Of a stretch of DNA of 36,525 bases, positions 1 through 36,525 are shown piece after piece. The notes under the pieces are model-generated. The model saw only the letters and a list, made by a program, of their open reading frames with translations, was not told where the DNA came from and searched no databases. How positions within the stretch are numbered: position 1 is the first letter of the stretch; the number at the start of each line of letters is the position of its first letter. Made by a program: the position numbers and the translations under genes. The stretch comes from Clostridia bacterium (lineage in GTDB: Bacteria > Bacillota > Clostridia > Christensenellales > Borkfalkiaceae): positions 1 through 36,525 of the forward strand of contig JAGANI010000036.1 of the NCBI GenBank assembly GCA_017624285.1, read 5' to 3'.

Positions 1-54
1 AAAAGTATCAAAAATTTTTATAATAAAACTAATTTATATAAAATTAATAAATTG

Positions 55-82
55 TTGACAAAATTCGGGGGGGGGGTATAAT
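55..82 (+). promoter_or_regulatory. Promoter with G10 tract in the spacer
   Basis: TTGACA at 55-60 and TATAAT at 77-82 are both full consensus and are separated by 16 bp. The spacer is AAATTC followed by ten G residues (67-76). The nuclease gene starts at 111 with a purine-rich site just upstream. Tract slippage would change the -35/-10 distance directly, a known way of phase-varying transcription. Confidence 0.8.
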
Positions 83-110
83 TGTTTTAAAAATAAAAGA
101 GAGATTAATT

Positions 111-824
111 ATGAACGATAAAGATTTAAAATGCCCTATTTGTGGTGAACCTACATATTTAGTATGGGGAAAAAACCCAAGAAAAGACGGATTATGTAAA
201 AAACACGCAGACCAACTATTTAATGAAAAAATAGAACAATGTTCTAATTGCAACAAATGGATTGAAAAAGGTCAAATATGCGATTGTAAAAAGCAAAATA
301 CAGAAGAAGAATTTGAAAAACAAGAAGAAAATAAGTGTTTATTATGTGATGAAGATAGTGGCAAATACTTATTCTGTAAAAAATGCTTTTCAAAATACTA
401 TAAAAAAACACTATTATTAAAGATAAAAGTTGATAGAAATCAAAAATTAGAATTATTAAATGAATCTTACGAAGGTGTTTATACATGTAAAGACGGTCAC
501 ATAGTTAAGAGTAAATCTGAAAGAGATATTGATAACTATCTTTTCGAGCATCAAATTGCTCACGCTTATGAAAAACCTTTAGTTATTGGCAAAGAAATTT
601 TTAAACCAGACTTTTATTTAAAAGATAAAGACGTATATTTAGAACATTGGGGCTATGATGAAAGCAATAAGGAATACACAAATAGGAAAGAATACAAACT
701 GCCAAAATATAAAGAGAAAGGTATAACTTTAATTCAAACACACGAAAAAGATATGCAAGACGTCGAAACATCTCTTGAACTAAAACTAACGAATTATATT
801 ATTGGTGAAATTAACGAAGAATAA
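111..824 (+). CDS. Zinc-ribbon protein with C-terminal PD-(D/E)XK nuclease domain
   Basis: The 237-aa protein has two parts. Residues 8-92 carry three Cys-rich clusters: C8/C11/C29/H32, C44/C47/C57/C59 and C76/C79/C89/C92, the last a clear CxxC...CxxC ribbon. Residues 130-215 look like the PD-(D/E)XK nuclease domain often found on superfamily 1 helicases and stand-alone restriction-type enzymes: SKSERDI with E137, YEKP with E154, KPDF with D167, YLEHWG with E178, then lysines around 196-201. The likely role is metal-dependent cleavage of DNA or RNA, but the substrate cannot be read from sequence. There is no helicase or methylase partner in the window. The stop codon lies in a bidirectional terminator. 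A defence role is only an inference, from the accessory setting and the phase-variable-looking promoter. Confidence 0.75.
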   Translation: MNDKDLKCPICGEPTYLVWGKNPRKDGLCKKHADQLFNEKIEQCSNCNKWIEKGQICDCKKQNTEEEFEKQEENKCLLCDEDSGKYLFCKKCFSKYYKKTLLLKIKVDRNQKLELLNESYEGVYTCKDGHIVKSKSERDIDNYLFEHQIAHAYEKPLVIGKEIFKPDFYLKDKDVYLEHWGYDESNKEYTNRKEYKLPKYKEKGITLIQTHEKDMQDVETSLELKLTNYIIGEINEE

Positions 825-847
825 AAGCGGGGTTACCCCCGCTTTTA
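823..847. terminator. Bidirectional terminator
   Basis: AAAAGCGGGG (823-832) and CCCCGCTTTT (837-846) form a perfect 10-bp stem with a 4-nt loop. The A and T arms give a U tract on both strands, so it can end both the nuclease gene and the convergent gene that stops at 848. Confidence 0.85.
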
Positions 848-1087
848 TTAATAATACTTTGACCAAATTTTTCTATTTTTACCACGATAATTATTTGTAG
901 ATGGACGTCCCAAACTTTTTTCAATATAATCTAGATTAGCTTTATTTTTTGGAATTTGATAACGTTTATCGTCCATTACAACAGTTAATGTTTTTGAATG
1001 GGGTAAACTTGTAACTAAATCAATTCTTCTATCGTAAAGAATTGAAGATACCTTTTCAACCTTTTTAGAACTTACTTTTTTTGGCAT
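848..1087 (-). CDS. Small basic protein, unknown function
   Basis: The 79-aa Lys/Arg-rich protein is preceded on the minus strand by AAGGAAA about 7 nt before the ATG, so translation is likely. No family is recognised. The N-terminus (MPKKVSSKKVEKVSS) is highly basic, followed by a short strand-rich segment and a basic C-terminus. No signal peptide or membrane helix is visible. It is the last gene of a minus-strand series of small proteins and shares its terminator with the convergent nuclease gene. Nucleic-acid binding is plausible from its charge but is not shown. Confidence 0.6.
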   Translation of the reverse strand: MPKKVSSKKVEKVSSILYDRRIDLVTSLPHSKTLTVVMDDKRYQIPKNKANLDYIEKSLGRPSTNNYRGKNRKIWSKYY

Positions 1088-1135
1088 AATAAATTTCCTT
1101 TTCCCTTGACGCTGGGAGCAACGTATTTTTAATCT

Positions 1136-1351
1136 TTAATTCTTTATTTTTCCAAGACGTTCACAATCTAGTATTAGACGATAACCACCAAGACCATCAG
1201 CATCTATTCGATTGTATAAAGTATTTAAATATCCATCTGACATAGATAAGAACTCTTTATAATGTTCAATAGAAAAATCTATTGCATCATGAATATGAGT
1301 TCTTATATGTACTTCAATAGTTCCATTAGTTTTTAATCTAATTACAAACAT
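1136..1351 (-). CDS. Small hypothetical protein
   Basis: The 71-aa protein has a strong minus-strand ribosome binding site (AAGGAGAAAG) ahead of the ATG. No family is recognised. The sequence suggests a compact alpha/beta fold: MFVIRLKTNGTIEVHIR is strand-like, followed by a helix around HDAIDFSIEHYKEF. It lies 49 bp upstream of the 848-1087 gene in the same direction, so the two are probably cotranscribed. The predicted small RNA at 1425-1490 lies beyond its start and runs the opposite way. Confidence 0.6.
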   Translation of the reverse strand: MFVIRLKTNGTIEVHIRTHIHDAIDFSIEHYKEFLSMSDGYLNTLYNRIDADGLGGYRLILDCERLGKIKN

Positions 1352-1389
1352 AATTCTTTCTCCTTTTTTAATAAATTTTTCTAAATTAG

Positions 1390-1418
1390 TTGATTTTTTT
1401 GGTTTAATAGCATATAAT
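1390..1418 (+). promoter_or_regulatory. Promoter of predicted small RNA 1
   Basis: TTGATT at 1390-1395 and TATAAT at 1413-1418 are separated by exactly 17 bp, facing the plus strand. The expected start, near 1425, falls one base before the first stem of the RNA candidate. No reading frame follows. Confidence 0.65.
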
Positions 1419-1424
1419 AATAAT

Positions 1425-1490
1425 AGAATTCAGTTCAGCCCAAAAGGCAATTCATTGCGGTGACGCATCTCGGAACTGAGTTCTTTTTTT
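1425..1490 (+). ncRNA. Predicted compact small RNA of about 66 nt
   Basis: The 5' segment GAATTCAGTTC (1426-1436) pairs over 11 positions (one G-U) with GAACTGAGTTC (1473-1483), which is followed by eight T residues. The whole RNA is thus closed by its own terminator stem. Inside are a GCC/GGC hairpin (1438-1448) and TGCG-GTGA-CGCA (1456-1467), a stem capped by a GNRA tetraloop. A spaced -35/-10 pair sits just upstream. No known RNA family is recognised. It converges on the minus-strand gene ending at 1490. Confidence 0.55.
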
Positions 1491-1825
1491 TATTTAAATT
1501 TTTTATTATACTTTCTAATTTTCTTTTTACTTTGTTTACTAAATCTAAAATTAGGAAGTTTTTCTTCACTAAAACTTTTTTCACCTTGCCAAAATGGTGG
1601 CGAAACCCTTGACCTGCGTTTATCATTACTTAATTTATTAGGATTCTCACCAACATCTAAAGTTTCAACACCTTCAACATTTCTTGCGTGAGTTATAGTA
1701 TTTGCTTTATATTTATGACCTTTTCTGGCAGTTATGTAAGCAGGATGATTTTCTCCATTACTACCACGATGAGCTGGATTTAAGTCTATTCTAAACTCAC
1801 TTTTTCTTAAATATTTTTTACTCAT
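1490..1825 (-). CDS. Basic hypothetical protein
   Basis: The start at 1825 is chosen because AAAGGAG lies the right distance upstream on the minus strand. A longer frame reaching 1879 has no such site and overlaps the upstream gene. The 111-aa product begins MSKKYLRKSEFRIDLN. It has a segment rich in His, Gly and Asn (AHRGSNGENHPAYITARKGH) and ends in a very basic tail (KQSKKKIRKYNKKFK). No family is recognised and no membrane segment is seen. It follows the frameshifted small gene at 1848-1993 by 22 bp, so the two were probably one transcription unit. Confidence 0.6.
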   Translation of the reverse strand: MSKKYLRKSEFRIDLNPAHRGSNGENHPAYITARKGHKYKANTITHARNVEGVETLDVGENPNKLSNDKRRSRVSPPFWQGEKSFSEEKLPNFRFSKQSKKKIRKYNKKFK

Positions 1826-1847
1826 AATGTTACTCCTTTGTGTAAAA

Positions 1848-1993
1848 TTATTTAGTTCCTGTTTCACGGAATTTTTCAATCATTTCATAAATAAAATAAC
1901 TATTTTGCTGTAATAATTCATCTAAAGTTGCTTTTATGCTAGCATAGTTACTTTAGCAAGTTCTTTACGTTTTGGTTGATAAACATTTGACAT
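1848..1993 (-). pseudogene. Frameshifted small protein gene
   Basis: Read on the minus strand, the frame opens ATG at 1993 after GGAG and codes MSNVYQPKRKELAK, then meets TAA at 1934. The neighbouring frame is open from about 1952 to a stop at 1848 and codes SNYASIKATLDELLQQ and on to ETGTK. One extra A near 1952-1954 would join them into a 48-aa protein with a basic start and an amphipathic helix. This may be a recent mutation, a consensus error in the short A run, or recoding. No family is recognised. Confidence 0.5.
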
Positions 1994-2015
1994 ATTAAAA
2001 ACACTCCAGTATAAT
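1987..2015 (+). promoter_or_regulatory. Consensus promoter of predicted small RNA 2
   Basis: TTGACA (1987-1992) and TATAAT (2010-2015) are both perfect, with a 17-bp spacer, pointing to the plus strand. The -35 box overlaps the start codon of the minus-strand gene beginning at 1993, so the two transcripts would interfere. No plus-strand reading frame follows. Confidence 0.75.
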
Positions 2016-2021
2016 AATAAT

Positions 2022-2134
2022 GCTGACTTAAAGCGTCCCGATGGGACAGGGTTGGGCTATACGCAGTAAACCCACGAAATAACGATAGTCAACCGTTTTT
2101 CTAACCACTCTTTTTAAGGGTGGTTATTTTTTTT
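2022..2134 (+). ncRNA. Predicted structured small RNA of about 113 nt
   Basis: From the promoter's expected start the RNA contains hairpin GTCCC-GAT-GGGAC (2035-2047). A second stem has two parts: GGTTG (2050-2054) with CAACC (2090-2094), and CTAT (2057-2060) with ATAG (2085-2088). A terminator stem follows, AACCACTC (2103-2110) with GGGTGGTT (2118-2125), and then A and eight T residues. It resembles the size and layout of regulatory or antisense RNAs of mobile elements, but no known family is recognised. Its 3' end overlaps the end of the minus-strand gene fragment at 2114. Confidence 0.6.
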
Positions 2135-2377
2135 AAACGGTATTGTATTTAAATCTTCAGTTATTAAAGATAATTTTCCTTGTTGTGGTTCTATAACAGG
2201 TGAGCAGAAAGAATCAAAAGCACTTTTAAAATCAAAAGTGTTTTTATTTTTTTGCTTTTTTAATTGCTTTACTTCATTTTCGTAAACAAATGAATTTCCA
2301 ACAGGGTTACCGTTTTTATCTAGTTCGTTATAAACCTTTACAAAATCTGTTAGTGGTATATCACTAAAAAAGGACCT
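2114..2377 (-). pseudogene. Headless C-terminal gene fragment
   Basis: The minus-strand frame is open from 2377 to a stop at 2114 with no ATG and a TGA immediately upstream. The 87 codons read like real protein (SDIPLTDFVKVYNELDKNG, later FDFKSAFDSFCSPVIEP). They use the same codons as the neighbouring small genes. No family is recognised. The break point lies only a few bases from the hairpin array beginning at 2384, so the 5' part of the gene was probably lost or displaced when that array arrived. Confidence 0.5.
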
Positions 2378-2581
2378 TCAATAGCCGAGTCCCTACAAGG
2401 GATTCGGCAACTAAATAAATCCTAAACGGATTTGTGATATTCGTCTAACGACGAGTGATATTGCCTATCGGCAGTGATATTTGCCTACGGCAAGTTAAGG
2501 ATTTATTTAATATAACTTTGGCGTTAGCCAAAATATAACGCAAGATTTATCTTGCATATCACTTTTAGCCACAAGGCTAAA
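2358..2581. repeat. Hairpin array separated by GTGATAT motifs
   Basis: GTGATAT occurs at 2434, 2455 and 2474 (period 19-21 bp), and each copy is followed by a small perfect hairpin (2441-2454, 2462-2473, 2481-2493). Inverted copies (ATATCAC) lie at 2358 and 2556. The array sits between TAAATAAATCCT (2412-2423) and its exact reverse complement (2498-2509). Further hairpins occupy 2384-2408 (10-bp stem), 2417-2433, 2518-2531, 2540-2555 and 2564-2581. No reading frame crosses it. It looks like a non-coding mobile or structural repeat. Confidence 0.7.
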
Positions 2582-2620
2582 AATAAAACTAAATTATTTT
2601 AATCTTTTGTGGACAAGAAA

Positions 2621-2664
2621 AGCCCACCATATTTCGCCTTAAAGCGAAGTATAGTGGGCTACAC
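2621..2664 (-). terminator. Terminator of the XRE repressor gene
   Basis: A 17-position stem (2621-2637 with 2644-2660, one mismatch and one wobble) is followed on the minus strand by TTTTCTTG. It lies about 50 bp beyond the repressor stop and also separates that gene from the hairpin array. Confidence 0.65.
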
Positions 2665-2712
2665 TTTTCGTTAAATTTCAATTCAATTATAAGACTGCTT
2701 AATTCCGCTCTT

Positions 2713-2919
2713 TTATTTTTCCAAATCTTCCGTTAATTCTTCAAATGTAACGTTAAAAACATTTAAAATTTTTATAATATTGTATAAAGAAGGCTCCACC
2801 TTATTACACTCCCACTCACTAACTCGTTGTTGTGTTGTTTGAATAAGACGTGCAAATTCGCCTTGGCTTATGTTTTGTTGTTTTCTTAAATTTTTAAGAT
2901 TTTCACCAAATGTACTCAT
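2713..2919 (-). CDS. XRE/Cro-family transcriptional repressor
   Basis: The 68-aa protein is a single helix-turn-helix domain of the lambda repressor/Cro type. GENLKNLRKQQNISQGEFARLIQ leads into the recognition region TTQQRVSEWECNKVEPS, then LYNIIKILNVFNVTFEEL. There is no ligand-binding or protease domain, so it is a minimal dimerising regulator. It is divergent from the small-protein operon at 3020. The intergenic promoter contains an ACACTA...TAGTGT palindrome, and ACACTA recurs at 2931 close to the repressor's own start, so it probably represses both directions. No ribosome binding site is visible. A TAAAAT box ends 6 nt before the ATG, so a leaderless mRNA is possible. Confidence 0.85.
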   Translation of the reverse strand: MSTFGENLKNLRKQQNISQGEFARLIQTTQQRVSEWECNKVEPSLYNIIKILNVFNVTFEELTEDLEK

Positions 2920-2953
2920 GCAGTTATTTTACACTAAAAAGCGAGTTTTTTGC

Positions 2954-2982
2954 TTGACATACACTAATTATAGTGTTATAAT
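2954..2982 (+). promoter_or_regulatory. Consensus promoter with palindromic operator in spacer
   Basis: TTGACA (2954-2959) and TATAAT (2977-2982) are spaced by 17 bp. The spacer holds ACACTA-ATTA-TAGTGT (2961-2976), inverted half-sites placed where a bound repressor would block RNA polymerase. A further ACACTA half-site lies at 2931-2936. The adjacent XRE protein is the obvious binder. Confidence 0.75.
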
Positions 2983-3019
2983 AATTAGGAACAAAAATCA
3001 TATAGTGGAGGGTGTATTA

Positions 3020-3184
3020 ATGTGTAGTGAAGAACATGAATTTTTAATAGTGTATAAAGATGAATATTTGGGTATACGTAGTGAAGTTTATTCAGCAGAA
3101 GATGCAAAAAGTGCGCTAACAAAATTCCATTTTGATAATATGGGACTAGATGTAGTTGTTATAAATATTCAGCAGATAAATTAA
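3020..3184 (+). CDS. Small protein of the XRE-controlled operon
   Basis: The start at 3020 is set by GGAGGG 7 nt upstream. The 54-aa product begins MCSEEHEFLIVYKDEYLGIR and ends VVINIQQIN, with acidic helices between strand-like segments, suggesting a small soluble alpha/beta fold. No family is recognised. It is the first gene after the operator-containing promoter and is followed closely by two tiny hydrophobic peptides. It could be a partner or antidote of those peptides, but nothing in its sequence shows this. Confidence 0.65.
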   Translation: MCSEEHEFLIVYKDEYLGIRSEVYSAEDAKSALTKFHFDNMGLDVVVINIQQIN

Positions 3185-3204
3185 AAAGATAAAGTGGATG
3201 GTTT

Positions 3205-3267
3205 ATGGGAATATTTATTTTATGCTGTTTAGCGTTATATTTTTTACTAAAAAACAATAAATTTTAG
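3205..3267 (+). CDS. 20-aa single-helix membrane peptide
   Basis: ATG at 3205 follows GTGGATGG. The peptide MGIFILCCLALYFLLKNNKF is one hydrophobic helix with a charged C-terminal tail, the form of type I toxins and small membrane regulators. It lies 20 bp after the 54-aa gene and 12 bp before a second similar peptide. The pair of adjacent hydrophobic frames argues against chance, but no homologue is recognised. Confidence 0.45.
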   Translation: MGIFILCCLALYFLLKNNKF

Positions 3268-3279
3268 GTTGTATAATTT

Positions 3280-3345
3280 ATGATATTAGGTTTTGTTTTA
3301 ATATTTGTAATAATTTATGTGGCGTATAATGTTTTAAAATTGTAA
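3280..3345 (+). CDS. 21-aa single-helix membrane peptide
   Basis: ATG at 3280 is preceded by a weak TAGG about 15 nt upstream, partly inside the stop of the previous peptide, so coupled translation is possible. The product starts MILGFVLIFVIIYVAYN and ends in a Lys-containing tail. It is a hydrophobic helix like its upstream neighbour, with no sequence identity beyond composition. The terminator at 3396-3428 closes the operon. Confidence 0.4.
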   Translation: MILGFVLIFVIIYVAYNVLKL

Positions 3346-3395
3346 GTTTGGATAGCTTTTAACTTGCAACGATGATAAAAATTTTAGTTTTAACG

Positions 3396-3428
3396 CAAAA
3401 GGATAGCAAAAATTTTGCTATCCTTTTG
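3396..3428. terminator. Long palindromic terminator
   Basis: CAAAAGGATAGCAAAA (3396-3411) is repeated as an exact reverse complement (3413-3428) around one base. It can end the small-protein operon. From here to 3578 there is only AT-rich DNA with no reading frame. Confidence 0.65.
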
Positions 3429-3578
3429 TATTGTCTAAAAAATTCCTAAGAGTGACGCCATTAGCTTTGTCTTTTTTTATTTTAATATGTATGTAATTAT
3501 GGCGCATCATTAAATACCTTCATAAATAAAGATAAAGGTTTTTATTTTATAAATTTAGATATAAATTCTTTAAGTTAG

Positions 3579-3606
3579 TTGCAAAAGTATTTTTTTATGG
3601 TATAAT
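3579..3606 (+). promoter_or_regulatory. Promoter of the beta-helix gene
   Basis: TTGCAA (3579-3584), a 16-bp spacer and TATAAT (3601-3606) with an extended TGg element just before the -10. The leader is about 20 nt and contains AGGAGG. Confidence 0.7.
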
Positions 3607-3631
3607 TTATAAAAATGTTTAGGAGGCTTTT

Positions 3632-4771
3632 ATGCTTATAGGAAACGGCAAGTTTGATAACGCCAATGCTATTCAAAAAATGTTAGATAAAAAGGGGATA
3701 GTTAAAATTACTAAGCCCGGCGTATACGTGGTTGGTAAAACGCTTAAAATCCACTCTGATACGAGGTTTGTTTTATCACCCGGGGTAAGGTTGCTGGCTA
3801 AGCCGTATTCTAAATGCGCCCTTATCGAAAACGATTGTTTTGCAGACCCTAACGCGCGCAACCTAAATATTGAGATTGTCGGTGGTATATGGGACGGTAA
3901 CTGCGATAATATGGGCTTAGACGGTGAGTACGAAGCTTTACATCGTGAAGACAGCCCGTACAGTCCTTCGCTTTTTAAAGGTAAGCTTATTCGCTTTGCC
4001 GGTGTAGATAATATCCGTTTAGAAAAGATGACGGTAAAAGACCCTGTTAGCTATGGTATACAACTTGCAGACGTCGTAAATTTTACTGTACGTGATATGG
4101 TTTTTGATTACAACCACAACTTTGGCACTACCGACGGCGTACATATCAACGGTCCTGCCTACGGTGGCATTATCGAAAATTTATTCGGTACGACCAACGA
4201 CGATATGGTTTCTTTGACAACTATTGACGAAACCCATGCAGAAGTTACCGTTGGTGAAATTTGCAACGTAATCATTAAAAACGTAACTGCCCAAAACGGC
4301 TATTCCGGCGTAAGGTTATTATCTGCAGGTGGTTATCCGTTAAAAGGCGTTACCGTAAGTGGTGTCTACGGTGATTACAGGCATAACGCAGTATTAATTT
4401 CGCACCATTATACAAGACCTAACACGCCTATCTATTTTGACGATATCGTGGTAGAAAAGGTCCATGCAAGAAAGAGTAATACCCCATTAACTAGCGACCA
4501 TTTTACTTTGTGGGAAAAAGGCGCTATCGAAACTTTACCCGTAATTTGGGTGGAAGAAGGTATCACTGTAGGTAGTTTAACGATAGAAGACGTTTATCGT
4601 GAAGAAATCGCCCAAACCACAGGCGCGCTTATCGATATTAATGAAGGCGTTAACGTTGATACTTTAATCCTTAAAAATATCCGTCAAAAACTTGTAAACG
4701 GTCAAGATGCGCCATGTTTACGTAACGGTGCTAAACCTAAAACGTTAATTACCGATATGATAGATTATTAA
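3632..4771 (+). CDS. Right-handed beta-helix protein, GH28 (polygalacturonase)-like
   Basis: The 379-aa protein opens with the pectate-lyase-superfamily pattern (DNANAIQKMLDKKG...GVYVVGKTLKIHSDT) and continues in beta-helix coils. The GH28 acid signature is present: TTDG (D168) and NDD (D190, D191), with the expected spacing of about 22 residues. The usual GHG histidine is not evident, and the RIK motif is replaced by GVRLL. AGGAGG lies before the ATG. There is no signal peptide, so it acts in the cytoplasm, probably on an imported oligosaccharide. The substrate is not deducible, and a lyase or epimerase role on the same fold is possible. It is monocistronic between its own promoter and terminator. 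Confidence 0.7.
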   Translation: MLIGNGKFDNANAIQKMLDKKGIVKITKPGVYVVGKTLKIHSDTRFVLSPGVRLLAKPYSKCALIENDCFADPNARNLNIEIVGGIWDGNCDNMGLDGEYEALHREDSPYSPSLFKGKLIRFAGVDNIRLEKMTVKDPVSYGIQLADVVNFTVRDMVFDYNHNFGTTDGVHINGPAYGGIIENLFGTTNDDMVSLTTIDETHAEVTVGEICNVIIKNVTAQNGYSGVRLLSAGGYPLKGVTVSGVYGDYRHNAVLISHHYTRPNTPIYFDDIVVEKVHARKSNTPLTSDHFTLWEKGAIETLPVIWVEEGITVGSLTIEDVYREEIAQTTGALIDINEGVNVDTLILKNIRQKLVNGQDAPCLRNGAKPKTLITDMIDY

Positions 4772-4797
4772 TTATTACGAAACACGTATTTTTTTAT

Positions 4798-4821
4798 AGG
4801 CAGGGCAACCTGCCTTTTTTA
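4798..4821 (+). terminator. Intrinsic terminator
   Basis: AGGCAGG-GCAA-CCTGCCT followed by a T run, 26 bp after the beta-helix gene stop. Confidence 0.85.
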
Positions 4822-4985
4822 TTACGTTAACTATTATTTACTTAGTTTATATTCAAAATAAAGCACGATTAAAATTAATATACAATTTTTTATATAAATA
4901 ATTGTAAAATAGTATGTAAATATAGTGCAAATTTTTTAAAAAAACAAATTAACTTTTTTATTAATAAAAATATAAAACCAAATAC

Positions 4986-5014
4986 TTGAAAAACCTTTGG
5001 TTTCGTGATACAAT
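4986..5014 (+). promoter_or_regulatory. tyrS promoter
   Basis: TTGAAA (4986-4991), a 17-bp spacer and TACAAT (5009-5014) with an upstream TG. The leader is only about 30 nt, too short for the T-box riboswitch that often controls this gene in Firmicutes. Confidence 0.7.
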
Positions 5015-5052
5015 ATTACAAGAGTAATATTAATTTAATTTGAAGGTAAAAA

Positions 5053-6261
5053 ATGCAAAACAAAAACGTATACGACGTATTAAAAGAAAGAGGCTTTATT
5101 AAACAAACTATTTACGATGACGACCTATACAAGATGCTTGGTTCGGAATCGGTTACTTTTTACGTAGGTTTCGACCCTACTGCAGATAGTTTACACATAG
5201 GGCACTATATCCCGATTATGGCAATGGCATGGATGCAACGCTATGGTCATACCCCGATTGCGCTATTCGGTGGTGGTACGGGTATGATTGGCGACCCTTC
5301 CGGCAGAAGCGATATGCGTCAAATGATGACTAAAGAAATTATCGACCATAATATAGATTGTTTTAAAAGCCAAATGTCGCGTTTTATCAATTTTGAGGGC
5401 GACAACGCTGCGATTATTGCAAATAATGCGGATTGGCTATTAAATCTTAATTATGTAGAGTTTTTGCGTGATATCGGCGTTCATTTTTCGGTAAACCGTA
5501 TGCTTTCGGCAGAATGTTTTAAACAAAGGATGGAAAAGGGTCTTACCTTTTTTGAATTCAACTATATGTTGATGCAAGGTTACGACTTTTTATATCTTAA
5601 CCAAAAATACGGTTGTAAGTTAGAAGTCGGTGGTGATGACCAATGGTCTAATATGCTTGCCGGTGTTGATTTAATCCGTAAAAAAGAAGGCACTGACGCA
5701 TTTTGTTTAACTTGTACGCTTTTATTAAATAGCGAAGGTAAAAAGATGGGTAAAACGCAAAAAGGCGCTTTATGGCTTGATGAAAATAAATGCTCAGTAT
5801 ACGATTTCTATCAATATTTTAGAAACGTTGAAGACGTTAAGGTTGCTGAGTGTATGCGTCTTTTAACCTTTATGGATATGGCTGAGATTGAAGAACTTAC
5901 CCGTTATAATGACGAAAGGATGAACTTAGCAAAAGAAAGACTTGCTTTTGAAGTAACTAAACTTGTTCATGGTGAGGAAAAGGCTATAACGGCGCAAAAA
6001 CAAGTTAAGGCTGCTTTTGGTGGTAATGCTGAAGACATGCAGGTTATAGAAGCGCCTAAAACTTCTTCAGTAGCGGATTTACTTTGTTTAGCCACGTTTG
6101 CAAAGTCAAAAAGCGACGCTCGTCGTTTGATAGAGTCTGGCGCAGTTTCTATTAACGAAACTAAAATTTTAGGTGGTTTTGATCCCGTACCCGATAACGC
6201 TGGTGAGGAGTTTATTTTACACAAAGGTAAAAAGAACCATATTAAAATTAAGTTAGTGTAA
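5053..6261 (+). CDS. tyrS: Tyrosyl-tRNA synthetase
   Basis: Charges tRNA-Tyr with tyrosine in the cytosol. The 402-aa protein has the class I Rossmann core with HIGH (H48-H51, in SLHIGHYIP) and a KMSKS-type loop written KMGKT at about 231-235. It also has the tyrosine-site signature GGDDQWSNMLAG and a C-terminal S4 RNA-binding domain from about 340. Length is close to the usual for the bacterial enzyme. The start follows GAAGGT. It has its own promoter and no T-box. The Ser-to-Gly change in the KMSKS loop is tolerated in this family. Confidence 0.96.
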   Translation: MQNKNVYDVLKERGFIKQTIYDDDLYKMLGSESVTFYVGFDPTADSLHIGHYIPIMAMAWMQRYGHTPIALFGGGTGMIGDPSGRSDMRQMMTKEIIDHNIDCFKSQMSRFINFEGDNAAIIANNADWLLNLNYVEFLRDIGVHFSVNRMLSAECFKQRMEKGLTFFEFNYMLMQGYDFLYLNQKYGCKLEVGGDDQWSNMLAGVDLIRKKEGTDAFCLTCTLLLNSEGKKMGKTQKGALWLDENKCSVYDFYQYFRNVEDVKVAECMRLLTFMDMAEIEELTRYNDERMNLAKERLAFEVTKLVHGEEKAITAQKQVKAAFGGNAEDMQVIEAPKTSSVADLLCLATFAKSKSDARRLIESGAVSINETKILGGFDPVPDNAGEEFILHKGKKNHIKIKLV

Positions 6262-6308
6262 AATTTACCCCGTTATGGGGTTAAATAAAAATAACCAAAC
6301 AAATTTGA

Positions 6309-6350
6309 CCGCTTATAGCGGAAAAGCGGCGCTATTTAACGCCGTTTTTT
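6309..6350 (+). terminator. tyrS terminator region, tandem hairpins
   Basis: A small CCGC/GCGG hairpin (6309-6321) is followed by CGGCG (6327-6331) pairing with CGCCG (6340-6344) and six T residues. A weaker ACCCC/GGGGT hairpin lies at 6267-6281. Confidence 0.75.
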
Positions 6351-6366
6351 GTTTAAAAGGATTTAT

Positions 6367-6990
6367 ATGAAGGAAAGTTTTTTAACGGTTTTGGGTGAAA
6401 GCGAACATTTAACCGTGATAGAAAAATCCCGATTTATTTGCTATCTTAAACATATCGAGTCGGAAGAAGATGCTAAAGCGTTTATCGATAGCATAAAGAA
6501 AAAACACTTTGACGCCACGCATAACTGTTCGGCTTTTATAGCCGATTCGGATGGTCAAATGCAACGATTCTCCGATGATGGCGAGCCTCAAGGCACGGCT
6601 GGTATGCCCATGCTAGAAGCTTTAAAAAATAAAGGCATTTACGAAGTTGTTGCAGTCGTTACAAGGTATTTTGGTGGCATTAAACTTGGTGCAGGTGGAT
6701 TAGTTAGGGCGTATAACGGGTGTGTTATTTCTGCGATTAATAACGCTAAAGTGGTGGAAAAGTGTTTTTGTAAAACCGTTTTAGTTAAAGCCGATTACGA
6801 CAGGTATAATTTGCTTACTAAACTATTTGTTAAAGATTGCAAGGTGCTTTCAACCGAGTGGGATAACGGCGTAAATTTAACGATAGCCATTAAGGTTGGT
6901 GCGTTTGATAAATATAAGTTAGCCCTTAACGAGATGTTTTTTGGTAAACCTGATATAACCGTATTAGATGAAGGCTACGTCTTGCTTTAA
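6367..6990 (+). CDS. IMPACT/YigZ family protein
   Basis: The start at 6367 is chosen over an in-frame ATG 18 nt upstream because AAAAGGA lies the right distance before it and the upstream ATG falls against the tyrS terminator. The 207-aa product has the UPF0029/IMPACT N-terminal domain: SRFICYLKHIESEEDA, then FSDDGEPQGTAGMPML and VVAVVTRYFGGIKLGAGGL, the two family signatures. A C-terminal ferredoxin-like domain follows. Members have been linked to translation and stress control, but the bacterial function is unsettled. The gap to recX is 63 bp. Confidence 0.9.
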   Translation: MKESFLTVLGESEHLTVIEKSRFICYLKHIESEEDAKAFIDSIKKKHFDATHNCSAFIADSDGQMQRFSDDGEPQGTAGMPMLEALKNKGIYEVVAVVTRYFGGIKLGAGGLVRAYNGCVISAINNAKVVEKCFCKTVLVKADYDRYNLLTKLFVKDCKVLSTEWDNGVNLTIAIKVGAFDKYKLALNEMFFGKPDITVLDEGYVLL

Positions 6991-7053
6991 TTTGCTTTAG
7001 TGCGGTAACGGGGTGCGTTTTTTATAATAATATAGGCAAAAAAGGATGGGTTT

Positions 7054-7665
7054 ATGGCAGTAATTACCGATATTACACCCCAAAAAAGGGATAAAAATAG
7101 GGTAAATATTTATCTTGACGGGGTTTTTTATTGCGGTTTATCGCTGGAAACCGTATATAATTATCATTTAAAAAAGGATATGGATGTATCCGAAAAGTTT
7201 TTGTCTGAAATTGAACTTCAAAGTGAAAAGCACAATGCTTTAGATAAAGCGATGACGTATATTTCAAAAACAATGAAGACAAAAAAACAGATTAAAGAGT
7301 ACCTTTTTTCAAAAGGATACACTACGTGTGTCGTAAATTACTGTATCGATAAGATGACGGAGTATAATATGATAGACGATTACGAGTATTGTTTGCAATA
7401 CGTTCGCGCCCATAAAAAGAGGCAAGGCGCGATGTTAATCGAAAGGGATTTACGCCTTAAAGGGATTGATTTTAACCTTGTTTCTAAAGCGATTGATACT
7501 GAAATTAAATCACAAAACGACGTCGTTAAAAATATAGCGTTTAAGTATATGAAAAATAGAGAAATTTCGCAAGAAAATTTAGCAAAACTCTATAAATACG
7601 TGTTATCTAAGGGTTTTAGCTACGAAGATGCGTCTTATGCTGTTTCTTGCGTAAAGGGGGATTAA
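7054..7665 (+). CDS. recX: RecX regulatory protein
   Basis: The 203-aa protein is a modulator of RecA filaments. Three-helix repeats typical of RecX are seen in order: ALDKAMTYISKTMKTKKQIKEYLFSKGY, then IDDYEYCLQYVRAHKKRQGAMLIERDLRLKG, then a C-terminal repeat ending LSKGFSYEDASYAV. The N-terminal segment (ITDITPQKRDKNRVNIYLDGVF) is the extension common in Firmicute RecX. AAAGGATGG precedes the ATG. Its TAA overlaps the ATG of the next gene (TAATG), giving translational coupling. recA is not in the window. Confidence 0.88.
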   Translation: MAVITDITPQKRDKNRVNIYLDGVFYCGLSLETVYNYHLKKDMDVSEKFLSEIELQSEKHNALDKAMTYISKTMKTKKQIKEYLFSKGYTTCVVNYCIDKMTEYNMIDDYEYCLQYVRAHKKRQGAMLIERDLRLKGIDFNLVSKAIDTEIKSQNDVVKNIAFKYMKNREISQENLAKLYKYVLSKGFSYEDASYAVSCVKGD

Positions 7666-9104
7666 TGCAAAGAATATTAACTGCAAAAGAAATGCGAGAT
7701 GCCGATGCTTTTACCATTGATAAACTCGGTATCCCTGAAGAAGAACTAGTAAATAGAGCGGGTGAAGCCGTAGCCGTTGAAATTTTAAAGCGTAAAAAAG
7801 GCGGCAGGGTGCTTATTTGCTGTGGTAAAGGTAAAAATGGCGAGGATGGTAAAATTATCGCTAAAACTTTATATCCACACCACGGGTTTAGGGTAAACGT
7901 TTTTGATATTGATGACGATTTATCTATCTTTGATAACGAGTACGATATTATCGTGGATAGCCTTTTAGGCACAGGCTTAAATAGGGAAGTGTCAGGAAAA
8001 TATAGGGACGTTATCGAAAAAATCAATCAATCGGGCTGTTACGTTGTTGCTTGCGATATATCAAGTGGTCTTAACGCCGATACTGGTTTACCTATGGGTA
8101 TTGCCGTTAAAGCAAATTTAACCGTAGCCGTGCAAGAATTTAAAACGGGGCATTTTTTAAACGACGGTTTAGATTACTCGGGTGAAGTTGTTTCAACCGA
8201 TATAGGTATAAGTATTTGGGGTGATAATTACGCTTATCGTATGACGGGTGTAATGGTAAAAGAATTCTTTCCCAAAAGGATTAGAAACACTAACAAAGGT
8301 CATTACGGTAGGGTTTGTATAATCGGTGGTAGTAAGCCGTATCCTGGCGCTCCACTTTTGTCTGAAAGCGGTTACGCAGCGCTAAAGGCGGGTACGGGGT
8401 ACGCAAAACTTGCTGTTCCTAACTCTATGTATTCTATTTACGCAGGTTTACGTCCAGAATGTACTATGTATACCCTTCCTGATAATGGCGAATCTATTTT
8501 ATTTAGTGAAGATGCTATTGCGCCTTTACTTAACAATACGGCAATTGCTATCGGTATGGGTATGGGCGTTAGCGAAGAAGTTTATAATACCATAGTGTAT
8601 TTGCTTAAAAACTACGAAGGTAAGCTTATTATAGATGCGGACGGGTTAAATTCCCTTGCAAAATACGGCGTTGACGTGTTAAAAAATAAAAAATGCAAGG
8701 TTTTAATCACCCCACATATTAAAGAGTTTTCACGCTTATCGGGTATTTTAGTTGAGGACATTAAAAAAGATTCCATCAACCTAGCTAAAAAATTTGCAAA
8801 CGATTACGACGTAGTAGTTTGCTTAAAAAATGCCGTTTCAATTATTACGGACGGCGTAAAGGTATGTATCAATACAAGGGGTACACCAGCTATGGCAAAG
8901 GGTGGCAACGGGGACGTTTTAACCGGCATTATTTTGGGTATTGCGTCCAAACAAAATTTATTTGATTCCGCAACGGCAGGATCATACGTATTAGGTAGGG
9001 CAGGTCAATGGGCTTCTAGAGAACTTGGTGAGTATTCAGTTACTTCGTCTGATATATGTGATCAAATCGGAAAAGTTATTTTAAGGTTAGAAACCACTTT
9101 TTAA
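7665..9104 (+). CDS. nnr: Bifunctional NAD(P)H-hydrate repair enzyme
   Basis: Repairs damaged hydrated NAD(P)H. The N-terminal YjeF domain is the epimerase, and the C-terminal ribokinase-like domain is the ADP-dependent dehydratase. The start at 7665 is chosen because GGGGGATTA precedes it and it overlaps the recX stop. A frame 18 nt longer lacks a site. The N-domain shows LTAKEMRDADAFTI and a phosphate loop GKGKNGEDG near 54-62, where the family usually has NGGDG, so one Gly is Glu. The C-domain carries GHYGRVCIIGGSKPYPGAP and the GNGDVLTG signature near its end. At 479 aa the length matches fused forms. A terminator follows at once. Confidence 0.93.
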   Translation: MQRILTAKEMRDADAFTIDKLGIPEEELVNRAGEAVAVEILKRKKGGRVLICCGKGKNGEDGKIIAKTLYPHHGFRVNVFDIDDDLSIFDNEYDIIVDSLLGTGLNREVSGKYRDVIEKINQSGCYVVACDISSGLNADTGLPMGIAVKANLTVAVQEFKTGHFLNDGLDYSGEVVSTDIGISIWGDNYAYRMTGVMVKEFFPKRIRNTNKGHYGRVCIIGGSKPYPGAPLLSESGYAALKAGTGYAKLAVPNSMYSIYAGLRPECTMYTLPDNGESILFSEDAIAPLLNNTAIAIGMGMGVSEEVYNTIVYLLKNYEGKLIIDADGLNSLAKYGVDVLKNKKCKVLITPHIKEFSRLSGILVEDIKKDSINLAKKFANDYDVVVCLKNAVSIITDGVKVCINTRGTPAMAKGGNGDVLTGIILGIASKQNLFDSATAGSYVLGRAGQWASRELGEYSVTSSDICDQIGKVILRLETTF

Positions 9105-9111
9105 TTATTAA

Positions 9112-9136
9112 AAACCGCCTTAACTAAAGGCGGTTT
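9112..9136 (+). terminator. Hairpin after nnr
   Basis: AAACCGCC (9112-9119) pairs with GGCGGTTT (9129-9136) around TTAACTAAA. The following T tract is poor (ACTTATTATTTT), and the next gene starts 16 nt later, so it may act as an attenuator as much as a full stop. Confidence 0.6.
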
Positions 9137-9151
9137 ACTTATTATTTTGGT

Positions 9152-9910
9152 ATGGAAGATATAAAAGTTAAAGTAGAAAAGCTTAAAAAAATAATAAACG
9201 GCGCTAGACGTATAGTGGTATTTACCGGTGCGGGGATATCCGTTGCAAGTGGTATACCCGATTTTAGGTCGGCGGACGGGCTTTATAACCAAAACGGTTT
9301 AGTTGGCGCTACGCCTGAAGAAATTATCTCGCACACCTTTTTTGTAAACAGGACTAAAGATTTTTATAAATTCTATTTTAAAAGTATGGTTTACGAAACT
9401 GCCCAACCGAATTTAGCGCATAGTTATTTTGCTAATTTAGAAAAACTTGGTAAAGTTATTGCCGTAGTAACGCAAAATATCGACGGCTTGCATCAAAAAG
9501 CGGGTAGCAAAAACGTTTACGAACTTCACGGCAACGTTTTGCGTAACAACTGCACTAATTGCGGTAGGTTTCACACTCTAAGCGAAGTTAAACAAAGTGC
9601 AGGTAATACCTTAGACGGCGTACCACGTTGCAAGATATGTGGTGGTATTGTTAAACCAGACGTCGTGTTGTATGAAGAATCTTTATTAGACGATACCGTT
9701 GACGGGGCTATAAACGCTATTCAATCGGCAGATACGTTAATCGTCGTGGGTACAAGTTTAGTAGTATACCCCGCTGCCGGCTTTTTAAGGTTTTTTAAGG
9801 GGGATAACTTGGTTTTAATAAATAAAGATAAAACCCCGTATGATTCTTACGCTAATCTAGTTATTAACGATGATATAATTACTACCGTACAGGATTTAAT
9901 TGGTAATTAA
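9152..9910 (+). CDS. cobB: Sirtuin NAD-dependent protein deacylase
   Basis: Removes acyl groups from lysines using NAD+, releasing nicotinamide. All sirtuin signatures are present in the 252-aa protein: GAGIS (26-30), SGIPDFRS (33-40), TQNID (107-111), catalytic H126 in ELHGN, zinc cysteines C134/C137 and C160/C163, and GTSLVVYPAAG near the end. The start has no clear ribosome binding site. The nearest purine stretch, AAAGGCGG, lies in the 3' arm of the hairpin at 9112-9136, so this hairpin may limit translation. It follows an NAD repair gene, a sensible NAD-linked pairing, but not proof of cooperation. Confidence 0.93.
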   Translation: MEDIKVKVEKLKKIINGARRIVVFTGAGISVASGIPDFRSADGLYNQNGLVGATPEEIISHTFFVNRTKDFYKFYFKSMVYETAQPNLAHSYFANLEKLGKVIAVVTQNIDGLHQKAGSKNVYELHGNVLRNNCTNCGRFHTLSEVKQSAGNTLDGVPRCKICGGIVKPDVVLYEESLLDDTVDGAINAIQSADTLIVVGTSLVVYPAAGFLRFFKGDNLVLINKDKTPYDSYANLVINDDIITTVQDLIGN

Positions 9911-10003
9911 TTTACTTTTTTATCAAAAATTTTGCTATTATATTTATAATAATGTAAAAGTATATTTTTATTAAAAAAACATATATAAACGTGTAAAAAA
10001 CGT

Positions 10004-10032
10004 TTGACAAAGACGGTTAAATGTAGTATTAT
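10004..10032 (+). promoter_or_regulatory. infC operon promoter
   Basis: TTGACA (10004-10009), a 17-bp spacer and TATTAT (10027-10032). Transcription would start near 10039, about 170 nt ahead of infC. The DNA from 9911 to 10003 is AT-rich with no other feature seen. Confidence 0.8.
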
Positions 10033-10038
10033 GGTCTA

Positions 10039-10162
10039 GCAAAGAGAAAGTAACCCTTTCCACCCTGCGCTTTAGTTAGCAGGTGTTCGATACATTTTAT
10101 TTAGCATTACTATGCCTAAATTTGCGTTTCGACAGGTTACTTTTTTGGTAGCCTGTTTTTTT
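10039..10162 (+). promoter_or_regulatory. Attenuator leader of infC-rpmI-rplT, L20-type
   Basis: A terminator hairpin CAGGTTAC (10133-10140) with GTAGCCTG (10148-10155) is followed by seven T residues. AAAGTAACC at 10047-10055 is an exact complement of GGTTACTTT (10135-10143), so it can pair with the terminator's 5' arm as an antiterminator. A CACC-TGC hairpin lies between (10061-10085). In Bacillus the same operon is controlled by L20 binding such a leader. The layout here fits that mechanism. Confidence 0.75.
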
Positions 10163-10209
10163 GTGTTTAACGTAAAAGCGTTAAAAATATAAAGTAGAGG
10201 TACAAAACC

Positions 10210-10737
10210 ATTAAAAAAGAACATCAAATCAACGAGGAAATCAGAGATAAAGAAGTACGTCTTATCAGCGACGATGGTGAGCAGTTAGGCATTATGCCTA
10301 CGGCAAAAGCTTTAGCTATTGCAGACGAGAGGGAGTTAGATTTAGTTAAAATTTCCCCAAATGCAAATCCGCCCGTATGTAAGCTTATCAACTACGGTAA
10401 GTTTATGTTTGAACTCGCTAAGAAGGAAAAGGAATCAAAAAAGAACCAAAAAGTTCTTGAAATTAAAGAAATTTGGCTTTCTATGACGATTGACGTTGGC
10501 GACCTTAACGTAAAAGCAAAACAATGCGTTAAGTTTTTATCCGCAGGTAACAAAGTAAAAGTTTCCATTAGGATGAAGGGGCGTCAAATGGCGCATGCAA
10601 ACCTTTCATTAGACGTGATGAATAGGTTCTTCGAAATCGTTAAAGAAGCAGGTATTATGGAAAAGAAACCGCTTACTGAAGGTAGAAACGTGTGGATGAT
10701 GCTCGCACCGATACCGCAAGATAAGCGTTCAAATTAA
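10210..10737 (+). CDS. infC: Translation initiation factor IF-3, AUU start
   Basis: IF-3 binds the 30S subunit and checks initiator tRNA and start codon choice. No ATG exists at the family's normal N-terminus. The frame instead runs back to ATT at 10210, with AGAGG 9 nt upstream, giving 175 aa beginning (M)[19 protein letters not shown], exactly the conserved IF-3 start. The first ATG (10294) would remove 28 conserved residues. AUU initiation is a known self-control device of infC, because IF-3 rejects it. The rest matches the family: [32 protein letters not shown] and a C-domain with GDLNVKAKQ and [11 protein letters not shown]. Confidence 0.95.
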
Positions 10738-10759
10738 AATAACAAGGGAGGGCAATACT

Positions 10760-10957
10760 ATGCCGAAAATGAAAACAAAAAGTGGTGCTAAAAAACGTTT
10801 CAGAAAAACTGCAAGCGGTAAAATTAAAAGAGCACACGCAGGTAAAAACCACATCTTAACTAAGAAAGCAAGAAAGAGAAAGAACAACTTATGCTCGGGT
10901 GCATACGTAGATGCAGGTCAGCAAAAGACTATTTCTACTTTAATCTACAACAAGTAA
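10760..10957 (+). CDS. rpmI: 50S ribosomal protein L35
   Basis: The 65-aa very basic protein has the full L35 pattern: [42 protein letters not shown] and a short C-terminal segment. AAGGGAGGG precedes the ATG. It lies 22 bp after infC and 18 bp before rplT, the conserved order of this operon, and shares the attenuated leader. Confidence 0.96.
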
Positions 10958-10975
10958 TTCGGGAGGAGTTAAATT

Positions 10976-11326
10976 ATGCGTATTAAAAGAGCAGTTAACG
11001 GCGTTAAAAAACGTAGAAAGATTTTAAAATTAGCAAAAGGTTACTTTGGTGGTAAGTCCAAAAGATATAGAGTAGCAAGAGAAGCAGTTATGAAGTCTCA
11101 ACAATATGCTTACATTGGCAGAAAGTTAAAGAAAAGAGATTTCAGAAGCCTTTGGATTGCAAGAATTAACGCTGCTTGCCGTATGAACGGTATTTCCTAT
11201 TCTAAATTTATGTACGGCCTTAAAAAGGCAGGCATCAACCTTAACAGAAAGGTTCTTGCTGAACTCGCTATTTCCGATGCAGCGGCTTTCACCGCTTTAA
11301 CCGAAAAGGCAAAGGCAAACATCTAA
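10976..11326 (+). CDS. rplT: 50S ribosomal protein L20
   Basis: The 116-aa protein has the L20 signature: [58 protein letters not shown] and [21 protein letters not shown]. It has a basic N-terminal extension and a globular C-terminal half. It assembles early on 23S rRNA and in Firmicutes represses its own operon by binding the leader. GGGAGGAG lies before the start. Confidence 0.97.
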
Positions 11327-11336
11327 TAAACTTACG

Positions 11337-11363
11337 GAGCCTACTTTAATCGTAGGCTCTATT
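11337..11363 (+). terminator. Hairpin after rplT
   Basis: GAGCCTAC (11337-11344) pairs with GTAGGCTC (11352-11359). Only TATTT follows, so termination may be partial, with some readthrough into the methyltransferase gene. Confidence 0.6.
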
Positions 11364-11373
11364 TGGTAAAAAA

Positions 11374-12120
11374 ATGATTGTTTCAAGACAAAACGAAAGG
11401 GTCAAAAAAGTACGCGCGCTGTTGCAAAAAAAGTATCGCGACGAATACGGCTTATATCTTGTTTTCGGGCTTAAACTCGTCAAAGAGGTTATCGCGCTTT
11501 CTTTAGATATAGATTGCGTTTTGGGGACGGAAGACGCTTTAAATACCTTATCGCTTACTGAGGGTGATAGTTTAGGGTTTGAAGTTATTGCCGTTACCGA
11601 ACAGGTTTACGATTCCGTTACGGATGAAAAGTCTCCTCAAGGCGTTTTAGCCGTAGTTAAAAAACCGTCGTTATCCCCAAAAACACCTAAAAATAACTGT
11701 ATATTTCTTGACGGCGTAGCAGACCCCGGCAATATGGGTACTATTATTAGAACTGCTGCCGCAGCTGGTTATACAGAACTTTATTTGGCAGATTGCACTG
11801 ATGCGTATTCACCAAAATGCGTTCGTAGTAGCATGGGTGGTTTATTTAGGGTAAATATTTATACTGGTGATAGGCAATCGCTTATTGATATTATAGATAA
11901 ACCGTTTATTATCGCTTCGATGGAAGGCGACGACGTTTTTAATAGTGTTACCCCCGATAAGTTTTGTTTGGTAATCGGTAACGAAGCAAACGGCGTATCA
12001 GATACGCTTAGACAGGTTGCAAAAATAAAACTATCAATCCCTATGGAAAACGGGGTTGAAAGTTTAAACGCAGGTGTATCCGCAGGGATACTTATGTATG
12101 CGCTTAAAAATAACATTTAA
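11374..12120 (+). CDS. TrmH/SpoU family RNA 2'-O-methyltransferase
   Basis: The 248-aa protein transfers a methyl group from SAM to a ribose 2'-OH in rRNA or tRNA. It has an N-terminal substrate-binding domain (SRQNERVKKVRALLQKKYRDEYGLYLVFG) and a C-terminal SPOUT knot with all three motifs: DGVADPGNMGTIIRTAAAAG, LVIGNEANGVS and IPMENGVESLNAGVSAGILMY. It resembles the RlmB/TsnR-type proteins found next to rplT in Clostridia; the exact target nucleotide cannot be told. The ribosome binding site is weak (TTTGGTAAAAAA), and it probably relies on readthrough from the ribosomal operon. Confidence 0.9.
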   Translation: MIVSRQNERVKKVRALLQKKYRDEYGLYLVFGLKLVKEVIALSLDIDCVLGTEDALNTLSLTEGDSLGFEVIAVTEQVYDSVTDEKSPQGVLAVVKKPSLSPKTPKNNCIFLDGVADPGNMGTIIRTAAAAGYTELYLADCTDAYSPKCVRSSMGGLFRVNIYTGDRQSLIDIIDKPFIIASMEGDDVFNSVTPDKFCLVIGNEANGVSDTLRQVAKIKLSIPMENGVESLNAGVSAGILMYALKNNI

Positions 12121-12144
12121 TTTAGATTATTTTAGGAGATTAAT

Positions 12145-12885
12145 ATGTCAGGACATTCACATGCGGCCAACGTCGCTAAGAAAAAGGAAAAAAACGCTGC
12201 AATTAAGGGTAAGATTTATACCAAAATCGGTAGGGAATTAGCAGTTGCTGCAAAAGCAGGCGCAGATCCCGATACTAACTCTAAACTTGCAGACGCTATT
12301 GCAAAAGCAAGAGCGGCTAATATGCCCAACGACAACATTAAGCGTTGTATAGCAAAGGCTACGGGTGAATTCGCTGCAACCACTTATGAAGAATTAACTT
12401 ACGAAGGTTACGGTCCTTCCGGTAGCGCAATTATCGTTAAAACGCTTACCGATAACAAAAACAGAACCGTTGACTTTGTTAGAACCGCTATGCGTAAACA
12501 CGGTGGTCAGTTAGGTAACGCAGGTTGCGTATCCTTTACTTTCCAAAATATGGGTGTTATCGTGGTTGAAAGAACTGTTGATTTAGACGAAGATACCGTT
12601 ATGGAATACGCTTTAGACGCAGGCGCTGACGACGTTATTACCGAAGACGACGCTTACGTTGTAAATACTTCTGTTTCGGCTTTTTCTGAAGTTAGAAAGT
12701 ATTTAGAAGATAAAGGCTTAAAATTCTTCTCAGCTCAAGTAGAAATGGTTCCCCAAAACAAAGTTACTTTAGATGAAGAATCTTTAGTTAAGTTTAATAA
12801 ACTCTTAGATGCGTTAGAAGATATCGACGACGTACAAGACGTTTATCATAACGTAGACCTTCCTGATGAGGAAGATGAAGACTAA
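12145..12885 (+). CDS. yebC: YebC/PmpR family protein
   Basis: The 246-aa protein matches the YebC family throughout: MSGHSHAANVAKKKEKNAAIKGK, then GGADPDTNSKL-like AGADPDTNSKLADAIAKARAANMPNDNI, the acidic middle domain (YEELTYEGYGPSGSAIIVKTLTDNKNRT) and FTFQNMGVI. Members act as transcription regulators or, as shown more recently, help ribosomes through difficult peptide sequences. The usual start MSGHSKW is MSGHSHA here. AGGAG precedes the start. It lies 24 bp after the methyltransferase gene. Being upstream of ruvC is a conserved position. Confidence 0.95.
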   Translation: MSGHSHAANVAKKKEKNAAIKGKIYTKIGRELAVAAKAGADPDTNSKLADAIAKARAANMPNDNIKRCIAKATGEFAATTYEELTYEGYGPSGSAIIVKTLTDNKNRTVDFVRTAMRKHGGQLGNAGCVSFTFQNMGVIVVERTVDLDEDTVMEYALDAGADDVITEDDAYVVNTSVSAFSEVRKYLEDKGLKFFSAQVEMVPQNKVTLDEESLVKFNKLLDALEDIDDVQDVYHNVDLPDEEDED

Positions 12886-12975
12886 TTATTTTAAAAAAAT
12901 CGCGCTATACGTATAGTGCTGTTTTATAAAAAGGTTTTCTTTAACACAATATTTTTAATTTTTAAGAATAATAAT

Positions 12976-13142
12976 CGGCCTCCTGCAGATAATATTACTA
13001 TCAGCGGTGGGCCGTTTGTATTTATATGCGTTTTTTGCCTTAATTTTCCGCTGTTTATATACCTCCATAGGCGGTCCACCGTTTAATCGATGCATCGCTT
13101 AAGGTTGGGGAGAGCCCGTTTTAAAAAGCGGGTTCTCTTTTT
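12976..13142 (+). ncRNA. Predicted structured RNA with intrinsic terminator
   Basis: The gap of 447 bp after yebC has no reading frame but strong RNA structure. CGGCCTCCTGC (12976-12986) pairs with GCGGTGGGCCG (13004-13014), with an inner GATA/TATC stem. CGGTGGGCC (13005-13013) can instead pair over nine positions with GGTCCACCG (13073-13081), an alternative fold. The 3' end is a terminator, GAGAGCCCG (13110-13118) with CGGGTTCTC (13129-13137) and five T residues. A weak TTAACA lies at 12941. Size and place would suit 6S RNA or a cis-regulatory RNA; neither is recognised with confidence. Confidence 0.55.
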
Positions 13143-13209
13143 GATTTAATTAAAAGTGGTTAATTTTTTAACAAAACGATAATAAAATATAAAGCGTTTT
13201 ATTTGATGC

Positions 13210-13238
13210 TTGCAAAATGTTTATTTATATGTTAAAAT
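13210..13238 (+). promoter_or_regulatory. Promoter of the HtrA-like gene
   Basis: TTGCAA (13210-13215), a 17-bp spacer and TAAAAT (13233-13238) with an extended TGt element. It follows the RNA terminator, so the protease is transcribed separately from that RNA. Confidence 0.65.
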
Positions 13239-13332
13239 AAATAAAAGCATAAATTTACATTTAGTTTATTTTTTAAAGTTAAAATGTAAAAAACCATTAA
13301 AAGGTAATTCTATCCAATATTAAGGAGTTATG

Positions 13333-14685
13333 ATGAAAAATTTAATTAAAAAACTAGTAACGTTAGCACTATCGGTTTGTTTTATTCTACCGTTATTTGC
13401 TTGTGACGGCTGTTTTGAGCCTCAGGGCAACAACGTTGTTTTACCACCGTCAAACGTTTCGGACGTTACTTACACCCCAACGGTCGATAAATACACCCAA
13501 AATTTAGAAGAAGCTTCTTTAACCAGTGCGGTTAAGGACGTTTATCAATCGGTTGTTTATATCGAAAACACAATTAGCCCAAATCAAAAGGGTAGGGGTT
13601 GTGGTGTAGTTGTTGATATTGATGCCGTTGGTGAAAACGCTAACGTTTACTATATCTATACTTGCTATCACGTTGTTGAAGATTTTACTTCTTTAAAAGT
13701 AACGTTTCCTTTTATACCAATTTATTACGACGCTAGTATGACCCTTCAATACGACTATGCTAATATTAACTACGATACTTACGTGTTTACTACTGAAGGT
13801 AACGAGCCTGAAGTTGGTTTTGTGGGTGGCGATAGGCTTACAGACGTAGCGGTATTAAAAGTTGATATTTCAGCTTTTTCAGACGTAACGGTTAAAGACG
13901 GGGTGCAAGTACCCGCGTTAAAACCCGTTAAAGCAAAAGTTTCTGACGATTATTATACCTTAGGGCAAACGGTTTTTGCAATAGGTAACCCTACTGGTGA
14001 ACTTCCAGGCACGGTAACTTCAGGCGTGGTTAGTTACATCAATCGTGATATCAGTGTTGACGACCTTGGTGTTATGAAGCTTTTACAGTTTGATACCCCC
14101 ATTAACGCAGGTAACTCTGGTGGTGGTTTATTTAATTTGTTTGGGGAATTAGTAGGTATCGTAAACGCTGGTACTACCACTTACGAGAATATCGGTTTTG
14201 CAATTCCTACGACGATAAATTCACCCACAAAAGATTATGGTAATAACGATACGGGTTTTGTAAACGTTGCAAAACAACTTATCGAAACCGCTTGGAGCGA
14301 CGGCAACGGCAATTATAACTACGGCTACGTTATCGGTAGATGGCAATTAGGTTTAGGCGTTGCATACGATAGTAACGGCGCACCATACGTTGCTAATATC
14401 GAAAATAGTTCGGTTTTCTATGGGACGGAAGTTTCTGTTAACGACTATATCAAAAAAGTATCATACCTTAAAAACGGTGGTACGGTTACGCACGTAATAG
14501 GTGCTACTGCCGATAAACTTGCCGGGGATGTGTTTAACGACGTTTATGAAGTTATGAAGTCCGATTTAAAAGCCGGCGATAGCGTTACGATTACATTTAA
14601 AAATAGGTTTGGTTCGGAGTATTCTGTTACGGCAACATTAAAACAAAAAATTTATCGTGATACTGGTAAAGGTACTGGTAATTAG
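13333..14685 (+). CDS. HtrA-like trypsin-type serine protease, lipoprotein
   Basis: A surface-anchored protease of the DegP/HtrA group, likely acting on misfolded exported proteins. Two ATGs are adjacent; the second (13333) is preferred because AAGGAG is better spaced. The signal peptide ends in a lipobox (LPLFAC, Cys at about 24). The catalytic triad is visible, counting from the first ATG: H114 in CYHVVEDF, D172 in DRLTDVAVLKV, S263 in GNSGGGLFN. An insertion of about 40 residues lies between His and Asp. The C-terminal 110 residues are a divergent PDZ-like domain ending KAGDSVTITFKNRFG. At 450 aa the length fits one protease plus one PDZ. It sits between yebC and ruvC, which usually adjoin, so it is an insertion in this order. 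Confidence 0.88.
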   Translation: MKNLIKKLVTLALSVCFILPLFACDGCFEPQGNNVVLPPSNVSDVTYTPTVDKYTQNLEEASLTSAVKDVYQSVVYIENTISPNQKGRGCGVVVDIDAVGENANVYYIYTCYHVVEDFTSLKVTFPFIPIYYDASMTLQYDYANINYDTYVFTTEGNEPEVGFVGGDRLTDVAVLKVDISAFSDVTVKDGVQVPALKPVKAKVSDDYYTLGQTVFAIGNPTGELPGTVTSGVVSYINRDISVDDLGVMKLLQFDTPINAGNSGGGLFNLFGELVGIVNAGTTTYENIGFAIPTTINSPTKDYGNNDTGFVNVAKQLIETAWSDGNGNYNYGYVIGRWQLGLGVAYDSNGAPYVANIENSSVFYGTEVSVNDYIKKVSYLKNGGTVTHVIGATADKLAGDVFNDVYEVMKSDLKAGDSVTITFKNRFGSEYSVTATLKQKIYRDTGKGTGN

Positions 14686-14693
14686 TAATAAAA

Positions 14694-14718
14694 ACAGCCT
14701 ACACGGGCTGTTTTTTTT
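14694..14718 (+). terminator. Intrinsic terminator after the protease
   Basis: ACAGCC (14694-14699) pairs with GGCTGT (14706-14711), followed by a run of T. Confidence 0.8.
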
Positions 14719-14806
14719 ACAAAATAACGTATAAATCGACTTTAAAATTTATCTTCCGTTTACTTTCCGTATGTTATAATAATAAAAAAATGGAGGAGGT
14801 TGTCTT

Positions 14807-14965
14807 ATGGCAGAAAAAAAGATTAAGCACAAAAAGATTACGGACAAACGTCAAATGACTAAAGCAGAGATTGATTTTATTAAATATTTCGGCTCAGTAT
14901 TACCTTCTTTTACAAAGGGGCTTAAAGAAATCAGAATTGCTGAAATGTCTTTAAAAAAGGCTTGA
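14807..14965 (+). CDS. 52-aa basic protein, unknown function
   Basis: ATG at 14807 follows GGAGGAGG, and an extended -10 (TGtTATAAT ending at 14780) lies upstream, so it is very probably expressed. The product begins MAEKKIKHKKITDKRQMTKA, very basic, and continues with a likely helix (AEIDFIKYFGSVLPSFTKGLKEI). No family is recognised. It has its own promoter and a strong terminator, an independent unit between the protease gene and ruvC. Confidence 0.65.
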   Translation: MAEKKIKHKKITDKRQMTKAEIDFIKYFGSVLPSFTKGLKEIRIAEMSLKKA

Positions 14966-14978
14966 TTAACAAAAACAA

Positions 14979-15010
14979 AAAAGCGCGCTTAAATAAAGCG
15001 CGCTTTTATT
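14979..15010. terminator. Strong palindromic terminator
   Basis: AAAAGCGCGC (14979-14988) pairs with GCGCGCTTTT (14998-15007), with A and T tracts on both sides. Confidence 0.85.
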
Positions 15011-15074
15011 TTACCTAAAAACAAGGTTTAATTTTTAAGTAAAGGTCGGTTTTTATAAATGGTTAAACAATCTA

Positions 15075-15103
15075 TTGACTTTTTATAAATATTTAAGTAA
15101 AAT
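15075..15103 (+). promoter_or_regulatory. Promoter of the ruvC-tgt operon
   Basis: TTGACT (15075-15080), a 17-bp spacer and TAAAAT (15098-15103), 33 nt before the ruvC start. Confidence 0.65.
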
Positions 15104-15135
15104 ATATATATTAAATATTTTAACAAGGTGATGTT

Positions 15136-15627
15136 TTGATTATAGTAGGTTTCGACCCCGGTCTTGCAACGCTCGGTTACGGCGTTATAGAAGTCGGTAA
15201 AAATTCAATAAAAATGGTTGACTACGGCGCAATTATCACCCCAAAAGACGACCCTTTGCCAGTTAGACTCAATAAAATTGAAAAGGGCGTTTTTTCTATT
15301 ATAGATAAATTTAAACCGGATGAAGTCGCTATAGAAGAATTATTTTTCGTAAAAAATATAACTAACGGTATTGCCGTTGCGCACGCAAGGGGGGTACTGC
15401 TTTTAACTGTTAGTAAATATTGCCAATGTCTTTTTGAATATACCCCTTTACAGATAAAACAGGCACTAACGGGGTACGGCCGTGCGGAAAAACGCCAAAT
15501 TCAAGAGATGGTTAAAAGGTTATTAAACTTAAAAGCGATACCAAAGCCCGACGATGCTGCAGATGCTTTGGCTGTTGCGCTTACACACGCCCAAACTAGG
15601 AAGTTTGGTTCTATGTTTAAAATTTAG
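15136..15627 (+). CDS. ruvC: Holliday junction endonuclease RuvC, TTG start
   Basis: Cuts four-way DNA junctions during recombination, with RuvAB. The start is TTG at 15136, set by AAGGTG 5 nt upstream and by the conserved N-terminus IIVGFDPGLATLGYGVI. The acidic catalytic residues are all visible: D7, E67/E68 in AIEELFF, and D140/D143 in PDDAADALA. The segment QALTGYGRAEKRQIQEMV is the family's DNA-contacting loop. At 163 aa the length is typical. It leads an operon with ruvA 14 bp after. Confidence 0.95.
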   Translation: MIIVGFDPGLATLGYGVIEVGKNSIKMVDYGAIITPKDDPLPVRLNKIEKGVFSIIDKFKPDEVAIEELFFVKNITNGIAVAHARGVLLLTVSKYCQCLFEYTPLQIKQALTGYGRAEKRQIQEMVKRLLNLKAIPKPDDAADALAVALTHAQTRKFGSMFKI

Positions 15628-15641
15628 TATTTAGGTGAATT

Positions 15642-16238
15642 ATGATAGGTTTTTTACAAGGTAAGGTTTTGCATGCAAGCGAGGGGGAAGTTTTACTTCG
15701 CGTAGGTGATACCGGATATGAGGTTTTATGTTCAAATTCCGCTTACGTTAAGTTGGTAAATAATGGCGAGGGTGCTATTTATACGTATATGGCTGTAAGG
15801 GAAGACGGCGTCTATTTATACGGTTTTTCTTCTATGGAGGAAAAAAATATGTTCTTAAAACTAATTTCCGTCAGTGGCGTCGGGCCTAAAATGGGTATAA
15901 CCGTCTTATCAAATATGGCACTTTCCGATTTAGCTGTGTCTATCGCTACTTCCGACGTAAAAACCCTATCTAAGGTTAAAGGTTTGGGTAAAAAGACTGC
16001 TGAAAGGATTATTTTAGAACTTAGAGAAAAAGTTTCCTGCTTAGATTTGCCTGAACCTACTAAGGGCAAGAAAAAAGAAGACCCTGCTGAAAAGATAACC
16101 GTCAACGACGATGCCGTTATCGCTTTAATGAGCTTAGGCTTAAAGCGTAGTGAAAGCGTTAAACTTTTAAAAGAAGCTGAAGAAAACGGTTGTATCGAGG
16201 TGGAAGAGCAAATTGCTTACGCCTTAAGGCATTTATAA
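15642..16238 (+). CDS. ruvA: Holliday junction helicase subunit RuvA
   Basis: RuvA binds the four-way junction and loads RuvB. The 198-aa protein has the N-terminal OB-fold (MIGFLQGKVLHASEGEVLLRVGDTGYEV), the helix-hairpin-helix domain (SVSGVGPKMGITVLSNM and VKGLGKKTAERIILELREK) and the C-terminal RuvB-contact domain (DDAVIALMSLGLKRSESVKLLK) after a charged linker. Length and layout are normal. Confidence 0.96.
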   Translation: MIGFLQGKVLHASEGEVLLRVGDTGYEVLCSNSAYVKLVNNGEGAIYTYMAVREDGVYLYGFSSMEEKNMFLKLISVSGVGPKMGITVLSNMALSDLAVSIATSDVKTLSKVKGLGKKTAERIILELREKVSCLDLPEPTKGKKKEDPAEKITVNDDAVIALMSLGLKRSESVKLLKEAEENGCIEVEEQIAYALRHL

Positions 16239-16281
16239 ATAACGCACCCCGTTGGGGTATATTTAGTAAAAAAGGACTACT

Positions 16282-17385
16282 ATGGACAGTAAAGATTTAG
16301 AAGTAATTATAACTTCCAATGCCGAAAATGAATATTCTTCTGATAGGATGGTAGAGCCTACCGAGTATTACGAAGATGCCGAAGTTGAAAATATTCTTAG
16401 GCCAAAGAGTATGGATGGTTACGTCGGTCAAGACAAGGTTAAAGATAATCTTGCCGTCTTTATTGCTGCCGCAAAAATGCGAGGGGAAGCATTAGACCAC
16501 GTTCTTTTATACGGTCCTCCGGGGCTTGGCAAAACTACGCTTGCGCATATTATTGCAAGCGAACTAGGCTCGCAAATAAAGGTTACAAGTGGTCCTGCGA
16601 TAGAGCGTTCTGCTGACGTAGCCGCGCTTTTAACTAATTTACACGAGGGCGACGTTTTATTTATTGACGAAATTCACCGTTTACACCATAGTGTTGAAGA
16701 AAAACTTTACCCCGCTATGGAAGATTTTTGTTTCGATTACATTTTAGGTAAAGGTCCATCTGCAAGGAGTATGCAAATTGCTTTACCTAAGTTTACTTTA
16801 ATTGGCGCTACCACAAAAATCGGTATGCTTGCCGCACCGTTAAGGGATAGATTTGGCGTCGTTTGCCGTTTGGAAAATTATTCCGTTGACGAACTTGCTG
16901 AAATTGTCGAAAGGGCTGCTGATAAGTTAGGTATTTCGATAGAGCGTTCCGCCGCGATAGAAATTGCTAAACGTAGCCGTGGTACACCACGTATTGCAAA
17001 TAGATTATTAAAAAGGTCAAGGGACTATTCTCTCGTTAAAAAGCACGATTCAATATTATTTGACGACGCTAAAAAATGCTTAAATATGCTTGATATTGAC
17101 GAATTAGGTCTTGACGCTATAGATAAAAAACTTTTAACCGCTATGGCTAAAAAGTTCAAAGGCGGTCCATGTGGTTTAGATACTTTGGGCGCGTCTATAA
17201 ATGAAGATAGTTCTACTATAGAAGACGTTTACGAGCCGTATTTACTACAGTTAGGTTTTATTGCTAGGACGCCACGTGGTAGAATTTTACTAAAAAGAGG
17301 GTACGAGCATTTAGGGCTTATTATGCCTGAAGACAAAGCTTCGCAAGCAACCCTTTACGAGGAAAGTTTTAATGAAAACAACTGA
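16282..17385 (+). CDS. ruvB: Holliday junction helicase motor RuvB
   Basis: The AAA+ ATPase that drives branch migration. The 367-aa protein has Walker [10 protein letters not shown], Walker B LFIDEIHR, sensor 1 [11 protein letters not shown], the arginine finger region APLRDRFG and the C-terminal winged helix ([33 protein letters not shown]). It has an acidic N-terminal extension of about 30 residues before [13 protein letters not shown], longer than usual. AAAAGGA lies before the start. Its end overlaps queA by 14 nt, giving tight coupling. Confidence 0.97.
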
Positions 17386-18397
17386 TTTTAATTACGATCT
17401 CCCTCCAGAACTCATTGCGCAAACGCCTGCTTATCCAAGGGATAGTTCAAGGTTGTTATATTTTAATAGGGCTTTGGACGAGGTTTCACACAAGCATTTT
17501 TACGACGTAGTTGATATTTTAACTGAAGGCGACGTTTTGGTTAGAAACAATACTAGGGTATTGCCTGCAAGGATGTTTGCGTACACAAAAAACGGGGGAC
17601 GTGTTGAAGTTTTACTTTTAAAACGTTATAATTTAACCGATTGGGAAGTTTTAGTTAAACCGGGTAAAAAGGCAAAACCAGGCGTAACGCTTACGATAAA
17701 TGAAGAACTAAGTTTAACCGTAGTTGGTTACGCTGATGAAGAATCTGGTTCAAGAAAAGTTTCTTTTAACTTTGACGGTGTTTTTGAAGACATCATCTCT
17801 CGCGTTGGTGAAATGCCTCTTCCACCGTATATAACTGAAAAGTTAAAAGATCAAGAGCGTTATCAAACGGTTTATAGCAAGGTGGACGGTTCTGCAGCTG
17901 CGCCTACGGCGGGGTTGCATTTTACTGAAGAACTTTTTGATAAACTATCTAAAAAAGGCGTTATTGTTTGCGACGTGCTTTTACACGTTGGTTTAGGCAC
18001 GTTTAGACCCGTTAAGGCGGAAGATATAACAGACCACCACATGCACTCGGAGTATTACGAAATTTCTGAAGAAACTGCTAATATAATCAATAAAGCCAAA
18101 TCTGAAGGTAGGCGCGTTATAGCAGTTGGAACTACAAGTATACGTACGTTAGAGTCTGTTTCGGATGATTCAGGTTTTGTAAAAGCGCAAAAAGGTAATA
18201 CCGAAATATTTTTATACCCTCCGTATAAGTTTAAGTGTGTAGACGGATGTATCACTAACTTCCATTTACCTATGTCCACTCTAATCATGCTTATCTCTTG
18301 TTTTTCTTCAAGGGAAAAAATTTTATCCGTGTACGAAATCGCCGTTAAGGAAAGATACCGTTTCTTTTCCTTTGGCGATGCGATGTTAATTTTATAA
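17372..18397 (+). CDS. queA: S-adenosylmethionine:tRNA ribosyltransferase-isomerase QueA
   Basis: Adds the epoxycyclopentane ring, from SAM, to preQ1 in tRNA, the step after Tgt in queuosine synthesis. The 341-aa protein has the signatures [77 protein letters not shown] and [19 protein letters not shown]. The start lies inside ruvB, whose GAGGAAAG serves as the ribosome binding site. tgt follows after 9 bp, so the two tRNA enzymes are coupled. Confidence 0.96.
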
Positions 18398-19555
<1,158 letters not shown>

Positions 19556-19604
19556 TAATTGTATTTACAAAAAAAGTTAATTTGCTTGTTTTTTGAAAAA
19601 TTTC

Positions 19605-19633
19605 TTGCATTTTTGGCAAAAATACTATATACT
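19605..19633 (+). promoter_or_regulatory. yajC promoter
   Basis: TTGCAT (19605-19610), a 17-bp spacer and TATACT (19628-19633), giving a leader of about 25 nt with TAGGAG. Confidence 0.7.
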
Positions 19634-19663
19634 TAACGATATAAAATTAATAGGAGATAAAAA

Positions 19664-20896
19664 ATGAAAAAGTTTTTTACAGGTTTAACGCTTGTTATTA
19701 TGTTGGTGTGTTCGTTCGCGCTTACAGGTTGTAACAGCAAAATTAAGGCAGAAAAGATCGATAAAGTAATTGCTGAAATCAGTTACGGTATCGTTGTTAA
19801 CGACGACGCGCTCGCTAACGAGATTGATGGTTATATCAATAACGAAACTACTGGTATCGCAAGCGAAGTTGCTAAATGTTTAAGAGGTGAAGATAATAGT
19901 TTAGCTGATGAAGTTGAAAACGTTAAAGTTAACGCGTTTAACAATATCGATACCGCTGATCTTGCTAATTATCTCATCGTTGTAGTTATGGATAACGACG
20001 ACGTTTATTCATCGGTAAAAAATTCTTCTACCGCTAGCGACGTTATTTATACCGGTAGGGATATCGTAATCGCGCAAAAACTCGCTGCTTTAATGAGTAA
20101 AGAAGGCATCGCTGTTATCGAAACAGGTAACTCCCTTGCAGACGTTTGCGACGTTGTTACAAACCCGTTATATTCAATGCTCGACGTAATCGGTATCAAC
20201 CATTTTGAACTTAAACCTTATACCGAATCTATTTACGGCGTAAATATGGTTTCTTACTACAAAAATGCTGACCACGTAGTAGTTGTTAATAAAGATTTAT
20301 ATCAATCTAACATGACCGTTGCCGACGTAGAAACTTTACTTAAAAACGCAAGTAGCGTTGCTTACGTTGACGAAGTAGGTCATAACTACTTAGCTTCACT
20401 TGACGTAACCAAAGTTACCAACTTATTAAACGGCACTTCTTCGGACGTTGCAAGCGCAGTTAAGTCTGGTGCAGTATCCGTTGCTGTCGTACCTACTTCT
20501 ATGGCAGATAGCATCGTTTCTACCGTAAACGCTAAAAACACTAACTGGACTTCTTACATTATGATCGGTGTAATCGTATTATTAATCGTCGTAATGTTTA
20601 TTATGAGCCAAAGAAGGAAGAAAAAACAAGCTAAAGAAGCTGAGCAAACCATGTCTAAGTTCGCTAAGGGTTGCTACGTTAAAACTATCGGTGGCGTAAT
20701 GGGTAAGGTTGTATCTATTAACGAAAACGAAGGTACTTTCGTAGTACAAACTGGTACTGGTTCTTCTGCAAGCTATATGAAGTTTGATAAGCAAGCTATC
20801 TACCAAGTATCTGAAGGCAAGAAAGGCGATAAGATTGAAGACGTAGAAGTTGCTGAAGTTGAAACTGAAACTACTGAAACACCTGAAAACAACTAA
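19664..20896 (+). CDS. yajC: YajC-domain protein with large lipoprotein ectodomain
   Basis: YajC normally is a protein of about 100 residues that accompanies SecDF at the translocon. Here it is 410 aa. A signal peptide with lipobox ALTGC (C23) is followed by about 270 extracellular residues. Then come a transmembrane helix at about 298-316 (IMIGVIVLLIVVMFIM), a Lys-rich cytoplasmic start (SQRRKKKQAKEAEQ) and the YajC domain (KGCYVKTIGGVMGKVVSINENEGTFVVQ...). An acidic tail ends the protein. The ectodomain (DHVVVVNKDLYQSN, VAVVPTSMADSIV) has the feel of a periplasmic-binding-protein fold, but this is only an impression. The protein would be tethered both by lipid and by helix. It has its own promoter and terminator. 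Confidence 0.85.
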   Translation: MKKFFTGLTLVIMLVCSFALTGCNSKIKAEKIDKVIAEISYGIVVNDDALANEIDGYINNETTGIASEVAKCLRGEDNSLADEVENVKVNAFNNIDTADLANYLIVVVMDNDDVYSSVKNSSTASDVIYTGRDIVIAQKLAALMSKEGIAVIETGNSLADVCDVVTNPLYSMLDVIGINHFELKPYTESIYGVNMVSYYKNADHVVVVNKDLYQSNMTVADVETLLKNASSVAYVDEVGHNYLASLDVTKVTNLLNGTSSDVASAVKSGAVSVAVVPTSMADSIVSTVNAKNTNWTSYIMIGVIVLLIVVMFIMSQRRKKKQAKEAEQTMSKFAKGCYVKTIGGVMGKVVSINENEGTFVVQTGTGSSASYMKFDKQAIYQVSEGKKGDKIEDVEVAEVETETTETPENN

Positions 20897-20907
20897 TTTA
20901 TAAATAA

Positions 20908-20937
20908 AAAAAGCCACCAACGTTGGTGGCTTTTTGT
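20908..20937. terminator. Terminator after yajC
   Basis: AAGCCACCAA and TTGGTGGCTT form a perfect stem around a central CG, with A and T tracts on either side. The next 160 bp to the promoter at 21100 are AT-rich with nothing recognised. Confidence 0.85.
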
Positions 20938-21099
20938 TTTGTAAAAAATGCAAAGTAACGTATTTTAGTATATAATCAGGTAATTACAAAGTAATTTTAT
21001 TGTCAACGTAAAATTAATAAGTAATAAAATGATTTAAAAAATAATAAAAAAATACAGTTTTTTTGTTTCAAAAAGCATAGTCAAATTAAAAATATGTGT

Positions 21100-21105
21100 T
21101 ATAAT
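21100..21105 (+). promoter_or_regulatory. Extended -10 promoter of the kinase gene
   Basis: TGtTATAAT lies 31 nt before the start codon, with no convincing -35 box. Confidence 0.5.
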
Positions 21106-21136
21106 AAACGTATAACAAATAAAAAGGGGCTTATTC

Positions 21137-22240
21137 ATGGGTAATACTTTATTAAAAGCTGATAAAATCGTAAAAAACTTTGCTATCGACGGCTCGTTAA
21201 AATCTATCGTTAATTATGGCGAAGGTCATATTAACGAAACTTATTTATTAACCGTTGATAATTTAGGTCAAGAAGTTAACTATATTCTTCAAAAAATAAA
21301 CAATTCACTTTTTAAAGACGTAGACGCTTTAATGCAAAACATCAAAGGCGTTACGGAATTTGCTCGTCAAGAGATTATTAAGCAAGGTGGCGATCCTGAA
21401 AGGGAAACTTTAACCGTTATCCCCGCCGTTGATGGTAAGGCGTACTACTTTGATGGGGAAGATTATTATCGCGTATACGTATTTATTAAAGATGCAATAG
21501 CATATCAAATTACCCCTTCTACAGAAGTTTTTAACTCATCCGCACAAGCATTTGGTAATTTTGCGCGCTTATTAGAAAGATATCCAGCTGAAACTTTAAC
21601 TGAAACAATACCTAACTTCCACAACACCCGTAATAGATTTAATAACTTTAAAAATAGCTTAAAAGCAAATCTTTCAGGTAGGGCGGATTTTGTTAAGGAT
21701 GAAATCGACTTTGTTTTAAGTAGGGAAGACTATTGTGGAAGGATTGTCGATAAAATCGCTTCTGGGGAAATTCCTTTAAAAGTTACCCATAACGATACTA
21801 AGTTAAACAACGTTTTATTTGATAAAACGTCAAACAAAGCTATTGCAGTTATCGACCTTGATACAGTTATGCCCGGTTCAATTTTATATGATTTTGGCGA
21901 TTCAGTTCGTTTTGGTTGCAATCCTGCTGCCGAGGATGAAAAGGACTTATCTAAAGTTGTTTTCTCGATGGAACTTTTCGAGGCTTACGTTAAAGGTTAC
22001 CTTTCTTCATTAAAAGGTAGCATAACGGGTGCGGAATTAGACAACTTAGCCTTCTCTGCAATACTTATGACGTTTGAGTGTGGTATGCGCTTTTTAACCG
22101 ACCATATCGACGGCGATACTTATTTTAAGATTAAGCGTGAGAACCATAACTTAGACCGTTGTAGGACACAATTTAAGCTCGTTTCGGATATGGAAAAACG
22201 CCTTGATGAAATGAACGCTATCGTTAAAAAATACTCATAA
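21137..22240 (+). CDS. NahK-like N-acetylhexosamine 1-kinase / APH-family kinase
   Basis: A 367-aa aminoglycoside-phosphotransferase-fold kinase. The catalytic loop reads VTHNDTKLNNVLFD and the metal-binding site IDLDTVMPGSILYDFGDSVR; this exact combination is typical of N-acetylhexosamine 1-kinases, which phosphorylate GlcNAc/GalNAc at C1 in host-glycan use. N-terminal elements are also kinase-like: NYGEGHINETYLL and YILQKIN. AAAGGGG precedes the start. It is alone between its own promoter and terminator, in a spot between yajC and secD. The neighbours give no sugar pathway, so the substrate rests on motif similarity only. Confidence 0.75.
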   Translation: MGNTLLKADKIVKNFAIDGSLKSIVNYGEGHINETYLLTVDNLGQEVNYILQKINNSLFKDVDALMQNIKGVTEFARQEIIKQGGDPERETLTVIPAVDGKAYYFDGEDYYRVYVFIKDAIAYQITPSTEVFNSSAQAFGNFARLLERYPAETLTETIPNFHNTRNRFNNFKNSLKANLSGRADFVKDEIDFVLSREDYCGRIVDKIASGEIPLKVTHNDTKLNNVLFDKTSNKAIAVIDLDTVMPGSILYDFGDSVRFGCNPAAEDEKDLSKVVFSMELFEAYVKGYLSSLKGSITGAELDNLAFSAILMTFECGMRFLTDHIDGDTYFKIKRENHNLDRCRTQFKLVSDMEKRLDEMNAIVKKYS

Positions 22241-22246
22241 AAAACG

Positions 22247-22271
22247 ACGGGGCAAACGCCCCGTTTTTTTA
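22247..22271 (+). terminator. Terminator after the kinase gene
   Basis: ACGGGGC (22247-22253) pairs with GCCCCGT (22258-22264), followed by a T run. Confidence 0.85.
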
Positions 22272-22382
22272 ATATTTTTTCACCCCGTTTACCTATTAAC
22301 GTGCCTTTTTTAGTAGTTTAATTAACCATTTTGTAATAAATAAAACGCCTCTTGCATAGGTTAAATTAAAAGGGAGGCGCAT

Positions 22383-22769
22383 ATGGCTGTTAATTTAAAA
22401 AAGGGTGGTTATTTACCTGAGGTTTTTAAGTCGGTTTTAATTTCAATCGTATTTACTGTGGTTTTAACGCTAATTTTTACGCTTATAGTATATTTGTGTA
22501 ATTTACCTAACGGTTGTGTTAAAATAGTAAATCAATTTATCAAATTTATTTCGTTATTTTTAGGGGTATTTATATCGGTTTCTACCTGCAAAGGCTTATT
22601 AAAAGGTGGTGTAAGCGGAGTAATATCTTCTATTTTAGTTTTATTTTTATTTGCGTTAATCGGTAAAGTTTCGTTAACATTTTTATCCGTTTTACTTGAA
22701 AGCGTTTTTTCATTAGTAGTTGGCGCAATTTCTGGGATTATAGCCGTTACCATCAAAAGTAAAAGCTAA
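22383..22769 (+). CDS. TIGR04086-like four-helix membrane protein
   Basis: The 128-aa protein has four predicted membrane helices: about 15-40 (VLISIVFTVVLTLIFTLIVYL), 50-70, 75-98 and 100-122. Short basic segments lie at both ends (LKKGG, KSKS). It matches in size, pattern and position the TIGR04086 family, which lies between yajC and secDF in many Clostridia; the function is unknown. GGGAGGCG precedes the start. The SCIFF peptide and maturase genes that often follow this family are not present here. Confidence 0.7.
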   Translation: MAVNLKKGGYLPEVFKSVLISIVFTVVLTLIFTLIVYLCNLPNGCVKIVNQFIKFISLFLGVFISVSTCKGLLKGGVSGVISSILVLFLFALIGKVSLTFLSVLLESVFSLVVGAISGIIAVTIKSKS

Positions 22770-22793
22770 AAGCGCGTAAAATCAATTTTCAAG

Positions 22794-22849
22794 GCAAAAT
22801 ACTAAATACTAAGTTTAGTTTAGTATTTACTGGTTATTTTGCATTTTTT
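22794..22849 (+). terminator. Nested-stem terminator
   Basis: GCAAAATA (22794-22801) pairs with TATTTTGC (22835-22842), enclosing AAATACTAA (22804-22812) with TTAGTATTT (22820-22828). T residues follow. Confidence 0.65.
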
Positions 22850-22882
22850 AAGCGTCAAGGATTTTTCTTGGACGCTTTTTTT
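22850..22882 (+). terminator. Second terminator in tandem
   Basis: AAGCGTC (22850-22856) pairs with GACGCTT (22871-22877), extended by AAG/CTT and followed by a T run. Two terminators in a row isolate secD from upstream transcription. Confidence 0.75.
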
Positions 22883-22954
22883 GCGTTTTTAATAAAAAAA
22901 GAAGCAGAAAAACAAAAATAAAATAAAAGTTGCAAAAAAAATCGCCAAAATTTA

Positions 22955-22983
22955 TTGACTTAATTGTCTTATGGTTATATAAT
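22955..22983 (+). promoter_or_regulatory. secDF promoter
   Basis: TTGACT (22955-22960), a 17-bp spacer and TATAAT (22978-22983). It lies inside the longest open frame of secD, which excludes the upstream TTG start at 22930. Confidence 0.75.
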
Positions 22984-23043
22984 AATTTAGTATTATATAA
23001 TAAGCAAGGTCTGCGCTTTGCAGGCTATTATTTAGGAGGCTAT

Positions 23044-24405
23044 ATGGGCAAGAAGAAGTCAATGGCATTATTGATTGTACTTTCAATAGTGTTGGCACTA
23101 TTTACTGCAATGACTTTCGTAAACTTTCATATTCCGTTCGTAAAAGAAGGCACGCGTGAATTTAACTCGTTCCTCTCGATTGCTGATTTGGACGTTGATT
23201 TAGAGGAAGGAAGAGCGTATACACTCACTTTAAACGAAGATAGTGAAGAAGTTGAGGATATTGAAGAAGTTAGGACAACCCTTTCTGAAAGACTTAATGG
23301 GTTAGGGTATTCAAACTACAAACTTACTTGTACGCAAGAAACCGCTGATAGCGAGTATGAAATTAGAATTTTCGTTAAAGAAAAGACTAACTCGTCTGAA
23401 ACCGACAGTGATATTGCTACGGTAGCCGCTTATGGTGAAGTTGTTTTTGCTAATGCAGACAACACAACTATCGTTACTGGTAAAGAGGCTATTAAAGATG
23501 CTGTCGCTGTTGAAACTACTGATGGCGAAGTTGGCTATACTATGGTTAATATTGAATTTACCGATTACGGTTATCAAACCATTTTAGACGCTATTACCGC
23601 TTTTGAAGACGCTCAAGTTGCTGCAGGCACTTCCGAACAATTCACCCTTAAAATCGTTTTAGGTGATGATTTCGAAAACGCTTTACTTAACTCTACAATT
23701 TCTTCGGCAGACTTTTCCGCATACAACGGTATTATTTCTGTAACCGTTGGTGATGAAACCATGGATGCAGACGCAAAAATGGCTTCTGCTGAAAGACTTG
23801 CGCTTCAAATTAAAACCGGTGGTCTTGCATATAAATACGACGTTTCTAGTAGTGCAATAGTATCCGCACTCTACGGCGCTAACGTTAAAATTGCTATCTT
23901 AATCGCTGTATTAGCAGTTATCGTTATCGTTATGGTATTGATGGGCGTATTCTTCAAAGGTATCGGCTTGGCAATGGATATCGCGCTTTTGGCTCAAGTT
24001 GATTTACAAATTTTCTTACTTTGGGCTATCCCCAACGTAACCGTTTCTATCGGTAGCGTTATCGGTTTTGTACTTGCTTTCTTACTTTCTTCTTCAGTTA
24101 TGGCATTATGCGCATACAAAATTAAGAAAGGCTTTGCTGAAGGCAAAACCGTTAGGGCAGCAGTTAAAAACGCATATGGCAAATCATTACTTACCGCGCT
24201 TGACGTACACGTTGTTACAGGTGGTTTAGCGCTTGCACTCGTGTTTGGCGCAGTTAAAGCAGTTAAGGGTTTTGCAGTAACCTTTGGTTTAGGTGTTGTA
24301 GTTTCTATGCTCGTTTCACTTGCACTTGCTCACCTTTTAGTAAACATTATCGTTGGTATAAGCGGGGGTAAAGAAAATTTCCTCGGCGTAAAGAGGGAGG
24401 GCTAA
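23044..24405 (+). CDS. secD: Divergent SecD export subunit
   Basis: SecD with SecF uses the proton or ion gradient to help proteins leave the Sec channel. The start at 23044 follows TAGGAGG; the upstream in-frame TTG lies before the promoter. The 453-aa protein has an N-terminal helix (MALLIVLSIVLALFTAMTFV), an extracellular region of about 240 residues including the P1-type segment EEVRTTLSERLNGLGYSN, and five C-terminal helices starting near 275 (ALYGANVKIAILIAV). The late motif KGFAVTFGLGVVVSML is conserved. The usual DLxGG motif is reduced to DLEEG. The membrane motif with the key Asp (TIGMAVDANVLIFERI in other SecD) reads SIGSVIGFVLAFLL, with no Asp. Confidence 0.85.
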   Translation: MGKKKSMALLIVLSIVLALFTAMTFVNFHIPFVKEGTREFNSFLSIADLDVDLEEGRAYTLTLNEDSEEVEDIEEVRTTLSERLNGLGYSNYKLTCTQETADSEYEIRIFVKEKTNSSETDSDIATVAAYGEVVFANADNTTIVTGKEAIKDAVAVETTDGEVGYTMVNIEFTDYGYQTILDAITAFEDAQVAAGTSEQFTLKIVLGDDFENALLNSTISSADFSAYNGIISVTVGDETMDADAKMASAERLALQIKTGGLAYKYDVSSSAIVSALYGANVKIAILIAVLAVIVIVMVLMGVFFKGIGLAMDIALLAQVDLQIFLLWAIPNVTVSIGSVIGFVLAFLLSSSVMALCAYKIKKGFAEGKTVRAAVKNAYGKSLLTALDVHVVTGGLALALVFGAVKAVKGFAVTFGLGVVVSMLVSLALAHLLVNIIVGISGGKENFLGVKREG

Positions 24406-24408
24406 ACT

Positions 24409-25347
24409 ATGTGTAAAATTTTTAATAAAGCAAAAATTTGGCTTATCGCATTAGCAGTAATTTTAGTAGCAGGTATCGTTTTCGTAAGCGTACCCGCATT
24501 AGGTCTTAATAAAGACGCAAGCATCTCCAACGGTTACGAAGTTAAAATCGTTACCGAGGTTGATATTTCAGGCAATCTCGAAAAGATTAAAGATACAGCA
24601 AAAGACGTATTTAAAGAAGCAGGCGTAAACTACTCTGATTATTACGAAATCGTTTACCCCTCTCCAGATTTTAATAGTGAATCTGTTTTCGTATTTAAAA
24701 AGGAAGTTTCTTCCGACGTAATCGCTAAACTTGATACCGCTATCGAAGCCGCTATTAACGGTGATGGTGTTGTAAATAAAGTTGGTTTTGATATTGAAAC
24801 TGGTTACGCTTCCACAGTATCTAACGTAGCGCCTTATGGCTGGGCAATCGGTGCAACCGCTATTGCATTAGCAGTTATTGGTATTTATTTAATGTTCAGA
24901 CAAAGATTTGCTAACGCGTTTACCGTTTTAGCAACTGCTATTATCGAGGTTTTATTATTCATTGCGCTTACGTCGCTTACTAGGGTTGTTGTTACTACCG
25001 CTTACGGCGCAATCGTAGCACTTTCACTTGTACTTACTCTTGCACTTTCTATTATATATACTGGCAAGATGTGGGATGCTACTGGTAAAAACTCTGTCGA
25101 CGCTAAGCTTTCTAATGATGAACTCGTTAACAAGTTTGAATGCTCAAACGTAAAAGCAACCGCTGTTGTAATTGCTCTCGTAGCAGTAGTCGCTATTGCA
25201 TTTATCGTAGCAGGCATCTTTAAGAGTTCCGCTCTTATTTGGACCGGCGTTGCAATTTGCTTATCTGCAATTTCCGTTGCATTTACAGTTCTTTGCATTA
25301 TGCCTTCCGTTTGGATGGCTTTCAAAAAGATTGGCAAAAAAAAGTAA
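24409..25347 (+). CDS. secF: Divergent SecF export subunit
   Basis: The partner of SecD, 3 nt after its stop, with GGGAGGG before the ATG. The 312-aa protein has an N-terminal helix (WLIALAVILVAGIVFVSVPALGLN), a short extracellular domain with NGYEVKIVTEVDI, and five helices from about 145. Identification rests on position, size and topology. Family sequence marks are weak: the SecF pattern around the conserved Asp and Arg (VVFDRIRE type) is absent, and the corresponding region reads TLALSIIYTGKMWDATGKN. It may be a subunit with lost or altered ion coupling. Confidence 0.75.
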   Translation: MCKIFNKAKIWLIALAVILVAGIVFVSVPALGLNKDASISNGYEVKIVTEVDISGNLEKIKDTAKDVFKEAGVNYSDYYEIVYPSPDFNSESVFVFKKEVSSDVIAKLDTAIEAAINGDGVVNKVGFDIETGYASTVSNVAPYGWAIGATAIALAVIGIYLMFRQRFANAFTVLATAIIEVLLFIALTSLTRVVVTTAYGAIVALSLVLTLALSIIYTGKMWDATGKNSVDAKLSNDELVNKFECSNVKATAVVIALVAVVAIAFIVAGIFKSSALIWTGVAICLSAISVAFTVLCIMPSVWMAFKKIGKKK

Positions 25348-25376
25348 TTTACAGCTAATCTAGTTAATTAAAAATT

Positions 25377-25403
25377 AAGAGGGCTAAAACAGCCCTCTTT
25401 TTG
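25377..25403 (+). terminator. Terminator after secF
   Basis: AAGAGGGCT (25377-25385) and AGCCCTCTT (25391-25399) form a perfect 9-bp stem followed by T residues. Confidence 0.85.
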
Positions 25404-25449
25404 ATTTTTTATATCGCACGTTATATATTATTGTTTAAGGATTTTTGTT

Positions 25450-27765
25450 ATGAAGAAGATTATTTATAATCAGAACTTTTCTGACGACCAACTTAATATT
25501 ATTCGTCGTAATGCCTTAAACGCTAACGTTATGATGGAGACTTCCGCCTTATTATACTCAAGGGGGATGACTGACGATAATAAAATACGTCGCTTTTTAA
25601 ACCCGGGTAAGAAAAACTTTTTAGATCCGTTTTTGTTATCAGGTATGGTTGAAGCTGTAGATAGGCTTGAACTCGCCAAAGAAAACGACGAAACTGTTTT
25701 AGTTTACGGCGATTATGATGCCGACGGTATTTCGGCTACGGCAGTTTTAACTAAGGCTTTAGTAGAATACGGCGTAAACGTTATACCAGTAATACCTAAT
25801 CGTGAAGACGGTTACGGCTTAAATATAAGTATTATCGAAAAGATAGCCGAAGACGCTATTATAGATTTAATTATCACAGTTGACTGTGGTATTAGTAACG
25901 TTAAAGAAGTTGACGAGATTAAAGAACTCGGCATTGACGTAATAGTTACCGACCACCATGAAATTCCAGACGTTCTACCCGATACTTTATGTATCAACCC
26001 AAAACTTGACGGCGATAAGACTTTTAGCGGTCTTTGTGGCGCTGGCGTTGCATTTAAGCTTGCAACTGCGCTTTTAGGTGAAAGGGCTTATAAGTATCTA
26101 GATTACGTTGCTCTTGCCACCGTTGCCGATAGTATGGAGCTTGTTTCTGAAAACCGTGATATCGTTCACGAAGGTTTAAAATTATTTACACAAGGTCGCA
26201 TTAGACCTGCTTTTAGCGATATTTTATCCTTATCCGGCAGTAAAGAAGTAACTGCGCAATCTTTGGCATATTCGCTTGCGCCACGTATCAACGCAGCAGG
26301 TAGGATGGGGGATGCGGGTTCGGCATTAAAACTGTTTTTATCCGACGATCCTAAGGAAATTTACGATTTAAGCGTAAAACTTAACGAGTATAATTTAGAG
26401 CGCCAAGCAGAGTGTGATAAACTTTATAAAACGGCAAAACAACAGTTAGCGTTAAAGGGCGCAAACAAAAAGGTTATAATGCTTTATAACGAAGACTGGA
26501 AGACTGGTTTTGTAGGTATCGTAGCAGCGCGCCTTGCGGAAGAATTTACCCGACCAGTAATTATTTTTGCAGGGCTTGACGGTATACTTAAAGGCTCGGC
26601 AAGGAGTATTGACGGCATCAATATTTTTGAAGCAATTTCCTACGCTAAAGATTTATTAGAAGAATTCGGTGGGCATTCTCAGGCGGCGGGCGTTGCTATC
26701 AAAAAAGAAAATTTCGCTCAGTTTGAGGATATGGTTGATAAATACCTTACCGATAATTATAGTGAAGAAGTTTTTATACCAAAAATTACGGTAGAATCTG
26801 AAATTAATGGGGAGTTTTCTTTTAAATTTGCAAAGGAATTAGACCTATTAGAGCCTTATGGCGTAGGCAATCGTAAACCGCTTTTTGTAACTACCGTAGG
26901 TAGTGTAAACGCCACTACGTTAAAGCCAAACTCACCCCACGTATCTTTTAAGACTAAGGCTTTAGATATGTTAAAGTTTAACGGCGTAGATAGTTTACCA
27001 CTTTTAGATGCTCCTATCCAAAAAAAGGTAGTGTTTGAAGTTAATTTATCTACCTATGCAAGACAGGTTTTCGTTAAAGGTTACGTAAAAGACGTATTGC
27101 CAGTAGTTAACGATGACGATGTTTTACGTTTACTTTGTTTTGAAAACGCCGTTTCGCTATCCGACGGGGTGGATAATCCTAAAAAAGACGTTAAAACTTT
27201 ACAAGAAGTTAACAATTTTATTAAAAACAGAAAAAGCAAATATTCAACCGCGTTTATTTTATCGGATTTAGATAATCTTAAATATTATCCAGATTTATTG
27301 TTAGAGCAAAAGGGTATATTTAAGCCGACTGAAAAAAACCTTTTAGACGTGGTTTTATTAGCCCCGATTTCGGGCGATGTGGTAAAAGATTACGATAATA
27401 TAGTGTATCTTGATACCCCTTTAACTTATTTACGGATGGAAGATGGCAAGTCGGTAATCGTCGTTAAAGATATGCCAAATCTTTCAGCGCTTAATAGGTT
27501 AGATTTATCCCGTCAAGGGATGATAGACGCTTTTATTAAATTAAAAGCGCTAAATAATAAACGTTATAGTGGTTCTACTAGGTTTTATTTAGATAATAAG
27601 CCTGATTTAGACCCATATCAATGTATCTTTGCACTAGCCGTGTTTAGTGAACTTAAGATATTTAATTTAAGCAACGGCGTATTAAAATACGATAACACGG
27701 TAAAAAGCGATTTAATGTCGTCAAAACTCTATCAAAAAGCAATTAATACGGTTTCAAAATGTTAG
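25450..27765 (+). CDS. recJ: Single-stranded-DNA exonuclease RecJ
   Basis: A 5'-3' exonuclease on single-stranded DNA in recombination and repair. The 771-aa protein has the DHH phosphoesterase motifs: VYGDYDADGISATAVL, TVDCGISN, VTDHHEIPDVLPD, GLCGAGVAFKLA and APRINAAGRMGDA. The DHHA1 domain follows with EEFGGHSQAAGVAI. An OB-fold and a C-terminal extension of about 200 residues complete it, as in Firmicute RecJ. AAGGA lies before the start. The last 7 nt overlap relA, so the two are translated together. Confidence 0.95.
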   Translation: MKKIIYNQNFSDDQLNIIRRNALNANVMMETSALLYSRGMTDDNKIRRFLNPGKKNFLDPFLLSGMVEAVDRLELAKENDETVLVYGDYDADGISATAVLTKALVEYGVNVIPVIPNREDGYGLNISIIEKIAEDAIIDLIITVDCGISNVKEVDEIKELGIDVIVTDHHEIPDVLPDTLCINPKLDGDKTFSGLCGAGVAFKLATALLGERAYKYLDYVALATVADSMELVSENRDIVHEGLKLFTQGRIRPAFSDILSLSGSKEVTAQSLAYSLAPRINAAGRMGDAGSALKLFLSDDPKEIYDLSVKLNEYNLERQAECDKLYKTAKQQLALKGANKKVIMLYNEDWKTGFVGIVAARLAEEFTRPVIIFAGLDGILKGSARSIDGINIFEAISYAKDLLEEFGGHSQAAGVAIKKENFAQFEDMVDKYLTDNYSEEVFIPKITVESEINGEFSFKFAKELDLLEPYGVGNRKPLFVTTVGSVNATTLKPNSPHVSFKTKALDMLKFNGVDSLPLLDAPIQKKVVFEVNLSTYARQVFVKGYVKDVLPVVNDDDVLRLLCFENAVSLSDGVDNPKKDVKTLQEVNNFIKNRKSKYSTAFILSDLDNLKYYPDLLLEQKGIFKPTEKNLLDVVLLAPISGDVVKDYDNIVYLDTPLTYLRMEDGKSVIVVKDMPNLSALNRLDLSRQGMIDAFIKLKALNNKRYSGSTRFYLDNKPDLDPYQCIFALAVFSELKIFNLSNGVLKYDNTVKSDLMSSKLYQKAINTVSKC

Positions 27766-29894
27766 AACTTATTGAAGAATTAAAGGACAAATACAAAGGT
27801 AACGACATAGTTTTAATAGAAAAGGCGTTTGATTATTCAAGGGCTGCTCACCGTGGACAAAAGCGCGCTTCTGGTGAGGAGTATTTTACGCATCCATGCG
27901 CCGTAGCCAAAATCCTGATGGATTTAGGCCTTGACGCAGCAACTATTGCTGCGGCGTTTTTGCACGACGTAATTGAGGACACTTACGTATCTGAAGGCGA
28001 CGTCAAAAAAGAGTTTGGCGATGAAGTTTTACTTTTAGTAAAAGGCGTTACTAAGTTAGAAAAAATCGAATTCCACTCTAAAGAAGAAGAGCAGGCTGAA
28101 AACTTCCGTAAAATATTCGTGGCGATGGCTAAGGATATCCGTGTAATCATCATTAAACTTGCGGATAGACTTCACAATATGCGTTCGCTTAACTTTTTAT
28201 CTAAAGAAAGGCAACTTCGCATGGCGCAAGAAACCATCGATATTTACGCTCCTCTCGCTGGTAGGCTTGGTATTTCTAAAATCAAGTGCGAGTTAGAGGA
28301 CTTATCCTTAAAATATCTTGACCCCGAAGCGTATGAGTTTTTAATCGTAAATATCAACCAAAAAATTGCAGAGCGTAACGAGATGGTAAACTTCTTCGTA
28401 GGGGAAGTTGATAATATCTTAAAAGACTCTGGCATTAAAGGTGAGGTTTTCGGCAGGGCAAAACACTTTTATTCCATCTATAAAAAGATGAAAAACCAAA
28501 ACAAAACGCTCGAGCAGATTTACGACCTTACCGCCGTAAGGGTTATCGTAAACAACATTGACGACTGCTACGAAGTTTTTGGTAAAATTCACCATAAATG
28601 GAAGCCCGTCCCCGGTCGTATTAAGGATTATATCGCTACTCCTAAGGCTAACATGTACCAGTCTTTGCACACTACCGTCGTTACAAATTTTGGTTTTGTG
28701 TTTGAAGTACAAATCCGTACTTACGAGATGAACCGTGCGGCGGAATTTGGTATCGCAGCGCATTGGAAGTATAAAGAAAACGTCAAAGGTCCTGACGACG
28801 ACTTCGAAAAACGTCTCACTTGGATTAGAGAGGTTATGGAGTGGCAGGGCGGTTTGTCCGACAGTAAAGAGTTTTTAAATACCTTAAAAGGGGATATATA
28901 TAATTCAGAAGTTTTAGTATTTACCCCCAAAGGCGACGTGGTGTCGCTACCGATGGATTCAACCCCATTAGATTTTGCGTATAACATACACTCTGCGGTA
29001 GGTAACCGTTGCGTCGGCGCAAAAGTAAACGGCAAGATGGTTCCATTAAACACCACGTTAAACGTTGGTGATATGGTAGAGATCATTACTTCTAAAACTT
29101 CAAAAGGACCTTCGTGGGATTGGCTTAAAATTGTTAAAAGTTCTTCCGCAAGGGTAAAAATTAAACAATTCTTTAAAAAAGAACTTAAAGAAGAAAATAT
29201 TAAAACCGGTAAGTCTATGCTTGAGTCCGAGGCTAAAGCAAAAGGTTACGCTTTAAGCGAACTTTTAACAGAGGAAGCTTTCTTAAAACTTTCTTCAAGG
29301 ATGTCTTTTTCTAGCGTGGACGAAATGTACGCATCCGTTGGTTACGGCGCTGTTAGTACAAATCAAGTTTTAGTTAAACTTATAGATTACTATAGGCGTG
29401 AAAACAAGGTTATTACGCAAAAAACCTACGGTAATATTAAATCGAGTAACGGTAGTGGCGTCATTGTAAAAGGTATGGCCGATTTACTTATTCGTTACGC
29501 AGGTTGCTGTAACCCTGTGCCTGGGGATGAAATCGTCGGATTTATTTCTAGGGGTAAGGGTGTAACTATTCACCGTGCTGATTGCCCTAATATGAAGGGT
29601 ATCGAGCGCGACCGTCTAATAGAAGTTTCTTGGTCGGGTGAAGTCGCTAATAGCTTTAAAGCTAGCGTAGAAATTTTAGGTGAGTCTCAAGGCGACGTAT
29701 TAGCGATTGTTTCAGCCGTAGTTGCTCAAATGAATTTAACAATTTTAGCCATCAACGGCAGGATAGATCAACGTACTAAAAATGCTGTTGTTGACGTAAA
29801 CGTAAAATTAAACAATAAGTTAGATTTAGACACGTTTATCACTAAACTTAAACAAAGCGATAAGGTTATAGACGTATTCCGTGTAACTGGTTAA
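27759..29894 (+). CDS. relA: Bifunctional (p)ppGpp synthetase/hydrolase
   Basis: Makes and degrades the stringent-response alarmones. In the 711-aa protein the HD hydrolase domain (about 40-150) keeps HPCAVAKIL, HDVIED and KLADRLHNMRSL, so hydrolysis should be active. The synthetase domain (about 230-345) has GRAKHFYSIYKKM, and RIKD in the loop where bifunctional Rel enzymes have RxKD, not ExDD. The TGS domain starts near 383 (EVLVFTPKGDVVSLP). A zinc-finger-like region (YAGCCNPVPGDEIVGFISRGKGVTIHRADC) and an ACT domain from about 636 follow. The gene overlaps recJ. Confidence 0.97.
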   Translation: MLELIEELKDKYKGNDIVLIEKAFDYSRAAHRGQKRASGEEYFTHPCAVAKILMDLGLDAATIAAAFLHDVIEDTYVSEGDVKKEFGDEVLLLVKGVTKLEKIEFHSKEEEQAENFRKIFVAMAKDIRVIIIKLADRLHNMRSLNFLSKERQLRMAQETIDIYAPLAGRLGISKIKCELEDLSLKYLDPEAYEFLIVNINQKIAERNEMVNFFVGEVDNILKDSGIKGEVFGRAKHFYSIYKKMKNQNKTLEQIYDLTAVRVIVNNIDDCYEVFGKIHHKWKPVPGRIKDYIATPKANMYQSLHTTVVTNFGFVFEVQIRTYEMNRAAEFGIAAHWKYKENVKGPDDDFEKRLTWIREVMEWQGGLSDSKEFLNTLKGDIYNSEVLVFTPKGDVVSLPMDSTPLDFAYNIHSAVGNRCVGAKVNGKMVPLNTTLNVGDMVEIITSKTSKGPSWDWLKIVKSSSARVKIKQFFKKELKEENIKTGKSMLESEAKAKGYALSELLTEEAFLKLSSRMSFSSVDEMYASVGYGAVSTNQVLVKLIDYYRRENKVITQKTYGNIKSSNGSGVIVKGMADLLIRYAGCCNPVPGDEIVGFISRGKGVTIHRADCPNMKGIERDRLIEVSWSGEVANSFKASVEILGESQGDVLAIVSAVVAQMNLTILAINGRIDQRTKNAVVDVNVKLNNKLDLDTFITKLKQSDKVIDVFRVTG

Positions 29895-29925
29895 TACCCT
29901 AACGGGGTCTAAAATAGGTAGTTAA

Positions 29926-30531
29926 ATGAAGCTTTTTCACACCATATCAGGCAATTTTGCCGTAAATACTTATTATTTAGTAGTTGGTAACGATGCTATA
30001 GTTATTGACGGTGGCGTAGATGGGGAGGAGGTATTGTCATACGCACGTACAAACGGTTTTACCGTTAAGTATATGCTTTTAACCCATACGCATTTTGACC
30101 ACGCTACTTCGGCAAAGTATTTACAAGATAACGGTGTAAAAATCGTAGTTTCCGCTTTAGAGGCCGACGGCTTACAGGATGATGATCTTAACGCATCAAA
30201 TTATTTTGGCTTAAAATTTGAGCATTTAACCCCAGATATCACGTTTAACGATGGTGAAGTATTAGATTTGTTAGGCTTAAAAATTAAGTGTATAATAACG
30301 CCCGGTCATAGCAAAGGGTCAAGTTGTTTTATAGTTGATAATTTGCTATTTTCAGGTGATACGCTATTTAATGAAGGCGTTGGCAGGTTTGATCTAAAAG
30401 GTGGTAGTGGTAGGGCGCTTTTAACCTCTTTAAAAAGGCTTTTAGCGTTAGATTTTAATTATACCGTTTATCCTGGCCATGGTGAAGCGACTTCTATAGA
30501 ACACGAAAAAATTTATAATCCTTACGTATAG
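29926..30531 (+). CDS. Metallo-beta-lactamase-fold hydrolase, glyoxalase II-like
   Basis: The 201-aa protein has the complete metal-binding set of the MBL fold: THTHFDH, GHS in TPGHSKGSSC, SGDTLFNEGVGRFD and the C-terminal YPGHGEAT. This is the group of short glyoxalase II-like hydrolases that lie between relA and hemZ in Firmicutes; the substrate is probably a thioester, not established. It starts 31 nt after relA behind TAGGT, in the same operon. Confidence 0.9.
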   Translation: MKLFHTISGNFAVNTYYLVVGNDAIVIDGGVDGEEVLSYARTNGFTVKYMLLTHTHFDHATSAKYLQDNGVKIVVSALEADGLQDDDLNASNYFGLKFEHLTPDITFNDGEVLDLLGLKIKCIITPGHSKGSSCFIVDNLLFSGDTLFNEGVGRFDLKGGSGRALLTSLKRLLALDFNYTVYPGHGEATSIEHEKIYNPYV

Positions 30532-30556
30532 TATATTTTTTATTTAAGAGGCAAAA

Positions 30557-31951
30557 ATGATATTATCTACTTTTGATAAGTTAATACCCGATATTAAAGA
30601 AGTCGTCAATTTATTTTCTAACGTTGACGACTTTGATATCACGCACGATTTAACTGAGGTCGATAATACTTTTAACACAGTAGTTACCGTTTCAAATACA
30701 GGTGATGAGCAAAAACAACGATATACGTATACTGATATTTTTCCTAAATGTGATACTGATTTAGAAAAAAAGCGTTATATTAAAAGATATGCTAAACTTT
30801 CCGTTTACAGGGCGCTATCATCCTTTACTGGCAAAGTTATGCCTTGGGGTGCATTAACTGGTATAAGGCCAACTAAGTTAGCGTATCAAGAGGTAGCAAA
30901 AACTGGTGGGTTTGAAGATTTTTTCTTAAATACAATGAAAGTATCTAAAGATAAAACCGACCTTGTAAAAAAAATATTAACTGCCCAAAAGGGCATATAC
31001 AATAATAGTGGCAATAATACTGATTTTTTCGTGGGGATACCGTTTTGCCCAACAAGGTGCAGGTATTGTTCGTTTATTTCAACGGATATCCGTGCGACTA
31101 AGGCGCTTATTCCAGAATACGTCGATGCGTTACAAAAGGAAATTAAAAGCTCCGTTCATTTAATAAAAAATTTAAGAAGTATTTATATCGGTGGCGGTAC
31201 GCCCGTTGCGCTTTCTACCTTAGATTTACAAAAGATTTTAAAAGCAATACCCAACAACGGGGTAGAATTTACCGTCGAAGCAGGTCGCCCAGACTGTATC
31301 GATAAGGATAAATTGCAACTATTGTCCGATTACGGTGTTACACGTATTTGTGTAAATCCGCAAACATTTAACGATAAAACTTTACAACGTATTGGTAGAT
31401 ATCATACGGTTGACGACGTTATCGAAAAGTTCTATTTAGCAAAAGACAATTTTAATTTCGATATCAATATGGATTTAATCGCTGGTTTAGATGACGAAAC
31501 TGTTGAAGATTTTTACTTTAGTATTGATAAAGCCGTTTCGCTTTCGCCACAAAATATTACGGTACATACTTTGTGTTTAAAAAAGGGTTCAGCATTAAAG
31601 ACGGAAGAATCCCGTTTATCTGGCAACGGGGTCGAAAAAATGGTCGATTACGCCCACAAAGTGCTATCTGATAATGGGTATAATCCGTATTATATGTATC
31701 GTCAAAAGTATATGGCTGGTAATTTGGAAAACACAGGCTATGCAAAAGTTGGTAAAGAATGCGTCTATAATATAGACATTATGGAAGAAATTTCCGACAA
31801 CGTCGCGTGTGGCGCAAATTCTGTATCAAAAGCGCTATTTTCCGGTGGGGAAAGGATTGAGCGTTACGCTTGTCCTAAAGATATTAGGACTTATATAAAT
31901 AAGTTACCTATAATAATTGAAGAAAAAAACAAACTTTTTGGTAAAAAATAG
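30557..31951 (+). CDS. hemZ: Coproporphyrinogen dehydrogenase-like radical SAM protein HemZ
   Basis: The 464-aa protein has the radical SAM cluster motif CPTRCRYC (C164, C168, C171). It also has the glycine motif IYIGGGTP and the HemN-type segments VEAGRPD, RICVNPQTFNDKTLQRIGRYHT, FDINMDLIAGL and ITVHTLCLKKGS. The N-terminal 150 residues, including WGALTGIRPTKLA, are typical of HemZ rather than HemN. HemZ is assigned to anaerobic porphyrin synthesis, but no other haem genes are present here, so its real substrate in this organism is open. AAGAGGC lies before the start. Confidence 0.9.
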   Translation: MILSTFDKLIPDIKEVVNLFSNVDDFDITHDLTEVDNTFNTVVTVSNTGDEQKQRYTYTDIFPKCDTDLEKKRYIKRYAKLSVYRALSSFTGKVMPWGALTGIRPTKLAYQEVAKTGGFEDFFLNTMKVSKDKTDLVKKILTAQKGIYNNSGNNTDFFVGIPFCPTRCRYCSFISTDIRATKALIPEYVDALQKEIKSSVHLIKNLRSIYIGGGTPVALSTLDLQKILKAIPNNGVEFTVEAGRPDCIDKDKLQLLSDYGVTRICVNPQTFNDKTLQRIGRYHTVDDVIEKFYLAKDNFNFDINMDLIAGLDDETVEDFYFSIDKAVSLSPQNITVHTLCLKKGSALKTEESRLSGNGVEKMVDYAHKVLSDNGYNPYYMYRQKYMAGNLENTGYAKVGKECVYNIDIMEEISDNVACGANSVSKALFSGGERIERYACPKDIRTYINKLPIIIEEKNKLFGKK

Positions 31952-31972
31952 GAATTCATAGTCAAAAAACAG

Positions 31973-32001
31973 TTTACAAAAATGTGTTAATTTGTTATAC
32001 T
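31973..32001 (+). promoter_or_regulatory. rpsO promoter
   Basis: TTTACA (31973-31978), a 17-bp spacer and TATACT (31996-32001). Confidence 0.7.
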
Positions 32002-32007
32002 GTGTTA

Positions 32008-32103
32008 GGTAAATGCCGTGGCGCAGGTTCGGGATAAAACCTTAAAACACACCCGTTTCTTCGTTACTGGTGGATTATTCCATATTAAGGAGGTTTATAA
32101 ATT
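32008..32103 (+). promoter_or_regulatory. rpsO leader
   Basis: The leader of about 95 nt is long for a single ribosomal gene. It holds a possible 10-codon upstream frame (32013-32045, beginning MPWRRFG) and a TGGA/TCCA hairpin (32071-32082) just before AAGGAGG. S15 represses its own mRNA through leader folds in several bacteria, and this leader is a candidate for the same. Confidence 0.45.
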
Positions 32104-32367
32104 ATGGAAAAGGCTAAAAAACAAGAAATTATTGCAACGCATGCAAGACACGAAGGCGACACTGGTTCGGCTGAAGTTCAAATCGCTCTCTTAACTGAAA
32201 GAATCAATCACTTAAACGAGCATTTAAAGGCTAACCCCAACGACAAACACTCCAGACGTGGTCTTTTAAAAATGGTTGGTGAAAGAAGAGGCTTACTCGA
32301 TTACTTAAAATCAATCGACCTTGAAAGATACAGAGCAATCGTTGCTAAGTTAGAACTCAGAAAATAA
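32104..32367 (+). CDS. rpsO: 30S ribosomal protein S15
   Basis: The 87-aa protein follows the S15 pattern: [59 protein letters not shown]. It binds 16S rRNA at a three-way junction early in 30S assembly. AAGGAGG precedes the start. pnp follows as in most bacteria, with a weak hairpin between (32388-32410). Confidence 0.97.
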
Positions 32368-32488
32368 TTTTCTTAAATCGTAAAACGGGCGGCAACTTTA
32401 TAGTGTCGCCTATTTTCATAAAAAACAGTTCTAACCCCTAAGATAGACATTAATTAGAAAGAGTAAATATATATCAGGAGAAAGAAAA

Positions 32489-34585
32489 ATGACAGAAACT
32501 TACAGAGAGTTTAAAACCGTTATCGGCGGTAGAGAAGTCATTGTTGAAACGGGCAAGTATGCCGAACAAACAAGTGGTTCCTGTATCGTAAGATGTGGTG
32601 AAACGGTTGTTATGGTCAACGTAACTATGGCTCCCACCGCGAAAGAAGGTCAAGACTTCTTCCCGCTCACGGTTGACTACCAAGAAAAAATGTATGCTGT
32701 TGGTAAAATTCCGGGGGGATTTACCAAGAGAGAAGGTAGAGCAAGCGATAAGGCAATTTTAACTTCAAGACTTATCGACAGACCTTTAAGACCTTTGTTC
32801 CCCAAAGGTTTATTTAACGACGTAGTAGTAGTTGCTACTGCATTATCGGTTGATCCCGATATTTCACCCGAACCTTTTGCAATGCTTGGTTCATCTATCG
32901 CTTTAGCGATTTCGGATATTCCGTGGGCAGGTCCTACCGGTTCAGTAGTAGTTGGTATTGTTGATGGCGAATACGTTATCAACCCCGATTTAAAGCAAAG
33001 GGAAGTTTCAACCCTTCACTTAAACCTTTCGGGTACTAAAGATGCTATCATGATGGTAGAAGCAGGTTCTAAAGAAATTTCCGATGACGAAATGGTCGGC
33101 GCTATTTTATTCGGTCATGAAGAAATCAAAAAACAATGCGCTTTCCAAGAAGAAATCGTTGCAGCAGTTGGCAAACCTAAGTTAGAAATGGATTTATATC
33201 ATATCCCTGAAGAAATCGACGACGCAGTTCGCGCTTTCGCATCGGATATGCTCGATAAAGCACTTGATACCTTCGATCGTCATGAAAGACAAGTTGGTCA
33301 AGACAACGTTGAAAAGGCTACGCTTGAACATTTTGCTGACATCTATCCCGATAAAACTAGGGAAATTAAGGACAGTTTATACTACTTAACTAAAGAAAAG
33401 GTTAGAAGAAAGATCGTTGATAAAGGCGTTCGTCCCGACGGTAGAAGCTTAACCGAAGTTAGAAAAATTTGGTGTGAACACGGCGTTCTTCCTAGGGTAC
33501 ACGGTCCTGGCGTATTCACCCGTGGTCAAACACCGGTTATGACTACTTGTACACTCGCTATGCTTGGCGATGCGCAAAAGTTAGAAGGCTTGGATGAAGA
33601 AGAAACTAAAAGATACATGCACCAATACAACATGCCCGGCTACGCTTCCGGCGAAGCAAGGGGTATCCGTTCACCCGGTAGACGTGAAATCGGCCACGGC
33701 GCTTTAGCTGAACGTGCTTTAGCACAAGTTATCCCGTCTGAAGCTGACTTCCCATACGCTATCAGAATGGTGTCTGAAGTTTTATCTTCAAACGGTTCAA
33801 CCTCTATGGGTTCGGTATGTGGTTCAACCCTCGCACTTATGGATGCAGGCGTTCCGATTAAAGCACCCGTTGCAGGTGTTGCTATGGGTTTAATTAAGGA
33901 TACTGAAACTGGTAAGGTTGCAGTTATGACCGATATCCAAGGTTTAGAAGACTTCCTTGGCGATATGGACTTTAAGGTTGCTGGTACTGAAAACGGTATC
34001 ACCGCAATCCAAATGGATATCAAAATTAAAGGTATTGACGAAACCATTTTACGTAAAGCAATTTCACAAGCAAACGATGGTAGACATCATATCTTAAGCA
34101 AGATGTTAGAAGTTATCGATAAGCCTAATGCGGAACTTTCTAAATACGCTCCGGAAATCATTTCCTTTAATATCAATCCAGAAAAGATTCGTGAAGTTAT
34201 CGGTTCTGGCGGTAAGGTTATCAATAAAATTATTGATGAAACCGGCGTTAAAATCGATATCACCGACGACGGCTTAGTATCTATCGCAGCTGTTGGCGCG
34301 CACGATATGATCGAAAAGGCTAAGGCTATCATCTTATCTATCGCTAAAGATTTAGAAGTTGGCGATATGTTCATGACAGAAGTCGTACGTATTTTACCTA
34401 GAACTGGCGCTTTCTGTGAACTCGCTCCCGGTAAAGACGGTATGATCCACATCTCTAAGATGAGCAATAAGCGTATCGAAAGTGTTGAAGAAGTTTTACA
34501 CATCGGCGATAAAGTTAAGGTAGAAATTATCAAAATCGGCGAAAAGGGTGTTGACTTAAAACTTTTAGAAATCGTTAAAGACTAA
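32489..34585 (+). CDS. pnp: Polyribonucleotide nucleotidyltransferase (PNPase)
   Basis: A phosphorolytic 3'-5' exoribonuclease that degrades and turns over RNA. The 698-aa protein has two RNase PH domains with an all-helical linker. The active second domain shows RGQTPVMTTCTLAMLGDAQ, GRREIGHGALAERAL, SSNGSTSMGSVCGSTLALMDAG and the catalytic Asp region TDIQGLEDFLGDMDFKVAGT. A KH domain (IREVIGSGGKVINKIIDETG) and an S1 domain (GAFCELAPGKDGMIHISKM) end it. Length and order are standard. AGGAGAAAG lies before the start. Confidence 0.98.
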   Translation: MTETYREFKTVIGGREVIVETGKYAEQTSGSCIVRCGETVVMVNVTMAPTAKEGQDFFPLTVDYQEKMYAVGKIPGGFTKREGRASDKAILTSRLIDRPLRPLFPKGLFNDVVVVATALSVDPDISPEPFAMLGSSIALAISDIPWAGPTGSVVVGIVDGEYVINPDLKQREVSTLHLNLSGTKDAIMMVEAGSKEISDDEMVGAILFGHEEIKKQCAFQEEIVAAVGKPKLEMDLYHIPEEIDDAVRAFASDMLDKALDTFDRHERQVGQDNVEKATLEHFADIYPDKTREIKDSLYYLTKEKVRRKIVDKGVRPDGRSLTEVRKIWCEHGVLPRVHGPGVFTRGQTPVMTTCTLAMLGDAQKLEGLDEEETKRYMHQYNMPGYASGEARGIRSPGRREIGHGALAERALAQVIPSEADFPYAIRMVSEVLSSNGSTSMGSVCGSTLALMDAGVPIKAPVAGVAMGLIKDTETGKVAVMTDIQGLEDFLGDMDFKVAGTENGITAIQMDIKIKGIDETILRKAISQANDGRHHILSKMLEVIDKPNAELSKYAPEIISFNINPEKIREVIGSGGKVINKIIDETGVKIDITDDGLVSIAAVGAHDMIEKAKAIILSIAKDLEVGDMFMTEVVRILPRTGAFCELAPGKDGMIHISKMSNKRIESVEEVLHIGDKVKVEIIKIGEKGVDLKLLEIVKD

Positions 34586-34597
34586 TTTTTAGCTAAT

Positions 34598-34627
34598 AAA
34601 AAGCGGAAAGTAATTTCCGCTTTTTTT
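34598..34627 (+). terminator. pnp terminator
   Basis: AAAGCGGAAA-GTAA-TTTCCGCTTT stem followed by a T run, 13 bp after the stop. Confidence 0.88.
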
Positions 34628-34689
34628 ATTGCTACGTAAATACTAAACCGACAAATAAATATAAAATATTTATAATATTTTTTTAATAT

Positions 34690-34740
34690 ATGACCGTAAC
34701 TGTCATATTTACCCGTTTATTATATAACCGTATCAGTCAA
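34690..34740. promoter_or_regulatory. Duplicated operator-like sites
   Basis: ATGACCGTAACTGTCAT (34690-34706) is a near-palindrome with ATGAC/GTCAT arms. ATAACCGTATCAGTCAA (34724-34740) is a degenerate copy 34 bp downstream, about three helical turns. They flank the likely promoter region of the next gene. The regulator is not in the window. Confidence 0.45.
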
Positions 34741-34774
34741 TAATTAATAAATAAAGTAAACGGAGGGTTTTGGT

Positions 34775-35122
34775 ATGAAAAGTAAAATTATTATTAAGCG
34801 TACGTTATCAGGGCAGGCGTTTTACCTTTTGCACGATAAAAAGGAGTATTATTTATTTACGCAAAATTATTGTAAGGCAACTGATAGGTTTTTTAAAAAA
34901 GGGGTTTATTTAAATGAACTTAATAAATACTATAAAACAAAAAGTAGTTTTGTTAAGCGTACCTTAGATAAAATCAAAAGATATTTAACTTATATAGATA
35001 AGTATTATAATATTAAATTGTTTAATTCAAATATCAAGCAAAATAAGAAAAACACTTATAGTGTAAGGGGGATAAACTTTAAAAATAATAGTGGCTTTAC
35101 CGACGTATTATATAGCGCGTAA
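34775..35122 (+). CDS. Basic protein of unknown function
   Basis: The 115-aa protein starts after CGGAGGG. It is rich in Lys and Tyr: an N-terminal strand-like part (IIIKRTLSGQAFYLLHDKKEYYLF), a helical middle (SSFVKRTLDKIKRYLTYIDKYYNIKLF) and a C-terminal part with VRGINF. No signal peptide or membrane helix is seen, and no family is recognised. It interrupts the usual pnp-deacetylase adjacency, together with the acidic microprotein that follows, and sits behind the duplicated operator-like sites. It is probably lineage-specific. Confidence 0.6.
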   Translation: MKSKIIIKRTLSGQAFYLLHDKKEYYLFTQNYCKATDRFFKKGVYLNELNKYYKTKSSFVKRTLDKIKRYLTYIDKYYNIKLFNSNIKQNKKNTYSVRGINFKNNSGFTDVLYSA

Positions 35123-35172
35123 AAATATAAATAGCGTGGTACGTATATTGTGTTTTTTAAAAAGGGGGAATT

Positions 35173-35349
35173 ATGTTTAATAATAAAAATTTAGATAACA
35201 ACGGCTATAACGACGATATTTTTGTTGAAGAAGTTTTATTATGTTTATACCTTTTTTATCAAAGTGGAGGATGTAAGATGTTTAGCAAAAAAGATATAGA
35301 AGATGAAGACGACGATATTTTTATTGAAGAAGTTATTTTAGACGACTAA
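35173..35349 (+). CDS. Internally duplicated acidic microprotein
   Basis: ATG at 35173 follows AAGGGGGAA. The 58-aa frame is two versions of one acidic module: MFNNKNLDNN...NDDIFVEEVLL and MFSKKDIEDEDDDIFIEEVI. The linker contains GTGGAGGATGTAAG directly before the second ATG (35278), so the second module (23 aa) can also be translated alone. It appears that two tandem copies fused in frame, or that one transcript makes both forms. The 115-aa basic protein upstream could be its partner by charge, a guess only. Confidence 0.55.
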   Translation: MFNNKNLDNNGYNDDIFVEEVLLCLYLFYQSGGCKMFSKKDIEDEDDDIFIEEVILDD

Positions 35350-35371
35350 GTTATCATTAAAATAAAAAAAT

Positions 35372-35394
35372 CCCGTATATATAGTATATATGGG
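35372..35394 (+). promoter_or_regulatory. Hairpin over the deacetylase start codon
   Basis: CCCGTATATA (35372-35381) pairs with TATATATGGG (35385-35394) around TAG, ten pairs with one G-U. The ATG at 35390 lies within the 3' arm. No other ribosome binding site is evident for it. Confidence 0.45.
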
Positions 35395-36115
35395 TAATAA
35401 ATTGAAAAAACTATTAAAAAAACAAGTTATCGTTAATATTTTGCTTATATTAACCGTGTGTTTCGTCGGGGTAGGCGCGTTTAGTGGTATTAATAATAAA
35501 ATAAAAACTACTTCCACCATAAACGGAGCGTATTATTTAGGTAACCCTGATAACGGGGGTGTATCGCTTACTTTTAACGTTTACCAAGGAACGGAGCAAG
35601 TTTTATCCATCTTAGATATTTTAAAAAAGCAAGGCGTAAAAGTTACTTTTTTTATAGGTGGGTGTTGGGCTGACGACAACGGCGACGTATTAAACAAAAT
35701 TTTAGCCGATGGGCATGAAATCGGTTCACACGGGTATTACCATAAAGACCACGCTAAATTATCCTTAAAGGAAAACGAGCAAGAAATTTTATTTACCGAG
35801 CAGTTAATCGTAGGTTTAACAGGGTATAAAACCACACTTTTTGCGCCCCCGTCGGGTAGTTTTTCTAAATCGACGATTTCTGCTTGCGAAACCAACGGTT
35901 ATCGTGTTATAATGTGGTCAAACGACACTATCGACTGGCGCGACCAAGACGTAAATTTGATTAAAAAGCGCGCGTTAAAAGATTTAAAAGCAGGTAATAT
36001 AGTGTTGATGCACCCAACAAGCGCAACCGTTACGGCGCTTGACGACGTCATTAATAGTATTAAAGCGTCAGGGCTTAAACTACTTACTATTAGCGAAAAC
36101 TTACAAGGAATATAG
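35390..36115 (+). CDS. NodB/polysaccharide-deacetylase-like protein (YlxY/PdaB group), altered active site
   Basis: A membrane-anchored NodB-fold protein. The 241-aa protein has an N-terminal helix (VIVNILLILTVCFVGVGAF) and the NodB domain from about 57. The metal histidines are kept (H114 and H118 in GSHGYYH), as is WSNDTIDWRD. The catalytic motif, normally TFDDG or a similar form, reads TFNVYQGTE (N63, V64), and RxPYG reads APPSG. Deacetylase activity is therefore doubtful. Position after pnp and before an M16 peptidase matches ylxY of Bacillus. The start is uncertain: ATG at 35390 lies in a hairpin, and TTG at 35402 is an alternative. Confidence 0.75.
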   Translation: MGNKLKKLLKKQVIVNILLILTVCFVGVGAFSGINNKIKTTSTINGAYYLGNPDNGGVSLTFNVYQGTEQVLSILDILKKQGVKVTFFIGGCWADDNGDVLNKILADGHEIGSHGYYHKDHAKLSLKENEQEILFTEQLIVGLTGYKTTLFAPPSGSFSKSTISACETNGYRVIMWSNDTIDWRDQDVNLIKKRALKDLKAGNIVLMHPTSATVTALDDVINSIKASGLKLLTISENLQGI

Positions 36116-36122
36116 TTATAAA

Positions 36123-36525
36123 ATGGAATTTCACAAAACTTACGACAGTGGTCTAAAATTAATAATAAAAAAAATGGACGGGCTTTTTTCAGTTTCTACG
36201 GGTATACTAGTTGGGGTAGGCTCTAGAAACGAGTCTAAGGAAGAAAACGGTATTTCACACTTTATCGAGCACGTTAATTTTAAAGGCACAAAAACGCGCA
36301 CCGCGTTTGAAATATCCGACCATATCGATAGGATAGGTTCGTCGATAAACGCTTATACTTCTAAAGAAGCCACCGTTTATTACACCAAGTCCACTTACGA
36401 GCATCAGGAAGAAACCTTTGAAATTTTAGCCGATATATTTTTAAATTCTACCTATCTTGACGCTGAGCTTGAAAAGGAAAAGGGCGTTATTATAGAGGAA
36501 ATTAACATGACAGAGGACACCCCTG
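36123..36525 (+). CDS. M16 family zinc peptidase, partial
   Basis: Only the first 134 codons are in the window. The inverted zinc motif HFIEH (in GISHFIEHVNFKGT) and the downstream EINM glutamate region (GVIIEEINM) mark an M16 processing-peptidase-like protein of the YmxG/MlpA type. GSSINAYTSKEATVYY is also typical. The ATG at 36123 is 7 nt after the deacetylase stop, with a weak AAGGAA upstream. The gene is cut by the window end. Confidence 0.88.
   Translation, partial: MEFHKTYDSGLKLIIKKMDGLFSVSTGILVGVGSRNESKEENGISHFIEHVNFKGTKTRTAFEISDHIDRIGSSINAYTSKEATVYYTKSTYEHQEETFEILADIFLNSTYLDAELEKEKGVIIEEINMTEDTP

What the first reader, a model, noticed from the sequence alone, without database searches (positions are those of the whole stretch)
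55..110. G10 tract inside a consensus promoter: likely phase-variable nuclease
The spacer between perfect TTGACA and TATAAT boxes is AAATTC plus ten G, in AT-rich DNA where such a tract is not expected. Gain of one G gives the optimal 17-bp spacing. This is the arrangement known from phase-varied promoters in other bacteria. It drives an accessory nuclease, a class where switching could limit self-damage or vary defence.
Basis: partly seen in the sequence, partly recalled or inferred. Interest (0 to 1): 0.75.

Follow-up and report, generated by a model that had tools for sequence, protein, structure and literature searches.

The report
Slippery G-run promoter before a nuclease
A run of ten Gs sits exactly between the two control boxes of a nuclease gene's promoter in an uncultured gut bacterium, and dozens of related bacteria share the same design in front of surface-protein genes, so these microbes probably flip genes on and off at random by slipping a G, a habit known mainly from pathogens.

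Summary
It is not chance. The same genome has two more such promoters, both before GH43-like lipoproteins. Across 398 genomes of the same family (Borkfalkia and relatives), 114 TTGAC-n-polyG-TATAMT sites occur in 82 genomes, against 0 for the reversed pattern. Only the own genome and one other of 398 phylum-wide genomes have it.

Targets are mostly exported: 113 of 151 have an N-terminal signal or membrane segment, against 102 of 444 neighbouring genes. Tract length differs in 5 of 8 homologous promoter pairs, while flanks carry 6 indels in 1,142 bp. A second geometry (polyG against the -35) drives a dispersed lipoprotein family with 8-10 G. This matches porA of Neisseria and tp0126/tprL of Treponema, where slippage in a G-run phase-varies transcription.

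The product is a zinc-ribbon protein with a PD-(D/E)XK-like domain related to candidate phage-defence nucleases. It is an unusual, cytosolic target; its homologues lack the G-run. Length variation and expression at this exact locus could not be tested. Known mechanism; new lineage-wide repertoire in commensals.

The parts
55..60 (+). -35 box TTGACA
   Evidence: read directly; consensus scan 12/12 with the -10
61..66 (+). non-repeat part of the spacer, AAATTC
67..76 (+). G10 tract abutting the -10, candidate slippage site
   Evidence: same placement in 114 sites of the family
77..82 (+). -10 box TATAAT
111..824 (+). gene for a 237-aa protein: three Zn-ribbon-like Cys pairs and a C-terminal PD-(D/E)XK-like domain
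   Evidence: ORF, translation, alignment of 10 homologues, PADLOC PDC-S69 3.2e-25 over residues 109-231 and HEAT_CxxC_PD-DEXK 3.3e-10, DUF790 1.3e-4, below Pfam's cut-off
820..849 (+). strong hairpin overlapping and following the stop codon, probable terminator; makes the gene a single-gene unit
   Evidence: fold -19.8 kcal/mol, z -5.8; not called by the consensus terminator scan

Best explanation
The G10 run is a slipped-strand phase-variation switch inside a sigma-70-type promoter. Replication slippage adds or removes Gs, changing the -35/-10 distance (now 16 nt; 11 G would give the optimal 17, 9 G gives 15) and so setting transcription of the downstream gene to different levels in different cells. 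It belongs to a repertoire of such polyG-spacer promoters in this lineage (Borkfalkia-type Christensenellales) that mostly drive surface lipoproteins and other exported proteins. Here the promoter drives a single-gene unit encoding a zinc-ribbon PD-(D/E)XK-type nuclease, probably a candidate defence nuclease. Shown: promoter anatomy, its recurrence and position specificity, target bias, tract-length differences between homologous promoters. Inferred: slippage as the cause, dependence of transcription on length, switching at this locus, nuclease activity and its role.
For: Exact anatomy. Two further G9/G10 promoters in the own genome, before GH43-like lipoproteins. 114 sites in 82 of 398 family genomes, reversed-pattern control 0. 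Only 2 of 398 genomes phylum-wide (own plus one) with a slightly stricter pattern. Exported targets 113/151 against 102/444 baseline; lipobox 46/151 against 23/444. Tract length differs in 5 of 8 homologous promoter pairs (G9/G8, G10/G9, G9/G10, G8/G7, G10/G9) while flanks show 6 indels in 1,142 bp. The same promoter occurs with G8 and G7 on two contigs of one assembly. A dispersed lipoprotein family in G334 has near-identical promoters with 8, 9 or 10 G. Precedent: porA, tp0126 and tprL, with 17 nt as optimum and G9 the commonest length in tprL (PMC7864442; PMC3639595).
Against: No reads, second strain or expression data for this locus. The only same-genus genome searched lacks the gene, and homologues elsewhere lack the tract, so the G-run is not a conserved trait of this nuclease. 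The window's first base is a contig end, so only 54 bases upstream of the -35 are known. Assembled tract lengths in short-read genomes may carry sequencing error. Some homologous pairs have equal tract length (3 of 8). The nuclease is an atypical, non-exported target.
Confidence: 0.75

Rival explanations
1. The polyG spacer is a fixed promoter element: a stiff G-rich spacer, or a binding site for a dedicated regulator, that sets a constant, weak or regulated expression level. Length changes are incidental.
For: Tract length is concentrated at 9-10 G (93 of 114 sites). The position is precise, abutting the -10 in one class and the -35 in another. The organism keeps many such promoters before functionally related genes.
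Against: Total -35/-10 distance is not fixed (13-20 nt), and tract length is not tuned to compensate the non-G part (Spearman -0.16, p 0.08). The tract changes length far more often than its flanks between homologous promoters. Two different placements would both need the same regulator.
Confidence: 0.13
2. The tract is real but of no present consequence here: an inherited or recombined promoter copy next to an accessory nuclease, with transcription from elsewhere, or switching without benefit.
For: Homologues of the nuclease have ordinary upstream regions. The nuclease is not exported, unlike most targets.
Against: The promoter is perfect in both boxes and lies 28 bp before the start codon of a single-gene unit closed by a hairpin. 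A few other cytosolic targets exist (ABC-type ATPases, a glycosyltransferase-like protein).
Confidence: 0.1
3. Assembly or sequencing artefact: the G-run or its length is an error at a contig end.
For: The tract is 66 bases from the contig end. PolyG promoters are enriched near contig ends in other assemblies (11 within 150 bp against 2.2 expected).
Against: Identical architecture in dozens of independently assembled genomes with zero reversed-pattern matches, also in isolate genomes (Streptobacillus, Blautia, Treponema bryantii). Contig-end enrichment is itself expected if tract lengths are mixed in the sampled population, though G-rich coverage loss would do the same.
Confidence: 0.02

Closest known systems
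porA promoter of Neisseria meningitidis
   Same: polyG between -35 and -10; 9-11 G; length sets transcription level (PMC3639595; PMC7864442)
   Different: single outer-membrane porin gene in a Gram-negative pathogen; here a commensal Clostridia lineage with many loci, and at this locus a cytosolic nuclease
tp0126, tprL and tprE/G/J promoters of Treponema pallidum
   Same: polyG within the promoter, mostly 8-10 G, optimum at 17 nt for tp0126, outer-membrane or surface targets, several loci (PMC7864442)
   Different: unrelated lineage; variation and promoter effect measured there, only inferred here
PADLOC candidate defence proteins PDC-S69, PDC-S68 and HEAT_CxxC_PD-DEXK
   Same: C-terminal nuclease-like domain
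   Different: only the C-terminal part matches; the N-terminal Zn ribbons are not covered by PDC-S69, and the models are candidates without a named mechanism
Phase-variable restriction-modification systems
   Same: a DNA-acting, potentially self-harmful or defence protein under stochastic control (named in PMC11868660)
   Different: usually coding-sequence repeats or invertible DNA (own knowledge); no methyltransferase was recognised next to this gene

Membership tests
polyG-spacer phase-variable promoter (porA/tp0126 type) | G homopolymer located between -35 and -10 hexamers | tested here: met
polyG-spacer phase-variable promoter (porA/tp0126 type) | tract length brings the spacer through the 17-nt optimum by single-base changes | tested here: met
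   16 nt now, 17 with one more G; anatomy only
polyG-spacer phase-variable promoter (porA/tp0126 type) | tract length differs among cells or strains at the locus | not testable with these tools
   no reads or second strain; in related promoters length differs in 5 of 8 homologous pairs
polyG-spacer phase-variable promoter (porA/tp0126 type) | transcription changes with tract length | not testable with these tools
   needs reporter or RNA data
PD-(D/E)XK nuclease superfamily | conserved acidic residues E ... (P)D ... E of the active site | tested here: met
   KSxxE, PDF/CDW, Y[IL]E conserved in the 10-sequence alignment
PD-(D/E)XK nuclease superfamily | lysine two residues after the second acidic residue (E-x-K) | tested here: inconclusive
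   the motif reads E-H/Y/F-W/F/I/C; a downstream K might substitute
PD-(D/E)XK nuclease superfamily | alpha-beta core fold | tested here: inconclusive
   single-sequence model has mean pLDDT 36 and is not usable
PDC-S69 (PADLOC candidate defence protein) | match over the whole model | tested here: not met
   only model positions 166-286 of 289 match; related domain, not filed as a member

The most novel reading that the evidence does not exclude
An uncultured, commensal gut Clostridia lineage runs a genome-wide contingency-locus repertoire of polyG-spacer promoters in two geometries, one against the -10 and one against the -35 with an extended -10, that independently switch surface lipoproteins and, in this genome, a candidate phage-defence nuclease. 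The commonest assembled spacings (16 and 18-19 nt) sit one or two slips away from the 17-nt optimum, so the default state would be off or weak.
Probability: 0.5. Interest if true: 0.75.

Novelty: new member of a known kind. Interest (0 to 1): 0.6.

Why it matters
Multi-locus phase variation appears restricted to pathogens, and a 2025 review lists this as an open question that may reflect database bias (PMC11868660). Here the same promoter device appears as a repertoire in uncultured gut commensals, and the search patterns make it directly testable in existing metagenome reads. If the nuclease is switched, it would be a transcriptional, slippage-based control of a single-gene candidate defence protein, which is unusual.

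Tried and rejected
Phage or mobile-element origin of the promoter: the pattern occurs in only 2 of 2.9 million viral contigs; the nuclease has no relative found in viral contigs or phage records and only distant ones on plasmids; the window from about 5 kb on is housekeeping chromosome. Second copy or alternative tract length of this locus in the own assembly: none. Position control with the G-run against the -35: meant as a negative control, but revealed a second class. Structure of the nuclease: unusable single-sequence model, so no fold search was run. Conserved G-run upstream of nuclease homologues: absent. Literature for phase variation in Christensenellales: no paper in the library.

Full report
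OBSERVATION. The window begins at a contig end (G000:C62:1-36525). TTGACA lies at 55-60, AAATTC plus ten G at 61-76 and TATAAT at 77-82, a spacer of 16 nt. No dinucleotide shuffle of the window contains this pattern even with three mismatches. A 237-codon ORF starts 28 bp after the -10 (111-824), and a hairpin of -19.8 kcal/mol (z -5.8) overlaps and follows its stop codon. The promoter, gene and hairpin therefore form a compact single-gene unit.

OWN GENOME. In 1.45 Mb there are 8 runs of G>=8. Three abut a -10 box with TTGAC(A/G) upstream: this one, C19:29896 (G9, 18-nt spacer) and C59:51457 (G10, 19-nt spacer, TATACT). The other two lie upstream of paralogous lipoproteins that by eye resemble GH43 glycosidases (not scored against a family library). 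Two more runs sit just before start codons: C17, G11, and C13, G8.

THE CLASS. In 398 genomes of the same family, TTGAC-N(6-14)-G7-TATAMT matched 114 places in 82 genomes, and the same pattern read backwards matched none. Two genomes of the set coincide in match coordinates or contig length with Candidatus Borkfalkia records (G129:C34 with DXCO01000001.1; G099:C6 with DWXC01000026.1), so the family is that of Borkfalkia, order Christensenellales. A slightly stricter pattern in 398 genomes drawn across the phylum matched only the own genome and one other. Only 2 of 2.9 million viral contigs matched.

A position control with the G-run against the -35 instead gave a second class: 37 places in 25 genomes, reversed control 0. 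Many of these have TGnTATAMT, an extended -10. One genome (G334) carries at least five near-identical lipoprotein genes on separate contigs, each behind such a promoter, plus further copies of the promoter.

TARGETS. For 151 promoters with a readable downstream ORF, 113 products have an N-terminal signal or membrane segment and 46 a lipobox. Among 444 other ORFs in the named-genome loci the numbers are 102 and 23. Detection was by simple rules written for this purpose, applied equally to both groups. Homologous genes keep such promoters across genera, for example an ABC-type ATPase in L043, L045, L059 and L200.

LENGTH VARIATION. Among eight pairs of homologous promoters with flank identity of 84-98%, the tract differs in five, always by one G, while the flanks hold 6 indel events in 1,142 aligned bases. 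One assembly (G327) has the same promoter on two contigs with G8 and G7 and 97% identical flanks; since the flanks differ by a few bases these are more likely copies than alleles. In G334 near-identical promoters have 8, 9 or 10 G. PolyG promoters are also over-represented within 150 bp of contig ends (11 observed, 2.2 expected). Mixed tract length in the sampled population would cause this, but so would loss of coverage at G-runs, so I give it little weight.

SPACING. In 214 non-redundant sites the -35/-10 distance is 15-16 (50) or 18-19 (115), with only 21 at 17. The dip at 17 was noticed after the fact and is exploratory. It would fit a default state one or two slips away from the optimum. 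Spacer length is not held constant by compensation between the G and non-G parts (Spearman -0.16), which argues against a rigid element.

THE GENE. The protein has three zinc-ribbon-like cysteine pairs and a C-terminal domain with conserved E, D and E in the arrangement of PD-(D/E)XK nucleases, though the lysine of E-x-K is not in its usual place. PADLOC matches PDC-S69 (3.2e-25), PDC-S68 and HEAT_CxxC_PD-DEXK centre on this domain. A related domain sits inside UvrD-type helicases. The gene is patchy: 11 of 61 genomes searched, the own one included, have a match, some of them partial. Homologues in other genomes lack a G-run upstream, so the coupling is particular to this genome among those seen. 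The single-sequence structure model was unusable.

MECHANISM. The best reading is slipped-strand phase variation of promoter spacing, as in porA (9-11 G, PMC3639595) and tp0126/tprL of Treponema pallidum, where tp0126 expression is best at a 17-nt spacing and the tprL tract is mostly 9 G within a range of 7-11 (PMC7864442). With 10 G the present state would be submaximal; one more G would be optimal. Why the lineage would switch a nuclease is inference: limiting self-damage or hedging defence are both plausible, and neither was tested.

VERDICT. Observation confirmed; interpretation partly supported. The mechanism is known. What is new, as far as the searched library shows, is the lineage-wide repertoire in uncultured commensals and the nuclease as a target.

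Noticed in passing
L248-L256 (G334, several contigs): Dispersed family of near-identical lipoprotein genes (MKGKKRIS...LMSACG), each behind a promoter with polyG against the -35 and an extended -10; tract 8, 9 or 10 G.
   Followed up: partly
window 2408-2485: Rfam match to Gut-1 RNA (RF01706), 50.9 bits against a threshold of 50, in a region with several small inverted repeats.
   Followed up: no
L001 1210-1220 (G000:C17) and L007 1501-1508 (G000:C13): G11 and G8 runs directly before start codons, one behind a TTGACA; possibly length-dependent translation or leaderless transcription.
   Followed up: no
L003 1501-1594 (G000:C59): Two G10 runs on opposite strands, with 74 bp between them, upstream of one lipoprotein gene; only one run is in a recognisable promoter.
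   Followed up: no
L061 (G083:C3): Two polyG-spacer promoters (G13 and G9) about 88 bp apart before the same membrane-protein gene.
   Followed up: no
L095, L116, L121, L132, L153: Tandem paralogous exported-protein genes, each with its own polyG promoter, in Streptobacillus and uncultured Bacilli.
   Followed up: partly
window 1987-2015 and 2954-2982: Two further perfect TTGACA-17-TATAAT promoters without a G-run in the accessory first 3 kb of the contig.
   Followed up: no
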